Below, one piece after another: positions 1 through 64,000 of a stretch of 64,000 nucleotides of DNA; within the stretch, counting starts at the first letter, position 1, and the number at the start of each line of letters is the position of its first letter. The DNA comes from Bryobacteraceae bacterium (lineage in GTDB: Bacteria > Acidobacteriota > Terriglobia > Bryobacterales > Bryobacteraceae): positions 2,542,001 through 2,606,000 of the forward strand of contig BPGE01000001.1 in the NCBI GenBank assembly GCA_026002875.1. Reading direction: 5' to 3'. A program made the position numbers and the translations under genes. The notes under the pieces are model-generated. The model was not told where the DNA came from, did no database searches, and worked only from the letters and a program-made list of their open reading frames with translations.

Positions 1-882
1 CATCTTCTGCTTGTAGAACAGCTCCAAGCAGTCGACGGCGATGGCCTGCGCCCTGTGCTTCTCCACCAGCGAGGCCATGCCCAGATACATCGCCGCGCTG
101 TTGCGGATCTCGCCGGGCTTGGGCTCCACCACGCGGTCGGCGCGCCGCATCCACGCCTGCGCCTGCTCGTCCGCCTTCCTGCGGTCGGCCGCCTTCCAGG
201 CGGCGTTCAGTTCGTCGGCCGGAATGCTGACAATCTCCGGGCCGAGATTCGCGCGGATGGCGTCGATCGTCTTCTGCATGTCGCGCGGCGTTACCACAAG
301 GATCTTCGACGCTTTCAGCTTGCGGATCACCGCAAACGTGTTGATGGCCTCGCAGACGTCCTCGATCCGCGTCGAGGAAACGCCCGTCACCGGCTTGCCC
401 GCCTTGCGCGCCGCCGGATAATGGCCGAGAAACGCCCCCGTGCCGCCATAGAGGTCGTCAATGAGCACAGTGGGCCGCCCGCTCTGCGCGATGGCCCGGG
501 AGGCGTTGGAAGGAATGCCGAGGATGTACACTGCATAGCCGTCGATTCCCTTCCCGTCGTCGGCGGCGAGCATCTTCTCGGCTTCTTCCACCCAGGTCAT
601 CGTCACGGGCGACAGCTCGATTTCCGGGCAGCCGCGCTCCAGCCGGCCGAGGATCATCTTCTTCCGCGACTCGTAATCGTAGCCCTGATACGGCCAGCCT
701 TCGATCTTCGGATCGGGGTGGACGAACACGAGCCGCACGCGCGCTTTCTCTTTCGGTAGCAGCTCGCTGGACGCCGCCGCCGCGCCGGCGCACCCTCCGG
801 CCAGCCACGCCGCACACCCCGCGCAGGTCCGCAGAAACGACCGGCGCGACGGTTCGCCAATCTGCACAAGCCGTGAAGACAT
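1..882 (-). CDS. Tat-exported protein of unknown function (C-terminus beyond window)
   Basis: The reading frame is open for 294 codons and runs off the left edge, so the C-terminus is missing. The ATG at 882 is preceded by AAGGAGA at a good distance. The N-terminus has a twin-arginine motif (RRSFLR, residues 13-18) followed by a Cys/Ala/Gly-rich hydrophobic stretch, as in Tat-exported and often lipid-anchored acidobacterial proteins. The mature part contains alternating alpha/beta-type segments such as VRLVFVHPDP and KILVVTPRDM, which would fit a sugar-isomerase or periplasmic-binding fold, but I do not recognise a catalytic motif. It is transcribed away from rpsU and the two share the 883-1007 spacer. 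Function unassigned; export is the firmest inference. Confidence 0.75.
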   Translation of the reverse strand, partial: MSSRLVQIGEPSRRSFLRTCAGCAAWLAGGCAGAAAASSELLPKEKARVRLVFVHPDPKIEGWPYQGYDYESRKKMILGRLERGCPEIELSPVTMTWVEEAEKMLAADDGKGIDGYAVYILGIPSNASRAIAQSGRPTVLIDDLYGGTGAFLGHYPAARKAGKPVTGVSSTRIEDVCEAINTFAVIRKLKASKILVVTPRDMQKTIDAIRANLGPEIVSIPADELNAAWKAADRRKADEQAQAWMRRADRVVEPKPGEIRNSAAMYLGMASLVEKHRAQAIAVDCLELFYKQKM

Positions 883-1007
883 GGGAATCTCCTTCTCGAA
901 ATGAGACCTCGATGTCTCTTTATCAGATCCGGGCGGCGGCGGAAAGGGGGCGCTCCGCACCGCCGCTCTGCGCTATCCTGAAAGTTCAGGCGCTTCCGCG
1001 CCGGAGA

Positions 1008-1017
1008 GGAGGTGATT
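1008..1017 (+). promoter_or_regulatory. Extended Shine-Dalgarno of rpsU
   Basis: GGAGGTGATT is an almost full-length complement of the 16S anti-SD tail and lies 6 nt before the ATG at 1024. The in-frame GTG at 1012 lies inside this SD, so the ATG at 1024 is the start. Confidence 0.8.
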
Positions 1018-1023
1018 CGAGCC

Positions 1024-1221
1024 ATGGCTGAAGTGATTGTCCAGGAGGGCGAAACCCTCGAGAGCGCCCTGCGCCGCTTCAAGCGCAAGGTGCAGCAGGA
1101 GGACATCATCAAGGAGATCAAGAAACACTCCTACTACATGAAGCCGGGCGAGAAGCGCCGCCTCAAGCAGGCGCTGGCGCGCAAGCGCAGCCGCAAGAAG
1201 CGCGCCAAGGAAATGGACTGA
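1024..1221 (+). CDS. rpsU: 30S ribosomal protein S21
   Basis: This 65-residue protein is the normal length for S21, a late-assembling protein of the 30S platform near the anti-Shine-Dalgarno. It shows the family pattern: a short beta-strand start (MAEVIVQEGETLESALRRFKR) and then a strongly basic C-terminal helix (RRLKQALARKRSRKKRAKEMD). The start is fixed by the extended SD at 1008-1017. The gene stands alone, transcribed divergently from the exported-protein gene on its left and closed by its own intrinsic terminator at 1246-1274. S21 is often encoded next to dnaG/rpoD in Proteobacteria; here it is monocistronic. Confidence 0.97.
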   Translation: MAEVIVQEGETLESALRRFKRKVQQEDIIKEIKKHSYYMKPGEKRRLKQALARKRSRKKRAKEMD

Positions 1222-1245
1222 GTTCCGCCTGAGCCGCAACCAACG

Positions 1246-1274
1246 GGGCGCCCCAAACACGGGGCGCCCTTTTT
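1246..1274 (+). terminator. Intrinsic terminator after rpsU
   Basis: A perfect 9-bp stem (GGGCGCCCC / GGGGCGCCC) with the loop AAACAC is followed directly by TTTTT, 24 nt after the rpsU stop codon. Confidence 0.92.
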
Positions 1275-1385
1275 GTTTCATCTGTGCCGCGCGGGCGCCG
1301 CAGGTGCGGAGCATGCGGTCTGGCGACGCCACTCAGCGTCCGAATCCCACATTGTCCGGCTCGCGCCCAGCAGGACGCGCATGGT

Positions 1386-2663
1386 TCAGGACACAAGCCC
1401 AAAATACGGTTTGCGCGCGCGCCACTGCCCCCGGCTGAAATCGGGAAACGGCACGGGAGCGCCCCCTTTTGCAATCGACTCCTCGCTCGCCGGGATCACC
1501 GCGCTCATCGTCAGCGAGTCGATCAGGTCCAGCGGCAGGGCGGACTTCCGCCGCGCCGCGTCGAGGAACAGCCGGACCTCCAGGTCATCGGTTCCGCCAT
1601 GGCCCGCGGCCAGCGGGTCCGAACCCGTCTGCGGTTTCTGCATCGCTTTCCACCAGGCGTGGTCGAACTCTTCCTGATAGGGAGCGAACGGCTCCCACTC
1701 GTGGTACTTCGGCGAGCGGCCGGTGATGTAGACGGCGCTGCGCGCTTCATCGTACAGTCCGAGCGTGCCCTGCACCATCCAGCGGTTGTCATAAGGCCGC
1801 GGCAGCTGCATGTCGTAGTTGATGACGATGGTCTTGCCCATCTTCGTCCGGACCACGCTGGTGACGATGTCTCCCTGCTTCCACTGCTGCCGGGCGAACG
1901 GGTGATCGGGACCGAAGCGGCGGCGGAAATACTCGTTAATCCCGAGCGACGCCGTGGCGTGCGACGACAGCGTGTCGAACGCATCGCCGCAGTTGATGTC
2001 GAGCCAGCTCAGCACCGGCCCCAGCGAGTGCGTCGGATACTGATCGGCGTTCCTCCTGGCGAGGAACTCGCCGCCCCACCGCATCCGCCCTTCGCGGTCG
2101 AAGAACCAGTGATCGACGCAGTCGTGCGAGTGGGCGCAGTGGCAGTGCACCATGCGGCCGAACAGCCCGCGCCGGATCATGTTCAGCACGGCCAGGTTGT
2201 CGCGCCGGAAGCTCCAGTTCTCCATCATCATGCACGGCGTGCCGGTCTTCTCCCAGGTCTCGAGCAGCTGCCAGCACTCCTCGTAGGTCAGTGCGATAGG
2301 CACCTCGACGCCGGTGTACTTGCCCGCGCGCATGGCTTCCACGGCCATCGGCGCATGCCATTGCCAGGGCGTGGCGATCAGGACGGCGTCGAGACGTTCG
2401 AGCTCCAGCACCCCGCGCCAGGCGGTTTCCGTGCCGGCGAACACGCGCGGCCTCCGGCCTGTCGCCTCGGCGGCGATGGCAGCGGCGCGGGAAGCCGCTT
2501 CTTCGCTCAGATCGCAGACGGCGCTGATTTCCACCGAGGGCGCGCGCAGCGCCGTGCGCAGCAGCCCCGTTCCGCGGTTGCCTGTTCCGATGACGGCCAG
2601 ACGCACCTCAGGCGCATCGGCAGCCGCAGAGAGAGTGGACAACAGGAATGCACGCCGGTCCAT
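1386..2663 (-). CDS. Gfo/Idh/MocA-type oxidoreductase, GH109-like glycosidase
   Basis: This 425-residue protein begins with a short export-like segment (MDRRAFLLSTLSAAADA) and then a Rossmann dinucleotide-binding start (VRLAVIGTGNRGTG, about residues 19-32). It has the family features EVP (about residue 137) and a C-terminal GGTDDLEVRLFLDAARR segment typical of the GH109 branch. Characterised GH109 members use a bound NAD to cleave alpha-N-acetylgalactosaminides by an oxidation-elimination route; assignment to that activity here rests on family resemblance. The ATG at 2663 is chosen because the frame upstream lacks coding character and RRAFLL marks a signal. It may act in the periplasm on glycoconjugates. 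Confidence 0.85.
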   Translation of the reverse strand: MDRRAFLLSTLSAAADAPEVRLAVIGTGNRGTGLLRTALRAPSVEISAVCDLSEEAASRAAAIAAEATGRRPRVFAGTETAWRGVLELERLDAVLIATPWQWHAPMAVEAMRAGKYTGVEVPIALTYEECWQLLETWEKTGTPCMMMENWSFRRDNLAVLNMIRRGLFGRMVHCHCAHSHDCVDHWFFDREGRMRWGGEFLARRNADQYPTHSLGPVLSWLDINCGDAFDTLSSHATASLGINEYFRRRFGPDHPFARQQWKQGDIVTSVVRTKMGKTIVINYDMQLPRPYDNRWMVQGTLGLYDEARSAVYITGRSPKYHEWEPFAPYQEEFDHAWWKAMQKPQTGSDPLAAGHGGTDDLEVRLFLDAARRKSALPLDLIDSLTMSAVIPASEESIAKGGAPVPFPDFSRGQWRARKPYFGLVS

Positions 2664-2801
2664 GGAAAATTCCCGCCCGATTCTATCACCGTCTGCCGGC
2701 GGCGGACCCCGCCCGTTCACAACAGAAGGCGCGGCTGCAATGGCAGAATGACGCTCCCGGCGAACAGGGCTCCGGAGAGAAAAGGACAATCGCGAGGAAG
2801 G

Positions 2802-4580
2802 CTAGAAGATGAAGCTGATTCCGCCGCGCACGGCCCTCGGCAGCTGGATCAGCCACAGGCGGCGGCCGTCCGGAGACGACACCGGCAGATAGCCCTGCGC
2901 CAGAAGATTCCGCAGCTCGGCTGTCATTTCCAGCCGTCCAGGCCCGGCCGAGACGGGCAGGGGCTGCCGCACCATCACATTCAGGCCCAGCTGCGGCTGC
3001 CACCGTTGCGTCAGGAATGCATGACCGAGCCCCGCCGACCCGCCCGGCGTCCACAGGTAGGAGGTCGTGATCCGCGTCCCCGTCCGCGGAACCGCGCCAG
3101 CCAGACGCAGCGACGCCCACGGCCGGCGCACCGGCCGAACCCACCCGCGCACGTCCGCCGCTCCTGCAGCCGCGCCGCCGCCATCCTGGATGAGCATCGA
3201 GGACGCCCCGGCGGCGAACCCGGCGCTCCACGCGTTCCACAGCTCCTGCGTCACCGATGCCATGTATCCGAAGCCGCGGTAGTCGCCCACGTTGAAGACG
3301 TAGCTCGAGGAGGCCAGATCCGGCAGCAGCTCGCCCGGCGCAAAGATCGCCGCGCCGGATGCCATCAGCGCCGCGTCCCGCAACGCATCCTGATACAGAG
3401 CCGCGGCGAACGTCCGCGAGCCCGCCACTTTCCGGTAGCCGAGTTCCAGCGACTGGCTCTTCTGCACGCGAGCCTGCCCGCCGCGCAGCGACACGCGCGG
3501 GAAGATCGCCAGTCCGGTCAGTCCGTCCTGCAGCGACCCTTCGCCCGCGATCAGCTCATAGGCCGGAGCGCCGCTGGCGAAGCCCGACTCGATGACGCCC
3601 ATCTCGCCCAGATCCCACGTCAGCCGCGCATACGGGCTCAACAGATTGAGCCGGTCGAGAAACACCACCGACTCGAGCATCGCTCCGTAGGTCAGCTGCA
3701 CGCCCGGCGCGAGATCCATGCGGTCGCCCACGCGCACCGACATCGTCCGCAGCACTGGCATTTCAGCGGCTGCCCCCTGCCCGTGCAGGAAGCCCATGCC
3801 CGCCTGCCGCAGCGCCGCCTGCCGCACGGTCAGCTCGACCTCCGGCGTCGGCGCCAGCCCGTCTCCGGTCCTCGTATAGGTGGTCCGGAAGCCCGCCGTC
3901 GGCGCCCCGGATGTCGAGGCGTAGCCCACGTTGCCGCTGACGCGGAATTCGTTGTTGCCGAACAGGGACGTGGCCAGCGCAAACGCCGTGCCCAGCTCCG
4001 GCTCGCTGCCCAGGGTCGGCGCCGACGCGCCATCCCCGCCGGAAAGCTTCACAACGCCGCGCATCGGCCCCAGGGCCGAAGCGCTCCGCGCCACCGACGC
4101 CGTCTGCTGCCACGAGGGCTGCTGCGGCAACAGGCGCAGCACCGGACGCGTCGCCGTCGAAGACCGCAGCACCCACTTCCAGTCTTCGCTCAGCAGCCCC
4201 GTCTGCCCCGGCGCCATGTACACCAGTTCAATCGAGCTGAACAGCTGCGAAAGCTGGATCTGGAGGAAGCTCTCCACGCCCGGGCGCACCACAATGTGGT
4301 TGCGCAACGCGGGAACGAAGCTCGCCAGCGTCACGCGGACCGAATATGTATCCGGAGGAAGCCCCTCCACCCGGAACCACCCGTCCGGACCCGCCAGCGT
4401 CCGCTGCACCACCCGCTCCGAGCGGTTGATCACCTGCACCACCGCCCCCATCTGCCCCACCCCGGCTGCGTTGCGCACCTGCCCGCTGATCGCGCCGAAC
4501 ACGTTCAGTTCGGCCGCGCGCATCAATCCCGATGAAGCACCCAGCAGTGCGATCAGCGCCAGCGCGGCGGTACGGTGCAT
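2802..4580 (-). CDS. Carboxypeptidase-regulatory-like domain, outer-membrane barrel-type protein
   Basis: The 592-residue product has a signal peptide (MHRTAALALIALLGASSGLMRA). Next comes a carboxypeptidase regulatory-like beta-sandwich at about residues 28-105 (ISGQVRNAAGVGQMGAVVQV, DGWFRVEGLPPDTYSVRV). The rest is rich in alternating hydrophobic/polar strands and ends in Phe (RGGISFIF), as expected of an outer-membrane beta-barrel. Acidobacteria encode many such proteins fused to TonB-dependent receptors, but no TonB plug is evident and the protein is shorter than full receptors, so it may be a receptor relative or another barrel. It lies 53 bp downstream of the GWxTD gene and could be co-transcribed with it. 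The start is at the signal peptide; an upstream in-frame ATG at 4631 is less likely. Confidence 0.75.
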   Translation of the reverse strand: MHRTAALALIALLGASSGLMRAAELNVFGAISGQVRNAAGVGQMGAVVQVINRSERVVQRTLAGPDGWFRVEGLPPDTYSVRVTLASFVPALRNHIVVRPGVESFLQIQLSQLFSSIELVYMAPGQTGLLSEDWKWVLRSSTATRPVLRLLPQQPSWQQTASVARSASALGPMRGVVKLSGGDGASAPTLGSEPELGTAFALATSLFGNNEFRVSGNVGYASTSGAPTAGFRTTYTRTGDGLAPTPEVELTVRQAALRQAGMGFLHGQGAAAEMPVLRTMSVRVGDRMDLAPGVQLTYGAMLESVVFLDRLNLLSPYARLTWDLGEMGVIESGFASGAPAYELIAGEGSLQDGLTGLAIFPRVSLRGGQARVQKSQSLELGYRKVAGSRTFAAALYQDALRDAALMASGAAIFAPGELLPDLASSSYVFNVGDYRGFGYMASVTQELWNAWSAGFAAGASSMLIQDGGGAAAGAADVRGWVRPVRRPWASLRLAGAVPRTGTRITTSYLWTPGGSAGLGHAFLTQRWQPQLGLNVMVRQPLPVSAGPGRLEMTAELRNLLAQGYLPVSSPDGRRLWLIQLPRAVRGGISFIF

Positions 4581-4633
4581 GGCTTCATCCCGCGTCCGGC
4601 CGGCCCGGCTTTCCGCCAGGCGCGCCGGCACGG

Positions 4634-6316
4634 CTAGAGAACAGTGAACTGCGCCGACTGCGTCAAGCTCGTGTTCTTGAGCTTGTCGGTCACCTTGACC
4701 TTCAAAGTATACTTCCCGGGTTCGAAGTTCGCCAGCGGGAGCAGCTTCTCGATCGTCGCCTGCGACGCCGACCCTTCCAGCGAGGCGGCGTCCTCGGTGA
4801 ACTCCAGCACCGGCTTGTTGTCCGAATCACGGACGATCTCGTAGGTCACCTCGCCCACCGGCTTGCCCGTCTTCTCGTCCGCCTCGAAGTTGTAGAGCTT
4901 CATGTAAATGCCCATCTTCTCGTTGCGGCGGAACGTTTCATTCACCCGCGGGCGCACCTTGGACGTCCCGATCACGAACTGCCCCGTGCCGATGCTCCGC
5001 GTCGGCACCTTCTCGAGAACATCAGCCAGAACCAGCGAGCTGGCGAACAGAACGTCCTCTTCCATCCGCGGCACGTTAAGCGCCATCTCGTAGTTGTTCA
5101 TGTTGCCGCCCACCACGTCCTTGGCCACCACGTTCAGCCGGTACATGCCCGGCGGCAGGGGGATCGCCTTCTGGTAGATCGAGATGCCCTGCGCCGCCTC
5201 CTGCAGCATGGACGTCGGCACCTCGATGGCGACCACGTCCTCAAAGACGTTCACCACGCGGCGCGTCATGGAAGTGATGCGCGCGTAGATGTTCACGATC
5301 GCTTTCGAGATCTCGCCTTCCTGCTTGAACTGGAGGTCCTTGCGGTTGAACTGGAGCGTGATCGTCGAAAGCACCGTCGACGTCGTCGTCGGGAAGAAGT
5401 CCGCCCGCGCCTGCATCGGCAGCAGGTTGTACAGGATGCGCGAGTTGACCTGCGCCTCCAGGTCGCGGAACTTGATCTTCGGCGCTTTTTGCAGGTCAGC
5501 GTATTGCTGGAGCCGCTCGAACTGGTTCATCCGGGCCGGCAGCGGCGAGTTGCCCACGCCCAGCCGCGTGCCGTCCGTGCGGTTGAAGCGGTCCGCCTTG
5601 TCGGCCAGGCCCATCTGCTCCATCAGCGTCAGACCCGCGCCCGGCACCATCAGCAGCGCGTCCTTCTCGCTCGGGTCCATCGTCATCCGGTACTCGCCCG
5701 TCATCGATTTGTCGACGAACTCGATGACGATGTCCGTCTGCATGCCGACGCCTTCCAGATACCGGTAGCGCCACTTCTCGAAAGGATAGACCGACGTCGT
5801 GCCCCCGCCCTCTTCCCAGGGGCGCTCGTACGTGCCGCCGGAGGGGCGGGACTCGATCTCGTCCGGAGGACCGAACGTAATATAAATGCGGCCGCGGTCG
5901 GTCTTCCAGCCGGGAATGCCCGAGGCGAAGCGCTCGTTGGCGTAGGCGATGCGGCGGTAGTGCTCTTCCTTGTACTCGTTCTCCATCGTGTCCGGAGTCG
6001 GATCCCGCCGCAGCCAGAACTGCTCGATGAACTGCTCGCGCTCTTCGTCGGTCTGGAGGTTCTTGAAGGCGCGCCTCTCTTCATCAGTGATGATGTAGAC
6101 GACGTCTTCCTCCAGCCACTTCCGGTACGGCGTTTCCAGCTCCTTGCGCAGCCGCTCCGCCTGACGGCGCTTCTCCTTCTCCGTCATCGGCCGGGCCAGC
6201 GTCTCCCGCTGCCCGTTGTCCGCGTTGCGGCTCCTTCTCTGCGCCAACGCCGTGTCCGCCGCCGGAGCCAGCAGGACCAGCGCTACCACGAAAGCGTAGA
6301 AAGCAGGTCGCTTCAT
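4634..6316 (-). CDS. GWxTD domain-containing exported protein
   Basis: The protein has about 560 residues with a signal peptide (MKRPAFYAFVVALVLLAPAADTALA) and a charged helical region. The domain that gives the family its name is at about residues 66-160: WLEEDVVYIIT, FIEQFWLRRDPTP and GWKTD (136-140), followed by GRIYITFGPPDEI. GWxTD proteins are found mainly in Acidobacteria and Bacteroidetes/Chlorobi; their function is unknown. The C-terminal half predicts beta-rich repeats (GKYTLKVKVTDKLKNTS), so it could be a periplasmic beta-sandwich protein. A TTG further upstream in frame is rejected because it would bury the signal peptide. Confidence 0.88.
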   Translation of the reverse strand: MKRPAFYAFVVALVLLAPAADTALAQRRSRNADNGQRETLARPMTEKEKRRQAERLRKELETPYRKWLEEDVVYIITDEERRAFKNLQTDEEREQFIEQFWLRRDPTPDTMENEYKEEHYRRIAYANERFASGIPGWKTDRGRIYITFGPPDEIESRPSGGTYERPWEEGGGTTSVYPFEKWRYRYLEGVGMQTDIVIEFVDKSMTGEYRMTMDPSEKDALLMVPGAGLTLMEQMGLADKADRFNRTDGTRLGVGNSPLPARMNQFERLQQYADLQKAPKIKFRDLEAQVNSRILYNLLPMQARADFFPTTTSTVLSTITLQFNRKDLQFKQEGEISKAIVNIYARITSMTRRVVNVFEDVVAIEVPTSMLQEAAQGISIYQKAIPLPPGMYRLNVVAKDVVGGNMNNYEMALNVPRMEEDVLFASSLVLADVLEKVPTRSIGTGQFVIGTSKVRPRVNETFRRNEKMGIYMKLYNFEADEKTGKPVGEVTYEIVRDSDNKPVLEFTEDAASLEGSASQATIEKLLPLANFEPGKYTLKVKVTDKLKNTSLTQSAQFTVL

Positions 6317-6428
6317 CGCACACTCCCCACCGCGTGGCTTGGACGAACCAGTGCCAGTCCCAGGGCTTGCACCACTTTCAGTGTAACCCAACTTCCTGAA
6401 GATGGATGCCCTCAATCGGCGGCCGGTT

Positions 6429-7229
6429 TCAGTCGGCGCCGCCCGCTTCCGCCTGCGGCTCCAGCGGAACGAATCTTTCGCCTTCTGTTCCCGAGGCGAA
6501 CGGGCTGAAGTTGGTTGCCACGTCGTATACGTCCACCCCCTCCGCGCGCTTCAGTCCGTTCACCACCAGGTAGGTCACCGGCGTCATCGCCGCCTCGTAC
6601 AGCACCTTGCCCAGATACCCGCTGAAGATCAGGTTGCCGATCGTGGCCCAGGATTCCCGCCCCGCAAAAGCCACCGTCATCACTACCACCGAATCCACCA
6701 GCTGCCCCACCGCCGTCGAACCGATCGTTCGCATCCACAGCGCCCGCCCCTGGCTCCAGACCTTCATCTTCGCCATCACGTATGAGTTGGCGAATTCGCC
6801 CGCCCAGTACGCCAGCAGGCTCGCCACCACCATCCGCGGCACGAACCCGAACACGACCTCGAACGCCTCCTGATGGCGGAAGTCCGGCGCCGGCGGCAGC
6901 CACACGACGATCATCCCGAACAGCGCCATCAGCGCCGACCCGAAGAACCCCAGCCAGATGGCCCGCCTCGAGCCCGCGTACCCGTACACCTCGGTGAAAA
7001 TGTCCCCGAAGATGTAGGTGATCGGGAAAAGCAGCTGCGCCCCGCTGATCCGGAAGGGCCCGATCGCGCAGATCTTCGGCCCGATCAGGTTAGAGATCAG
7101 CAGAACGGTGACGAAGATGACAATGAGGGTGTCGTAGAAGCGGAAGCTGTGGTTGGGTCGTTCGAGCAGGTTCTTGCCCAGGACCGGCAAGGCCATACCT
7201 GAACGATGCTCCGCTCCGGCCCCTGGCAT
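6429..7229 (-). CDS. Queuosine precursor transporter, YhhQ/VUT family
   Basis: This hydrophobic protein has about six membrane segments, including FYDTLIVIFVTVLLISNLIG and ISGAQLLFPITYIFGDIFTE. The conserved FGDIFTEVYGY motif and later GQLVDSVVV segment identify the YhhQ family. Characterised members import queuosine precursors such as preQ0/preQ1 across the inner membrane for tRNA wobble modification. No other queuosine gene is in the window. Two starts are possible: the ATG at 7229 (266 aa) or at 7196 (255 aa). Neither has a clear SD, so the longer is listed. Confidence 0.85.
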   Translation of the reverse strand: MPGAGAEHRSGMALPVLGKNLLERPNHSFRFYDTLIVIFVTVLLISNLIGPKICAIGPFRISGAQLLFPITYIFGDIFTEVYGYAGSRRAIWLGFFGSALMALFGMIVVWLPPAPDFRHQEAFEVVFGFVPRMVVASLLAYWAGEFANSYVMAKMKVWSQGRALWMRTIGSTAVGQLVDSVVVMTVAFAGRESWATIGNLIFSGYLGKVLYEAAMTPVTYLVVNGLKRAEGVDVYDVATNFSPFASGTEGERFVPLEPQAEAGGAD

Positions 7230-7248
7230 CAGGAAAACAAAGAACTTC

Positions 7249-7722
7249 CTATTGCTTGTCCATGACGAACTTCAGCGAAAAGTCGCCCTGCGGCGTGCTG
7301 ATGTCCGTCTTCACCGTCAGCACCTTGCCGCCCTCGGACAGGCTCCAGGTCTCCACGGACTTGATCTCGTTGCCCTGAAAGTCCCGCTTCACCGTGATCT
7401 CCAGGGTGTCCCCTTTCCACACCGGCGTCACCTTCATCGGCCCCATCGGCGTGTCAACGGTCTTTTCCTTCCCGTCCAGGACGTATTCCACCTCATTGGT
7501 ACGCTCCTGTCCCTGGAACGCCTGAACCGTGGTCATCTTCAGGTTCGGTTCCTTGTGGTCGATCGTCCGCTCGAATTTGTCCGGCCCGCTGGGCATCGGC
7601 CCGAAATCGGACTTTGTGTTATTCAGCTTCCAGACCCCCGAGAAATTCGGCTTCTCCGCACCCGGCAGGCACAGAGCGAACATCGCCGCCAGCGCGGCTG
7701 TGATCATCATGCGTCGCATCAT
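7249..7722 (-). CDS. Small exported protein, lipocalin-like beta-rich
   Basis: The 157-residue product has a signal peptide (MMRRMMITAALAAMFALCLPGA). The body is beta-rich and starts with NFSGVWKLNNTKSDFGP, a pattern common in secreted acidobacterial proteins of unknown function. The ATG at 7722 is preferred because AAGGGG lies a few bases upstream and the signal peptide begins there. No catalytic residue is recognisable. A lipocalin-like or binding role is only a guess from the strand-rich sequence. Confidence 0.75.
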   Translation of the reverse strand: MMRRMMITAALAAMFALCLPGAEKPNFSGVWKLNNTKSDFGPMPSGPDKFERTIDHKEPNLKMTTVQAFQGQERTNEVEYVLDGKEKTVDTPMGPMKVTPVWKGDTLEITVKRDFQGNEIKSVETWSLSEGGKVLTVKTDISTPQGDFSLKFVMDKQ

Positions 7723-7755
7723 GCAGAACCCCTTCCTTTCCACGCGGGGCTTGCC

Positions 7756-9126
7756 TCAGCATAGCGCAAAAACGGCCTGCGGCCGCAGCAGGAAGGGCGG
7801 CACGATCCCGCACAGGTTTCCGAGCGGCAGGACATCGTCGTGCACGGGCAGCCCCAGCGTCCCGCGCAGGAACTCCCTCCTCTTCCGGCACCGCTCCATC
7901 AGCTGCGGATCCAGCCGGTCCAGCTCAGCCTGCAGCCCCCCATCGGCCAGCAGGTAGCCGTCCTCCATCCGCGACGAGTAGAACACCGGATGCGACGGAA
8001 TCACGTCCGCCTGCATCACCATGCCGCTCCGCAGCCGCTCCGCGGATCCTTCATACGCCGGCGCAGAAAGCCACTCGTCGAAATGGATCAGATGCCCCGG
8101 ATTGAGAAATACGCCGAACTTCTCAAACGGCAGCCGCTCGTGAATCGCCCGCCACAGCTCTCCTCCCGCAGCGCCGATCTTCAGCGCCCCGAACCAGGCC
8201 CCCATGGCCTCGAAGTACGGCCCGGCGAACTCTTCCACGTATCCCCGCGCCGACTCCGGCAGGTCCGCCGCGCTCTCGGCCACCCAGCCGCACCGGCAGC
8301 AGTTGGCGCCCCAGTAGCAGATGCCGCACGAGAACCGCCCGCCGCGCGCCACTCTCTCTCCGCGCGCGCTGGCCAGGCTCGCCCGGTTGTTGCCGCACTT
8401 CAGCGTCATGTGGCAGCCGAGCGGAACCCCGTTGTAGCGCGCCTCTTCGAGCAGCTCATAGTCCATCGCGCCCGGCCTCAGGGCCCGCAGCACGCGCTTC
8501 ATCCCCTCGCTGGCCAGCGTCTGCGTCCACTCGAAAAACGCGATCTCGCCGGGCGCCGCCTCCTGCCGCAACCCGATCAGCAGGCGCGTCCGGTTCAGCA
8601 CGTTCTCATAGCCGGCGGCGAAACGCAGCTCGTCGGCCAGAAACGAGGGCAGGTCCAGCCGCTGCGGGGGCGCCAGCGGCTTCCAGCCCGCCACGCCCAC
8701 GCGCGAGTGCGCATCGACGCCGCACTCTTTCAGGATCTCCGCCAGAGAACGTCCGCCCTCGCGCGGCTGATCCGGCAGCGACAGCTCCGGGTGCCGTTCC
8801 AGCACGATGTCGCCCGCCGCCACCGGCGGCGCCGCCGGCGCATAGTTCATGCACTCGTTGCCTGCCAGCAGCAGGGGCTTGCCGTCGAGCCCGGCAATCA
8901 GCACCGCCTCTTCGAACCGCGGGTCGAACCCCGTCAGCCACTGCAGGTTCGCGAAGTGCTCCCGGTCCCCGTAGACGGCGAAGTGCGTCAGCCGCTCCTC
9001 CGCCATCCGTTCCCGCAGCCGCCCGAGCCGCCGCGCGTATTCCTCGCGCGAAACCCGCCAGTCCGGCGGCGCCGCCGCCATGCCGAACTCCGGCCATTCG
9101 ATCTCGATCAGCCGCGTCCGCCCCAT
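7756..9126 (-). CDS. M24 (Xaa-Pro peptidase-like) protein with degenerate metal site
   Basis: The 456-residue protein has the two-domain layout of M24B peptidases: a creatinase-like N-terminal domain (REEYARRLGRLRERMAEERL; WLTGFDPRFEEAVLI) and a C-terminal pita-bread domain. In the latter, the place where active enzymes carry the two metal-binding Asp residues reads GGRFSCGICYWGANCCRCGW, so both appear replaced, partly by Cys. The His region survives as NPGHLIHFDEW and the last Glu as RMEDGY, but the usual EPG is ADVIP. It is therefore probably a non-peptidase relative, like creatinase, or has an unusual metal site. It lies between a small exported protein and an APC permease, all on the minus strand. 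Confidence 0.75.
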   Translation of the reverse strand: MGRTRLIEIEWPEFGMAAAPPDWRVSREEYARRLGRLRERMAEERLTHFAVYGDREHFANLQWLTGFDPRFEEAVLIAGLDGKPLLLAGNECMNYAPAAPPVAAGDIVLERHPELSLPDQPREGGRSLAEILKECGVDAHSRVGVAGWKPLAPPQRLDLPSFLADELRFAAGYENVLNRTRLLIGLRQEAAPGEIAFFEWTQTLASEGMKRVLRALRPGAMDYELLEEARYNGVPLGCHMTLKCGNNRASLASARGERVARGGRFSCGICYWGANCCRCGWVAESAADLPESARGYVEEFAGPYFEAMGAWFGALKIGAAGGELWRAIHERLPFEKFGVFLNPGHLIHFDEWLSAPAYEGSAERLRSGMVMQADVIPSHPVFYSSRMEDGYLLADGGLQAELDRLDPQLMERCRKRREFLRGTLGLPVHDDVLPLGNLCGIVPPFLLRPQAVFALC

Positions 9127-9165
9127 CGCGCCCTCCGGAACAGAATCACTCGGAAATGTTGCGCC

Positions 9166-10620
9166 CTACTTCGTCCGCGCCGCCTCTTCCATCAGCCCGC
9201 GCTGCAGGTGGCTCCGGCTCCGGCTGTAGCTGAAGTACACCGCCAGCCCGGCGATCATCCACGCGAAGAAGGCGATCTTCGTGATCCGGTCCAGGCTGAA
9301 CATCAGCAGCAGGCAGAACAGCATGCCCAGCACAGGCACCAGCGGCACCATCGGCGTCCGGAACGGCCGCGGCGTCTCCGGATGCGTCCGCCGCATGATG
9401 ATCACCCCGGCGCACACCAGCGTGAACGCCCACAGCGTCCCCATCGAGGTCAGATTGCCCAGCTGCTGGATCGGCGTGAACGCGCCCAGCGTGGCCACGA
9501 ACACCATCAGCAGCAGGTTCGACTTCCACGGCGTCGCGAACTTCGCGTGCAGCTCGCTGAACATCTCCGGCAGCAGCCCGTCGCGCGACATCGAATAGAA
9601 CACGCGCGACTGCCCCAGCAGCATCACCAGCATCACCGACGTCAGCCCCGCCAGCGACCCCAGCTTCATCAGGAAGCCCAGCCACGGCACGCTCTTCATC
9701 CGGTCCACCGCCACCGCCAGCGGCGCCGCCACGTTCAGATCCTTGTAATTCACGACGCCCGTCAGCACCGCCGCATACAGGATGTAGAGCACCGTGCAGA
9801 TGGCCAGCGAGCCGACGATGCCGATCGGCATGTCCCGCTTCGGATTCCGCGCCTCCTGCGCCGCCGTCGACACCGCGTCGAATCCGATGTAGGCGAAAAA
9901 GATCTGCCCCGCCGCCGCCAGCACGCCCGTCCAGCCGAACTCGCCGAACTTGCCCGTCGTGTTCTCCGGCAGGAACGGCTTGTAATTGTCGTAATTGATG
10001 AAGAAATAGCCCAGCCCGATGAACAGCACCACCACCGCCAGCTTGATGGCCACGATCAGCGCGTTGAACCGCGCCGACTCCTGAATGCCGATGATCAGGA
10101 TCGTCGAAATGATCATGATGATGATCACGCTCGGCAGGTTGATCATGCCCGGAACCGGATCCCACGGCGAGTGGATCAGGTGCTCCGGCAGATGGATGCC
10201 GAACGACTCGAGAATCGACACCATGTAGCCGGACCACGACACCGACACCGTCGCCGCCCCGATCGCATACTCCAGCACCAGCGCCCAGCCGATGATCCAC
10301 GCCAGCAGCTCGCCCATCGTCGCGTAGGCGTACGTGTAGGCGCTGCCCGCCACCGGGATCATCGTGGCGAATTCGCTGTAGCAGAAGCCCGCGAAGGCGC
10401 AGGCCACCGCCGCCAGCACGAAACTGTAGACCACGGCCGGCCCGGCGTGCTGCGCCGCCGCCACGCCGGTCAGCGAAAAGATGCCGGCGCCGATGATGGC
10501 GCCAATGCCGAGCGCCACCAGCTGCGTCGCCGACAGCGTCCGCTTCAGCGAGTGGCCGTGCGCATCGGCGCTCGATTCTTTCAGGATCTTCTCAAGGGGC
10601 TTGCGGGCGAACAGACTCAT
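9166..10620 (-). CDS. APC-family amino acid permease (cationic amino acid transporter type)
   Basis: The 484-residue integral membrane protein has about 12-14 helices. The first helix carries the APC signature GIGAIIGAGIFSLTG, and a later consensus reads FFAYIGFDAVSTAAQEARNPKRDMP. These place it with the CAT/YhdG-like branch of amino acid-polyamine-organocation transporters; the substrate cannot be read from sequence. The start at 10620 has GAGGAG upstream and overlaps the stop of the preceding permease gene as ATGA, so translation is probably coupled. The C-terminus is short and basic (SRSRSHLQRG). Confidence 0.88.
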   Translation of the reverse strand: MSLFARKPLEKILKESSADAHGHSLKRTLSATQLVALGIGAIIGAGIFSLTGVAAAQHAGPAVVYSFVLAAVACAFAGFCYSEFATMIPVAGSAYTYAYATMGELLAWIIGWALVLEYAIGAATVSVSWSGYMVSILESFGIHLPEHLIHSPWDPVPGMINLPSVIIIMIISTILIIGIQESARFNALIVAIKLAVVVLFIGLGYFFINYDNYKPFLPENTTGKFGEFGWTGVLAAAGQIFFAYIGFDAVSTAAQEARNPKRDMPIGIVGSLAICTVLYILYAAVLTGVVNYKDLNVAAPLAVAVDRMKSVPWLGFLMKLGSLAGLTSVMLVMLLGQSRVFYSMSRDGLLPEMFSELHAKFATPWKSNLLLMVFVATLGAFTPIQQLGNLTSMGTLWAFTLVCAGVIIMRRTHPETPRPFRTPMVPLVPVLGMLFCLLLMFSLDRITKIAFFAWMIAGLAVYFSYSRSRSHLQRGLMEEAARTK

Positions 10621-12029
10621 GCCTCGCTCCTCAGGCTGGAATCGCGCCGCTTCCGCCACGCCAGATAGACCGGGATGCCCGTCAGCACGATCAGCAGGCC
10701 GGGCCATGTATAGCTGGGCTTGTACAGAAGCAGCATCAGTTCGATGAACGCCGCCGCCGCGATATAGGCCGCAGGCAGCAGCGGATAGCCGAAGGCGCGG
10801 TAGGGCCTCTCGGCGTCAGGGCGCGTGCGCCGGAGCACGAACAGCCCTGCGATCGTCAGAATGTAAAACAGCAAAACAGCGAAGATAACATAGTCCAGCA
10901 GATCGCTGTAACGGCCCGTCAGCGTCAGGAACGCCGCCCACGCCCCCTGCATCCACAGGCTGTGGTTCGGCGTGTGGCTCTTCCCGTTCACCCGCCCTGC
11001 CGCCTCGAAGAAGAGCCCGTCGCGCGCCATCGCATAATACACGCGCGCCCCCGCGAAGATCATTCCGTTCAGGCACCCGAACGTCGACACCATCACCGCC
11101 AGCGCCATCACCTGCGTCGCCGCCGGCCCCAGTATCTGTCCGATCGCCGCCGTCGCCACGCGGTCTTCCGGCGCGTTCTGGATCGCTTCCAGCGGCAGCG
11201 CCATCATGTAGACGAAATTGCACGCCAGATAGATCACCGACACGATGCCCACGCCCAGCGCCAGCGACAGCGGCAGATTGCGTTTCGGGTTCTTCACCTC
11301 GCCCGCCGTGAACGTCACGTTGTTCCAGGCGTCCGAGCTGAACAACGCTCCCACCATCGCCACCGCCGTCAGCCGCACCGCGTCCCAGGCGCTGAAAGGA
11401 ACCTCCCAGAACCGCCCGAAATTGCGCTCGATCGCCTCCGGCTGCCGCGCGAAGAACACGCCCGCTGCGATCAGCCCCGCCAGCGCGCCGATCTTCGCAA
11501 TCGTGAAAATGTTCTGCACGCGCGCCCCGGCTTCGATGCCCCGCGTGTTGTGCCACGTCAGCGCCAGGATCAGCCCGATCGCCACCAGCATCTGCGTGTT
11601 GATCCCCGCCGGTCCGATCTTCACCAGCCACGCATCCGCCGACACCGCCGGCGCGAAGACGCCCAGAAACTTCGCAAACGCCACCGCCACCGCCGCCAGC
11701 GTGCCGCACTGAATCACCGCGAACAGCGTCCAGCCGTACAGAAACCCCCACAACGGTCCGAACGCCTCCCGCAGGTACACATACTGCCCGCCCGCGCGCG
11801 GCATCATTGCCGCCAGCTCCCCGTAGCTCAGCGCCGCGATCATCGTCAGCACCGCAGTCGCCGCCCATGTCGACATCAGCAGCACGGGCGAACCAACCTG
11901 CCTCGCGATGTCCGCCGAAACGATGAACACGCCGCTGCCGATCATCGAGCCCATGACGATCGTCGTCGAGTCCAGCAGCCCCAGCCTCTGAACCAGCCCC
12001 GGCTGCGTCACCGTGTCAGTGCGATCCAT
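10617..12029 (-). CDS. APC-family amino acid permease (L-type/serine-threonine exchanger-like)
   Basis: The 470-residue, 12-helix transporter has an APC start LLDSTTIVMGSMIGSGVFIVS and the internal consensus SSDAWNNVTFTAGEVKNPKRNLP, closer to the LAT/SteT branch than to its downstream neighbour. The ATG at 12029 lies inside the 3' end of thiE (22-nt overlap), and the stop overlaps the next permease gene as ATGA, giving the order thiE - permease - permease. The substrate is unknown. The position behind thiE may reflect shared expression rather than thiamine transport. Confidence 0.87.
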   Translation of the reverse strand: MDRTDTVTQPGLVQRLGLLDSTTIVMGSMIGSGVFIVSADIARQVGSPVLLMSTWAATAVLTMIAALSYGELAAMMPRAGGQYVYLREAFGPLWGFLYGWTLFAVIQCGTLAAVAVAFAKFLGVFAPAVSADAWLVKIGPAGINTQMLVAIGLILALTWHNTRGIEAGARVQNIFTIAKIGALAGLIAAGVFFARQPEAIERNFGRFWEVPFSAWDAVRLTAVAMVGALFSSDAWNNVTFTAGEVKNPKRNLPLSLALGVGIVSVIYLACNFVYMMALPLEAIQNAPEDRVATAAIGQILGPAATQVMALAVMVSTFGCLNGMIFAGARVYYAMARDGLFFEAAGRVNGKSHTPNHSLWMQGAWAAFLTLTGRYSDLLDYVIFAVLLFYILTIAGLFVLRRTRPDAERPYRAFGYPLLPAAYIAAAAFIELMLLLYKPSYTWPGLLIVLTGIPVYLAWRKRRDSSLRSEA

Positions 12030-12640
12030 TCTTCCATGCGCTCCCTGACCGTCGCCTTCGTCATCTCCGCAGGCATCAGGTCCCCGATCACGGCGATCGA
12101 GTCGATCCCCGTGCGCAGCACCGCCCGCGCCCGCTCCCGCGTGATGCCTCCGATCGCCACCAGCGGCTTGTTCGTCAGCGCCCGCAATCCGGGCAAGCGC
12201 TCCAGCCCCAGCGCAGGGTCCGGGTTTTCTTTCGAGAGCGTCTCGAACACCGGTCCGATGGCCAGATAGTCCGCCGGCTCCGCCGCCGCGGCGCGCAACT
12301 GTTCTTCGTTGTGCGTCGAGAAGCCGAGAATCCGTTCCTCGCCCAGGACCCGCCGCGCGAGCCGCGGCGGCAGATCGTTCTGCCCGAGATGCACCCCCGC
12401 ATCCAGAAGCGCTGCAATGTCGGCCCGGTCGTCGATCACCAGCCGCGCCCCCGCGCGCAGGCATAAAACGGCCAGCTGCGAAGCCGTTTCAAACACGGCG
12501 CGCGAATAATGTCCTTTGTGCCGCAGCTGCAGAACGCGCGCGCCGCCTTCCAGCAGCGCTTCGGCGAACCACAGCGGATCCCGGCCCCGCCGCGCCAGCG
12601 CGCCCGTGTCCACGATCGGATAGACCCTCGGAAGCTCCAT
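12008..12640 (-). CDS. thiE: Thiamine phosphate synthase
   Basis: ThiE joins HMP-PP and thiazole phosphate to make thiamine phosphate in the cytoplasm. The 210-residue product has the TIM-barrel landmarks of the family: PIVDTG at the start, GARVLQLRHKG (normally QLR.K), RLVIDDRADIAALLDAGVHLGQNDLP, and YLAIGPVFETLSKENPDPALGLE. The last of these is the phosphate/Mg region, and it is followed by PLVAIGGIT. The ATG at 12640 gives the normal family length. A further in-frame ATG at 12688, which has a GGAGG upstream, would add 16 residues and cannot be excluded. No THI-box riboswitch was recognised upstream. Confidence 0.9.
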   Translation of the reverse strand: MELPRVYPIVDTGALARRGRDPLWFAEALLEGGARVLQLRHKGHYSRAVFETASQLAVLCLRAGARLVIDDRADIAALLDAGVHLGQNDLPPRLARRVLGEERILGFSTHNEEQLRAAAAEPADYLAIGPVFETLSKENPDPALGLERLPGLRALTNKPLVAIGGITRERARAVLRTGIDSIAVIGDLMPAEMTKATVRERMEEWIALTR

Positions 12641-12734
12641 GAAAAAGGGGACAGGAACACAATACCCCTTTTCCGCCCCCTCCCGCATCCCGCCCTCCGG
12701 CCGCGCACAACAGCTTCCTCCGGCGACCGGCAGC

Positions 12735-12797
12735 TAGGTCTTCCCGCACGGATTCCCCCCTCGCGCTCGCGCGAGGGCTGCATCCCGACCGTGCTCA
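12735..12797 (-). repeat. Solitary copy of the ~62-bp palindromic repeat
   Basis: Read on the minus strand, this is one unit of the family forming the arrays near 48 and 59 kb: ACGGTCGGGATGCAG, then the hairpin CCCTCGCGC-GA-GCGCGAGGG (12758-12777), then GGGGGAATCCGT. It lies in the 375-bp gap between thiE and the PEP-CTERM gene, in the opposite orientation to both arrays. Confidence 0.85.
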
Positions 12798-12939
12798 CCG
12801 GGACCGCCGGAGCGGGCGGTTCCTGGCCCGGTCTCCGCCACGCAGACGATTTTCGGGGCAGCGGCCACAGCCCCCCTCTCAACCCCACCCATCGGGAGGA
12901 AACGCCACCCGAATCCGCAGGCCCCCGGGCCGCCACCCC

Positions 12940-12977
12940 AAAAAAGAGTTGCGGCAGGCGCTTCACGCGCCCGCCGC
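12940..12977 (-). terminator. Intrinsic terminator after the PEP-CTERM gene
   Basis: On the minus strand an 11-bp stem (GCGGCGGGCGC / GCGCCTGCCGC, one G-T pair) with loop GTGAA is followed by AACTCTTTTTT, about 40 nt after the stop codon at 13016. Confidence 0.85.
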
Positions 12978-13015
12978 ACTCACGGACAGACCGGCTCTGT
13001 GCCGTGCAAAAAGCC

Positions 13016-13759
13016 TTATGCCTTCGCCCTGCGCCTGCGGATCAGCCCGAGACCCGCAAGCCCCGCTCCGATCAGCATCATGCTTGCCGGCTCAGGAATC
13101 GGCTGGGGGTTGTCAGGTTCGCGCGCCGTCAGCCTGCCATACAGCCCGATGATGTTGTTCGCGTTCTCCTGGCTGATGAAGTTGCTCGCCAGCGTGGCGC
13201 CGCCGTCGTTGGAAAAACCGAGCAGCTCGAGCACATAGTCCACTCCGCCGATCGAAAACGCGCTGGACGTCGCCAGGTTCGTAAACGTGATCTGGTCCGC
13301 GCACGGATTGCCCGGCGTGGACGGATATGCGCAAGGCGCCTCGTTCGGCGTCTCGTCGATCAGGAACTGGAAGCTGAACGGCCCTTCGCTCACCGGGTTG
13401 CCATCGATGCTCAGGCTGACGCCGAGGTTCAGCCGGGTCGATGTCGCCGCGGTTCCCAGGTTGATGGGGCGGTTATAGTGTTGCAGGTTGCCGATCAGGA
13501 AGGGCGACATCAATGGAATTGAAGGAGACGATGCGCCCTGGAATCCCAGCCCGCTGCGGCCGGCGCTCGTGGCCGCTACGCCCCAAAGAACCCTGTTATA
13601 CCCGCCGGAAACCGTGTTTTCCGTGATGTTGGTTCCGCCAGTTGTGTCGGACCAGACGCCGACGACAGCATCCAGTGAAATCGTCGTCCCCATGGCCGTG
13701 GAACCCACGCCCAGGCTGAGACAAATCACCGTCAGCAGAATCTTGAATGCTGTTTTCAC
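13016..13759 (-). CDS. PEP-CTERM sorting domain protein, choice-of-anchor-type domain
   Basis: The 247-residue protein starts at a GTG preceded by AAAGGAGG and has a signal peptide (MKTAFKILLTVICLSLGVGSTAMG). The C-terminus is a PEP-CTERM tripartite signal: PIPEPASMM, a hydrophobic helix (LIGAGLAGLGLI) and RRRRAKA. Such proteins are exported, processed by an exosortase and linked to exopolysaccharide-producing bacteria. The body (GVWSDTTGGTNI, VLWGVAA, GNLQHYNRPINLGTAA) resembles the choice-of-anchor K domain; this is from memory of the family pattern. No exosortase gene is in the window. It has its own terminator at 12940-12977. Confidence 0.9.
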   Translation of the reverse strand: MKTAFKILLTVICLSLGVGSTAMGTTISLDAVVGVWSDTTGGTNITENTVSGGYNRVLWGVAATSAGRSGLGFQGASSPSIPLMSPFLIGNLQHYNRPINLGTAATSTRLNLGVSLSIDGNPVSEGPFSFQFLIDETPNEAPCAYPSTPGNPCADQITFTNLATSSAFSIGGVDYVLELLGFSNDGGATLASNFISQENANNIIGLYGRLTAREPDNPQPIPEPASMMLIGAGLAGLGLIRRRRAKA

Positions 13760-14107
13760 TTCTCCTCCTTTGCGATCGCCTTCCCGGATCTTCTCCAGGC
13801 GGCAGAGGGCTGAGTTTCCCCAGCTCGTCCTGGTCTTACGCTAAAGGAGCATGTTGAATTCTCCTGTAGGACTTTCCACAAACCCGTACTGGCGCATCCG
13901 TCAGCGGAGAGCCCTCCGGCTGAACCCGGGACCGGTACCGGCTCGCCGCACAACCTCGGAACCAACTCGAAACAAAGGGATAAATGACCGCCGGCAGTCA
14001 CGTCCGCGCGCGGGAGAAGGATCTGCCGGTACCAGGACTGAAACCGTCAGTTAGAGGCAAGAAATGGTCAGGACAGCCGCAAAATCTGGCGTGGCGCCGC
14101 TGAAACC
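13760..14107. other. 348-bp intergenic region upstream of the PEP-CTERM gene
   Basis: No ORF with coding character or RNA gene is evident. It carries the AAAGGAGG SD of the PEP-CTERM gene next to its GTG start and a perfect palindrome CCGGTACCGG at 13932-13941. A promoter for the PEP-CTERM gene should be here, but I could not identify a convincing -35/-10 pair. Confidence 0.5.
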
Positions 14108-15832
14108 TCACCGCCCGGGGCGGCTCCATTCGATTTCGCGGAGATCCCGCCGGATCTCCTCCGCCTGCCCCTGCGCCGTGTTCAGCACCTGCTCCACCGT
14201 GTGAATCAGCGACTCCAGCCGCCTCTTCGCCTCCGCCAGCAGCGAGCTGCACGCCCCGCCGATGGCGTCGTTCCACTGCGACGTCAGCCGCGCCAGGTTG
14301 ATCTCCACCGCCCGCTCGATCTTGTGCCGGAAGTGCCGACGCACCAGCCCCCCGAACACCGCCATGGGAATCGCCCACGACAGCAGCTCCCAGTTGCGGT
14401 CGAAGATCCGCCCCACGCGGATGTCCGGCTCCCGCGGCTCGGCCACCTGCATCTCCACCTGAGACGTTTTCAGCGGCACGCCCAGCGTCTCCAGCATCTT
14501 CTCCGACAGCCGGTTGCGGAAGTCCTGCAGCGACTGCGACAACTGCCGGCTCACCCGCTTCACCGGCTCGAGAAACTCCTGCCGGCGCCCCGCCGAAACC
14601 GCCGCCAGCTCCCGCCGCAGCGCCCCGTCCAGCCACTCCTCAAACCGGTCCATCGACGTCTGCAGGCTTGACGTCCAGGCCGGATACTGCCGCTCGAACT
14701 CACCGAGCAGCCGTTGCGTGATCGGATTCATCTCCGGCCGCAGACGGCTCTCGATCACCGTCCGCGCCCCGCCCGTGGCATGACGCACAATCAGCTCCAG
14801 CCCCAGCCGCGTGTCCTCCAGCGCCGCCTTCTCGCCCAGCACCTTCCGCCGCAGCGCTTCCCTCTCGCTCTCGGCATGCTCGGCCGCCTTCAGCGCCACC
14901 CGCAGGTACTCCGCCGTCTCCTCGGCCAGCGAACCGATCTTGTGCTCGAGAATCTCCTCCCACTGCGCCCTGCCGTCCTTGCGCAGCCGGTCCAGAAGCT
15001 CGCTTTCGATCCTCTCCCGGCAGGACTCGAAGCCCGGCCGGGACGAATACGGATACACGGGCAGCCCGCCGTCCCACCGCGCCGCCAGCTGACGCCGTAC
15101 GAACTCCTCCACCTGCCGCCGCCCGTCTTCATCCACGATGTCCACCTTCGTCAGCAGCAGCGCGATCCGCGGCGTGTAACGCTCCAGCTCGGCGATGAGT
15201 TCGATGTCATGCTGCGTCAGCGGCGGATCCACGCTCACCGCCACCAGCGCCAGCCCCACGTTCGGCAGCCAGTCGCGCGACGCTTCCGTGTTGTGTTCGA
15301 ACACGCTCTCCATGCCAGGCGTGTCCACGAACCGCAGTCCGCGCCACCGCTCCATCTCTGGCAGCCACACGCGCACCCGCGCCACGCCCCTGCGGTTGCC
15401 CGGGTTGAGGCTTTCATCGACAAACTCGCCCAGCCCGCTCACCGGAACTTCCTCGCGGCGTCCGTCGAGAAACTCGATCTCCGCCCGCTCCGGTTTCCCG
15501 TATTCGATTTCGGTCACGACGCTCGTCACCGGAATCACGCCCACCGGCAGCAGCGGCCGGCCCACCAGATCGTTCAGAAACGTCGTCTTCCCTGCCTTGA
15601 ATCGCCCCAGAACCGCCACATTCACCGCCCGCTCCGCAGCGAATTGGCGGCAGCTTTGCAGGAAATCCTCGAGCGCTTCCAGCCGGTATTTCCCGATCAG
15701 GGACTCGATCAGGTCCAGCAGGCCCGCCTGTCCGTCATGGTTGCCTCTGGACGCGCCTCCCGGTGCCTGCTCGTCCTGTCCGGCAGCCTCCCCGCCTTGT
15801 CTGGCCCTGTCTTCCGCCCTGCGATCCATCAT
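14108..15832 (-). CDS. Dynamin-family GTPase
   Basis: The 574-residue protein is a large GTPase of the bacterial dynamin-like type. Visible motifs are the P-loop GRFKAGKTT (residues 76-84), a switch-I-like PVTSVVTEI, G3 DTPG (170-173) and G4 TKVD (228-231). Long helical, heptad-rich segments follow. A hydrophobic stretch (LLSWAIPMAVFGGLV) about 100 residues before the C-terminus could insert into a membrane. Bacterial dynamins act in membrane remodelling, fusion or stress repair; which applies here is unknown. The start uses GAGG seven bases upstream; a second ATG follows immediately. It precedes the hydrogenase protease gene on the same strand, but the gap has no clear coupling. Confidence 0.88.
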   Translation of the reverse strand: MMDRRAEDRARQGGEAAGQDEQAPGGASRGNHDGQAGLLDLIESLIGKYRLEALEDFLQSCRQFAAERAVNVAVLGRFKAGKTTFLNDLVGRPLLPVGVIPVTSVVTEIEYGKPERAEIEFLDGRREEVPVSGLGEFVDESLNPGNRRGVARVRVWLPEMERWRGLRFVDTPGMESVFEHNTEASRDWLPNVGLALVAVSVDPPLTQHDIELIAELERYTPRIALLLTKVDIVDEDGRRQVEEFVRRQLAARWDGGLPVYPYSSRPGFESCRERIESELLDRLRKDGRAQWEEILEHKIGSLAEETAEYLRVALKAAEHAESEREALRRKVLGEKAALEDTRLGLELIVRHATGGARTVIESRLRPEMNPITQRLLGEFERQYPAWTSSLQTSMDRFEEWLDGALRRELAAVSAGRRQEFLEPVKRVSRQLSQSLQDFRNRLSEKMLETLGVPLKTSQVEMQVAEPREPDIRVGRIFDRNWELLSWAIPMAVFGGLVRRHFRHKIERAVEINLARLTSQWNDAIGGACSSLLAEAKRRLESLIHTVEQVLNTAQGQAEEIRRDLREIEWSRPGR

Positions 15833-15938
15833 CGAGTGGCCTCGTCCGATTCAGCCCGCGCCCGGGCATTGCTCAGGAGTCATTGGCCGTCCGGAACGGC
15901 GGTTCAGGGCGGACTCCACCGCCACTCCTTCCATTATC

Positions 15939-16409
15939 TCAAACCCCCCAGCCGCCCACCTCATCCAGCACAAGCCGGATCAGCCCTGGCAGGGCCCGCG
16001 CGCAGGTTTCCGACGGCTCCATCGCCGGCGCCAGACTCTCCGGCTCCATGCCGGTCAGGACCACCCGCGCGGGCAGCACGCCCAGCGCACGCGCCTGGTC
16101 CAGCGTCTCCGCCACGCCGAACTCGTGCAACGAAAGCGGCCGCGCCGCGGCCGCGAGGTCGTCCCGGGAACGGATCTCCAGCCGGTATACGTCTCCCGGC
16201 CGCCCGCCGCCCCGCACCGCATCCACCAGAATCAGCCTGCCGTATCCCGCCAGTTCGCCCAGCAGTCCATCGAGCGCCGTGCCCGCATCCACGGCGTCCA
16301 CGCCGGCGGGCAGGCCCTGCGCCATCAGCGCGCGCACGGCATGCACTCCGATCCCTTCGTCGCCCAGCAGGATGTTGCCCGCGCCGGCGATCAGCGTTCT
16401 CTTCTCCAT
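15939..16409 (-). CDS. [NiFe]-hydrogenase maturation endopeptidase (cluster 1)
   Basis: The 156-residue HyaD/HybD-type protease removes the C-terminal tail of the hydrogenase large subunit after nickel insertion. It shows the start GAGNILLGDEGIGVHAVR with the nickel-sensing Glu/Asp, the central VDAGTALDGLL with its conserved Asp, and SLHEFGVAETL with the family His. It begins 6 bp after the large-subunit stop in the same operon. Its presumed substrate is the cluster 1 large subunit, whose tail after DPCIACAVH is intact. With the small subunit disrupted upstream, this gene may be expressed but have no productive target. Confidence 0.93.
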   Translation of the reverse strand: MEKRTLIAGAGNILLGDEGIGVHAVRALMAQGLPAGVDAVDAGTALDGLLGELAGYGRLILVDAVRGGGRPGDVYRLEIRSRDDLAAAARPLSLHEFGVAETLDQARALGVLPARVVLTGMEPESLAPAMEPSETCARALPGLIRLVLDEVGGWGV

Positions 16410-16415
16410 GCCTGC

Positions 16416-17900
16416 TCAGACCACGCGCGCCTCGGCCAGCAGCCGCCCGCGCGGCGTTACCAGATGCACGGCGCAGGCGATGCACGGATCGAAGGAACGC
16501 ACGATCCGCGCCACGGCGAACGGGTTGGTCGTGTCCTCCACCGGCGCGCCGATCAGCGCCTCCTCGATAGGCCCGGGCTGGCCCTTGCTGTCGTGCGGAG
16601 AGGCGTTCCACGTCGTCGGCACCACTGCCTGGTACCGCTCGATCTTCTGACCGCGGATCGAGATCCAGTGGCCCAGAGCGCCGCGCGATGCATCCCACAG
16701 TCCCATGCCCGTCGCCGACTCCGGCATCTTGTGACCCACGGCCACCGGCTCGTCCAGCTTGATCTGAAGCACCCAGTCCGCCATGGCGTCGGCGAGCACT
16801 TTTGTCTCCAGCGCCCGCGCCAGATGGCGGCCCATCACCGAGTACAGGTTCTCGCGCTTCAGCCGCAATTGGGCCAGGGCGCTGTCCAGGGCTTTCGACA
16901 GCGCAGGGTTCGCGCCATCGGCGGTATTCACGATGGCCCTCGCCAGCGGACCGACTTCGTAGGCTGCGCCGTCATAACGGGGCGCCTTCAGCCAGCTATA
17001 GGCGCCGGCCTTGTTCCGGTCGGGTTCGGTGGTCTCTTTCGAGGGATGCGCCGGCGCTGCCCCCCGGTACCAGGCGCAGTGGACGTCCTCGGCGATCTTG
17101 GATGGATCCACAGGCAGGCGCCTGCCGTCGGCGACGCGTCCCATCTGGAAAAACCGCGCACGCCTGGCCACGTCCGGCTCCGAGTCCTGATCAAAAGCCC
17201 CGTACGTCAGGAACCGGCGGCAACCCCGGCCGATTTCCGCGTAATCCCGGTACACGCCGGCGATCGTCAGCACGTCGGGGATGTAGACGTTGTCGATGAA
17301 CTCCCGCAGCTCTTTCAGCCGCCACAGGAAGGTGGTCACCTTGTCCACCGCCGGCGTCACCGTCACGCCGCCGGGGACTACCGAGGCGCAATGCGGCATT
17401 TTTCCGGAAAATACCGCCGACATTTCGTGCGCTTTCAGCCGGATGTGCAGCGCCTGCACGTAGTGGCTCACAATCTCCTGGCTGACTTTGTCCGGAAGGC
17501 GGTAGTCGGCTTCAAACCTCGGAATGAAGGGAGGAAATTCCGGGCCGCGCACATAATCGAGCGCCGCCAGATGGTAGAAATGCAGGATGTGCGACTGGAT
17601 ATAGTTCGCGCCCTGGATCAGATTCCGGATGATCCGGCCGTTGTGCGGCGGCACGACGCCGAGAGCATTGTCCAGGCACTGAGCGCTGGCCAGCGCATGC
17701 GCCGTCGGGCAGACGCCGCAGAACCGCTGCGTGATCTGCACGGCGTCGAGCGGATCGCGTCCCGCGAGGATCTGCTCGAATCCCCGGTAGAGCGTGCCGG
17801 CGCACTTCGCCTCCACTACCTTTCCGCCGTCCACCACCGCCTCGATGCCCAGATGTCCTTCGATTCGCGTCAGCGGATCGACGATGACTTTCGCCGGCAT
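16416..17900 (-). CDS. [NiFe]-hydrogenase large subunit (cluster 1)
   Basis: The 494-residue large subunit carries the Ni-Fe(CN)2CO active site. Both ligand motifs are present: QITQRFCGVCPTAHA (L1, about residues 56-70) and DPCIACAVH near the C-terminus (L2), followed by a 15-residue tail to be cleaved after His. The N-terminus VDPLTRIEGHLGIE is typical of group 1 respiratory uptake enzymes. It starts 3 nt downstream of the broken small-subunit gene and is followed by its maturation protease. The coding frame is intact and highly similar throughout to the cluster 2 copy, so decay has not reached this gene. Without its small subunit it should lack an electron path and Tat co-export, unless it pairs with the cluster 2 subunit. 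Confidence 0.94.
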   Translation of the reverse strand: MPAKVIVDPLTRIEGHLGIEAVVDGGKVVEAKCAGTLYRGFEQILAGRDPLDAVQITQRFCGVCPTAHALASAQCLDNALGVVPPHNGRIIRNLIQGANYIQSHILHFYHLAALDYVRGPEFPPFIPRFEADYRLPDKVSQEIVSHYVQALHIRLKAHEMSAVFSGKMPHCASVVPGGVTVTPAVDKVTTFLWRLKELREFIDNVYIPDVLTIAGVYRDYAEIGRGCRRFLTYGAFDQDSEPDVARRARFFQMGRVADGRRLPVDPSKIAEDVHCAWYRGAAPAHPSKETTEPDRNKAGAYSWLKAPRYDGAAYEVGPLARAIVNTADGANPALSKALDSALAQLRLKRENLYSVMGRHLARALETKVLADAMADWVLQIKLDEPVAVGHKMPESATGMGLWDASRGALGHWISIRGQKIERYQAVVPTTWNASPHDSKGQPGPIEEALIGAPVEDTTNPFAVARIVRSFDPCIACAVHLVTPRGRLLAEARVV

Positions 17901-18112
17901 GGCTTACCTCCTCTGATACAGCGGGGAGTGCGCGTCCGGGAAACCCGGCTCCGTGCACCCCATGCAGGGCGCATTGGCGTTGATGCACCAGTTGACGCCG
18001 CTGTTCCATTGCCGGATCGGGCAGTCTGCGTGCGTGAACGGCCCCTTGCAGCCGATCTCCAGCATGCAGCCCACTTCGCCGAATTTCGTGGCGAAGATTC
18101 CGTCATCCAGAT

Positions 18113-18131
18113 CACTCTTGTCCAAATTAGC
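18113..18131 (+). repeat. Left terminal inverted repeat of the IS4-family element
   Basis: CACTCTTGTCCAAATTAGC directly follows the left target-duplication copy CATCCAGAT (18104-18112). Confidence 0.92.
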
Positions 18132-18213
18132 TTTTGACCAGTGAGGCGGCGGCTCTGGTAGGTTGAGTGAGGTTTCGCCAGAAGCCCATTCAGCCGGTCA
18201 GGAGGCCACCGCC

Positions 18214-19380
18214 ATGAATCGAGTATGCAGTATTTTCTCCCAGGTCTTGAAGTTCGTTCCGCGCCTGGAATTCGAGGCGGCCGTCCGCCAGCATCGCGCC
18301 GAGCGCCACGCCCGCGGATTCCGGTGCTGGACGCAGCTTGTCGCCATGCTGTTTTGCCACCTGGGACGCGCCCAGTCGCTGCGTGAAATCGTGGGTGGCC
18401 TGGCGTCTTGCGAAGGCAAGCTGCAGCATCTCGGCGTGGCCTCGGCGCCGAAGCGCTCGACGCTGGCCTATGCCAATGAGCACCGGCCGTGGGAGTTGTT
18501 TCAATCGGTCTTCTACGCGCTCTATCAGCGTTGCGCCTCGGAAGCAGCTCAGCGTTGCAAGCGCAAATTTCGCTTCAAGCATAAGCTGATGAGCCTGGAC
18601 GCAACGCTGATTCCACTCTGCCTGAGCATGTTCGACTGGGCTCAGTTCGGGCGCAGCAAGGGCGCGGTGAAGTTGCATCTGGTGCTGGACCACGACGGCT
18701 ATCTGCCGGGCTTCGCCGTCATCACCGAGGGCAAGACGTCGGACGTGGACGTCGCCCGCCGGCAGCGCTTCGAACCCGGCACGATGCTGGTGTTCGACCG
18801 CGGCTACCAGGACTATGACTGGTGGCTGGATCTGTCGCGCCACAAGGTGTGGTTCGTGACGCGGCTGAAAGACGTGGCCAGCTACGGCATCGTCGAACAG
18901 CGCGAGGCCGACAGGCGGAAGTCGATCCTGCGCGACGAGGTGATCCTGCTGAGCCGGACGCAGGAGGCTGGGCCGGCGGCGTTGCTGCGGCGGATTGAAG
19001 TGGAGGGCGCAGAGGGCGAGACGGTGGTGCTGGTGACGAATCATCTGAAGTTGTCGGCGGCGACGGTCGCGGCGGTCTACCGGGAGCGCTGGCAGATCGA
19101 GTTGTTCTTCAAGGCGCTGAAGCAGTCGTTGCGGATCAAGACGTTTGTGGGCACCAGCGCCAATGCGGTGCAGATCCAGATTTGGACAGCACTGATCGCG
19201 ATGCTGCTGGTGAAGTACATGCAACTGCGCAGCAGCTTCAACTGGAGCCTGTCGAACCTGGTGGCGCTGCTGAGACAACAACTGTTTGTCTACCGCGACT
19301 TGATGGCCTGGCTGGAGGCGCCGTTCGAGCCGCCGCCCCAACTGGACGCGGCCTCGCAACTGATGCTCGAGTTCGGATGA
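18214..19380 (+). CDS. IS4-family transposase (DUF4372 N-terminal domain)
   Basis: The 388-residue DDE transposase catalyses cut-and-paste movement of the surrounding element. The N-terminal 70 residues (SIFSQVLKFVPRLEFE, LREIVGGLASC) are the DUF4372 domain found in one IS4 branch. The catalytic residues are D129 (SLDATLIPL), D195 (VFDRGYQDYDW) and E296, the last within YRERWQIELFFKALK, which matches the IS4 signature Y-2-R-3-E-6-K exactly. The ATG at 18214 has AGGAGG eight bases upstream; an in-frame TTG at 18163 lacks an SD. The frame is unbroken, so the element is probably active. Confidence 0.96.
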   Translation: MNRVCSIFSQVLKFVPRLEFEAAVRQHRAERHARGFRCWTQLVAMLFCHLGRAQSLREIVGGLASCEGKLQHLGVASAPKRSTLAYANEHRPWELFQSVFYALYQRCASEAAQRCKRKFRFKHKLMSLDATLIPLCLSMFDWAQFGRSKGAVKLHLVLDHDGYLPGFAVITEGKTSDVDVARRQRFEPGTMLVFDRGYQDYDWWLDLSRHKVWFVTRLKDVASYGIVEQREADRRKSILRDEVILLSRTQEAGPAALLRRIEVEGAEGETVVLVTNHLKLSAATVAAVYRERWQIELFFKALKQSLRIKTFVGTSANAVQIQIWTALIAMLLVKYMQLRSSFNWSLSNLVALLRQQLFVYRDLMAWLEAPFEPPPQLDAASQLMLEFG

Positions 19381-19482
19381 GTTTGGACAGCAGGCGCCAA
19401 CGGATGGGGGGTCTGGTTCGGTGGAAAGAAGAGATAGCAGAGATAAACCCAGTCCAATCAGTCAGACCAAACCGGTTCGGTG

Positions 19483-19501
19483 GCTAATTTGGACAGCAGT
19501 G
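19483..19501 (-). repeat. Right terminal inverted repeat of the IS4-family element
   Basis: GCTAATTTGGACAGCAGTG on the + strand is the inverted partner of the left end, with two mismatches. It is followed by the second target-duplication copy CATCCAGAT (19502-19510). Confidence 0.92.
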
Positions 19502-20175
19502 CATCCAGATAATCGCGGAAGATGCAGCGGTTATGCACGCTCTTGCCGTAATACACCTTCAACCTTCCGTGCTCATCGAGGTCCTTTGCGGGCGGAATTC
19601 CATACAGCAGGACACGCGCCACCGTTCCGATGAACCAGTCCGGATGGCACGGACACCCGGGGATGTTGATCACAGGGACGTTCACCGAGAGCATCTTCAG
19701 CACGTCTCCGACCCCCTTGGCCCCCGTGGGATTCGGCGCCGCCGACGGGATTCCCCCGTAGGCGGCGCAGGTGCCGACGGCGAGAATCGCCATCGCCCCC
19801 GGCGCGAGCCGCCGCATCCATTCCAGCATCGTGACCGGCTTGCCGTCTTCCTCCCCCAGCGTGCCGTCGATGCCGCCATCCCGGGTCGGAATCGCGCCCT
19901 CGACGATGAAGACGTACTTGCCTTTGTGCTTCGCCGCCGTCTCCATCGCGGCATCCGTTGACAGATGCCCTGCCGCCGCCATCAGCGTCGAATGGTAATT
20001 CAAGAACAACTGGTGGCCAGGCAGGATCTGGTCGAGGATGACGTTCTTGATGCTGGGATGAATGGTGTTGATCACCGACACCGAGCACCCGCTGCAGGCC
20101 GAGTGCTGCATCCAGATCAGCGGATACTCTTTGACGGCGTCGGCGAGCGCCGCGCCCACGCGCGGCAGAATCGCC

Positions 20176-20655
20176 TCATGGAAGGGAGTCAGCGCGGTAG
20201 CCGCCGAGGCCCAGCGCATGAACTCCCGTCGTGGAATGCCGTGGTTGCCCATACTGCCCTCCTGCAACCGTCTTGGCTTCCTTTCGATGACACTCGGCGC
20301 ACTTCGCCGGCGCCTTCTTGCCCGCCGCCGCCTCCTTCCTGTGGCAGTCGATGCAGACGCCGCTCTGCGCCGTGGAATTGTGGAACGCGGCCTGCCGCGA
20401 TGTCTTCATCCCCGCTGATGGCGGCCTGGTGTGGCAATCGCGGCACGCCTGATGAGGCTTCGTCTCAGGCTTTTCCGGTTTCGAAGCGTGATGACAAACC
20501 ACACACTTGCCCGCCGCGCGCGCGTCATGCGCCTTGTGCTGAAAGGCGACGGCCCCCAGCGCCGCGTCCTTCATCTCAATCACGTCAGGCGCCTTCGGCG
20601 CCGGCCCCTGACCCGACACCAGGATCGCCCAGAGTCCGATCGCTGCTGCCCGCAT
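20176..20655 (-). CDS. Tetrahaem cytochrome c3-family protein (cluster 1)
   Basis: The roughly 159-residue protein has a signal peptide (MRAAAIGLWAILVSG) and four CxxCH haem sites: CVVCHH, CRDCH, CIDCH and CAECH. This is the small periplasmic multihaem fold that takes electrons from periplasmic hydrogenases in sulfate- and metal-reducing bacteria. The ATG at 20655 has AGGAGGGG upstream; the ATG at 20667 does not. Its 3' end overlaps the start of the small-subunit gene by about 77 nt, the same arrangement as in cluster 2. It is the likely electron acceptor for the cluster 1 hydrogenase, which lacks a cytochrome b gene. Since that hydrogenase is broken, it may now serve the cluster 2 enzyme or be idle. 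Confidence 0.88.
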   Translation of the reverse strand: MRAAAIGLWAILVSGQGPAPKAPDVIEMKDAALGAVAFQHKAHDARAAGKCVVCHHASKPEKPETKPHQACRDCHTRPPSAGMKTSRQAAFHNSTAQSGVCIDCHRKEAAAGKKAPAKCAECHRKEAKTVAGGQYGQPRHSTTGVHALGLGGYRADSLP

Positions 20656-20671
20656 ACCCCTCCTCATACAA

Positions 20672-20681
20672 TCGGATCTGA
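20672..20681. promoter_or_regulatory. Near-palindromic motif upstream of the cluster 1 cytochrome
   Basis: TCGGATCTGA lies 16 nt before the start codon. It differs by one base from the perfect palindrome TCAGATCTGA upstream of the cluster 2 cytochrome. Shared position suggests an operator, but two sites are weak evidence. Confidence 0.35.
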
Positions 20682-20768
20682 TTAGGAGAAACCTCTTCTC
20701 CGTTAACTCCAAAACTTCACGGTGTCAAGGGGTCAGGGAGGCAAGCTGCGCTGCCCGGTTCGGCGGAA

Positions 20769-21237
20769 TTATGAAGACGGCCGCCCCTGCATGCCCTGCC
20801 ATGCGGGCACTGACAGCCGCAGGCGCCCTGGCCATCCGCCGGTGGCCGCTCTCCCTCCCCTTTTGTGGCAGTCGGAACACTTCTGCGGCGGCTTTTTCCC
20901 CGAAGCGGGATGCCGCTTGTGGCAGTGTGCCGTTCTGCGCGGGCGGACTATGAAACGCGGCCTGCCGCGAGGTCTTCACCCCGGGTTGCAGCTGTTGGGT
21001 GTGGCAATCCCGGCACGCCTGATAGGGCCTGGCTTCTTCCTTTTCCGGCTTCGAGGCGTGGTGGCATGTGTCGCACCTGCCTTCCGCGCGTTCCTCATGC
21101 AGCTTGTGCTGGAATGTGACGGTTCCCAGCGCAGCGTCGTTCAACGCGATCACGTCCGGTGCAGCGGGCCGCAGTGCATCTGGCTCTTGCGCCCATGCGG
21201 CGGCGGCCAGAAGAAAAATCATCAAGACGGCTCGCAT
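20769..21237 (-). pseudogene. Cytochrome c3-family gene, frameshifted at haem site 3
   Basis: The start is sound: GGGAGG before an ATG at 21237, signal peptide MRAVLMIFLLAAAAWA, haem sites CDTCHH and CRDCH. After AFHSPPAQNG the frame leaves the family pattern. In the next frame CHKRHPASGKKPPQKCSDCHK continues the alignment to the intact paralogue. Comparison of the DNA shows a net loss of about 8 nt that removes the first Cys of haem site 3 and shifts the frame. The shifted frame stops at 20769; the unshifted frame runs on to 20725 with unrelated residues. At most a two-haem product would be made. It is the third cytochrome copy in the region. Confidence 0.8.
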
Positions 21238-21329
21238 GCAACCTCCCGCGGAGAAGATCCCGGCAATTCTTCCATACAGAATAGGCTCCCGGGCCTTCTG
21301 GACATTGGGAAATCGCGGTAAAACTCCTG

Positions 21330-21839
21330 TCACTTGCGGCGTTCCGCGCATCCGCCTGCCCGCCGGATTGCAGGGCTGCCATGGCCCTCGCCGCCGCGTG
21401 GATCTCGCCGCCCGGATGGGGGCGCGAATGCGATCCGCTTGAGGATCGCCAGCAGCAAAAGGGCCACCACGCCCGCCGCCGCCACCGCGTGCACAGTGTT
21501 GCGGCAGGCGAACAGCAGCGCATTCTTGCGGTCATCCTCCGCACCGGGGGCGAGGCGATCTTCCAGGCGGCCGCATTCGCCGAAGCTCGCCACGCGGAAC
21601 AGGACCAGCATCACCATTCCCAACGCCAGCAGCCACGATCCGTCCTGGCGCGCCGCGCTCAGGTCGCGGACCCGGAGGAACGCAGTCTTCCCCAGCACAA
21701 CCCCCAGCACAACCACCCGCCAACAGGTGGCGGCCAGGATTGCGAGGCAGCGCTTTTTGTTTTCCCCGTTGCGAAAGCGGTCCGCTCCAGCGGACGTGCG
21801 TTCCGGGAGTCCAACATGCCGGTTTCCATTTTTGCCCAC
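21330..21839 (-). CDS. Small membrane protein, function unknown
   Basis: The frame encodes three hydrophobic segments (LAILAATCWRVVVLGVVLG; GSWLLALGMVMLVLFRVA; VHAVAAAGVVALLLLAILKR) separated by polar loops such as GECGRLEDRLAPGAEDDRKN. Its G/C-ending codons resemble those of neighbouring minus-strand genes, so it looks translated. The start is uncertain: the listed ATG overlaps the decayed phosphatase gene on the other strand, and a GTG within WRVVVLGVV is equally possible. I recognise no family. It lies between the two hydrogenase clusters and could be a remnant of a membrane partner, but nothing in the sequence shows that. Confidence 0.45.
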   Translation of the reverse strand: MGKNGNRHVGLPERTSAGADRFRNGENKKRCLAILAATCWRVVVLGVVLGKTAFLRVRDLSAARQDGSWLLALGMVMLVLFRVASFGECGRLEDRLAPGAEDDRKNALLFACRNTVHAVAAAGVVALLLLAILKRIAFAPPSGRRDPRGGEGHGSPAIRRAGGCAERRK

Positions 21840-22515
21840 CCCCCGGCGTCGCCGACCCGCGCATCGACAGCGACGACAGGCGCGACAACCCCAACGTCAA
21901 CGTCGTCGAATTCCTCCACCGCCGCCCGGGCTTCGACAACCGCGTGGCCGTCTTCGGCGCATGGGATCCGTTGCCCTGGATCCTCAACGCCCCCGCTCCG
22001 GCCTCTTCGTCACCGCGGGCTACGACCCGCTCCGCGTGCCGGAAAACAACCACCGCATCGAACTGCTCAACGCCCTGAAATCCGGGACCGAATTCTGGGA
22101 TTCGGAAGCGTTCGACTCCTTCATTTTCCACACGGCTCTGGAGTATCTGCGCGTGAAAAAACCCCGCCTGCTCGCCATCCTGCTGGGCGAAACCGGCGAG
22201 TGGGCTCACGCCGGCCGCTACGATCTGTATCTGAAATCCGCGCACCGCGTCGATCAATACGCCCGGATTCTGTGGGAGACGCTCCAGTCCATGCCGGAGT
22301 ATCGCCTTTCAACCACGCTGATCCTCGCCACCGATCACGGCCGCGGCTCCGGAAAGAAGGACTGGCGCAGCCACGGCCGCCGGATCCCGGATTCGCAGTC
22401 CGTCTGGATGGCATTCCTCGGCCCGGACACGCCGCCCCTCGGCGTGCGCGAAAACACTCCCGCCGTTGCACAGGCCCAGCTCGCCGCCACCATCGCCGCG
22501 CTGCCCGGCGCAACT
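21830..22515 (+). pseudogene. Remnant of an alkaline phosphatase/phosphoesterase-superfamily gene
   Basis: One frame gives GVADPRIDSDDRRDNPNVN and NRVAVFGAWDPLPWILNA to about 21990. The frame then shifts by one base within a run of C, and the next frame continues PRSGLFVTAGYDPLRVPENN, FIFHTALEYLRVKKPRL, LATDHGRGSGKKDWRSHG and SVWMAFLGPDTPP. The last motifs are those of phosphatase-superfamily metalloenzymes (ATDHG, then a conserved His). No start or signal peptide can be found, and the 3' end is cut at the end of the convergent protease gene at 22515. Truncation at both ends plus a frameshift indicates a dead gene. Confidence 0.75.
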
Positions 22516-22988
22516 CAGAACTCCGCCAGCGCCAGCTCGCACACGCGCTCAATCAGCCGCGGCAGCGCCGCCTGCACCCGCGGCGACAGGCCGATGCCCC
22601 ACTCCACGCGCTCGGGCTCGACGCCGATCAGCCACACTTCGCGCGGCAACTTTCCGGCCAGCCGCGCCTGCCACAGCGCTTCCCCGACGCCCAGATCGTG
22701 CAGCGAGACCGGTGGTGCCTCCCGCGCCAGCCATTCCGGATCAGCGATCCTCGCCTCGTAGACGGATCCCGGCGCGCCGCCTCTCCGGATGGCGTCCACG
22801 ACAATCAGCCGCCCGTACGGCGGCCGAGTGAGCAGAACGTCGGAGAGGCTCGTCCCGGCGTCCGCCACGTCGAACCGGCCCGCAGCCCGCATTTCCAGCT
22901 CGCGCGCGGCGTGAACCCCCGCGCCGTCATCGCCCATCAGCAGGTTGCCCACGCAGGCAACCAGCGTCGTCGCCTGATGCCCGCTCAC
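22515..22988 (-). CDS. [NiFe]-hydrogenase maturation endopeptidase (cluster 2)
   Basis: The 157-residue HyaD/HybD-type protease is paralogous to the one at 15939-16409. It has VGNLLMGDDGAGVHAARE with the metal-sensing Asp, VADAGTSLSDVLL, and SLHDLGVGEAL with the conserved His. It should cleave the cluster 2 large subunit after DPCIACAVH. Its ATG overlaps the large-subunit stop as ATGA, so the two are translationally coupled. The 3' end abuts the remnant phosphatase gene on the opposite strand. Confidence 0.93.
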   Translation of the reverse strand: MSGHQATTLVACVGNLLMGDDGAGVHAARELEMRAAGRFDVADAGTSLSDVLLTRPPYGRLIVVDAIRRGGAPGSVYEARIADPEWLAREAPPVSLHDLGVGEALWQARLAGKLPREVWLIGVEPERVEWGIGLSPRVQAALPRLIERVCELALAEF

Positions 22989-24469
22989 AGCAGCTGGAAC
23001 TCGCCCAGCCCCTCGCCGCGCGGCGTCGCCAGATGCACCGCGCAGGCGATGCAGGGATCGAACGACCGCACGATCCGTGCAATCTCGAACGGGTTTTTCT
23101 CGTCCTTCACCGCCACACCGTGCAGCGCCGCCTCAATCGGCCCCGGCGTCCCCCGGCCATCGCGCGGCGAGCCGTTCCACGTCGTCGGCACCACCGCCTG
23201 GTAGCGCGCAATCTTGCGGTCTTCAATCCGGATCCAGTGGCCCAGCGCGCCGCGCGGCGCCTCCCACAGTCCGAATCCTTCGGCCTGCTTCGGGACCTTG
23301 AAGTCCGCCGCCGTCGGCTCGTTCGGCTTGATCTCCAGCAGCCACTGGCGCATCGCCCGCGCAATCACCTGCGCCTCCAGAGCGCGCGCCAGATGCCTCC
23401 CGGTCACCGAGTACAGGTGCCGCCGCTCGAAGCCCAGCTCTTTCAGCGCCGAGTCCGCCGACGCCGTCAGATCCGGCAGGCTGCCATCCAGCAGCGCCAC
23501 CATCACGCGCGCCAGCGGCCCCACTTCGTAGGCGTCCCCCTCGTAGCGCGGCGCCTTCAGCCACGAATAGGCGTCCTTCTTCGACGGCGCAGGCCGCGTC
23601 TCGCCCTTCGCCGGCGCCAGCGCGCCGTCGCCCTCATACCAGCCAAACCGCGTGTCCTCCGTGATCTGAGCCGGATCCACCGGCAGCAGCTTGCCGCCCT
23701 TGACTCGCCCCATCCGGAACAGCCGCTTGCGTTTCGTCACCTCCGGCTCGCCGTCGAGATCGAACACGCCGAACGAAAGCAGGTTCCGCGGCCCGGCGCC
23801 CATTTCGGCATAGTCGCGGTAAACACGCGCCACCGTCATCACGTCCGGCAGGTACACGTTGTCGATGAACTCCTGCACCTCGTTCAGCCGCCACAGGAAC
23901 GCGGTCACCTTGTCCACCGTCGCCGGCGTGGTCACGCCCCCGGGCACGATGGAGGCCACATGCGGAATTTTCCCCGCGAAAATCGCCGCCATTTCATGTG
24001 TCTTGATCCGCGCCTGCAACGCCTGCAGGTAATGGCTGACCAGCTGCTTTTCCGCCTGCTCTGGCATCCGGTAGTCGTTTTCGTACCGCGGCACGAACGG
24101 CGGCGCCTGCGGCCCGCGCACATAGTCCAGCAGCGACAGCTGATAGAAGTGCACCAGATGCGACTGGAGAAAATTGGCGCCCTGCACCAGATTCCGGATG
24201 ATCCGGCCGTTCTCGGTCGGCATCACCCCCAGCGCCCGGTCCAGGCACTGCGCGCTCGTCACCGCATGGCTCACCGGACAGACCCCGCAGATCCGCTGCG
24301 TGATCGGAATCGCGTCCTGCGGCTCCCGGTCTTTCAGGATCTCCTCGAAGCCGCGGTAGAGCGACCCCACCACGCGGGCCTCCTGTATCCGGCCGGCATC
24401 CACGCTGGCCTCGATGGCCAGATGCCCTTCAATCCGGGTCAACGGGTCGACCATGATTTTCGCCGGCAT
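22985..24469 (-). CDS. [NiFe]-hydrogenase large subunit (cluster 2)
   Basis: The 494-residue catalytic subunit is the same length as its cluster 1 paralogue. It has VDPLTRIEGHLAIE at the N-terminus, QRICGVCPVSHA as the L1 ligand motif and DPCIACAVH as L2, with a 15-residue tail for maturation cleavage. The set corresponds to a group 1 H2-uptake enzyme working in the periplasm after export with its Tat-bearing small subunit. It follows that gene by 3 nt and overlaps the maturation protease by 4 nt. No hyp or hydrogenase cytochrome b gene is in the window, so Ni-Fe cofactor assembly must be encoded elsewhere. Confidence 0.96.
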   Translation of the reverse strand: MPAKIMVDPLTRIEGHLAIEASVDAGRIQEARVVGSLYRGFEEILKDREPQDAIPITQRICGVCPVSHAVTSAQCLDRALGVMPTENGRIIRNLVQGANFLQSHLVHFYQLSLLDYVRGPQAPPFVPRYENDYRMPEQAEKQLVSHYLQALQARIKTHEMAAIFAGKIPHVASIVPGGVTTPATVDKVTAFLWRLNEVQEFIDNVYLPDVMTVARVYRDYAEMGAGPRNLLSFGVFDLDGEPEVTKRKRLFRMGRVKGGKLLPVDPAQITEDTRFGWYEGDGALAPAKGETRPAPSKKDAYSWLKAPRYEGDAYEVGPLARVMVALLDGSLPDLTASADSALKELGFERRHLYSVTGRHLARALEAQVIARAMRQWLLEIKPNEPTAADFKVPKQAEGFGLWEAPRGALGHWIRIEDRKIARYQAVVPTTWNGSPRDGRGTPGPIEAALHGVAVKDEKNPFEIARIVRSFDPCIACAVHLATPRGEGLGEFQLL

Positions 24470-24472
24470 TGT

Positions 24473-25420
24473 TCACCTCCGCTGATACAATGGCGCATGT
24501 TCGTCCGGAAATCCCGGCTCCGTGCACCCGATGCAGATGTTGTTGGCCTGAATGCACCAGTTCACGCCGCTGTTCCATTGCCGCATCGGGCAGTCGCCGT
24601 GAGCGAACGGCCCCTTGCAGCCCAGCTCCAGCATGCACCCGGTCTCGCCGAACTTGTGCGCAAACACGCCTTCGTCAATGTAGTCGCGGTAAATGCACCG
24701 GTTGTGAACGGTCTTGGCGAAATACAGCTTCGGACGCCGGTGATCGTCCAGCTCGCTCGCCGCCGGAATGCCGTACAGCAGCACCTTCACGACAGTCCCG
24801 ACGAACCAGTCCGGATGGCACGGGCATCCTGGCACATTGATCACCGGCGTCTTGATCCCCTGCTGTTCAAGAAACTGCGTCACCCCGACGCAGCCTGTCG
24901 GGTTCGGCTCGGCGGCGCTGATGCCGCCGTAGGCGGCGCACGTGCCGGCGTTGATCACCGCCATCGCCCCGGCGCTCAGCCTCTTCACCCACTCCGACAT
25001 CGGCACATGCTTGCCGCCCTCCAGCCCCATCGTGCCGAAGTTCGCGTCCTTTGTCGGAACCGCGCCCTCGAACACCATCACGTACTTCCCCTTGTGCGCC
25101 TCGGCGGCTTCCCGCAAGGCCGACATCGCCACCTCGCCCGTCCCCGCCATCAGCGTCTGATGAAAGTGCATCACCAGCCGCTGCCCCGGCACCACTTCGT
25201 CCAGCAGCAGGTTCTTCACCGCCGGATGAACTGTATTCAGCAGCGAGATCGAGCACCCGCTGCAGCCGGAAATCTGCAGCCACAGCACCGGATGCGCCCG
25301 CGCCGCCTCCGCCGCCGCCGCTTTCAGCTTCGGCAGAAACGCCTCGTGGAACTCCGTCACCGCGCCGGCGGCCAGCGCCCAGCGCATGAAATCACGCCGC
25401 TCAATGCCATGGATGGACAT
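24473..25420 (-). CDS. [NiFe]-hydrogenase small subunit, Tat-exported (cluster 2)
   Basis: The 315-residue electron-transfer subunit has a Tat motif (ERRDFMRW, residues 7-14). Proximal-cluster ligands are C53, C56, C161 and C199; distal ligands are H239, C242, C262 and C268. CSGC and CAAYGG lack the two extra Cys of O2-tolerant enzymes with a 4Fe-3S proximal cluster, so a standard cubane is expected. At the medial cluster four Cys are available (C277, C289, C296, C299); in enzymes with a 3Fe-4S medial cluster the position of C289 is Pro, so a 4Fe-4S cluster is likely here. There is no C-terminal membrane anchor; the protein ends EHAPLYQRR. Electrons probably pass to the cytochrome encoded just upstream. 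Confidence 0.96.
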   Translation of the reverse strand: MSIHGIERRDFMRWALAAGAVTEFHEAFLPKLKAAAAEAARAHPVLWLQISGCSGCSISLLNTVHPAVKNLLLDEVVPGQRLVMHFHQTLMAGTGEVAMSALREAAEAHKGKYVMVFEGAVPTKDANFGTMGLEGGKHVPMSEWVKRLSAGAMAVINAGTCAAYGGISAAEPNPTGCVGVTQFLEQQGIKTPVINVPGCPCHPDWFVGTVVKVLLYGIPAASELDDHRRPKLYFAKTVHNRCIYRDYIDEGVFAHKFGETGCMLELGCKGPFAHGDCPMRQWNSGVNWCIQANNICIGCTEPGFPDEHAPLYQRR

Positions 25421-25859
25421 GATCGATCCCTCCCAGGCCTGCCCGCAGTTCCTTCAGGTGGCACTCCACGCATTTCAGCGGCGCCTTCTTCCCTTTCGCA
25501 TTCTGTTCCTTGTGGCAGTCGATGCAGATGCCCTTCTGCGCATTGGAAGCATGGAATGCCAGTTGCCTCGACGTCTTCACGCCCGCCGGCAGGGGACGGG
25601 TGTGGCAGTCGCGGCATGCCTGATACGCTTTCGTCTCGTGCTTCTCCGGGCGGGACTCGTGGTGGCACACCTCGCAATTGCCGCCTGCATGGTCCACATG
25701 GGCCTTATGCGTCAGCTTGATGCCGCCGAGCTTGGCGCCCGTCATCGTGATCACATCGTCAACGCCCTTCATGGCAGCCTTCGCGTCGCGCTTGGGCGGC
25801 TGCCAGGACAGGATCGCAACGGGGACAAGGATCAGGAACAGGATGGGCAAGATTCTCAT
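25401..25859 (-). CDS. Tetrahaem cytochrome c3-family protein (cluster 2)
   Basis: The 152-residue protein has a signal peptide (MRILPILFLILVPVAILS) and four haem-binding sites: CEVCHH, CRDCH, CIDCH and CVECH. Extra His residues such as HKAHVDHAGG can act as axial ligands. It is the first gene of the cluster 2 operon and overlaps the small-subunit start by 20 nt, so it is almost certainly the redox partner of that hydrogenase. GAGGTG lies about nine bases before the ATG. The onward path to a quinone or terminal reductase is not encoded here. Confidence 0.92.
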   Translation of the reverse strand: MRILPILFLILVPVAILSWQPPKRDAKAAMKGVDDVITMTGAKLGGIKLTHKAHVDHAGGNCEVCHHESRPEKHETKAYQACRDCHTRPLPAGVKTSRQLAFHASNAQKGICIDCHKEQNAKGKKAPLKCVECHLKELRAGLGGIDHVHPWH

Positions 25860-25892
25860 GAATGGACACCTCAGGAGCAGAGTACAGGAGAA

Positions 25893-25902
25893 TCAGATCT
25901 GA
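25893..25902. promoter_or_regulatory. Palindrome upstream of the cluster 2 hydrogenase operon
   Basis: TCAGATCTGA is a perfect 10-bp palindrome 34 nt before the cytochrome start. A one-mismatch version lies upstream of the cluster 1 cytochrome. It is a candidate operator for a shared regulator; the evidence is only the repeated motif. Confidence 0.4.
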
Positions 25903-26054
25903 ATCTATCCCTTTTTGCCCGTATTCGGGTTCCGGAATTCCACCACGGCCCCGTGGAAAAGCCTCGCGGCGGCAAAGAGAATGCGAATACCCCCGCCCCC
26001 CCCCCGCCGCAAAGCCCCGGAGCGGCTCTGCCGCCTTCCTGCTACATTGTGGCT

Positions 26055-27371
26055 ATGCGCCGCTTTGCAGGCCTTTTGCTCGCCGCAGCTCTCTCCATGC
26101 AGGCCCAGATGGTCCAGGTCACCGAGCACACCCTCTCCAACGGAATGAAAATCCTCATTCACGAGGATCACGACGTCCCCAACGTCGCCCTGTATCTTTT
26201 CTTCAAAGTCGGCTCCCGCAACGAGCGGCCCGGCGCCACCGGCATCAGCCATTTCTTCGAGCACATGATGTTCAACGGCGCGAAGAAATACGGCCCCAAG
26301 CAGTTCGACATCCAGATGGAAAAAGCCGGCGGCCGCAACAACGCCTACACCACCCGCGACGTCACCGTCTACACAGACTGGTTTCCCCGCTCCGCCCTCG
26401 AACTGATGTTCGACATGGAGGCCGACCGCATCCGCGACCTCTCCTTCGATCCGAAAATCGTCGAAAGCGAGCGCGGCGTCGTCAGCTCGGAACGGCGCAC
26501 CTCGGTCGACAACAACCCCTTCGGCACTTTGTACGAGCAGCTCAACGCCACGGCCTACATCGCCCATCCGTATCAGTGGCCCGTCATCGGCTGGGCTTCC
26601 GACATCGAGGCATGGACGATGGACGACCTCAAGGCCCACTACCGCATGGGCTACGCGCCGAACAACTGCGTCGTGGTCGTCTCCGGCGACGTCACGCCCG
26701 CCGAGGTCCTCCCGCTCGCCAAAAAGTACTTCGAGCCCATCCCCAGCCAGGATCCCCCGCCGCCCGTGCGCACCGTCGAGCCCCCGCAGCTCGGCGAACG
26801 CCGCGTGGAAGTCCACCGGCCCGCCAACCTCCCCATGCTGATGCTCAGCTACCACATCGGAGCGGCCAAAGACCCGGACTTCCCCGTGTACGAACTCATC
26901 GAGACCCTTCTGACCGGCGGCCGCAGCTCGCGCCTCCATCAGCGGCTCGTCGAAAAGGATCAGCTCGTGCTCAGCGCCGGCGGCGGCGTGCGGCCCTCCC
27001 TCGACCCCGGACAGTTCCTCTTCACCTTCCAGGTGCGCTCCGGCAGGCAGCCGGCTGACGTCGAAAAAGCCCTCTACGAAGAGCTGGAACGGCTGTCGAA
27101 AGAGCCCGTGCCCGCCGAAGAGCTCCAGAAGGCGAAAAACCAGATCCTCGCCGATTTCTACCGCCAGTTGAAGACCATCTCCGGCAAGGCCAACCTGCTC
27201 GGCAGCTACGAAGTCTTCTACGGCGGCTGGGGCCAGATCCTCCAGGCGCCCGCGCAGATTGAAAAGGTCTCCGCCGCCGACATCCAGCGCGTCGCTGCGA
27301 AGATCTTTTCCCCGCGCAACCGCACCGTCGCTACTCTCATCCCTGAACAGCGCGCCGAGGTGAAGCAATGA
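26055..27371 (+). CDS. M16-family zinc metallopeptidase, catalytic subunit
   Basis: The 438-residue secreted or periplasmic peptidase has a signal peptide (MRRFAGLLLAAALSMQAQ). It carries the inverted zinc motif HFFEH at residues 66-70, with the third ligand Glu expected in VESERGVVSSERR. The C-terminal M16 domain is also present. Its stop overlaps the start of a second M16 gene as ATGA. Paired M16 proteins, one with the zinc site and one without, form a heterodimeric oligopeptidase in related systems. No SD is evident before the ATG at 26055. It is transcribed divergently from the hydrogenase operon. Confidence 0.92.
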   Translation: MRRFAGLLLAAALSMQAQMVQVTEHTLSNGMKILIHEDHDVPNVALYLFFKVGSRNERPGATGISHFFEHMMFNGAKKYGPKQFDIQMEKAGGRNNAYTTRDVTVYTDWFPRSALELMFDMEADRIRDLSFDPKIVESERGVVSSERRTSVDNNPFGTLYEQLNATAYIAHPYQWPVIGWASDIEAWTMDDLKAHYRMGYAPNNCVVVVSGDVTPAEVLPLAKKYFEPIPSQDPPPPVRTVEPPQLGERRVEVHRPANLPMLMLSYHIGAAKDPDFPVYELIETLLTGGRSSRLHQRLVEKDQLVLSAGGGVRPSLDPGQFLFTFQVRSGRQPADVEKALYEELERLSKEPVPAEELQKAKNQILADFYRQLKTISGKANLLGSYEVFYGGWGQILQAPAQIEKVSAADIQRVAAKIFSPRNRTVATLIPEQRAEVKQ

Positions 27372-28762
27372 AAACCGCTCTCGGAATCCTCCTTATGGCC
27401 TCTTCCATCTCCGTCTCCGCCCAGGTCCGTCTCCCGGAATTCACGCGCGAGCAGCTCCCCAACGGCGCCACGCTGATCCTGCTGCCCCGCCACGACGTGC
27501 CGCTCGTCAGCGTCCGCGCCGTCTTCCGCGGCGGCGCCGAAAGCGAGCCCGCCGGTCTGAACGGCATCACCTCCGTCACGGTCGAGATGATGCGCCGCGG
27601 CGCCGGCAAGCGCTCGGCCTCCCAGATCGATCTCGACCTCGATTTCCTCGGCGCCAGCCTTTCTTCCGGCAGCAACCGCCAGTCAGCCTGGTTTGCGCTC
27701 GAATTCCTGTCGAAAACCGCGCCGGAAGCCATGGCTATTTTCGGCGATATCCTCGCCCAGCCCGCGTTTCCCGAGGAAGAAGTCCGCAAGGTTCTCGCGC
27801 AGACAGCCGACCGCGTCCGCGCCGCCAAAGACAACCCCGCAGCCGCCGTCGGCCCCTATTTCAACGGGCTGTTCTATCCCTCCGGCCACCCCTACCGCCA
27901 CTCCGGCAGCCCGGACGAACTATCTGTCACCCGCATCAACAGGGAGGAAATCCAGAAGCATTACCGCCGCATGGCTGCCGGCAGGAACCTGATTTTCGTC
28001 GCCTCCGGCGATTTTGATCCGAAGCAGTTCGCCCCTCTGGCGCGGAAAATCGCCGGTGCGCTCCCTCCCGGCGAGGCTTTTCAGCCGCCCGCCCCGAAAG
28101 ACCCCCGCTTCGACCGTCCGCGCCTCCTGATCGTCGACAAGCCCGACGCCACGCAGACCTATTTCCGCATCGGCATGCCCGGCATCCACCGCCGCCATCC
28201 CGACCGCATCCCCCTGCTCGTCGCCAACACCCTGTTCGGCGGACGCTTCACCTCCCTGCTCAATGACGCCCTGCGCGTCAACGCCGGGCTCACCTACGGC
28301 GCCACCTCCATCATGGATCTCGACCGCCTCTCCGGCGCCATCGCCATCAATTCCTACACGCCCACCGCAACCACGGTGAAAGCCATCGATCTCGCCCTCG
28401 ACGTCCTGCGCCAGTTTGCCGGCAAAGGCGTTTCCCAGGAACAGCTCGACTCGGCGCGCAATTACATCAAGGGCAATTTCCCCACGGACCGGCTCGAAAC
28501 GTCCGACCAGCTCTGCGCCATTCTGGCCGAACTCGAGATCTTCGGACTCGACCGCCGCGACATCGACGGCTTTTTCCAGCTGCTCGACGCCCTCACGGTC
28601 GATGCCGTCAACGCCGCCATCCGCCGCCATTTCACCCCGGACAACCTCCAGTTCTGCCTTGTCGGCAACGCCTCGGCCATCCAGAAGGAAACCGCAAAAT
28701 ACGCCGCGGCGGCGAAGGTCATTTCCATCAAAACCGAAGGATTTGCCGCGCCGGATTTCTGA
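27368..28762 (+). CDS. M16-family peptidase-like protein, non-catalytic partner
   Basis: The 464-residue protein has a signal peptide (MKTALGILLMASSISVSAQ) and full M16 architecture. The zinc motif region reads GLNGITSVTVEMMRRGAGKRS, with no His-x-x-Glu-His, so it cannot bind zinc in the usual way. The C-terminal part keeps GLTYGATSIMDLDRLSGAIAI, the substrate-binding side of M16 clamshells. It is translationally coupled to the catalytic M16 gene upstream and most likely forms its structural half. Confidence 0.9.
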   Translation: MKTALGILLMASSISVSAQVRLPEFTREQLPNGATLILLPRHDVPLVSVRAVFRGGAESEPAGLNGITSVTVEMMRRGAGKRSASQIDLDLDFLGASLSSGSNRQSAWFALEFLSKTAPEAMAIFGDILAQPAFPEEEVRKVLAQTADRVRAAKDNPAAAVGPYFNGLFYPSGHPYRHSGSPDELSVTRINREEIQKHYRRMAAGRNLIFVASGDFDPKQFAPLARKIAGALPPGEAFQPPAPKDPRFDRPRLLIVDKPDATQTYFRIGMPGIHRRHPDRIPLLVANTLFGGRFTSLLNDALRVNAGLTYGATSIMDLDRLSGAIAINSYTPTATTVKAIDLALDVLRQFAGKGVSQEQLDSARNYIKGNFPTDRLETSDQLCAILAELEIFGLDRRDIDGFFQLLDALTVDAVNAAIRRHFTPDNLQFCLVGNASAIQKETAKYAAAAKVISIKTEGFAAPDF

Positions 28763-28775
28763 CAGGAGAGACGCC

Positions 28776-29480
28776 GTGCCAGAAACCTGGGGCCTGTCAG
28801 CGAAAGAAATCCGGGAGCTCAAACGCCTCGGCGCGCCGGAACGCGTCCAGCGCTTCCTCGACGATCTGCCCTACAACCACGGCACGGACCCGCACACCTG
28901 CTTCTCCCCCAGGCTCGTGCTCCGCCACCGCCGCGCCCACTGCCTGGAAGGCGCCCTGCTGGCCGCGGCCGCCTTCCGCCTCGCCGGCCGCCCGCCCCTC
29001 ATCGTCGATCTCGCCGCCGTGCGCGACGACGATCACGTCATCGCCGTCTTCCGCGAAGGCCGCTGCTGGGGCGCCGTGGCCAAGTCGAACTACTCCGGCC
29101 TTCGCTTCCGCGACCCCGTCTACCGCACGCTGCGCGAGCTCGTCATGAGCTACTTCGCCCACTACTACAACCCCGAAGGCGAGAAAACCCTCCGCGCCTA
29201 TTCGCGCCCCGTCCATCTCGCCCGCTTCGACCCCCTCGGCTGGATGGCCAGCGAGGAAGACGTCTGGTACATCCCCGACTACCTCGTCCGTCTCTCTCAC
29301 ATCCGCCTCGTTTCGCCCGCCCAGATCCGCCGCCTTGCGCCCATGGATGATCTGCTCTACCAGGCCGGCATGGTCGGCCGCTCCCTGCACGCCGTTTCAC
29401 GCCGTCCGCGCGGGCCAGAGATCCCTCAGCGACTCGGGCGACGTGAGCTCGCGCCATCGCGCCTCGAAGCGCTCCGCTAG
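28776..29480 (+). CDS. Transglutaminase-like protein
   Basis: The 234-residue cytoplasmic protein starts at a GTG with GGAGAG seven bases upstream, 13 nt after the M16 partner gene. It shows a Cys-His arrangement like transglutaminase/cysteine-protease folds: AHCLEGALLAAAAFRL (C56) and DDDHVIAVF (H87), followed by WGAVAKSNYSGLRFRDP. The Cys helix followed by a His strand supports the fold, but activity is unproven. The last 84 nt overlap the convergent kinase-like gene, so its basic C-terminal tail may be of little importance. Confidence 0.75.
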   Translation: MPETWGLSAKEIRELKRLGAPERVQRFLDDLPYNHGTDPHTCFSPRLVLRHRRAHCLEGALLAAAAFRLAGRPPLIVDLAAVRDDDHVIAVFREGRCWGAVAKSNYSGLRFRDPVYRTLRELVMSYFAHYYNPEGEKTLRAYSRPVHLARFDPLGWMASEEDVWYIPDYLVRLSHIRLVSPAQIRRLAPMDDLLYQAGMVGRSLHAVSRRPRGPEIPQRLGRRELAPSRLEALR

Positions 29481-30263
29481 CTCCGGCGCGCCCGCCAGAA
29501 TCTCCTCCAGCCCGAACTGCCGCGCTGCCGATCCGTTCTTCGACATCGACGCCAGATGCCGCTCCACGTCCTCCCAGCGGTCCGTCAGCCCGCCTGAATC
29601 GATCAGCACCACGCGGCTCTGGATCACCCCGAAATTCTTCAGGTGCGCGTCTACAGAAAACACCCCGCGCCTCCACCCCGCCCGCCGCAGCTCGAGCAGA
29701 CGCTCCAGCCACCGCTCCACCTCGTTCCACTTCCCCTCGGCTGCCAGCTTCTTCAGCCGGTCGTACAGCGTCTCTTCCACGCGCTCCGTCGCCTCGGTCA
29801 CCACCAGCCAGCCTGGCCAGCCCGTCACCTTCACCAGTGTCGGCGGAAACGTCACCGTCTCCGGCACCAGCGACGTGCCTGACAGATGCTTCACCGCCAG
29901 ATACTCCCCGCGCACGTCGCGGTGCACGAACTTCTGCCACACCCGCCCCCAGTGCGTGCTGAACCACACCGCCCGCGGCACCACGGCCACCAGAGCCTGC
30001 AGCGCCATCCGCAGCGCCCGCAGCGGCATCGAAGGGTGCGCGAACCACCTCTTCGTCAGCCGCTCCGGCAGCCACCGCTCCAGCCGCTTCATCATCCGCC
30101 AGATCAGGATCAGCGCAATGATCTCGCTCGCCCCGCGCTCCCGCTTCACCACCCAGTTTTCGCTCGCATACACCACCTTCCCCACGCCCTCGCCGATGCG
30201 CTTCAGCCTGCCGCGCGTCAGTTCTTCCGGCGCCGCCTCAAGAGCCTGCAGGGGAGTCCGCAT
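29397..30263 (-). CDS. Protein kinase-like (lipopolysaccharide-kinase/YrbL-type) protein
   Basis: The roughly 288-residue product has a kinase-like layout: RIGEGVGKVVYASENWVVKRE (glycine-rich loop and Lys), a middle hydrophobic part, then SVDAHLKNFGV (like the catalytic loop HxDxxxxN) and VVLIDSGGLTDRW (like the Mg-binding DFG). The family could be YrbL-like or a sugar/LPS kinase; the substrate is unknown. The ATG at 30263 has AGGAGAAG upstream. It overlaps the transglutaminase-like gene 3' end by 84 nt and is divergent from the molybdate transporter gene. Confidence 0.7.
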   Translation of the reverse strand: MRTPLQALEAAPEELTRGRLKRIGEGVGKVVYASENWVVKRERGASEIIALILIWRMMKRLERWLPERLTKRWFAHPSMPLRALRMALQALVAVVPRAVWFSTHWGRVWQKFVHRDVRGEYLAVKHLSGTSLVPETVTFPPTLVKVTGWPGWLVVTEATERVEETLYDRLKKLAAEGKWNEVERWLERLLELRRAGWRRGVFSVDAHLKNFGVIQSRVVLIDSGGLTDRWEDVERHLASMSKNGSAARQFGLEEILAGAPELAERFEARWRELTSPESLRDLWPARTA

Positions 30264-30381
30264 CCGCTTCTCCTGACGCCATGCTCTGGGAGCGAGAATA
30301 TCATTTCCGTCTCCCGAAACAAGCCTGTTATTCTTGTATTTCGATTCCGCTTCACCCTGTATCCGGGCGTTCTTCACTGTC

Positions 30382-31560
30382 ATGACCCCGCCGCCTCATC
30401 CCGCGGTCTCCGCCGCCGCCCCGCAGCCCCGCCTGCGCTTCGACCGCCATGAATGGTCCGGCGCCTTCGGCGACATGGGCACGGACCTGCCGCTGCTGGT
30501 GGGCATGATCCTCGCCGCCCGGCTCGACTCCGCCAGCGTCCTCGCCGTCTTCGGCCTTATGCAGATCGTCACGGGCGTCTGGTACCGCATGCCCATGCCC
30601 GTGCAGCCTCTCAAGGCCATGGCCGCTCTCGTCATCGCCCAGAAACTCCCCGCCGCGACACTTTATGGCGGCGGTCTCGCCATCGGCGCCGCCATGCTGC
30701 TCCTCTCGCTGTCCGGCGCCATCACCTGGGTGGCCCGCATTGTGCCGAAGCCCGTGGTTCGCGGCATCCAGTTCGGTCTCGGACTCCAGCTCGCCTCCAT
30801 CGCTCTCAAAGACTATGTCCGCTCGGACGGGACGGCGGGCTGGCTGCTGGCTGCCGCAGGGTTTTTGCTGACCGTGTTCCTGATGCGGCAGCCTCGCTTC
30901 CCTGCCGCCGCCGCCATCATCTCGCTCGGACTCGCCTACGCTTTTGCATTCAAGCTCTCCGGCGAGGATTTCGCCAGCGCCGCCGGCTTCCGCCTCCCGC
31001 AGTTCCATGCCGTTTCCTGGGCCGACATCTGGACTGGCTTCCTCGTCCTCGCGCTTCCACAGCTCCCGCTCTCTCTCGCCAACTCCGTCCTCGCCACCCG
31101 CCAGGTCGCCGCGGATCTCTTCCCGGAACGCCCCCTCACCGTGCGCCAGATCGGCCTCACCTATTCCCTCATGAACCTCGTCAATCCGTTCCTCGGCGGC
31201 GCCCCCGCCTGCCACGGCTCCGGCGGCATGGCCGGCCACTACGCCTTCGGGGGCCGCACCGGCGGCTCCGTCGTGATTTACGGCATGATTTTTCTGGTTC
31301 CGGGGCTCTTTTTCAGCGGAGGATTCCAGAAAGTCATCGAGATTTTCCCCCTCCCGGTCCTCGGAATTCTCCTCCTCTTTGAAAGCCTCGCGCTGATCCT
31401 TCTCGTGCGGGATCTCGGCCAGGAAAAGACCCATTTCGCCGTGGCGGCGCTCGTCGGACTCGCCGCCCTTTTCCTGCCCTACGGCTACGTCATCGGCATG
31501 GTGGCAGGCACGCTGCTTCATGCGGCCGCGCACCGCGGCTGGATCGCCTTCGGCCGCTGA
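30382..31560 (+). CDS. Putative sulfate/molybdate transporter (MOT1 family)
   Basis: The 392-residue protein has about ten membrane helices. It carries both MOT1 signatures: MPVQPLKAMAA (about residues 72-82) and APACHGSGGMAGHYAFGGRTG (about residue 290). The motif GAFGDMGTDLPLL near the N-terminus also fits. MOT1 proteins of plants and algae import molybdate; bacterial members are annotated as sulfate or molybdate transporters without much direct proof. It stands alone, convergent with the NmrA gene 17 bp away. Confidence 0.9.
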   Translation: MTPPPHPAVSAAAPQPRLRFDRHEWSGAFGDMGTDLPLLVGMILAARLDSASVLAVFGLMQIVTGVWYRMPMPVQPLKAMAALVIAQKLPAATLYGGGLAIGAAMLLLSLSGAITWVARIVPKPVVRGIQFGLGLQLASIALKDYVRSDGTAGWLLAAAGFLLTVFLMRQPRFPAAAAIISLGLAYAFAFKLSGEDFASAAGFRLPQFHAVSWADIWTGFLVLALPQLPLSLANSVLATRQVAADLFPERPLTVRQIGLTYSLMNLVNPFLGGAPACHGSGGMAGHYAFGGRTGGSVVIYGMIFLVPGLFFSGGFQKVIEIFPLPVLGILLLFESLALILLVRDLGQEKTHFAVAALVGLAALFLPYGYVIGMVAGTLLHAAAHRGWIAFGR

Positions 31561-31577
31561 TTCGCCCCCGGCCGGAC

Positions 31578-32528
31578 CTACTGAACGGGAATCTTCCCCC
31601 GGTTTGCCTTCATCCATTGACGGAATGTCAGCATTCCGGGATTCAGCTCCCGGGAAAACCGCGGATCCCTCGCCCGGCAGAATTCCCCGGAGAATTCCGT
31701 GTTGAACTGGAACATATTGCCCAGATCATCCGCGTGCGGGAATCCCAGTTGCCGGAAGACGGAATGCGGGAGCGGCGAGTAGCGCACCGGTTCGCCGATC
31801 GCCTCGCTCAGACCCGCCGCCATTTCCTCGCCCGCCAGGTGCTCCGATGCGATGCCCACGCGCGCACCGTGGAACTCTGCGCCGCGCTTCAGGATTCCGT
31901 ACGCGCATCCCCCGATGTCTTCCGCCGCGATTCCCGGCAGCTTTCTGTCCCCCATGGGCAGCGTCAAGACGAGCTTGCCGGAAGAGTCGCGAACCGGGCC
32001 GGAGCCGAAATGGATGAAGTTGTCCCAGTAGAAGCTGGTCAGGAGATACGTGACGGGGAGGACGAGATCCGCAAATACGGCATCCGCTTCACCCTTGGCA
32101 TCGAAATGCGGGACCTTGTACCGGCCCATCAGAGTCGGCATCCGGTCATCATCCAACGGGACGAATTTCCGCGTGTCTTCCAGCGTCGACCAGATCACGT
32201 GCTCAAGGCCCGCTTTCTTCGCGGCGTGCGCCATCGCCGACGCCTGGGCAAACTCCCTCTCAGGAGAGAAGTGGTCCCAGAAGAAGGTGACGCAATAGGC
32301 GGCGCAGGCACCCTCAAAGGCCGTGGCCACGCTGGCGGGATCGTCCACATCGGCCTGCACAACCTCGGCGCCGAGTTCCGCGAGCGCCCGCGCCCTGGCC
32401 GATGCCGGATTCCGCGTCAGCGCACGGACTGCGAACGGGCTGGCGGGATCGTTTAAGATCGCGCGGGCCAGCCCGCCTCCCTGGGCGCCCGTGGCGCCCG
32501 CGATCGCAACGACAGGTTTCCTGTGCAT
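31578..32528 (-). CDS. NmrA/HSCARG-family NAD(P)-binding protein
   Basis: The 316-residue Rossmann-fold protein of the atypical short-chain dehydrogenase group has GATGAQGGGLARAIL near the N-terminus (the GxxGxxG dinucleotide site), VRALTRNP, and VVQADVDDPASV. The typical catalytic Tyr-x-x-x-Lys appears only as MGRYKVPHFDAKGEAD, so a sensor-like NmrA role or weak reductase activity are both possible. It is monocistronic, convergent with the MOT1 gene. Confidence 0.87.
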   Translation of the reverse strand: MHRKPVVAIAGATGAQGGGLARAILNDPASPFAVRALTRNPASARARALAELGAEVVQADVDDPASVATAFEGACAAYCVTFFWDHFSPEREFAQASAMAHAAKKAGLEHVIWSTLEDTRKFVPLDDDRMPTLMGRYKVPHFDAKGEADAVFADLVLPVTYLLTSFYWDNFIHFGSGPVRDSSGKLVLTLPMGDRKLPGIAAEDIGGCAYGILKRGAEFHGARVGIASEHLAGEEMAAGLSEAIGEPVRYSPLPHSVFRQLGFPHADDLGNMFQFNTEFSGEFCRARDPRFSRELNPGMLTFRQWMKANRGKIPVQ

Positions 32529-32653
32529 CTTCGCCTCCCCTCTGATTCGGCCGTCCTCAGGTTTGCGCCCAGCCTCTCAGCCGGAGGCGCATGAGAATTA
32601 TCTCGCATTCGCCGCGCCGCCCAGCTGGACCGGCGCTGCCGCCCGGGTGCGCG

Positions 32654-33148
32654 TCAGCCTTTCGGAAGCGCGGCGCCTTCCAGTTCCAGCAACTGCCGTT
32701 TCACTTCGATCCCCGCAGAGAAACCCGTCAGCGAGCCGCCCGAGCCGATGAGCCGGTGGCACGGGATGATCACAGGCAGCGGATTCCGCCCTGCCGCGGC
32801 GCCGACCGCGCGCGCCGCTTCCGGACGTCCCAGCGCCCGCGCCACCTCTCCATACGTTTTCACTTCCCCGAATGGAATCTCGAACAGCGCCTTCCACACC
32901 TCGCACTGAAAGTGCGTGCCCTCGAGCTCGAACGGAACTTCAAAGCGCCGCCGCGTCCCGGCGGCGTATTCTTCCAGCTCCCGGCGCGCTTGCGCAAGCA
33001 CCGGCGCATCGTCGTTCCTTCTCCAGCTCCGGAACATCTGCGGCGGCGCTTCGGATTCGCTGAAAGCCGCCCGCCGCAGCAGCCCGCCCTCCGCCGCGGC
33101 GAACAGATACAGTCCGGGCGCCAGCCTTGCGGCCGTCCATTCCGTCAT
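32654..33148 (-). CDS. ogt: Methylated-DNA-protein-cysteine methyltransferase
   Basis: The 164-residue suicide DNA-repair protein transfers methyl groups from O6-methylguanine to its active-site Cys. The active site is NPLPVIIPCHRLIGSGG (C130), preceded by the helix-turn-helix region FGEVKTYGEVARALGRPEAARAVG that flips out the base. An N-terminal ribonuclease-H-like half is present but short. It lacks an Ada-type Cys4 domain, so it is an Ogt-type enzyme. It lies 34 nt upstream of the sugar-binding lipoprotein gene on the same strand. Confidence 0.93.
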   Translation of the reverse strand: MTEWTAARLAPGLYLFAAAEGGLLRRAAFSESEAPPQMFRSWRRNDDAPVLAQARRELEEYAAGTRRRFEVPFELEGTHFQCEVWKALFEIPFGEVKTYGEVARALGRPEAARAVGAAAGRNPLPVIIPCHRLIGSGGSLTGFSAGIEVKRQLLELEGAALPKG

Positions 33149-33182
33149 GCGTTCAGCGTTGCGTGGTCCACCGCCGCCCCGC

Positions 33183-34145
33183 TCAGCGCCTCACCGTGGA
33201 CAGATTGTTCCTGTCCACCATCAGCGTGCCCGTGTCGATGAACAGCGGCAGCGGCGACCGCGGATCATTGCGGAAATCCGCCGTCAGGGAAGGCGGCTTC
33301 CGCAGCACCACGTCCGCCAGCGCCTTCAGCCCGTAATAGCCCATCGTATAAGGCTTCTGTGCGATCGTCGCAGCGATCTTGCCTTTCTCGATCCACTCCA
33401 GCGTGTTCTGCGTCGCGTCCATGGCCAGGATCACTTTGCCATCGATCTTCGCCCGGTCCAGCACGTCCGCGATCTCCGCTCCCGACAGCGATTCCAGCGC
33501 CACGAAGGCGTCCGGAACCATTTTCTTGTCCACGTACTCCTTGGCCAGATCGAACGCCAGGCTCGAGTTCCCCTTCATGTCCTGAACCGCCACCACCTTG
33601 ATCCCCGGCGTGGCGTCCAGGACCGCGCGGTAGCCGTCCAGCCGCTCTTTCACGTTCTCCTGCCCGGCGATCGTGAAAAACACCACCGAGCCTTTGCCGT
33701 TCAGCAGCTTCACCAGCAGCCGTCCGCCCATCTGCCCCGCTTCGTAATTGTTCGTGCCGACGAAGAACAGCCGCTCGCTCTGCGGCGCGTCCGCATCGAT
33801 GGTGACCACCGGAACGCCGCCTTCCACCGCGCCGTTGATGTCCGGCGTGAGCAGCTCCGCATTGCCCGCGCTGAGCAGAATTCCGGCAGGCTTTTTCCCG
33901 AGTATCCGCCGGAATTCCTCGCGCTCCGCCTGCGCGTCGTACACTTCAGGTCCGACAACCTCCGCCTGGACTCCCAATTCCCGGGCGGCGGCCAGAAAAC
34001 CCGCCCCGGCCTCCTGCCAGTATGGAATTTTCGGATTGGCGCAGACAAGAAAATATTTCTCCGTGGATTGATGCGCAGCCCCCCCGCCGCCGCAGCCGGC
34101 CAGCAACAGCAGGGAAAGAAGAGTGAGATTCAGTTTCCGCTTCAT
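33183..34145 (-). CDS. Sugar-type ABC transporter substrate-binding lipoprotein, orphan
   Basis: The 320-residue protein has a lipoprotein signal (LTLLSLLLLAGCGGGG, lipobox LAGC at about residues 15-18) and a type-1 periplasmic-binding fold. Supporting segments are YFLVCANPKIPYWQEAGAGF, GILLSAGNAELLTPDI, VPVVTIDADAP and FVGTNNYEAGQMGG, all characteristic of the ribose/LacI-like group. No ABC ATPase or permease gene is adjacent, so it may work with a distant transporter or as a sensor. It is one of three similarly oriented, apparently unrelated genes. Confidence 0.85.
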   Translation of the reverse strand: MKRKLNLTLLSLLLLAGCGGGGAAHQSTEKYFLVCANPKIPYWQEAGAGFLAAARELGVQAEVVGPEVYDAQAEREEFRRILGKKPAGILLSAGNAELLTPDINGAVEGGVPVVTIDADAPQSERLFFVGTNNYEAGQMGGRLLVKLLNGKGSVVFFTIAGQENVKERLDGYRAVLDATPGIKVVAVQDMKGNSSLAFDLAKEYVDKKMVPDAFVALESLSGAEIADVLDRAKIDGKVILAMDATQNTLEWIEKGKIAATIAQKPYTMGYYGLKALADVVLRKPPSLTADFRNDPRSPLPLFIDTGTLMVDRNNLSTVRR

Positions 34146-34261
34146 GGTACGTCCGCTCCGGATTCCATCGCAGGGCCCCGGCCTGCTGCCAGGCGAAGCC
34201 GGGGACCAGTTTCCACCGCCATTGTGCGGTTTCGGACCTGAAGGAGTCAAACCTTTCGCGG

Positions 34262-35083
34262 TCACTTCCTGCCCGGACGGATGTTGCTCCCTTTCGGATC
34301 GAGCATCTTCAGCCCCGCCGGCAGCGTGAACAGCTCGTCTCCCAGTCCCCGGTTGATCGTCACCTGATCCGCGTACATCTCGAAATTCCGTTCGCCGTTC
34401 CGTTCCCGCCTCACCACGAACGGCCACATCACCCCGCCGCCCACGTCCCGGTATTTGTCGAAGATCGTCACCTCTTCGATCCGGAACTTCAGCTTCGGAT
34501 CGCGCCGCTCCCACTGCTGCCGCACCGGCAGCTTCGTCGACTGATGAAACCACACCGTCGTCTGCCGGTTCGCCCCGTCCACGATCCGCACCACGTTGCA
34601 CGGCTGCCGGTCCACGATGTCCGTTCCGATCGGATCGAACGCCATGCCCGGCTCCTTCAGCCGCACGCGGAGCGTATGCAGGACGTTGTGCAGCAGCGTC
34701 TCCTTGAACGACTCGTACAGGGCTTCTCCCATCGGCTTCGCCCCGCGGTAGGTCACCTCCCAGCCGCCGTCTTCGTTGAAGATGATGTAGACGTCTTCGT
34801 TCTTGCCGAACGCGCGCCTCTCGCGCTGCCCGATGAAATCCGCCTGCATCGGCTCCGGCGCCGTCAGATACCGGATGTAGAATTTCACCCGGCTCATCCC
34901 CGACAGATCCTCGCGGTAAAACGCGTAGCTCCGCCCCTCCTCCACGCGGTCGCGCATCGCCAGAAACCGCTCGCCCCCCAGCGCCTGCAGGGCGTCGTCC
35001 ACCACCTTCTTCGCCCATTCCGCCGTCCTCTCCTGCGCTGTCAGCGCCGGAACCGACAGCAGCCACAACGCCAGCCATCGCAT
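34262..35083 (-). CDS. Exported LolA/outer-membrane-lipoprotein-sorting-like protein
   Basis: The 273-residue protein has a signal peptide (MRWLALWLLSVPALTAQ) and a beta-rich body: VDGANRQTTVWFHQSTKLPVR followed by RIEEVTIFDKYRDVGGGVMWP. That is the strand pattern of LolA/LolB-like lipid-binding half-barrels seen in many acidobacterial exported proteins. Function is likely lipid or lipoprotein handling in the periplasm, but this is fold inference only. The ATG at 35083 starts at the signal peptide; no strong SD is visible. It lies 11 nt downstream of the small membrane-protein gene and may be in its operon. Confidence 0.75.
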   Translation of the reverse strand: MRWLALWLLSVPALTAQERTAEWAKKVVDDALQALGGERFLAMRDRVEEGRSYAFYREDLSGMSRVKFYIRYLTAPEPMQADFIGQRERRAFGKNEDVYIIFNEDGGWEVTYRGAKPMGEALYESFKETLLHNVLHTLRVRLKEPGMAFDPIGTDIVDRQPCNVVRIVDGANRQTTVWFHQSTKLPVRQQWERRDPKLKFRIEEVTIFDKYRDVGGGVMWPFVVRRERNGERNFEMYADQVTINRGLGDELFTLPAGLKMLDPKGSNIRPGRK

Positions 35084-35094
35084 GACACACAATT

Positions 35095-35553
35095 CTACCG
35101 TTTCAGCGCCCGGCAGCAGAGTTCCCGAACCACCCCCGGCAACAGCAGAAAATCCCGCCAGTACGGCTGCCCGCCCTCGCCCGCCAGAAACAGCCCCTTC
35201 CGCATCAGCAGCCACTGCGTCCCCATCGACAGCGCCGATTGCGCCCACGACACGAAAATCCCCGCCCGCCGCCCGCCTGGATTCAGCGTTTCATGCACCA
35301 TCCATTCGATCAGGTGTACCGTCACCGGCACGCACACCATCAGCACCGCCGCCGCACGCCACTTCGGCTTGTGAAACCGCAACCTCTCCGCCAGCGCCCC
35401 CGTCGCTCCCGCCAGCGCCGCGAACAGCAGGAACTGCGTCGCCGCTCCCGCCGCCATCTCCCCCGCCCCGCTCCTCCAGGTGGCGATGGCAAACGGAATC
35501 CCGCGGTACAGCCCGCTGTTCAGCGCCGTCTTCCAGTTCCACAGAGGAGTCAC
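35095..35553 (-). CDS. Small integral membrane protein, unknown
   Basis: The 152-residue protein has about three hydrophobic segments (ATQFLLFAALAGATGALAE; AAAVLMVCVPVTVHLIEWMV; AQSALSMGTQWLLMRKGLF). The start is a GTG that overlaps the glycosyltransferase stop as GTGA, with GGAGG about 12 nt upstream, so it is translated from the same mRNA. I recognise no family. Its place after the PHP and glycosyltransferase genes suggests a role in the same envelope or lipid-sugar pathway. Confidence 0.75.
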   Translation of the reverse strand: MTPLWNWKTALNSGLYRGIPFAIATWRSGAGEMAAGAATQFLLFAALAGATGALAERLRFHKPKWRAAAVLMVCVPVTVHLIEWMVHETLNPGGRRAGIFVSWAQSALSMGTQWLLMRKGLFLAGEGGQPYWRDFLLLPGVVRELCCRALKR

Positions 35554-36731
35554 GCCACGCAGCGCGCCTCCGCCCGCACCGCCGCCCTCTGCGCCAGAGC
35601 CTCCCCGTAGGCGCCCCACACGATTTCACCCACCGCCTCCCATGTACGCTTCTCCGCCGCCCGCCGCGCCGCTTCTCCCAGCCGCCGCCGGATCTCCGGC
35701 CGCTGCGCCAGCTCCACAACCGCCGCCGCCATCTCCTCCGTTGTCCGGCACACCCTCCCCGTCACCCCGTCCGTCACGATCGAAGCCGGCCCGCCCCGGC
35801 TCATGACCACGCACGGAACACCCGACGCCATCGCTTCCTGCACCACGTTCCCGTACGTGTCCGTCTCGCTCGGAAACACGAACACGTCCAGGTTCGCGTA
35901 CGCCTCCGCCAGCTCCTCTCCTCTCAGCACGCCCGGCAGAAGCGCATTCACGACGTTCTCCCGCAGCCAGTCCTGCTCCGACCCGCCCCCGATGATCTCG
36001 ATGCGGAAATCCCCGATCCCCGATCGTTTCAGTGCGCGCGCCACCTCCGCCAGCCGCCTCACCGACTTCTCCGGCGACAGCCGTCCGACATACCCCGCCA
36101 GAAATGTTCCATCCGTCCGGCTCCGCCTCCGCGGGTGGAAGAACTCGCAGTCCACCCCGCGCGGCATCAGCCGCACCGGCTTCCCGCTCGCCCGCTCCAG
36201 TGCGCCCGCGATCTCCTGGTTCGGCGCCAGGATCACCCGCGCCTGCCGGTAATACAGCGCCAGGCCCGCCCAGCTCGCCCGCTGCGCAAAGCGCTTCAGC
36301 CACGCGGGCGCCGCGCCCGGAAGCCGGCACGCCGCATACTCGTGCACGTTCGTGTGCCAGCTCATCACCACTGGCAGCTTCAGCCGCCACGCCGCGAGGC
36401 TGCCCAGAAACCCCGTGTGATTCGGACCCGTGACATGCACGAGCTCCGCCTGATACGCCCGCAGCGCCTCGATCACCCGCCCCGCATGCCGCGCGAACAG
36501 CCAGTCGAATTTCAGGTCGTTCTCCAGGCTTGAGTGCACCGGGCTCGTCTTCAGCGACAGCCTCTTCCGCCCCTCCTCCTCCGAAAACCGCGTCTCCGGC
36601 CCCGCATGAACCGTCAGCAGCGGCAGCCCTCTCCGCTGCGCGTGCTCTTCCAGCTTGCGGCACGTCAGCGCGACGCCGTTCACCTCCAGCAGGCTGTCGG
36701 CGAACAATGCCACCCTCGGCGCGGCGCTCAT
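35550..36731 (-). CDS. Glycosyltransferase, GT4 family
   Basis: The 393-residue retaining GT-B glycosyltransferase has VALFADSLLEVNGVALTCRK at the N-terminus and HVTGPNHTGFLGSLA. The C-terminal nucleotide-sugar site contains PRGVDCEFFHP, AGYVGRLSPEKSVRRL and DVFVFPSETDTYGNVVQEAMASG, the last being the conserved EX7E region. It resembles SqdX- or mannosyltransferase-type enzymes that glycosylate lipids; donor and acceptor are not readable. Its ATG overlaps the PHP gene stop (ATGA), and its stop overlaps the next gene (GTGA). Confidence 0.92.
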   Translation of the reverse strand: MSAAPRVALFADSLLEVNGVALTCRKLEEHAQRRGLPLLTVHAGPETRFSEEEGRKRLSLKTSPVHSSLENDLKFDWLFARHAGRVIEALRAYQAELVHVTGPNHTGFLGSLAAWRLKLPVVMSWHTNVHEYAACRLPGAAPAWLKRFAQRASWAGLALYYRQARVILAPNQEIAGALERASGKPVRLMPRGVDCEFFHPRRRSRTDGTFLAGYVGRLSPEKSVRRLAEVARALKRSGIGDFRIEIIGGGSEQDWLRENVVNALLPGVLRGEELAEAYANLDVFVFPSETDTYGNVVQEAMASGVPCVVMSRGGPASIVTDGVTGRVCRTTEEMAAAVVELAQRPEIRRRLGEAARRAAEKRTWEAVGEIVWGAYGEALAQRAAVRAEARCVA

Positions 36732-37861
36732 GCGAACTCCTCCGCTTCCCCGAACATCTGCCGCACCGCGAAGCGCACCCCGCGCGACTCCGCCGCCCGC
36801 GCCAGAAACACGAACAGCCGGATCAGCGACGGCTCCCGGCCCTCCGCGAACGCCTCCGACAGAGCCTTCACTTCCCCCGTCGCGGTCCGGAAAAACACCC
36901 GGTCGCTCCACTTCACCCACCCGTAGCTGTGCTCCCGGTTGTCCCGCATCACGTCGCACACCGCCGACAGGATCCGCCCGAGCATCGGCTCGCGGTACTG
37001 CCTCATCACCAGAACCGTGCTCGCCTCGCCGCCCCGCAATTCCTCCGCGAAACTGCCGAAGTCCCCCGCCCGTGTGAGATTCAGCAGCGCATTCGGCTCG
37101 CAGCCGTGCCGGTCGCCCCCGGACACGCACGGCACGCGGTACCGCGCCGCCAGATCGAGCGTGCGGAGATTCTCCTTCCACGGCCGCAGCCCGTTCAGCT
37201 CCAGCGAGTGAATCCACCGCCTGTAACGCGCCAGAAACTGCTCCGCCATCGCCGCGTGATAATGCGCCCCGTTCCCCTTCTCGTCCCAGTAAGGATGGTT
37301 GAACACGAGCAGCGCCTGCCGGTATGTGCTGATCTCTTCCAGCAGCGCCTCGAGCAGCGCCGCCTGCGGCGCCGCCGTGTACGCCGCCATCTCCCGCTCG
37401 AGCAGCCGCGCCTGTCCCGGCGGCACGTTGTGCACGCCCAGATGAAACACCGTGCCGCGCCAGGGAACCGTCCACTCCAGGCTCACGGGCGCGTCGCCGC
37501 CCTCGGGCAACAGCCGCAGCGCCAGCGGCGCTTCGATCGAATCATGGTCGGTGATGGAAACCAGCGCCCTCAGCCCCAGCCGCTCGATCTGCTCCCGCTC
37601 CACGCGCAGCGCCTCGCGCGGTCCCAGCGGCGGCGTCCACCACGCCGACGCATAGTCGAGCTCGCGCCCGTGCGCCCGGCGGTAGCGCGCCTCGTACCGG
37701 TCCAGCATCGGACCCAGCCACGGGCACGCCTCCCGGCAGCGCGGAATGAAGTCCAGCGGCTCCCTCGAGCACGACGTATGGCTGTGCAGCGACACGCCCG
37801 TCCGCGCCCCGCCGCGCCTCCACTCCTCCCGCCATTCGTAGTGGATCTGCGTGCTTCCCAT
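36728..37861 (-). CDS. PHP-domain metal-dependent phosphoesterase
   Basis: The 377-residue protein has the metal-binding motifs of the PHP superfamily in order: LHSHTS (residues 25-30), ITDHDS (103-108), LVFNHPYW (185-192) and SGGDRHG (247-253). PHP enzymes hydrolyse phosphoesters such as histidinol phosphate, nucleotides or polyphosphorylated ends; the substrate here is unknown. It is the first gene of a tightly coupled operon with a GT4 glycosyltransferase and a membrane protein. It might release or trim a phosphorylated sugar intermediate in that pathway. Confidence 0.87.
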   Translation of the reverse strand: MGSTQIHYEWREEWRRGGARTGVSLHSHTSCSREPLDFIPRCREACPWLGPMLDRYEARYRRAHGRELDYASAWWTPPLGPREALRVEREQIERLGLRALVSITDHDSIEAPLALRLLPEGGDAPVSLEWTVPWRGTVFHLGVHNVPPGQARLLEREMAAYTAAPQAALLEALLEEISTYRQALLVFNHPYWDEKGNGAHYHAAMAEQFLARYRRWIHSLELNGLRPWKENLRTLDLAARYRVPCVSGGDRHGCEPNALLNLTRAGDFGSFAEELRGGEASTVLVMRQYREPMLGRILSAVCDVMRDNREHSYGWVKWSDRVFFRTATGEVKALSEAFAEGREPSLIRLFVFLARAAESRGVRFAVRQMFGEAEEFA

Positions 37862-37918
37862 CGCCTCCAGACTCGCCGCTCCAGATGAAACCCGCGTGTC
37901 GGAGGGATGAATTGAAGA

Positions 37919-37946
37919 TCAAACAAAACGGTTCAGATTTGTTTGA
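37919..37946. repeat. AT-rich inverted repeat between the HEAT and PHP genes
   Basis: TCAAACAAA and TTTGTTTGA form a 9-bp inverted repeat with a 10-nt loop directly after the HEAT-gene stop and 58 nt before the PHP start. No U-run follows, so it could be an operator or a weak terminator. Confidence 0.45.
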
Positions 37947-39464
37947 CTACTCCGGCTTCCCGCAGCACTTCTTGTACTTCTTCCCGCTGCCGCACGGGCA
38001 CGGGTCGTTGCGTCCCGTCTTTTCGCTCCGCGCCGGCTCGGGACTCAACGCCTCCGCATCCCCTTCGTCTTCGTCCTCGGGGAAGAACATCCGCCTGTAG
38101 CCCTCCCGCTCCAGGCGCATGTCCAGAGCCCGCGCCACGTCTTCTTCCTCGCTGTCCGACAGCCCGCCGGCGCGTTCGGCGATCTTTTCGAACAGCCGCC
38201 GCACGCTCTTCGGCGTCGTGTCGTGCCGCACGGCGAGCGCGTAGCTGAACAGCGCCGCCTCCCGCAGCTCCTCGTTCTGGAAGAACGGCACGAGCTCGAT
38301 GGCGAGATCCTCGGCGGGCAGCGCGCCCACGGCGTGAATGGCCTCGCGCGCCACCGCCGGGTCGGGATCGCGCAGCGCCGCCGCGATCTGACGCAGGTAG
38401 CGCCGCTCGCGCGTGCGCCACATCGCCTCCACCGCCGCGGCGCGCGTCTCCGCCCGCTCGTAGGCGTCGAGCACCGCGCGGTGGAAATCCTCCCCCGCGC
38501 CCGGCGCGGCGAGCGCCGTCAGCGCCCCGGTCCACTCCTCGGGCGGGCGGCTCCGGTCGCGCAGCACCTCCTGCAGAAGCGCGGAAACGCCGGGCTCTTC
38601 CGCCCGCGTTCCCAGCCCCCGCAGCGCCGCTCCGCGCACGGCTGCATCGGAGTCCTTCCGCGCGCATTCGATCAGCCGGTCCCGCACCGCGTCGCTGATC
38701 TCGGTGTCGGCGAAGCTCGCCGCCGCCCGCGCGCGGTATGCGGCGTCCGGGTGGTCCAGATACTCGAGCACCTCCTCGGGAGCGAGAAAGTCGAACAGCG
38801 GCGGCGCCTCTTCCGGATACAGGCTCAGGATGTCGAACGGCTCCGGCGCCTCCCGCTCGCGTCCCGCCTCGATCTCTTCGATCGCCTCCGTCAGCGCCTT
38901 CCGCTCGTGCGTGTGGCGCCCTTCCCCGGGAAGCCGCTCCAGCGCCTCGCGCAGCGCCGGCAGCAGCTCCGGATCTCCGCAGAGCGAAGCGCACAGCGCT
39001 CCCTCGTAAGGATCGGCCTCGATCGCGCCGCGGATCAGCTCCCGTAGCCGCGGGTGCGCCACCCCGAGCGACGCCAGCACGAAGAGCACGTCCGGCCGGT
39101 CGTCCTCCGGCGCTTCTTCGTACGCTTCCAGAAGCGGCTCCACCGCCGCCTCGCCCAGTTCGGCGAACGCCTCCACCAGAGCGTCCGGCACGCCTTCCCG
39201 GCTGTTCTTCAGAAGCTCGATGTAGAACGGCAGCGCCCGCGGCGAACGGAACGCCCGGTACAGGTCGAAGATCTGCTCGGTCAGATCCGCCACCGCCTCC
39301 TCGTCTGCCGAACGGGCGAACTCGTCCAGCGCGTCCAGCGTCTCCTGCGGCCGCGCCAGCAGCGACCGCAGCAGCCGCTGATCGAATCCGATCCGGCCCT
39401 GTTCGGCCTGCCTCAGCAGTTCAAGCGCCGGCGTCTGGTCGTATTGCTCGGGGAAAATCGGCAT
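37947..39464 (-). CDS. HEAT-repeat protein with C-terminal SEC-C zinc motif
   Basis: The 505-residue acidic protein is built almost entirely of helical HEAT-like repeats: DPDPAVAREAIHAVGALPAED and DSDAAVRGAALRGLGTRAEE are clear examples. It ends with GRNDPCPCGSGKKYKKCCG, a SEC-C zinc-binding motif as in SecA tails. Function is unknown; HEAT scaffolds bind proteins. The start follows the rplI terminator directly, with the U-run ending five bases before the ATG and no clear SD. Expression may therefore depend on a promoter overlapping the terminator, or on leaderless translation. Confidence 0.87.
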   Translation of the reverse strand: MPIFPEQYDQTPALELLRQAEQGRIGFDQRLLRSLLARPQETLDALDEFARSADEEAVADLTEQIFDLYRAFRSPRALPFYIELLKNSREGVPDALVEAFAELGEAAVEPLLEAYEEAPEDDRPDVLFVLASLGVAHPRLRELIRGAIEADPYEGALCASLCGDPELLPALREALERLPGEGRHTHERKALTEAIEEIEAGREREAPEPFDILSLYPEEAPPLFDFLAPEEVLEYLDHPDAAYRARAAASFADTEISDAVRDRLIECARKDSDAAVRGAALRGLGTRAEEPGVSALLQEVLRDRSRPPEEWTGALTALAAPGAGEDFHRAVLDAYERAETRAAAVEAMWRTRERRYLRQIAAALRDPDPAVAREAIHAVGALPAEDLAIELVPFFQNEELREAALFSYALAVRHDTTPKSVRRLFEKIAERAGGLSDSEEEDVARALDMRLEREGYRRMFFPEDEDEGDAEALSPEPARSEKTGRNDPCPCGSGKKYKKCCGKPE

Positions 39465-39469
39465 GGCGG

Positions 39470-39499
39470 AAAAAATTGAGGCGGCGCTCCGGCGCCGCC
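39470..39499 (-). terminator. Intrinsic terminator after rplI
   Basis: On the minus strand GGCGGCGC-CGGA-GCGCCGCC (8-bp perfect stem) is followed by TCAATTTTTT. It closes the ribosomal-protein operon and sits immediately before the HEAT-gene ATG. Confidence 0.9.
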
Positions 39500-39525
39500 C
39501 CGGGTGTGGATGAGGCTCGCAGAAA

Positions 39526-39978
39526 CTACTCGCTCTCTTCCTTGTTGACGATCACCGGAATCTCCACGGAGACTTCCCGGTGCAGCTTCAGCGTCACCTT
39601 GTGCTCGCCCAGCGTCTTGATCGGGTGGTCGAGCACGATCTTCTTGCGGTCGATCGTGTAGCCCTGCTTCTCGAGCAGATCCGCGATGTCCTTGGCCGTC
39701 ACGGAGCCGAACAGCTGATCCGCCTCGCCGGCTTTCTGCACCGTCGTCAGCGTCACCGACGCGAGCATCTTCGCCAGCTCCTCGGCAGCCGCCTTCTCCT
39801 TCGCCTCGCGCCGCAGCGCCGCCTGCCGCTCCTGCTCGACAATCTTTTTGTTGGCTTCCGTCGCAGGAACGGCCAGCCGCCGCGGCAGGAGGAAATTGCG
39901 CGCAAAGCCGTCGGCCACTTTCACCACCTGGCCGCGCGAGCCGAGTTTCTCGATGTCTTCACGAAGGATCACTTCCAT
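39526..39978 (-). CDS. rplI: 50S ribosomal protein L9
   Basis: The 150-residue protein has the family N-terminal domain (MEVILREDIEKLGSRGQVVKVADGFARNFLLPR), a long charged connecting helix (ANKKIVEQERQAALRREAKEK) and a C-terminal domain (GSVTAKDIADLL, IDRKKIVLDHPIKTLG). Length and motifs are standard. L9 is at the base of the L1 stalk and stabilises frame maintenance. It follows rpsR by 3 nt and is the last gene of the operon. Confidence 0.97.
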   Translation of the reverse strand: MEVILREDIEKLGSRGQVVKVADGFARNFLLPRRLAVPATEANKKIVEQERQAALRREAKEKAAAEELAKMLASVTLTTVQKAGEADQLFGSVTAKDIADLLEKQGYTIDRKKIVLDHPIKTLGEHKVTLKLHREVSVEIPVIVNKEESE

Positions 39979-39981
39979 CGC

Positions 39982-40296
39982 TCACTTCTCCTTCTCCACC
40001 GTTCCCACGAACGGCAGCAGCGCCATCGTGCGGGCGATCTTGATCGCCTCCGTGATCCGCCGCTGGTTCTGCGCGTTCAGCCCAGAGATGCGGCGCGGAA
40101 TGATCTTGCCCCGCTCGGTGAGGAATTGGGACAGCAGTTTGACGTCTTTGTAGTCGATGTAATCGATCTTTTCCAGGCAGATCCGGTCGACTTTCTTGCG
40201 CCGGAAATACTGCCGCTTGCCGGTGGCGATGGCCTTGTCCGTGCCGGTCGGCTTCTGGCTGGCTGCGATCGGACGTCCGCTCTTCTGTTCTGCCAT
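39982..40296 (-). CDS. rpsR: 30S ribosomal protein S18
   Basis: The 104-residue protein has a family C-terminal core: [42 protein letters not shown] and [12 protein letters not shown]. The N-terminus ([20 protein letters not shown]) is an extension of about 25 residues compared with typical S18. S18 forms a heterodimer with S6, whose gene lies immediately upstream. The gap to rplI is 3 nt. Confidence 0.97.
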
Positions 40297-40320
40297 GACT
40301 GGTGCCTCCCTTTCCTACCC

Positions 40321-40758
40321 TCAGGATTCCTGCGCCTCGGCCGGCGCGGGCACGCCCGGCGCCGGAGCGGCGGGCGCCGCCGGCATCGCGGGCGCGGCGG
40401 CCGGCTGCGGGGCGGGCCGCTTCCGCGCGCGCTTCTCGCGCTGCTTCGTCTTCTTGGCCAGCTTCTTCAGCTTCTCGTCGATCCGCACCGTCACCCAGCG
40501 CATCACCATGTCGGTCACGCGCATGCGGTGCTCGATCTCCTTCACCGGCTCGGGCGGCGCCGTGAACTGAATCAGCACGTAGTAGCCTTCCGTGAACTTG
40601 CCGATCTTGTAGGCCAGCTTGCGCCGCCCCCACTTGTCCACCTTGTCCACGGTTCCGCCGGCCCCGGTGATGAGGCCCTTGATCTGCTCGATGAACGCGT
40701 CGATCTGTTCTTCCGGCGTGTCCGGCTCGACGATGAAGAATTCCTCGTAGATTCTCAT
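40321..40758 (-). CDS. rpsF: 30S ribosomal protein S6
   Basis: The 145-residue S6 has MRIYEEFFIVEPDTPEEQ, the central GGTVDKVDKWGRRKLAYKIGKF and the typical FTAPPEPVKEIEHRMRVTDMVMRW. After about residue 110 comes a basic and then Pro/Ala-rich tail (PQPAAAPAMPAAPAAPAPG), an extension beyond the E. coli domain that also occurs in other acidobacterial proteins. Its ATG overlaps the pth stop as ATGA. Confidence 0.96.
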   Translation of the reverse strand: MRIYEEFFIVEPDTPEEQIDAFIEQIKGLITGAGGTVDKVDKWGRRKLAYKIGKFTEGYYVLIQFTAPPEPVKEIEHRMRVTDMVMRWVTVRIDEKLKKLAKKTKQREKRARKRPAPQPAAAPAMPAAPAAPAPGVPAPAEAQES

Positions 40759-41357
40759 TCTTCCTCTTTCTCTTTGCCGCGGGCGCGGCGGTTGTAAGCC
40801 GCCATGGCCTTGTCGACGCCCTCGGTGATGATGGATTCGGCTGCGGCGCAGGCTTCCTCCAGCAGCCGGTCCAGTTCCTGCCTCTGCCCGCTCCGGAAAG
40901 GAGCGAGCACGAACTTCGCGCCATCCCGGACCTCGTGGCCCGGGTGGATGCCCAGCCGCAGCCGGGCGAAATCCTGCCGGCCCAGGCAGCGGATGATGTC
41001 CTCCACGCCGTGGTGCCCGCCGGCCGAGCCCTTCGGACGGATCCGCAGGCTCAGCCACGGCAGGTCCAGATCGTCGTAGATGACAACCAGCCGCTCCGGA
41101 CCCAGCTCCAGCTTCTCAAGCAGCCCTTTCACGGACTGCCCGCTCAGATTCATGAACGTCTGCGGCTTGGCCAGCAGAACCGTCTTCCCGCCGATCTGGC
41201 CCTGCCCGACCAGAGCCCGGCACTCGTACCGGCTCAGCCGGATCGAGTGCCGCTGCGCCAGCCTGTCCACGGCGAGGAAGCCCAGGTTGTGCGGCGTCCA
41301 TTCGTATTCGGGACCCGGATTGCCGAGCCCCACCACCAGCACATCGACTTCCGCCAT
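40755..41357 (-). CDS. pth: Peptidyl-tRNA hydrolase
   Basis: The 200-residue enzyme cleaves peptidyl-tRNA released by abortive translation. Landmarks are VVGLGNPGPEYEWTPHNLGFLAVD with the catalytic His (about residue 23), LAKPQTFMNLSGQSV, IYDDLDLPWLSLRI with the essential Asp, and GSAGGHHGVEDII. Length and motifs match bacterial Pth. It sits between rplY (21 nt gap) and rpsF (4-nt overlap), an arrangement widely conserved. Confidence 0.97.
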   Translation of the reverse strand: MAEVDVLVVGLGNPGPEYEWTPHNLGFLAVDRLAQRHSIRLSRYECRALVGQGQIGGKTVLLAKPQTFMNLSGQSVKGLLEKLELGPERLVVIYDDLDLPWLSLRIRPKGSAGGHHGVEDIIRCLGRQDFARLRLGIHPGHEVRDGAKFVLAPFRSGQRQELDRLLEEACAAAESIITEGVDKAMAAYNRRARGKEKEEE

Positions 41358-41378
41358 GGCATGCCGGCCGGCGCCGCC

Positions 41379-42044
41379 TTACTTCTTCTTCTCCGCGCCT
41401 TCCTCTTCCTTCTTGCCCTTCTTCACGACCTCGGGCTCGGCGGCGGCAGCGCCTTCCGCGCCCTCGGCGATCTCCACCGAGCCGCGCGTCGCCACCACGT
41501 GCGAAATCACCAGGTCCGGCGGGCTCAGCAGCTTCATCGTGCCGCTCAGCGGCACGTCGCCGGCGCGCAGGCTCTGGCCGATCCGCAACGCCGAGACGTC
41601 GACGGTGAAGTGCTCCGGAATCTCGTCCGGCAGGCACTCGATCTCGATCTCGCGGCTGACGATCTCATGCAGCCCGCCCTGCTCCTTCACGCCGCGCGGA
41701 TCGCCCGTCGTGTGCACCGGCACTTTCACGTGCAGCCGCTTGGTCAGGTCGATCCGCTTCATGTCGATGTGCAGCAGGTTGCTCTTCACCGGGTCGTGCT
41801 GCCAGTCGACCACCATCACCGGCGTCGTCTCCACGCCCTGGATGTCCAGGTTGAAGATCGTGTTCACGCCGGAGGAGGAGTGCAGGATCTTCTCGATCTC
41901 CTTCGGGCTGACGCTGACCGCCACCGACTCCTTGCCCGCGCCGTAGACAACCGCCGGAATGCGCATGCGCGCCCGCAGCCGCCGGGCTTCGTTCTTGCCC
42001 CGCGCCGGCCGCGGTTCGGCGGCGATCGTGATGTCCTTTCTCAT
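41379..42044 (-). CDS. rplY: 50S ribosomal protein L25 (CTC form)
   Basis: The 221-residue long form of L25 has the 5S rRNA-binding N-terminal domain (RPARGKNEARRLRARMRIPAVVYGAGKE) followed by the TL5/CTC C-terminal domain (VPVHTTGDPRGVKEQGG; IPEHFTVDVSALRIGQSLRAGDV). The tail is acidic and then Lys-rich (EVVKKGKKEEEGAEKKK). It follows prs and precedes pth, a common gene order. The start ATG lies 21 nt after the prs stop. Confidence 0.96.
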   Translation of the reverse strand: MRKDITIAAEPRPARGKNEARRLRARMRIPAVVYGAGKESVAVSVSPKEIEKILHSSSGVNTIFNLDIQGVETTPVMVVDWQHDPVKSNLLHIDMKRIDLTKRLHVKVPVHTTGDPRGVKEQGGLHEIVSREIEIECLPDEIPEHFTVDVSALRIGQSLRAGDVPLSGTMKLLSPPDLVISHVVATRGSVEIAEGAEGAAAAEPEVVKKGKKEEEGAEKKK

Positions 42045-42065
42045 AACGCTGCTCCTGTCTTTCTC

Positions 42066-43013
42066 TCAGACGAATAAACTGCTCACCGACGTGGCTTCGT
42101 GAATGCTCTGGATCGCTTTCGCCAGCAGCGGAGCCACGGACAATACCCGGATGCGCGCGCACGAGCGCGCCTCTTCGCGCAGCGGGATCGAATCCGAGAC
42201 GATCACCTCCCGCAGCGCGGACTTCTCGATGTTGCTGATCGCCGGTCCCGAAAGGATCGGATGCGTCGCGCAGGCGGTGACGCTCGCCGCGCCCGCCTCC
42301 AGCAACGCCTTGCTCGACTTGCCCAGCGTGCCCGCCGTGTCGATCAGGTCGTCCACCAGCAGGCAGTCCAGCCCCTTCACGTCGCCGATGATGTTCATCA
42401 CGTCGCTTTCGTTGGGCCGCTCCCGCCTCTTGTCGATGATCGCCAGCGGCGCGTCCAGCCTCTTGGCGAACGCCCGCGCACGCTCCACGCCGCCCGCGTC
42501 GGGCGACACGACGATCAGACGCGACAGGTCGAAATTCTTCTTCACGTACTCGATCATCACCGGCGCCGAAAACAGGTGGTCCACCGGGATGTCGAAAAAT
42601 CCCTGGATCTGCGCCGCGTGCAGGTCCAGCGTCAGCAGCCGGTCCGCGCCCGCCCTTTCCAGCATGCTCGCGATGACCTTGGCCGAGATCGGCACGCGCG
42701 GGCGGTCCTTCCGGTCCTGCCGGGCGTAGCCGTAGTACGGCATCACCGCCGTGATCCGGTCCGCCGAGGCGCGCTTCAGCGCGTCGATCATCAGGATCAG
42801 CTCCATCAGGTGCCGGTCGGCGGGCGGACAGGTGGGCTGAATCACGAACACGTCCGCGCCGCGCACGTTTTCCGTGATCTGCACCCAGATCTCGCCGTCG
42901 GAAAACGTCTTCACGGTCGCGCCGGCGAGCTCCACTCCGAGCTCGCGGCAGATCGCCTGCGCAAGCGCCGGGTTGGCGTTCCCGCTCAGAACCTTGAACC
43001 GATTACAATTCAT
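42066..43013 (-). CDS. prs: Ribose-phosphate pyrophosphokinase
   Basis: The 315-residue PRPP synthase makes PRPP from ribose 5-phosphate and ATP. It has [21 protein letters not shown] (ATP site), [39 protein letters not shown] and the PRPP loop [13 protein letters not shown]. The start at 43013 follows GGGAG and overlaps the 3' end of ispE by 11 nt; an in-frame ATG at 43022 has no SD. PRPP is the substrate for apt, encoded two genes upstream in the same operon. Confidence 0.96.
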
Positions 43014-43959
43014 CGCTCCCATACCGGCTCGCGGGCGGCCATTCGTTTCCGATCACGTGGTCCCGCAAAGCGCCCAGCACGCGCGCACGATACCGCGCCC
43101 GGCCGAGCATCGTCGTCGAGAAAACTTTCAGAGGTTCCTTGGAAAATTGCGGAAGGGCTCCCTGAAGTTTGGCCCGGTCTGGAAACACCCCGAAGAGTGC
43201 TGCCCCGCTGCCGGAGAGCCGTGCAGCATGAGCCCCGAACCGTTCGAGTTTTCTCTTCCACCGCGCGAGCTCCGGATGAAGCCCGAACACGGCAGCCTCG
43301 AAATCGTTCTCTGAGCCGGACAGATCTTCCATCCGCCAGACAAACGATTGGAAAACATTCAGTTTACGGGAATCGACGGGAGAAGTCAATGCGGGCCGCC
43401 CCAGCGCCCGGTACGCCTCGGCCGTCGACACGTGCACCGGCGGCGCCACGATCAGCACGGCGTGCGGCGGCGCCTCCGGCAGTGGATAGAGCTCTTCTCC
43501 CCGCCCCAGCCCCAGCGCCGTCCCGCCGTAGAGGAAGAACGGCACGTCGCTGCCGAGCGATTCCGCCATCGCGCGCAGCGTCTCCATCCCCGCCCGCCGC
43601 CCGGTGAGCGGTCCCAGCGCCAGCAGCACCGCCGCCGCATTGCTCGATCCGCCCCCGAGCCCCGCCCCCATCGGAATCCGCTTCCGCAGCTTCATGCGCA
43701 GCGCGCCGCGCACACGGCAGCGCTCGCAGAACAGCCGCGCCGCGCGCAGCACGAGGTTGTCGGGGATCGCCAGCGCATCGTCGAGCGCGATCTCGAGCCC
43801 GCGCCGCGCCGGCTCGAACTCGAACTCGATGCGGTCGGCCAGGCCGACCGTCTGAAACACGGTGCGGAGCTCGTGATAGCCGTCCGGCCGCCTGCCCAGC
43901 ACTTTCAGGCTGAGATTCACCTTCGCGAACGAAGGCACGGCGGCGCGGCGCACAGGCAT
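43003..43959 (-). CDS. ispE: 4-diphosphocytidyl-2-C-methyl-D-erythritol kinase
   Basis: The 318-residue GHMP kinase of the MEP isoprenoid pathway has [22 protein letters not shown] at the N-terminus. The ATP loop [16 protein letters not shown] (about residues 96-111) and the C-terminal [14 protein letters not shown] are typical. The ATG at 43959 shares one base with the apt stop (TGATG), so the two are coupled; a GTG at 43962 immediately precedes it. The stop lies inside the start region of prs. Confidence 0.95.
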
Positions 43960-44480
43960 CACTTCTCGTAATGAAGCAGAGAGAACACGTCATAGCCGGC
44001 CAGCTTGCTGCGGCCGTGCAGAAAGTCGAGCTCCACCAGGAATCCCAGACCCGCCACGACTCCGCCGAGCTTTTCGACCAGCTTCGCCACCGCCGCCGCC
44101 GTCCCGCCCGTCGCCAGCACGTCGTCGATGATCAGCACGCGCTGCCCCGGCGCTATGGCGTCCCTGTGCATCTGCAGGCTGTCGGTGCCGTACTCGAGCG
44201 CGTACTCGACGCTCACCGTCTCGGCGGGGAGCTTGCCGGGCTTGCGCACGGGCACGAACCCCGCGCCGAGCGCATACGCCATGGCGGGGGCGAAGAAGAA
44301 GCCCCGCGCCTCGACGCCGACGACGAGATCGACGGCGATCCCCTCGTAATGGCGCTTCAGCGCGTCGATGGTCTCTTTCCACCCCTGAGGATGCTTCAGC
44401 AGCGTCGTGATGTCGTAGAAATTGATGCCGGGTTTGGGGAAGTCCGGCACCTCGCGGATAAGGCTCTTGAGATCCAGCAT
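43959..44480 (-). CDS. apt: Adenine phosphoribosyltransferase
   Basis: The 173-residue enzyme salvages adenine to AMP with PRPP. Visible motifs are [49 protein letters not shown] and the PRPP-binding loop [17 protein letters not shown]. Length is standard. It heads the tightly packed apt-ispE-prs group, where PRPP supply and use are side by side. Confidence 0.96.
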
Positions 44481-44494
44481 GGGAACAGGCGGAT

Positions 44495-44782
44495 TCAGGA
44501 CCGGATCGAGAATCCACTTGATTGTAACAGAGGCGCCTCCTGCTCCTCGACATGTCTCACGTCGCTGAAGCGCGGTCCCTGTCTGAGCCGCATCGAGAAT
44601 TCATCGAGCTGCTCCGGCGTGCCGCAGGCGTAGACCTCGACGCTGCCGTCGTCGCAGTTGCGCACCCAGCCGCTCAAGCCGATCTGCGAAGCCCAATTCT
44701 GCGCCCACCAGCGGTAGCCGACGCCCTGCACCCGCCCCTTGACGATGAACCGCCGCGCCTGTTTGCTGCGCCTGACTGCCAT
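44495..44782 (-). CDS. Acylphosphatase
   Basis: The 95-residue protein has the full acylphosphatase signature: [17 protein letters not shown] (catalytic Arg in GYRWW) and [21 protein letters not shown] (catalytic Asn in VRN). It hydrolyses carboxyl-phosphate bonds such as acetyl phosphate. It lies 14 nt upstream of apt and is the last recognisable gene before the CRISPR array. Confidence 0.94.
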
Positions 44783-44931
44783 CGTTTCGATTATCTTCCC
44801 GCAGGGGCGCCGGCGCGAATCGGCGTGCTGCCGGGTTCGCGGACGGCTTCGCCGGGCGGGAGGCTGAGGGCGCCGCGGAACAAGTTCGATGCGGGGTTTC
44901 GATGCGGGGTGCAGCGCGGGCGGGGAATTTC

Positions 44932-47357
44932 GATTTTGCCCCCTTTTGAACGGGGCTCAGGTCTGACAGATGCCGGCCGCGGCCGACCTCGTTATGTTCG
45001 AGTCTCAATCCCCTTTTGAACGGGGCTCAGGTCTGACGAGAAGACCGACTGGTCCACCATTCCATAACCGTCTCAATCCCCTTTTGAACGGGGCTCAGGT
45101 CTGACCGGATCTACAAGTATGGGGTCATCCCCGTTGTGTCTCAATCCCCTTTTGAACGGGGCTCAGGTCTGACCAATGGCTGTCCTTGGATACAACCAAA
45201 ACCCTACGTCTCAATCCCCTTTTGAACGGGGCTCAGGTCTGACCAATGGCTGTCCTTGGATACAACCAAAACCCTACGTCTCAATCCCCTTTTGAACGGG
45301 GCTCAGGTCTGACGAGCAGGTGTCGATCAGCGAGGCGCTGGATGTCTCAATCCCCTTTTGAACGGGGCTCAGGTCTGACTTATGGGAGACGTAGCCCGAT
45401 ACCGGGTGTCCTGTCTCAATCCCCTTTTGAACGGGGCTCAGGTCTGACTCTCTGAGCTTCAAAAAGCTCAAGAAAGAGGGTCTCAATCCCCTTTTGAACG
45501 GGGCTCAGGTCTGACACTGAAATATGTAACTTCCAACACAGGTTTATGTCTCAATCCCCTTTTGAACGGGGCTCAGGTCTGACTGAGCGGTCGGTGGATC
45601 GACTGGCAGACAGCTGTCTCAATCCCCTTTTGAACGGGGCTCAGGTCTGACTGATGGAGTGGATCAAACAGCAAAAACCCGCTGGGTCTCAATCCCCTTT
45701 TGAACGGGGCTCAGGTCTGACCCTGGCGCATGGGGATTTTACAAAGTGCAATGTCTCAATCCCCTTTTGAACGGGGCTCAGGTCTGACGGATGACTTGTA
45801 AAGAAATGCTGTTGGAGATCGTCTCAATCCCCTTTTGAACGGGGCTCAGGTCTGACGACTTAAATTTGAAACCATTGCGGAATGGCTGTCTCAATCCCCT
45901 TTTGAACGGGGCTCAGGTCTGACGTCGACAGGCCCTTGAACATGGTTTACGATCTGTCTCAATCCCCTTTTGAACGGGGCTCAGGTCTGACACAAACATC
46001 CGGCAATAGGGCAATCGGGGTGAATGTCTCAATCCCCTTTTGAACGGGGCTCAGGTCTGACACAGTGTGATTCATGCACCCGTCCGATGCTTTTGTCTCA
46101 ATCCCCTTTTGAACGGGGCTCAGGTCTGACACTCAGGATCGCTAAGAGAGATTTGAAGCCTGGTCTCAATCCCCTTTTGAACGGGGCTCAGGTCTGACGA
46201 GGGGGGAGGCGTATCCGATCAGTGACGATCCGTCTCAATCCCCTTTTGAACGGGGCTCAGGTCTGACCCTCCAGCACTTCGATGCCGGCCGGCGCGCATT
46301 GTCTCAATCCCCTTTTGAACGGGGCTCAGGTCTGACCAAGAAGGATGGGTGCTGAAATACCCTACTTGTCTCAATCCCCTTTTGAACGGGGCTCAGGTCT
46401 GACTAAGCCTGAGCGGGGCAATTTCGGGCGGAGAGTCTCAATCCCCTTTTGAACGGGGCTCAGGTCTGACAGGCGGACGCCGGAAGCCGGAAGCGGACGC
46501 CGGGTCTCAATCCCCTTTTGAACGGGGCTCAGGTCTGACTCAGACTTCCACTAGTGGCATTGGAAGGAAATGTCTCAATCCCCTTTTGAACGGGGCTCAG
46601 GTCTGACAAGTTGCGTGCGGCGATAGTATAGCACAGATCGTCTCAATCCCCTTTTGAACGGGGCTCAGGTCTGACGTACAGTTGCTTCAAGTTGTTGAAA
46701 AGAAAGGTCTCAATCCCCTTTTGAACGGGGCTCAGGTCTGACCCAGATTCTGGAAGCGCAGGCGAAGCGAACAAGTCTCAATCCCCTTTTGAACGGGGCT
46801 CAGGTCTGACTTTTTTCCGAGGCCCAGGTGGCCGCGTTGAAGGTCTCAATCCCCTTTTGAACGGGGCTCAGGTCTGACAACCCGCACTTCAATAGCACCT
46901 ATGCCGACCTGTCTCAATCCCCTTTTGAACGGGGCTCAGGTCTGACGGTGTCATAAACGCCGACGCGAGCATCAGCAGTCTCAATCCCCTTTTGAACGGG
47001 GCTCAGGTCTGACCCGTTGTTCTGCTTGTTCTATTTCTTCGGAGTCGTCTCAATCCCCTTTTGAACGGGGCTCAGGTCTGACGACTTCCGTCGCGTCTTC
47101 TTCAAGAAGTTGAAGTCTCAATCCCCTTTTGAACGGGGCTCAGGTCTGACCAAGGCATGTGGTATCTCGGCGTAACGGGCTTGTCTCAATCCCCTTTTGA
47201 ACGGGGCTCAGGTCTGACGGCTGGAGCGCGATGACCAAATCATCGCGGAGATGTCTCAATCCCCTTTTGAACGGGGCTCAGGTCTGACTGAGCGATCCGC
47301 GAATCAAGCAACAGATCGCATGTCTCAATCCCCTTTTGAACGGGGCTCAGGTCTGAC
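44932..47357 (-). CRISPR. CRISPR array, 36 repeats (one degenerate), no cas genes nearby
   Basis: I count 35 full 36-bp repeats, beginning at 45002, 45070, 45138 and so on to 47322, and appearing identical. Each starts GTCTCAATCCCCTTTTGA and ends ACGGGGCTCAGGTCTGAC. One degenerate copy lies at 44932-44967, with 35 spacers of 30-34 bp between. The degenerate copy keeps only the last 26 bases, so this is the old, leader-distal end. Read on the minus strand the repeat ends in GGGGATTGAGAC, the usual ATTGA(A/G)AC form of a crRNA 5' tag, so transcription is leftwards from the leader at 47358. Inside the repeat CCCC and GGGG can pair across an 8-nt loop. Spacers look less GC-rich than the chromosome. 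Spacers 45174-45207 and 45244-45277 are identical. Confidence 0.98.
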
Positions 47358-47520
47358 CGACCCCCCTGGTTAAGCTCCCACCGCACAACGAGTTGCAGAG
47401 GCCGTTGACAATTTTTTCGGAAAAAACATAGTTGGGTGAATTTGTTTCGACCTCCCATCCACGATTGCGGCTGTCCCGCATGCCCTCAACTTTGCCATAG
47501 TCGTGGCGTGATGTCAAGTG
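47358..47520 (-). promoter_or_regulatory. Probable CRISPR leader
   Basis: The sequence right of the last perfect repeat is AT-rich compared with the chromosome, with the runs ATTTTTTCGG and AAAAAACATAG at about 47410-47430. It contains no ORF. Its place opposite the degenerate terminal repeat marks it as the leader, holding the array promoter and acquisition site. Limits are approximate. Confidence 0.7.
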
Positions 47521-47575
47521 TTTTCATTCACATAGGGGTTCGATTGGGGCGGTCTGCCCGGGGAAGTGCGGCGGC

Positions 47576-47691
47576 GGACTGGCCGCGCCTGCGGCGCGAG
47601 GGGGGGTGTCGGAGGGTTGGGGAGGTTGTGTTTGAACCGCTTGGTCGCAGCCCTTCGGGCTGCTCCCGCGCGGCTCTGTTTGGGCGGGGCG
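47576..47691. repeat. Hairpin module, copy 1 of 3
   Basis: About 115 bp shared with 48448-48567 and 59517-59635: GGCCGCGCC, a G-rich stretch, GTCGGAGGGTTGGGG, then CCGCTTGGTCGCAG and the hairpin GCAGCCC-TTC-GGGCTGC, then CCGCGCGGCTC. It separates the CRISPR leader from the 62-bp repeat array. It is not a gene. Confidence 0.8.
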
Positions 47692-47751
47692 GGTTTCGGT
47701 TCGTTTCGCAAAAATGCGGTTTTGGGTTTGGGTGGGGTTGCGGGGCAAGGG

Positions 47752-48440
47752 TTTGCGGGGCGGGAGGGGGCACGGGTGGGATGCAGCCATCGCGCAAGCG
47801 CGATGGGAAACCCGTTGGGGGGCGCAGGGGACACGGTTGGGATGCAGCCATCGCGCAAGCGCGATGGGAAACCCGTTGGGGGGCGGGAGGGGGCACGGGT
47901 GGGATGCAGCCATCGCGCAGGCGCGATGGGAAACCCGTTGGGGGGCGGGAGGGGGCACGGGTGGGATGCAGCCATCGCGCAAGCGCGATGGGAAACCCGT
48001 TGGGGGGCGGGAGGGGACACGGTTGGGATGCAGCCATCGCGCAGGCGCGATGGGAAACCCGTTGGGGGGCGGGAGGGGGCACGGGTGGGATGCAGCCATC
48101 GCGCAAGCGCGATGGGAAACCCGTTGGGGGGCGGGAGGGGGCACGGGTGGGATGCAGCCATCGCGCAAGCGCGATGGAAAACCCGTTGGGGGGCGCAGGA
48201 GACACGGTTGGGATGCAGCCATCGCGCAAGCGCGATGGGAAACCCGTTTGCGGGGCGCAGGGGACACGGGTGGGATGCAGCCATCGCGCAGGCGCGATGG
48301 GAAACCCGTTTGCGGGGCGGGAGGGGGCACAGTTGGGATGCAGCCGCCGCGCAAGCGCGATGGGAAACCCGTTGGGGGGCGGGAGGGGACACGGTTGGGA
48401 TGCAGCCATCGCGCAAGCGCGATGGGAAACCCGTTGGGGA
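47752..48440 (+). repeat. Tandem array of eleven ~62-bp palindromic repeats
   Basis: Copies of GATGCAGCC start at 47780, 47841, 47903, 47965, 48027, 48089, 48151, 48212, 48274, 48337 and 48399, spaced 61-63 bp. Each is followed by a hairpin CCATCGCGC-AA-GCGCGATGG (some with AG in the loop), then GAAACCCGTTGGGG and a G-rich linker ending CACGGGT or CACGGTT. The period is not a multiple of three, so the open frames across it do not encode a repeat protein. No stop-free frame here has coding character. Confidence 0.93.
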
Positions 48441-48447
48441 GGGGGGC

Positions 48448-48567
48448 GGACTGGTCGCGCCCTGCGCGCGCGAGGGGGGTTGTCGAAGGGTTGGGGCGGT
48501 GGTGTTATTAACCGCTTGGTCGCAGCCCTTCGGGCTGCTCCCGCGCGGCTCCGTTGGGGCGGCGGGG
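48448..48567. repeat. Hairpin module, copy 2 of 3, at the hemG 3' end
   Basis: It has the same organisation as 47576-47691, with GGTCGCAGCCC-TTC-GGGCTGC and CCGCGCGGCTCCG. It ends at the hemG stop codon, so on the minus strand the hairpin follows hemG by about 30 nt and could serve as its transcription end. Confidence 0.8.
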
Positions 48568-49941
48568 TCAGCGGGGGGCGGCGAGGGCGCGGGCGGCGGC
48601 GCGGCCGGTGCGGATGCAGTCTGGGACGCCGATGCCGTCGTAGGCGTTGCCGGCGAGCTGGAGACCGGGGTAGCGCGCGGCCATTTCGCGGATGGCGGCG
48701 ATGCGGCGGGCGTGGCCGACTTCATACTGGGCCATGGCGCGGCGCCATCGGCGGAGGCGGATGAAGCGGGGCTCGGCGTCCCAACCGAGGAGCTGCTTGA
48801 GTTCGGCGCGGACGGCGCGGATCAGATCCCGGTCGCTGTGTTCGAGCACGGATTCGCCGCCCGAGCCGCCGAGGAAGCAGCGCAGGACGACGTGCGTGTC
48901 CGGCACGCGATAGGGGAACTTGGCGCCGACGAAGGTGCAGGCGACGAGGGTGCGCCGCTCGCGGGCGGGGACGAGGAAGCCGAAGCCGGGCGGGATGGGG
49001 CCGCAGTCTTCGCGGCGGTAGCCGAGGGCGAGGGTGATGGACGAGGTATAGGGGATGGCTTCGAGTTCCGAGGCGAGGCGCTGATCGACGGCGCGCAGGA
49101 GAGCGCCCGCCTGCCATGCCTGGCAGGCGAGGATCAGGTTGTCCGCCTCGATGGTATCGCCGCCGAGGCGGACGAGCCATTGCGAGCCCGGGCGTTCGAC
49201 GCGCTCCGCACGCGCCTGCACGATGCGGCAGTGCGGGCGGATGCGGCGTTCGAGCTCGGCGGTGAGCTGGGCGAGGCCGTTTCTGAGGGTGCGGAAGAGG
49301 GGGCCGGATTCAGCGCCGCGGGCGCGGGCGGCGCGGCGGGCGGCGAGGACGCCGCGGGTGAGGCTGCCGTAGCGGCGCTCGAGTTCGACGAAGCGGGCGA
49401 GGACGCTGTCGACGCTGAGGCGGTCGGCGCTGCCGCCGTAGACGCCGGCGAGGAGGGGTTCGGCGAGATAGTCGACGGCCTCGCGGCCGTAGTGGTCTTC
49501 GATGAAGGCGGCGACGCTGCGGTCGGGCTGCGGGGGGCCGGGGCGGCGGAAGATCTCGAGGCCCATGCGGAGCTTCGTGCCCCAGCCGAGCACGGGGGTG
49601 GCGGCCATGGGCAGGACTTTGGTGGGCACCATCATGAGCAGGCCGTCGGGCATGGGGACGAGGCGGCCGTTGCGGACGAGGTAAGTCACGCGCTGCTGGT
49701 CGAGAGAGCCGATCAGGTCGGCGCCGAGGCCGAGTTCGCGGGCGAGCTCCTCGCCGGCGGGCTTGGCGGAGAGGAAGCTGTCCGGGCCGCCCTCGATGAC
49801 GCAGCCGTCGACGACCTCTGTCTGGATGACGCCGCCAAGGGAGGGCTGCTCTTCAATGAGGACGGTTTCGCGGCCGGCGAGGGAGAGTTCCCAGGCGGCG
49901 GCAAGGCCGGTGATGCCGCCGCCGATGATCGCGGTGCGCAC
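48568..49941 (-). CDS. hemG: Protoporphyrinogen oxidase (HemY type)
   Basis: The 457-residue FAD enzyme oxidises protoporphyrinogen IX in haem synthesis. It has the dinucleotide fold TAIIGGGITGLAAAWELSLAG at the N-terminus, GGVIQTEVVDGCVIEGGPDSFL (PPOX-type), LLAGVYGGSADRLSV and a C-terminal GNAYDGIGVPDCIRTGRAAA FAD motif. It starts at a GTG 1 nt after the hemE stop, so it belongs to the hemE operon. Its codons are C-ending, in contrast to the G-ending minus-strand genes left of the CRISPR array. Confidence 0.93.
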   Translation of the reverse strand: MRTAIIGGGITGLAAAWELSLAGRETVLIEEQPSLGGVIQTEVVDGCVIEGGPDSFLSAKPAGEELARELGLGADLIGSLDQQRVTYLVRNGRLVPMPDGLLMMVPTKVLPMAATPVLGWGTKLRMGLEIFRRPGPPQPDRSVAAFIEDHYGREAVDYLAEPLLAGVYGGSADRLSVDSVLARFVELERRYGSLTRGVLAARRAARARGAESGPLFRTLRNGLAQLTAELERRIRPHCRIVQARAERVERPGSQWLVRLGGDTIEADNLILACQAWQAGALLRAVDQRLASELEAIPYTSSITLALGYRREDCGPIPPGFGFLVPARERRTLVACTFVGAKFPYRVPDTHVVLRCFLGGSGGESVLEHSDRDLIRAVRAELKQLLGWDAEPRFIRLRRWRRAMAQYEVGHARRIAAIREMAARYPGLQLAGNAYDGIGVPDCIRTGRAAARALAAPR

Positions 49942-49942
49942 G

Positions 49943-50980
49943 TTAAGGCCGGTACTCCCGGACGATCTGGACGACAGCCTTGACGTTTTCGACGGGGGTT
50001 TCGGGCAGGATGCCGTGGCCGAGGTTGAAGATGTGGCCGGGGCGGCTGCCGGCGCGTTTAAGGATCTCGATGACTTTGGTCTTGAGTTCCGGCAGCGGGG
50101 CGAACAGGGCGGCGGGGTCGAGGTTGCCCTGGATGGCGGCGCGGTAGTTGATGTCCATCCATGCCTGGTCGATGTTGAGGCGCCAATCGACGCCCATGAC
50201 GTCGCCGCCGGCGGCGTGGAGTTCCCTGAAGTAGCCGGCGCAGCCGGTGCCGAAGTGGATGACGGGGACGCCGGTGGAGCGGATGCGCTCGATGAGGGCG
50301 CGCGAGTAGGGCTGGACGTAGCGGACGTAGTCGTCGGTGCCGAGGGCGCCGACCCAGGAATCGAAGACCTGGATGGCGCGGGCGCCGGCGGCGACCTGGA
50401 GGATGGCGAACGGGGCCAGCACGTCGACGAGCTTGCCCATGAGGCGGCGCCAGAGGGTCTCGTCGCGGTACATGAGGGTCTTGGTGAGGAGGAAGTGGCG
50501 GGAGGAGCCACCCTCGATCATGTAGCTGGCGAGGGTGAAGGGGGCGCCGACGAAGCCGATGACGGGGACCTTGCCGGCGAGGGCGGTGTTGACGATCTTG
50601 ATGGCTTCGCCGACATAGCCGAGGTCGTCGGTGTTGGTGGTGGAGAGGGTGTCGACGTCGTGGGAGGTGCGGACGGGGTTTTCGATGACGGGCCCTTCGC
50701 CGGCGACGAACTTGAGGTGGAGTCCCATGGGTTCGACGGGCAGGAGGAGGTCGGCGAAGATGATGGCGGCGTCGACGTCGAGGATCTCGACAGGTTGAAG
50801 GGTGACCTGGGCGGCGAGATCCGGGCGCTTGCACATTTCGAGGATGGAATGGCGGGCGCGGATGGCGCGGTATTCCTTCAGATACCTGCCGGCCTGGCGC
50901 ATGAACCAGACGGGGCGGCAGTCGGTGGGACGGCGCCTGCAGGCGTCAAGGAAGCGGCTGCTCATGGGAGGTACGCGCAT
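49943..50980 (-). CDS. hemE: Uroporphyrinogen decarboxylase
   Basis: The 345-residue enzyme removes four carboxyl groups from uroporphyrinogen III. The diagnostic PVWFMRQAGRYLKEYR lies near the N-terminus, followed by IIFADLLLPVEPMG, GFVGAPFTLASYMIEGG and FNLGHGILPETPVENV. The ATG at 50980 has GGAGA five bases upstream; the ATG at 50965 lacks an SD. It overlaps the apbE 3' end by 19 nt and is followed by hemG. Confidence 0.95.
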   Translation of the reverse strand: MRVPPMSSRFLDACRRRPTDCRPVWFMRQAGRYLKEYRAIRARHSILEMCKRPDLAAQVTLQPVEILDVDAAIIFADLLLPVEPMGLHLKFVAGEGPVIENPVRTSHDVDTLSTTNTDDLGYVGEAIKIVNTALAGKVPVIGFVGAPFTLASYMIEGGSSRHFLLTKTLMYRDETLWRRLMGKLVDVLAPFAILQVAAGARAIQVFDSWVGALGTDDYVRYVQPYSRALIERIRSTGVPVIHFGTGCAGYFRELHAAGGDVMGVDWRLNIDQAWMDINYRAAIQGNLDPAALFAPLPELKTKVIEILKRAGSRPGHIFNLGHGILPETPVENVKAVVQIVREYRP

Positions 50981-51981
50981 GCATTCTCCGATCTATCTTC
51001 ACAAAGGAAGACCTGGAATTCTTTCGGCTTGTGGCGGGCGGCCCACTGGCGCCCGAGAACGAAGAAGGGTTTGGTCCATGCCTCGCTGTCGATGGTTTCC
51101 GGAGCGAGGACGGAGGCCAGAAGCATTCCCTGCACCGGGTAGCCGGTGCGGGGATCCATGATGTGAGTGTACGTCCTGCCGCCGGCGACGAAGAAGCGTT
51201 CGCTGGAGCCGGAGGTGGACATGGACATGTCTTTGAGGTAGAACTCGGCGAGGTTGCGGTTGCGCTGGCGGGGGTCGGGGAGGGTGACGCGCCAGCCGCG
51301 GGGCTCGGAGGGGGGAGCGCCAAGGCCGTAGATGCTGGAGCGGCCGGAGGAGATGAGGGCGCTGCGGATGCCGCGGGCGCGGAGGATGGCGGCCATGCGG
51401 TCGACGGCGTAGCCCTTGCCGATGCCGCCGGGGTCCATTTCGACGGGGGCGGTGAAGCGGACGGTGCGGGCGCGGGGGTCGAGCTGGATTTTCTGCCAGC
51501 CGATGCGGGCGAGGGCGGTGCGGATTTCGGCGCGGTGGGGGACGCGGCCGTCGCCTCTGTAAAAGCCCCAGAGTTTCATGAGGGGGCCGACGGTGATGTC
51601 GAAGGCCCCCTCGCTCTGGCGGCTGTATTCGAGGCAGCGGGCGAGGAGGCCGAAGAGCTCCTGGGAGACTTCGACGGGGCGGCGTGCGGCTTCGCGGTTG
51701 ACGAGGCTCCACTCGGAGTCGGGGCGGTAGTTGGAAAGGAGCTGGTCGAGGCGGCGGGCTTCTTCGTAGGTCTCTTCGATGGCGGAGTCGACGGCGAAGC
51801 GGTCTTCGCCATAGGCGACGACGGTGTAGGTGGTGCCCATGGCGTCGAAGGAGCGCTCGACGCGGACGAGCGCCTGGGGCGGGGGAACGGCGGCGGGCGC
51901 GGCAAGGGAAACCACGAGCAGGCAGGGCAGCAGCAAGGCCCTGAACGACCGGGCAAGTCTATGGACTGACGAGAGATCCAC
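50962..51981 (-). CDS. apbE: FAD:protein FMN transferase
   Basis: The 339-residue exported enzyme attaches FMN covalently to Thr residues of flavoproteins such as Rnf/Nqr subunits. It has a signal peptide (LLLPCLLVVSLAAPAAV), AMGTTYTVVAYG, VDPGGIGKGYAVD-like MDPGGIGKGYAVDRMAA, and the Mg-binding C-terminal THIMDPRTGYPV. It heads apbE-hemE-hemG with overlaps. No Nqr or Rnf target gene is in the window. Confidence 0.93.
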   Translation of the reverse strand: MDLSSVHRLARSFRALLLPCLLVVSLAAPAAVPPPQALVRVERSFDAMGTTYTVVAYGEDRFAVDSAIEETYEEARRLDQLLSNYRPDSEWSLVNREAARRPVEVSQELFGLLARCLEYSRQSEGAFDITVGPLMKLWGFYRGDGRVPHRAEIRTALARIGWQKIQLDPRARTVRFTAPVEMDPGGIGKGYAVDRMAAILRARGIRSALISSGRSSIYGLGAPPSEPRGWRVTLPDPRQRNRNLAEFYLKDMSMSTSGSSERFFVAGGRTYTHIMDPRTGYPVQGMLLASVLAPETIDSEAWTKPFFVLGRQWAARHKPKEFQVFLCEDRSENACAYLP

Positions 51982-52085
51982 AGAGAGTCAGGCGGCGGCC
52001 CGCTGGAGGGCGCGCCTGATTTTAGCCTACAACCCGCGGGCGCGCCGGATCAATGAAAGTTCGTATTTTCTTTGGGGTGGAGGGG

Positions 52086-52442
52086 TCAATCGCGGGGTCT
52101 GCCGCGGCGGAGGCGGCGGCGGAGGCGGCTGAGGGGCTCGCCGGAGGGCAGTTGCGCGGCGGGGCGGAAGCGGAGATCGGGCATGCGGAACAAGTCGATT
52201 CTCTGCATGAGGTTGCGGCGGAGGAAGTGGCGGGCGGCGGAGAGGCCGGCGAGGGCGGCGGACTGTTCGGATTCGCTGCCGGAGAGGAGGACGAGGACGT
52301 CGGCGTGGCGCATGTCGGGGCTGACGACGACGTCGACGACATCGACGCCCTGGACGCGGGGGTCGGCGAGCTCGAAGCGGATGAGCTCGCTGAGTTCCTC
52401 GCGCATGGATTCGGCGACGCGGCGGCTGCGGAGTTCGTCCAT
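52086..52442 (-). CDS. rbfA: 30S ribosome-binding factor A
   Basis: The 118-residue KH-fold protein acts in 16S 5' end maturation and cold adaptation. It matches the family with RRVAESMREELSELIRFELADPRV, DVVVSPDMRHADVLVLL and AARHFLRRNLMQRI followed by PDLRFRPAAQL. It ends with an Arg-rich tail. It is the last gene after infB and the DUF503 gene, a widespread order, 3 nt after the latter. Confidence 0.94.
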   Translation of the reverse strand: MDELRSRRVAESMREELSELIRFELADPRVQGVDVVDVVVSPDMRHADVLVLLSGSESEQSAALAGLSAARHFLRRNLMQRIDLFRMPDLRFRPAAQLPSGEPLSRLRRRLRRGRPRD

Positions 52443-52445
52443 GGT

Positions 52446-52733
52446 TCAGTCCAACCAATCGACGGTGGCGGAGACGAGGGCGGGTCCGAGGAAGAGGGCG
52501 GCGGCTTCTTCGGCAGCCTCGAGGACCTTGGCGGCGTTTTCGCGGGAGGCGGAGATGGTGACGGCGGCGACGACGGAGCGGTTGAGGAGGTTCTGGTCGT
52601 CGATTTCTGCGACGGCGAGGTTGAAGCCGTTGCGGAGGCGGTCCTTGAGGCCGCGGACCCAGTGGCGCTTGTCCTTGAGGGAGCGGGCGCCGGCGAGTTC
52701 GAGTTCGAGCGTGAGCACGCCGATGGCGGGCAC
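52446..52733 (-). CDS. DUF503 (YlxP-like) protein
   Basis: The 95-residue protein has the DUF503 pattern GVLTLELELAGARSLKDKRHWVRGLKDRLRN, then FNLAVAEIDDQNLLNRSVVAAVTISA. YlxP-like proteins are encoded between infB and rbfA in many bacteria and may take part in ribosome assembly; the biochemical role is not settled. The gap to rbfA is 3 nt and to infB 15 nt. Confidence 0.93.
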   Translation of the reverse strand: MPAIGVLTLELELAGARSLKDKRHWVRGLKDRLRNGFNLAVAEIDDQNLLNRSVVAAVTISASRENAAKVLEAAEEAAALFLGPALVSATVDWLD

Positions 52734-52748
52734 GGGGGGCTCCGGGGA

Positions 52749-55700
52749 TCAGACGCCGAGGTCGGGCGCGACTTTTTCCTTGACGAAGGCTTCGATCACG
52801 TCGCCGGGCTTGATGTCCTGGAAGTTGGCGAGGGCCATGCCGCAATCCTGGCCCTGGCGGACTTCGCTGGCGTCGTTCTTGAAGCGCTTGAGGGACTCGA
52901 TGCGGCCGGTGTAGACGACGACGTTGTCGCGGAGGAGGCGGACCTCGGCGTCGCGGGGGATGACGCCTTCGGTGACGACGCAGCCTGCGACGGTGCCGAC
53001 TTTGGCGATGCGGAAGATTTCCTTGACTTCGGCGCGTCCGCGGAAGACCTCGCGGTAGACGGGCTCGAGCATGCCGAGCATCGCCTTTTTGATCTCGTCG
53101 GTGAGCTCGTAGATGATGGTGTGGAGGCGGATGTCGACCTTTTCCTGCTCGGCGCGTTCCTGGGCCTTGCGGTCGGGGCGGACGTTGAAGCCGATGATGA
53201 TGGCGTTGGAGGCGTCGGCGAGGTCGACGTCGGACTCGTTGATGGCGCCGACGCCGGCGCTGATGACGCGGATCTGGACCTTTTCGGTGGAGAGCTTCTG
53301 AAGGGTTTCGGCGAGGACTTCGGCGGTGCCGCCGACGTCGGCCTTGAGGATGATGTTGAGCTCCTTGGTTTCGCCCTCGCGGAGCTGGGAGTGGAGCTGT
53401 TCGAGGGAGACGCGGGTCTTGGCCTGGGCGGCTTCGCGGGCCCTGGTTTCGCGGAATTCGGCGATCTGGCGGGCCTTGGCGAGATCGGTGACGACCTGGA
53501 GGGTGTCGCCGACTTCGGGGAGCGACTCGAGGCCGATGATCTCGACGGGCATGGAGGGGCCGGCTTCCTTGACCTGCTGGCCGAGGTCGTTGTAGAGGGC
53601 GCGGATCTTGCCGAAGACGGAGCCGCAGAGGAAGTGGTCGCCGACGCGGAGGGTGCCGTTGCGGACGAGCACGGTGGCGACGGGACCGCGGCCGCGGTCG
53701 AGCTTGGCTTCGAGGACGGTGGCGACGGCGGGGCGGTTGGGGTTGGCCTTGAGCTCCTGCATGTCGGCGACGAGCAGGATCATTTCGAGCAGGAGCTCGA
53801 TGTTGATGCGCTGCTTGGCGCTGACGGGGACGAAGGGGGTGTCGCCGCCCCACTCTTCGGGCATGAGGCCGAGTTCGGTGAGCTGCTGCTTGACGCGCTC
53901 GGGCTGCGCTTCGGGCTTGTCGATCTTGTTGACGGCGACAATGATGGGGACGCCGGCGGCGCGGGCGTGGTCGATGGCCTCTTTCGTCTGGGGCATGACG
54001 CCGTCGTCGGCGGCGACGACGAGGACGACGATGTCGGTGACCCTGGCGCCGCGGGCGCGCATGCGGGTGAAGGCCTCGTGCCCGGGGGTGTCGATGAAGA
54101 CGACCTTGCGGCCGTTGAGTTCGACGGAGTAAGCGCCGATGTGCTGGGTGATGCCGCCGGCTTCGCGGTCGGCGACGTTGGTTTCGCGGATGGCGTCGAG
54201 CAGCGAGGTCTTGCCGTGGTCGACGTGGCCCATGACGGTGACCACGGGGGGGCGGGGTTCGAGGTCGGCGGCGACCTCGGTGAGCTCGACCTCCTGGACG
54301 GCCTCTTCCTCGTAGCTCATGCGCGTGGGGCGGGCGCCGAAGTCGCGGCAGAGGTCCTCGACGAGCTTCATGTCGAGGGGCTGGTTGATGGTGGCGAAGA
54401 CGCCGCGCTCGACGAGCCGCTTGATGACGAGGTTGGCCTTGACGCCAAGCTTTTCGCTGAGTTCCTTGGCGGTGATGCCTTCCGAGATGGGGATCTCCTT
54501 GTCGACGACCGGCAGGACCATGGGTTCCTGCTTGCGGCCGATGGGCTTGAGGATGCCTTCGCGCTCGAGCTCGCGGTCGCGGGCGGTGGGGCGCTTCTTG
54601 CCGGCGTCGCGGCGGGCCTCGGTGGTGGATGGGGGAGGCGGCTCGAGGACCGGGGTGGTGGGGTGGGGACCGCGGCCGCGGAGGGGCCGTGCTCCGGGGG
54701 TTGAGGGCCTGCCGGGACCGGCGGGGCGGCGCGCGCCGGGATAGATGGGCTGGCCGGGCGTGGGCATGCCGGGCCTGGGCGCAGCAGGTTGGCCGGGGAC
54801 GGCGCGGTGCTGGGTCTGTTTGAGGCGCTCGAGAATCTCCGGGCTGGGGGGCACGACGGGCCGGGCGATAGGCTGGCCGGCCAAAGGCCGCGTGGGTGCG
54901 GCAGCCGCCGCGCCGGGAGCGCCCGCCTGGGCCGGGGGCGCCGCCGGACGGGCCGGCTGGGTGAGGACGGGCGGCTTGGGAATGCCGGGCGCGACCACGG
55001 GCGAGCGCGGGATTTCACCGCCGGGGAGAGGCTGCCTGGGCCCGGTGAGGATCTGGCCGGGGCGGGGTCCGGCAGGGCGCGGGGCGGCCGGGACGGTTCT
55101 GGGGGCGGCGGGTGCAGGCGCGGGCTTTGGGACCTCCAGGGCGCGGCGGGGCGCGGCAGGAGGAGCGGGCGCGGCGGCGGCAGGCGCGGGCTTCTCCACG
55201 GGCGGGGCGGGCCTGGGGATGCCGGGGGCCGCCGGGGGCGCGGGCGCAGCCGGGACGGCGGGCTTTTCTTTTTCCTTTTCCCGGACGGCGGGCGGCGCAG
55301 GCGCGGCCGTTGGAGGCGAAGGGATCACAGGGGGCCTGGGAATGGGCGGCGCCGCAGCGCGCTTTTCAGCCGGAAGGGGCTGGACCGTCTTGGGAGGAAT
55401 GGGAATCGGGGGCACGTGCGGCGTTGTTGGAGCGGCAGGGCGGCCGGGGGCGCTCTGGACCGGAGGAATGGGAATTCTGGGAGCGGAGACGGCAGGCTTC
55501 GGGGGCGCCGGCGGAGCAGCCGGGGGCTGAGGGGCGCGGGGCGGCTGTGCCGGGGGCTCGGGCTCGTGAGGGGGAGCGGGAGCCGCCTGGGGCAGGGGCT
55601 GGGGCTCGGGTGCGGGGGGCTGAGGCGCGGAGACCTGCGGCTGGGGCTCCGGCGCGGCGGGCGGTTCGGCTTGAGGCGGCGGGGGAGCGGCAGGCTCGGC

Positions 55701-55874
55701 GGGAGCGGGGGTCACGCCGAGAACGCGCGCCCGGACCTTGTTGGCGACGTCTTCCTCGATGGAGCTCGAGTGGGTCTTTTTCTCGGTGACGCCAAGCTCG
55801 GGGAGCATTTCCAGGATGACGCCGGGCTTGACTTCCAGCTCGCGAGCCAATTCATTGATGCGAATCTTACTCAT
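52749..55874 (-). CDS. infB: Translation initiation factor IF-2
   Basis: The 1041-residue GTPase delivers initiator tRNA to the 30S subunit. An N-terminal IF2N domain ([21 protein letters not shown]) is followed by a linker of about 350 residues made largely of Pro, Ala and basic patches. A second IF2N module is [22 protein letters not shown]. The G domain starts near residue 545: [22 protein letters not shown] and NKIDKPEA. The C-terminal initiator-tRNA domain ends in [18 protein letters not shown]. The linker is longer than in E. coli. It lies 61 nt downstream of nusA. Confidence 0.97.
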
Positions 55875-55935
55875 GTTGAACGCGCCGTCCTGCCGCGCAG
55901 GACTGGCTATCAGCTCCTTGCAACACCTCGCTGCG

Positions 55936-57456
55936 TCACTGTCCGGCTGGCTGTTGTTCCGCTAGACCCGTGGATTTTATCGTATCAGATTCATCGGCCG
56001 GAATTTGTTCGGCGGAGGGGGCAGGCTCCGCGGAGTCGCTCCCGGCAGGCTGAGGCGCCTCGGCGGGAGCGGCGTCCGGAGCATCGGCTGCCGGGGCTTC
56101 CGTTTCCGGGGTTTCGGCGGAGACGGGGGCGGCGGCAGCCGGAGCGGGCCCGGGAGATCCGGCGGCGGGGGCGGGGGCGCCCTGCTGGGCGCTCTCGAGG
56201 TTCTGATAGAAGGCGTTGACGGAAACGCCGATTTCCTGAAGGAATTCTTCGGTAATTCCGTCGATTTCGAGCAATTCTTCCGGGGTCATCGAGCCGAGTT
56301 TTTCGACCGAACCGACGCCGCCGGCGAGGAGTTTTTCGAGCACCTGGTCGGAGAGGCCGAATTCGAGCAGGACGCTGAGAGGCGTGCCGATGGCCATGGC
56401 GGCCATGCCGGCTTCGACTTCGCGGCGCTTTTCCTCTTCGGTCTTGATGTCGATGCGCCACCCCATGAGCTTGGCGGCGAGGCGGACGTTCTGCCCCTTT
56501 TTGCCGATGGCGAGGGAGAGCTGGGTGTCGTCGACGATGACCTCCATGTATTTTTCGTTGGAGTCGAGGACGGAGACGCGCGAAATGCGGGCGGGGCTGA
56601 GGGCGTGGGTGGCGAACTGGACGGGGTCGTCGCTGTACTCGATGATGTCGATCTTTTCGCCGCGGAGCTCGCGGATGATGGACTGCACGCGCATGCCCTT
56701 CATGCCGACGCAGGCGCCGACGCAGTCGACGTCGCGGTCGCGGCTGACGACGGCGATCTTGGTGCGCTCGCCGGCTTCGCGGGCGCAGGCGCGGATGACG
56801 ACGGTGCCGTCGTAGATTTCGGGGACCTCCTGCTCGAAGAGGCGCATGACGAGCTCGGGGGCGGCGCGGGAGACGATGACGCCGGCGTTCTTGCCGGTCT
56901 TTTCGACGCTTTTGATGACGCAGCGGATGCGCTCGCCGACGCTGAAGCTTTCGAGGCGGCTCTGCTCCTTCTTGGGGAGGCGCGCCTCGGCCTTGCCGAC
57001 TTCGACGATGAGGTCGGGGCCTTCGATGCGCTTGACGGTGCAGTTGACGAGTTCGCCGACGCGGCCGGCGAATTCGGCGCAGATGTTGTCGCGCTCGGCC
57101 TCGCGGACCTTCTGGAGGATGACCTGCTTGGCGGTCTGGGCGGAGATGCGGCCGAGGGCCTCCGTGGGCCTGGGGATGCGCACCTGCGAGCCGATTTCGG
57201 CGGCGGGATCGATCTTGCGGGCTTCGGGGAGGGAGATCTCGAGCGCGGGATCGGCGACGCTTTCGACGACGGTTTTGACGGCGAACAGGACGATGTTGCC
57301 GGTGCGGTCGTCGATGTCGGCGACGAGCTCTTCACCGCCCCTGAACTGCTTGCGGGCCGCCACGAGCATGGCGTCCTTGACCGCATCGAGCACGATCTGC
57401 GGATCGATGCCTTTTTCCTTGCTCAGGATTTCGATGGACTCTTTGATGGATGCCAA
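55936..57456 (-). CDS. nusA: Transcription termination/antitermination factor NusA
   Basis: The 506-residue protein starts at a TTG with GAGGAGCG upstream. It has the RNAP-binding N-terminus ([28 protein letters not shown]) and an S1 domain ([22 protein letters not shown]). KH domains follow, [21 protein letters not shown] and [25 protein letters not shown] helix-hairpin-helix region ([26 protein letters not shown]) and an acidic, Ala/Pro-rich tail end it. It lies between rimP and infB as in most bacteria. NusA binds RNA hairpins; the terminator upstream of rimP may be part of its own control. Confidence 0.96.
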
Positions 57457-57502
57457 GCGTTTCGCTCCTCTCGCTCCGCAATTCCGGGCGACCCCGAGGG
57501 GT

Positions 57503-57979
57503 TCACCACTCGAACTGCAAATTCGCCTTTTCGATGATTTCCATCCCGAACCGGATGATTTTGCCGGAACCCGTTTCGAGGACAACGCGGCCCTCTTCGA
57601 GGCCCTGAAGGACGCCCTCCCAGCGGCGCTGCCCTTCGACGGGCTCCCTGAGCTGCAGGCGGACCTTCTGGCCGCGGCAGAGCTCGAAGTGGTGGGGCCT
57701 GCTGAGCCGCCTTTCGACGCCGGGGGAGCTGACTTCGAGCTGGTAGCTGTCGCCGGGGACGACGTCTTCGGCGTCGAGCACGGCGCCCACCTGCTGCGAG
57801 ATCCGCTCGCAGTCGTCGAGCGTGACTCCGCCGGGCTTGTCGATATAAATGCGCAGAACGCGCCGCCGGCCGCTGCCGGCGAGCTCGACGTCCCACACGG
57901 AGAGGCCTTCACGCCGCGCCGTGCGCCCGGCGATTTCGGCGACCCGCTGGATCAGGCTGTCTCTGGTTGCGGAAGGCAT
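57503..57979 (-). CDS. rimP: Ribosome maturation factor RimP
   Basis: The 158-residue protein acts in 30S subunit maturation. It matches the family with GLSVWDVELAGSGRRRVLRIYIDKPGGVTLDDCERIS and SYQLEVSSPGVERRLSRPHHFELCRGQKVRL, ending with an SH3-like domain. It is the first gene of the rimP-nusA-infB-DUF503-rbfA operon. A terminator-like hairpin lies 24 nt before its ATG. Confidence 0.95.
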   Translation of the reverse strand: MPSATRDSLIQRVAEIAGRTARREGLSVWDVELAGSGRRRVLRIYIDKPGGVTLDDCERISQQVGAVLDAEDVVPGDSYQLEVSSPGVERRLSRPHHFELCRGQKVRLQLREPVEGQRRWEGVLQGLEEGRVVLETGSGKIIRFGMEIIEKANLQFEW

Positions 57980-58002
57980 TCTGCGCCTGCACCGGCCCTA
58001 AC

Positions 58003-58025
58003 AAAAAAGTGGGCTTGCGCCCACT
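58003..58025 (-). terminator. Terminator-like hairpin in the rimP leader
   Basis: On the minus strand AGTGGGC-GCAA-GCCCACT is followed directly by TTTTTT. It ends 24 nt before the rimP start, inside the likely 5' leader of the operon, so it would act as an attenuator rather than as an end of an upstream gene. No minus-strand gene lies upstream to be terminated. Confidence 0.65.
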
Positions 58026-58042
58026 GTCAGGGTTCCTTCTCC

Positions 58043-58048
58043 AGTATA
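58043..58048 (-). promoter_or_regulatory. Candidate -10 element of the rimP-nusA-infB operon
   Basis: TATACT on the minus strand is preceded by TGATG. No good -35 is seen at 17 bp. If used, transcription would start some 10 nt before the leader hairpin. Confidence 0.35.
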
Positions 58049-58124
58049 CATCAATCCCCTTGCACTTCCCGCCAGAGGGGAGAACAATAAGGGCGGAAAC
58101 CTGGCCCCAGGGAAGGAGACGGAC

Positions 58125-58526
58125 ATGAGAAAGCTGGTCTACGCGCTGGTGATTGCGGGCAGTTTCATCGTTCTCTTCGCGGTCGGGCAGGCGTGGCGGC
58201 TGAAGCCGGAAACGAAGACGAGCCGCATCCTGCACAAGGGCGACGCCGCCGTGCTGGCGACGCCGGCGGGCGATCAGGTCTGGCTGGCGAACAAGAAAGA
58301 CGACTGTTATCCGATCCAGGCGGCGGTGGTGGAAAAGAACGAAGAATTTCTCAAGGCGTGCGCCGACAATCAGACGGCGTTTCCGGTGGCGGCCGGAACG
58401 CGGGTGCGGATTCTGGCAGAATCGGTGAGCCGGCGGCAGGTGCAGATTCTGGAGGGACCGCTGGAGGGGCGAACGGGATGGGTGGAGCATGAGTTTCTGA
58501 AGCCGGATCCGGCGGGGCGGCGATAG
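58125..58526 (+). CDS. Small membrane-anchored SH3-like protein, unknown
   Basis: The 133-residue protein has one N-terminal hydrophobic segment (LVYALVIAGSFIVLFAVG) that may anchor it. The C-terminal part reads TRVRILAESVSRRQVQILEGPLEGRTGWVEHEFLKP, the pattern of a bacterial SH3-like domain (GxxGWV). AAGGAG lies seven bases before the ATG. It is divergent from rimP and its G-ending codons are those expected of a leading-strand gene here. No function can be assigned. Confidence 0.75.
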   Translation: MRKLVYALVIAGSFIVLFAVGQAWRLKPETKTSRILHKGDAAVLATPAGDQVWLANKKDDCYPIQAAVVEKNEEFLKACADNQTAFPVAAGTRVRILAESVSRRQVQILEGPLEGRTGWVEHEFLKPDPAGRR

Positions 58527-58667
58527 GGGTCGCGGTTTCCGGCTGGGGGGAGGCGGGGTCAAGGTTCGTCCGCAGGACGGGAGGGCGGGCTGCGTGCTTT
58601 CAGCGGCTTCGTGGGGAGCCCGGCGTCAGGTGCATTGCAGCCCGCGATCGCACGATCGAGACGCAGA

Positions 58668-59345
58668 CACGACGGGTGCAGCCCTCGCGCAAGCGCGAGG
58701 GGAAATCCGGGGGTCAAGCGCGAGGGGAAGCCCGGGGGGGAGGGCGCGCGGGGCACGGTTGGGATGCAGCCGCCGCCCAAGGGCGGCGGGAAACCAGTTG
58801 GGGAGGGCGCGGCGGGGCACAGTTGGGATGCAGCCCTCGCGCAAGCGCGAGGGGAAATCCGTTGGGGAGGGCGCGGCGGGGCACAGTTGGGATGCAGCCC
58901 TCGCGCAAGCGCGAGGGGAAATCCGTTGGGAAGGGCGCGGCGGGGCACAGTTGGGATGCAGCCCTCGCGCAAGCGCGAGGGGAAATCCGGGGGGGGAGGG
59001 CGCGCGGGGCACGGTTGGGATGCAGCCCTCGCGCAAGCGCGAGGGGAAATCCGTTGGGAAGGGCGCGGCGGGGCACGGTTGGGATGCAGCCCTCGCGCGA
59101 GCGCGAGGGGAAATCCGTTGGGAAGGGCGCGGGGGGCACGGTTGGGATGCAGCCCTCGCGCGAGCGCGAGGGGAAATCCGAAGGAGAGGGCGCGGCGGGG
59201 CACAGTTGGGATGCAGCCCTCGCGCAAGCGCGAGGGGAAGCCCGAGGGGGAGGGCGCCGGGGGGCACGGTTGGGATGCAGCCGCCGCCCAAGGGCGGCGG
59301 GAAACCAGTTGGGGAGGGCGCCGGGGGGCACGGTTGGGGAACCGC
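58668..59345 (+). repeat. Second array of the palindromic repeat, ~64-bp period
   Basis: Nine full copies of GATGCAGCC start at 58763, 58827, 58891, 58955, 59019, 59083, 59146, 59210 and 59274. A degenerate unit lies at about 58675. The hairpin is CCCTCGCGC-AA-GCGCGAGGG in most copies and CCGCCGCCC-AA-GGGCGGCGG in the first and last full copies, with GAAATCCGTTGGG or GAAACCAGTTGGG after it. Orientation is the same as at 47752-48440. It lies between a + gene and the convergent YncE-fusion gene. Confidence 0.93.
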
Positions 59346-59516
59346 TCGCTGGAAAGTCGCCCGCCACGATTGAAAACCAAATTTATTGGCTATTTCTGCG
59401 AAAAACCGCCATCCAGAGCGCCGCGCCTGGCGGTCTTTCTCCGTGCTGATGTCCCGGAGGGTTGCCGGGGCTGCGTCGAGAATCGCTGTGCCGCGAGGGA
59501 CCGGGCGTGCGACGCC

Positions 59517-59635
59517 TGGTCGCGCCTCCGGCGCGATGGCGGGGGATCGAAAGGTGGGGGAGGTTTGGTGACCGCGCGGTCGCAGCCCTTCGGGCTGCGA
59601 CCGCGCGGCACAGAACCCGCCTGGATTGGGCGGGG
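59517..59635. repeat. Hairpin module, copy 3 of 3, at the YncE-fusion 3' end
   Basis: It shares GGTCGCGCC, GGTCGCAGCCC-TTC-GGGCTGC and CCGCGCGGC with the other two copies and ends GGGCGGGG immediately before the stop codon of the minus-strand gene. As at hemG, the hairpin directly follows a gene on the minus strand. Confidence 0.8.
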
Positions 59636-62326
59636 TCAACGGGGTTTTCTGTGCTGCTGCTGAAGGACGGAGGGGTCGTCCATGCGGGGCGGCGGCTCGG
59701 GATCGGCCGGGTCTTTCGCTTTCGCCGGGTCGAAGATTTCGGGGTCGGGTTTGATGGCTTCGAAGGGCGAATAATCGGGGATGCTGGAGAAGCAATCTGA
59801 AAGATCGGCGGCGGTGGCGTCGAACAGGTTGAGGGGCGGCAGGCCGAGGATGCGGAAGATGGTTTTCAGCAGCGCGGGGAAGCTGGCATTGGTGCGGGAG
59901 GCGTAATTCTTGCGGGCGAACGGTCCGCCGACGATGAGGAGGGTGCGGTGGCTGTCGATGTGGTCGACGCCGCCCTGGGCGTCATCTTCGGTGATGAAGA
60001 GGGCCATGCTGCGCCACCATTTTGTTTTCGACAGATACTCGACGATGCGGCCGAGGGCGTAATCGTTGTCGGCCATGAAGGAGGCCTGGAAGGGATAGCC
60101 GTCGCCAGGGCGCGGGCGCGCGAGGTGATCGTTGGGCAGATGGATGTAGATGAAGCGAGGCAGCTCTCTGCCGGGCTGGACGTAGAGTTCTTCAATTTCG
60201 CGGATGAAGGCGTCGGCGCGGTATTGATCGGGAATATTCGTGTTGTATTGGGGATAATTGCGCGAGGTATTTTCCCATAAAGGACGGGGCATGGGGACGT
60301 TGGTGAGGAAGCGGGCGCCGGTGGGCATGAGGCCGGGATCTTCGACGACGCCGGCGAGCTCGAATCCTTCGCCGAAGTTGCGGAAGGAGATGCCGTTGCG
60401 CTCGAGGTGATGCCAGAGGGCGCCGGCTTCGAGCTGTTCCTCGGGATGGACGCTCGAATTGCTCTGCGCGAAGTGGAGGCGTCCCGGAGCGGTGGTGGGG
60501 AAGCGGAAATCCTTCTGGCCGCCATAGGCGGCCATGAGGGAAGACTCGGTCCAGGCGTTGGGGTAGGAGCCGACGAGCCAATGGTGGCCGTCGACGCTGA
60601 CCTCGCTGTCGGCGTAGAAGTTGTCGCTGAAGGCGCCGCGTTGCACGAGGGCGTGATGGTTGGGGGTGATGTTGTAGAACTGCTTTTCGAGGCGGACGCG
60701 GAGAGAGTCCTTGTCGAGCTGGACCCAGCCGCGGCGGCCGAAGCGGGCCAGTTCGGGGGCGGCGCGGAGAGGGCCGACGGAGTCGTGGGTGACGTCGCCG
60801 AGCACTTCGTCGTGAGTGCGGTTCTCCTTGACGATCAGGACGACGTGGCGCAATTCGATGGGCAGCGGGCGGGGCGCTTCTTCGAGGGGGACGAAGCCGT
60901 TGTTGTTCATCACGGCCTGGGTATGGAAGGCGAGCATGCGGTTGAGCGGGGCGTCGTAGACGCTGAGGAGGCCCTGGCGGAGTTCGGCCTGGAAGCTGCG
61001 CTCGAGCGGGGCGGTGCGGGTGGCGTTGGGGCCGGTGCCGAGGCCTTTGGCGCTGGCGACGAAGACGCGGCCGCGGTCGACGGCGACGGCGGTAGGGAAC
61101 CAGCCGGCGGGGAGATGTCCGGCGAGGCGGTTCGTGGAGAGGTCGATGACGCCGATGGCGTTGATGCCGGCCTCGGCCACGAGGAGGCGTCCGTTGGGCA
61201 GATCGAGGGCGAGGCCGACGGGAAGGATGCCGCGCCAGGCCTCGAGACGGGGGATGCGGAGTTCGATGGTGGCGCGGACGGCGAGGGTGAGGGCGTCGAT
61301 GACGGTGATGGAGTCCTGGTTGCCGTTGCTGACGTAGATGGCGGCGGCGGTGGCGGCGACGCCGGAGGGGCTGGAGCCGCCGAGGCTTTCCGGGCCGAAG
61401 GGCTTGCCGGTGCGGACGAAGCGGACGATGCGGGGCGTGGAGGGATCGGCGACGTCGATGACGCAGAGCGAGTTGGACTCTTCGACGTTGGGGTCGCCGA
61501 GGCCGGGGACATCGACGGGACCGCGCGCGGTCTGGCGGCGCGCGCCGAGTTCGGCTTCGCGCGAGGGGAAGCCGAAGGCGGGGAACGGCAGGCCGGTTTC
61601 GCGGGCGTTTTCGGGATCGGCGCCGGGCACGGGCCTGTACTCGAACATGCCGATGTTGGTGACGTAGAGGCGCCTGCCGTCGGGCGAGAGGGCGGCCTTG
61701 AAGGGGAGGCGGCCGGTGCGGACGCTGGCGAGCATGCGGCCTGAGCGGGCGTCGAAGACGGCGACGCGGAAGTTGGCCTGATCGACGACGTAGAGAATGC
61801 GGCGCTGGGCGTCGTAGGCGAGGTCGCCGGAGTAGGAGTCGCGCCAGGGGCCCTGATTGAGTTCGAGAATCCTGTGCACGGCGCCCGAGGGGAGCGAAAT
61901 TTCACGGACGCGGCCGGAGTTGCCTTCGGAGGCGAAGAGGCGCCGGCCGGAGGCGAAGGCGAGCCCCATGAAGACGCTGCGCCAGTCGTCTTCGCCGGGC
62001 CCGGCTTTTTCGCCGCGCGAGAGAGTGCGGAGTTCGCGCGCGCGCCAGGGCTCGCCCGACATGTCGAGGACGGTGAGCGAGAAGCGGTTGGGGCCGCCGT
62101 TGGCCGTCACCGCGAGTTTGCCGTCGGGGCTGACGGCAAGGCCGAAGGCGCCGGGACCGGTGTTGAACTGGCGGCCGAGCGGCGTGACGATGCGGCCGCC
62201 GGGGAGGATGGTCTCCGCGCCGGGGCGGCGCGCGGCGTGGCGCGTGCCGGCGGGAGGCCGGAATTCCGCCGCCGGGAGGGCGGCGCAGACGAGGATGGGC
62301 CACAGGGCCCGCTGAAACCAGCTCAC
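59636..62326 (-). CDS. YncE-like beta-propeller fused to a phosphoesterase domain
   Basis: The 896-residue exported protein has a signal peptide (ALWPILVCAALPAA). Residues about 40-450 are a beta-propeller with repeated blades such as GAFGLAVSPDGKLAVTANGG, PFKAALSPDGRRLYVTNIG and GVIDLSTNRLAGHLPAGW. From about residue 480 a phosphoesterase/alkaline phosphatase-superfamily domain has HVVLIVKENRTHDEVLGDVT, DNFYADSEVSVDGHHWL and FITEDDAQGGVDHIDSHRTL, which carry the metal ligands. The combination is known in Acidobacteria as a bifunctional annotation; the substrate is unknown. The GTG at 62326 is used because the upstream ATG would overlap the divergent gene. Confidence 0.9.
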   Translation of the reverse strand: MSWFQRALWPILVCAALPAAEFRPPAGTRHAARRPGAETILPGGRIVTPLGRQFNTGPGAFGLAVSPDGKLAVTANGGPNRFSLTVLDMSGEPWRARELRTLSRGEKAGPGEDDWRSVFMGLAFASGRRLFASEGNSGRVREISLPSGAVHRILELNQGPWRDSYSGDLAYDAQRRILYVVDQANFRVAVFDARSGRMLASVRTGRLPFKAALSPDGRRLYVTNIGMFEYRPVPGADPENARETGLPFPAFGFPSREAELGARRQTARGPVDVPGLGDPNVEESNSLCVIDVADPSTPRIVRFVRTGKPFGPESLGGSSPSGVAATAAAIYVSNGNQDSITVIDALTLAVRATIELRIPRLEAWRGILPVGLALDLPNGRLLVAEAGINAIGVIDLSTNRLAGHLPAGWFPTAVAVDRGRVFVASAKGLGTGPNATRTAPLERSFQAELRQGLLSVYDAPLNRMLAFHTQAVMNNNGFVPLEEAPRPLPIELRHVVLIVKENRTHDEVLGDVTHDSVGPLRAAPELARFGRRGWVQLDKDSLRVRLEKQFYNITPNHHALVQRGAFSDNFYADSEVSVDGHHWLVGSYPNAWTESSLMAAYGGQKDFRFPTTAPGRLHFAQSNSSVHPEEQLEAGALWHHLERNGISFRNFGEGFELAGVVEDPGLMPTGARFLTNVPMPRPLWENTSRNYPQYNTNIPDQYRADAFIREIEELYVQPGRELPRFIYIHLPNDHLARPRPGDGYPFQASFMADNDYALGRIVEYLSKTKWWRSMALFITEDDAQGGVDHIDSHRTLLIVGGPFARKNYASRTNASFPALLKTIFRILGLPPLNLFDATAADLSDCFSSIPDYSPFEAIKPDPEIFDPAKAKDPADPEPPPRMDDPSVLQQQHRKPR

Positions 62327-62357
62327 TTCTGTTACTCTTTCAAAGCGGATCGGCCCA

Positions 62358-63140
62358 ATGCAACGCAGGCAATTTCTCGCACTGACAGGAACCACGATGA
62401 TGGACGCAATGACGCAGACTCCGGGGGCGCCGCGCCGCGCGCCGCGCTTCTTCGTGCTCGAGCAGTATCTGCTGAAGAACGGCAGCCAGCCGGGACGGAT
62501 GCACGCATTTTTCGAGAAAGGCGCGATGCCGGCGCGGAAGCGGCTGGGGCTGCCGGCGCCGGCGGTGGTGATGGAGGCGCTGGTGGCGGCGCATATGCCG
62601 CAGGTGGCGTGCGTGACGGCCTACGCGTCGGCGGAGCAGTGGATGGAGGCGCGGGCGAAGCTGCAGTCCGATGAAGGCTACAGCCGGGCGCTGGCGGAGC
62701 TGGAGGCGGGCGAGGAGGCGCCGTACGAGCAGTACTCGGAGATCCTGCTCGAGGCGGCGCCATACACGCCGCCGCTGCCGGAGAGCCTGCCGCGGCAGGA
62801 GACGCCGCGGGTGTTCGAGCTGCGCCTGTACCATCCGCCGACGGAGCGGCAGCTGAAGGCGCTGCACGAGCGCTTCGCGGGGCCGGAGATTCCGATTTTC
62901 CATCGCTGCGGCATTCATCCGCTGCTGTACGGGTCGACGCTGGCGGGACCGCACAAGCCGAATCTGGTGTATCTGACGCCGTTTGATTCGCTGGCGGCGC
63001 GGGAGAAGGCGTGGGCGGCGTTTGGAGCGGATCCGGAATGGGTCAAGGTGCGGGCGGAGTCGATCGCGCGGCACGGACAGATTTCCAGCGTGATTCAGAT
63101 CTCGCTGTACCGGGCTGCAGCGTATTCTCCGCTGAAGTAA
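62358..63140 (+). CDS. NIPSNAP-family protein, Tat-like signal
   Basis: The 260-residue protein starts MQRRQFLALTGTT, a twin-arginine-like motif, and then has two ferredoxin-like NIPSNAP repeats: RFFVLEQYLLKNGSQPGRMHAFFEKGAMPA and VFELRLYHPPTERQLKALHERF. The second repeat ends FDSLAAREKAWAAFGADPEW, the family's AREKAW motif. NIPSNAP proteins are dimeric alpha/beta barrels with poorly known functions. It is divergent from the YncE fusion, 31 bp apart. Confidence 0.9.
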   Translation: MQRRQFLALTGTTMMDAMTQTPGAPRRAPRFFVLEQYLLKNGSQPGRMHAFFEKGAMPARKRLGLPAPAVVMEALVAAHMPQVACVTAYASAEQWMEARAKLQSDEGYSRALAELEAGEEAPYEQYSEILLEAAPYTPPLPESLPRQETPRVFELRLYHPPTERQLKALHERFAGPEIPIFHRCGIHPLLYGSTLAGPHKPNLVYLTPFDSLAAREKAWAAFGADPEWVKVRAESIARHGQISSVIQISLYRAAAYSPLK

Positions 63141-63149
63141 CAGCCGGGC

Positions 63150-64000
63150 TCAGCCGGGCAGGAGCTTGGTGATGTCGTTGTAGAGGACGAAGACGACGAC
63201 CATCATCAGGAAGACGAAGCCGAGCTTGAAGACGGCCTCCTTGAAGCTGAGGCTGAGGTCGCGCCGGATGAGCATTTCGATCAGCAGAAGGAGGATGACG
63301 CCGCCGTCGAGGATGGGGATGGGCAGCAGGTTGAAGATGGCGAGGTTGAGGCTGACGGTGGCCATCAGGTTGATGAAGGCGGCGGCGCCTTCGCGCGCCG
63401 CCTCGCCGGAGAGCTGGGCGATGCGGATGGGGCCTTCGAGAGACTTTGCGGAAGAGCGGCGCTCGAGGATGGACTGAAGGAACTGGTAGATGAGCGTGGC
63501 GCCGCGGGCGTTCTGGCGGAGGGACTCGCGGAAGGCATCGACGGGGCCGAGGCGCGTGAAGGTGACGCGGGGGGAGAGCTCGACGCCGAGCATCCAGCGG
63601 GGAGCGCCGCCGCCCTGTTCCGACATGGTGGGCTGGAGGACGACGGTGTGCTGGCGGCCGTCGCGGATGTAGGTCAGCTCGACGGGCCTGCCCCCGCAGT
63701 TCCGCATGACGTCGTGGATTTTGTAGACCGTGCGGATCGGCTCGCCATTGATGGCTACCAGGAGGTCGCCGCGGCGGAGGCCTTTTCTCTCGGCGTCCAG
63801 ACCGGGGACGAGTCCGCCGACTTCGATCTCGGTCTGTTCGGCCCAACCGACAAGGCCGACGCCGGTGGCGGGGTCGAGCTCGGGCATGACGGCGAGGGAG
63901 ATCTTTTCATCGCCGCGCTGGATGACGAGAGGCAGGGGGCGTCCGGCGCTGACGACCTCGCGCATCAGCACTTCTTCCCAGGTGGGGTTGGTGCGGTTTT
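63150..64000 (-). CDS. rseP: Site-2 protease RseP (N-terminus beyond window)
   Basis: The frame is open to the right edge, so the N-terminal HExxH zinc site is not visible. Two PDZ-like regions are present (GLVPGLDAERKGLRRGDLLVAINGEPI is the clearer). Then comes the C-terminal membrane segment SLNLAIFNLLPIPILDGGVILLLLIE, which holds the NxxPxPxLDG motif that completes the active site of M50 intramembrane proteases. A last helix (LGFVFLMMVVVFVLYNDI) follows. RseP cleaves anti-sigma factors within the inner membrane. Confidence 0.93.
   Translation of the reverse strand, partial: NRTNPTWEEVLMREVVSAGRPLPLVIQRGDEKISLAVMPELDPATGVGLVGWAEQTEIEVGGLVPGLDAERKGLRRGDLLVAINGEPIRTVYKIHDVMRNCGGRPVELTYIRDGRQHTVVLQPTMSEQGGGAPRWMLGVELSPRVTFTRLGPVDAFRESLRQNARGATLIYQFLQSILERRSSAKSLEGPIRIAQLSGEAAREGAAAFINLMATVSLNLAIFNLLPIPILDGGVILLLLIEMLIRRDLSLSFKEAVFKLGFVFLMMVVVFVLYNDITKLLPG

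Follow-up and report, generated by a model that had tools for sequence, protein, structure and literature searches.

How could a large CRISPR array be used by its host when no cas gene lies near it? The question is raised by an array in the window analysed here, the window being the whole stretch of 64,000 nucleotides examined, which corresponds to bases 2542001–2606000 of a single-contig genome of 4863736 bases that is rated 100% complete. Arrays located away from cas genes were reportedly described by Shmakov et al. in 2020, and the original prediction for this locus held that the array must either be served in trans or be stranded. The seeming orphan of this 64-kb window finds its explanation once the whole chromosome is searched.

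The array occupies window positions 44932–47357 on the minus strand, and therefore bases 2586932–2589357 of the genome; it is confirmed as a real CRISPR array, and its boundaries had been predicted exactly. It contains 36 repeats and 35 spacers, one repeat more than the 35 near-identical copies originally counted. Thirty-five of the 36 units are identical 36-mers (GTCTCAATCCCCTTTTGAACGGGGCTCAGGTCTGAC, or GTCAGACCTGAGCCCCGTTCAAAAGGGGATTGAGAC on the crRNA strand) and the remaining one is a degenerate terminal copy at the leader-distal end (44932–44967, minus strand), whose six mismatches all fall within its first eight positions, leaving six of the eight tag-giving positions changed and the other 28 positions intact. 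The 35 spacers are 30–34 nt long and 34 of them are distinct, with two successive identical 34-nt spacers and the repeat between them located at 45174–45277 (45174–45207 and 45244–45277, minus strand). Spacer GC content is 52.3%, compared with 66.3% for the window, as had been noticed from the outset. The locus thus has the features by which CRISPR arrays are recognised: regular identical repeats, unique spacers of similar length, a leader at one end and a degenerate repeat at the other.

A chance origin of the repeat is excluded, because the genome holds 104 matches to it (with up to 3 mismatches) and none to a reversed-pattern control. The repeat folds barely better than its shuffled versions (z −1.17, with 20 of 200 shuffles equally good), and the single Rfam match to the array, CRISPR-DR8, lies under its gathering score. 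The exact repeat has no match in the genome_contigs database, where a 23-nt core of it matches the metagenome-assembled genome ‘Bryobacteraceae bacterium isolate SKYG119’ and one from Blastopirellula.

The claim that neither flank encodes a Cas protein held in three separate searches. Models for Cas1, RAMP proteins, Cas6 and Csm1, applied to the whole genome, gave 5, 7, 2 and 5 matches respectively and none in the window, the nearest cas match being csm5 at genome 2128352–2128936, about 458 kb to the left of the array. Used as tblastn queries, translations of 23 cas genes from the same genome had no match within the window, nor in the 16 kb past either of its ends. PADLOC named no Cas protein among the 20 of 48 window open reading frames submitted to it; two of the 20 gave weak matches, one to PDC-S12, E1-E2, E2 and HEAT-ARM, the other to ShosT. 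Housekeeping genes adjoin the array on both sides. To the left lie an acylphosphatase gene (44498–44782, minus strand) and, further out, genes for a phosphoribosyltransferase-domain protein, a GHMP kinase and a ribose-phosphate pyrophosphokinase; to the right lies an open frame that we take to be hemG-like (48568–49941, minus strand), followed by hemE-, ApbE- and IF-2-family genes.

A search of the whole genome for cas loci with the same repeat, a check suggested in the original prediction, revealed an intact type III-A operon at a distance of about 460 kb. The 104 repeat matches form three arrays: that of the window, one beside the type III-A operon (genome 2114275–2116220, 29 repeats including a degenerate end) and a second remote one, referred to here as the third array (genome 3951171–3953944, 41 repeats, on the strand opposite to the other two). 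The distal repeat is degenerate in the cas-adjacent array (4 mismatches) and not in the third array. Over the three arrays the repeats are 36 nt and the spacers 30–37 nt long, and no spacer is common to any two of them. As with the window array, no cas match lies beside the third array (tblastn, 3936001–3951000 and 3955001–3973000). The operon begins about 1.1 kb past the last repeat of the cas-adjacent array, on its leader side, with cas2 starting at about 2117288, and encodes cas2, cas1, a diverged cas1, a second cas2, two CARF proteins, cas6 and csm1–csm5. The complete III-A set is therefore present (cas10/csm1, csm2–5, cas6, cas1 and cas2). Its Csm1 has a GGDD motif and an HD motif; one CARF protein is NE0113/Csx1-like (all but its N-terminal part was scanned) and the other is a TIGR02710 CARF-HEPN protein.

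The three arrays are also joined by their leaders. The leader that the original prediction had described at the window array is real, and the 203 nt of it used for comparison (47358–47560, minus strand) are present three times in the genome, each copy abutting an array of the same repeat; the sequence occurs nowhere else in the genome and has no match in four of four congeners. It differs from the leader of the cas-adjacent array at 1 position in 203 and from that of the third array at 6. Since the leader lies at the right end of the window array (47358 onward) and the degenerate repeat at the left, the crRNA strand is the minus strand. The 5′ tag of a crRNA is formed by the last 8 nt of the repeat, and the tag originally proposed, ATTGAGAC, indeed lies on the minus strand, as the leader side predicts. 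The same polarity is supported by the third array, in which seven leader-proximal repeats (genome 3951171–3951618) have one common substitution, which on the crRNA strand alters the final base of both repeat and tag, new repeats being copied from the leader-proximal one; this pattern suggests that spacers were added there after the leader-end repeat had mutated. No such variant marks recent additions within the window array. One sigma-70-like site was found in the leader region, on the strand opposite to that on which the array is read, such matches being weak evidence.

Other CRISPR-Cas loci in the chromosome were considered as partners. A type I-E system at 1571736–1583563, array included (genes at 1571.7–1580.3 kb: cas3, cse1, cse2, cas7, cas5, cas1 and cas2), was ruled out, since an array of its own accompanies it, made up of 53 copies of a repeat different from that of the window array. 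A Cmr (III-B) cluster lies at 263.5–271.7 kb, where cmr2, cmr4 and cmr6 score above the NCBIfam cut-offs, cmr3 falls just under its cut-off, a cmr1-like protein was matched weakly by PADLOC and no cmr5 was identified. A second Csm cluster at about 1691–1696.4 kb contains a Csm3, one further RAMP protein and a Csm1-like protein that scores under the cut-off, the other names being assigned by position. Its Cas10 (about 1695.0–1696.6 kb) is a short, 513-aa open frame with GGDE in place of the GGDD of the main-operon Csm1. No array was found around the Cmr cluster (255001–284000) or the second Csm cluster (1680001–1710000), and neither has a match to the Cas1 model. Three tandem-repeat tracts near these clusters were rejected as CRISPR, their units being near-identical throughout. 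Both clusters may draw on the same pool of arrays as the III-A operon. Elsewhere, a second Cas6 gene (at about 976 kb) lies close to one for a truncated Cas1 of 184 aa (at about 978.6 kb); the 31 kb examined around them hold no array, and the pair is perhaps the remnant of another CRISPR locus.

The window array is very probably a remote type III array that is served in trans by the distant III-A operon, because its repeat and leader recur in this chromosome beside that intact operon, which includes adaptation genes as well as cas6. Transcription from the leader would proceed along the minus strand, and Cas6 from the distant operon would cleave every repeat 8 nt before its 3′ end, producing crRNAs with the 5′ tag ATTGAGAC. 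These would be taken up by the Csm complex of the III-A operon, and perhaps also by the Cmr and second Csm complexes, which are predicted to recognise invader transcripts and to trigger cyclic-oligoadenylate signalling by Cas10 to the CARF proteins of the operon. Spacers presumably are, or were, added at the common leader by the Cas1–Cas2 of the operon. Service in trans is in keeping with the 35 unchanged repeats of the window array and with a complete congener, described below, in which a related array locus is likewise remote from the conserved operon; against it stand the lack of a convincing protospacer, the direction of the sigma-70-like site, which points away from the array, and the weak fold of the repeat.

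Matching spacers to phages and plasmids had been proposed as a further check, and it brought no convincing target: searched as a whole, the array matched 2 phage and 5 plasmid records, at E values of 0.2 and 0.7 respectively. The 22-nt cores of eight leader-proximal spacers (of 34 distinct ones) were compared with viral contigs, where seven had no match and one matched a single contig over 23 contiguous bases, the similarity breaking down beyond them. Among 237 genomes of the family, its own included, 15 match the array at E ≤ 0.01. In the own genome, a draft relative (G001) and the complete congener (G002) it is the repeat that matches; the matches of G206 (49, on a single contig), G118 (10) and G057 (8) probably stem from other repeats; and the other nine have one or two weak matches each. 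No convincing spacer target emerged from these 237 genomes, two candidates per genome having been scored among the matches listed, and one spacer that resembles an open frame of G165 with 5 mismatches in 32 is at best a lead. Missing spacer targets are common for hosts whose viruses are unsampled.

Published type III systems bear on how far service in trans might extend. In Thermus thermophilus HB27 six arrays are common to the III-A and III-B systems, and in strain HB27c every type III array is described as transcribed except one without a leader, with spacer acquisition limited to the two that lie close either to type III interference genes or to the type III cas1 (PMC7515739). By analogy with this confinement of acquisition to cas-near arrays, the window array may be transcribed and yet have stopped growing. 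It is thus possible, and put forward tentatively as a special case of service in trans, that the array is an archive, transcribed and used for interference from a distance and no longer acquiring spacers. In favour of this, besides the restriction of adaptation in HB27c despite the transcription of its leader-bearing arrays (PMC7515739), the window array lacks the repeat variant that marks recent additions in the third array. However, its leader differs from that of the cas-adjacent array by one base in 203, and the third array, which is equally remote from the operon, shows in its seven variant repeats the pattern expected of growth at the leader end.

That the array is instead a stranded relic, left without a functional partner, is improbable. 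No Cas1, RAMP, Cas6 or Csm1 match lies within 457 kb of it and its spacers have no convincing targets, as a relic would allow; yet the chromosome carries both an intact cognate operon and the leader, and all but one of the 36 repeats are unchanged. Of the two possibilities originally raised, service in trans by the III-A operon is therefore retained and stranding is not.

As a probable instance of such service, the window array is ordinary in kind, since shared, remote type III arrays have been published and this is an already-known type of case. The resemblance to T. thermophilus HB27 lies in the several identical-repeat arrays, some of them away from cas genes, that type III systems share there and may share here, and in the presence of truncated cas1 genes in the genome (PMC7515739). 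The present case differs in having three arrays with 36-nt repeats and 30–37-nt spacers, compared with new spacers of 35–42 bp in the HB27 account (PMC7515739), and in that the host is probably an acidobacterium (Acidobacteriota) and all three arrays have near-identical leaders. In Pyrococcus furiosus, crRNAs from any of the identical-repeat arrays are bound by three effector complexes (cited in PMC7515739), these being I-A, I-G and III-B; here the two Csm clusters and the Cmr cluster would be the candidates. In a survey of arrays, 25.0% are accompanied by a further array whose consensus repeat is identical, and the window array resembles the remote arrays of multi-array genomes, with no essential difference apparent (PMC12814883). 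Orphan arrays exist, and some seemingly incomplete systems are functional (PMC8616872). No account of the window array was found in the titles and abstract openings of literature that pairs Bryobacteraceae with CRISPR. What the locus adds is probably an acidobacterial example of type III arrays that are both remote and shared.

The repeat is rare among relatives, occurring (with up to 3 mismatches) in three of 101 genomes, namely its own, G001 (6 copies) and G002 (287 copies), the other genomes compared being 100 relatives including these two. In the complete congener G002, 288 copies (with up to 8 mismatches) lie at 3395161–3416445, split into 4 and 284 by a 1.5-kb gap, with no match to the Cas proteins of the own genome in the 51 kb around them. 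Of these 288 repeats 286 are identical; many of the spacers are similar without being identical, and some are duplicated. The orthologous operon of G002 lies at about 3725.0–3737.0 kb, about 309 kb from the array locus, and no array is present in the 3712–3746 kb region around it. In draft G001 repeats and operon fall on separate contigs, and the 26 kb surrounding the operon contain no array; in draft G003 part of the operon occupies a 6.7-kb contig and the genome lacks the repeat; and G004 has no repeat and no cas1 among the matches listed.

Comparison of the flanks shows that neither remote array holds a conserved position. By hemE, acylphosphatase and DNA comparison, the sequences that flank the window array are far apart in G002, at 286 kb and 1003 kb, and belong to different contigs in each of the drafts (G001, G003 and G004). 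On the right side, similarity ends at window 48577–48587 in G001, G002 and G004; the G003 contig ends just past hemG and is uninformative. At the site of the third array, 334 bases (G003) and 656 bases (G004) separate the flanking segments, compared with about 3.7 kb in the own genome, the left flanking segment, with 76% identity, being just 259 bp long in the own genome; G001 and G002 matched on the right flank only. These dispersed flanks could be taken to mean that the window array truly belongs beside the operon and was misplaced in assembly, but this is highly improbable, because the genome is a single contig rated 100% complete and the three arrays have no spacers in common, and, in addition, the leader copies of the individual arrays differ slightly from one another and the flanks of the window array are unlike those of the cas-adjacent one.

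Beside the leader of the window array lies a dispersed G+C-rich repeat sequence (47561–48560, no strand assigned), which includes tandem units of about 61 bp at 47757–48440. Related sequence adjoins the leaders of the other two arrays and occurs at many further sites, with 131 matches in the own genome when the third-array region is used as query (arrays included), and is also matched in congener G004. It is conceivable that the arrays were placed by recombination at these dispersed repeats; as the three arrays have no common spacers, any duplication must be old, or have involved leader and repeat only. A more far-reaching and rather doubtful reading is that the leader–array unit in this genus is a relocatable module uncoupled from the operon: its sites are not conserved, one being a synteny breakpoint and one array-less in two relatives, each array of the own genome is joined to the G+C-rich repeat, which may be a substrate for copying or rearrangement, and a single Cas6 and a single adaptation module would feed three type III effector complexes. 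The uncoupling of array and operon is the one feature that deserves a closer look, and the genus (own genome, G001 and G002) is suited to asking how arrays leave operons yet keep a homogeneous repeat and leader.

Two further observations concern the III-A operon itself. Its second cas1–cas2 pair (genome 2118670–2119763) encodes a Cas1 of 249 aa that has a Pfam match only over residues 10–80 and a best PADLOC match to ‘Cas1, diverged variant, second in the loci’; the pair is conserved in G001, G002 and G003. Just past csm5 lies one copy (genome 2129757–2131150) of a 1394-bp element, probably an insertion sequence, of which a 99.9% identical copy is found at window 18113–19506, each copy containing a 405-aa open frame.
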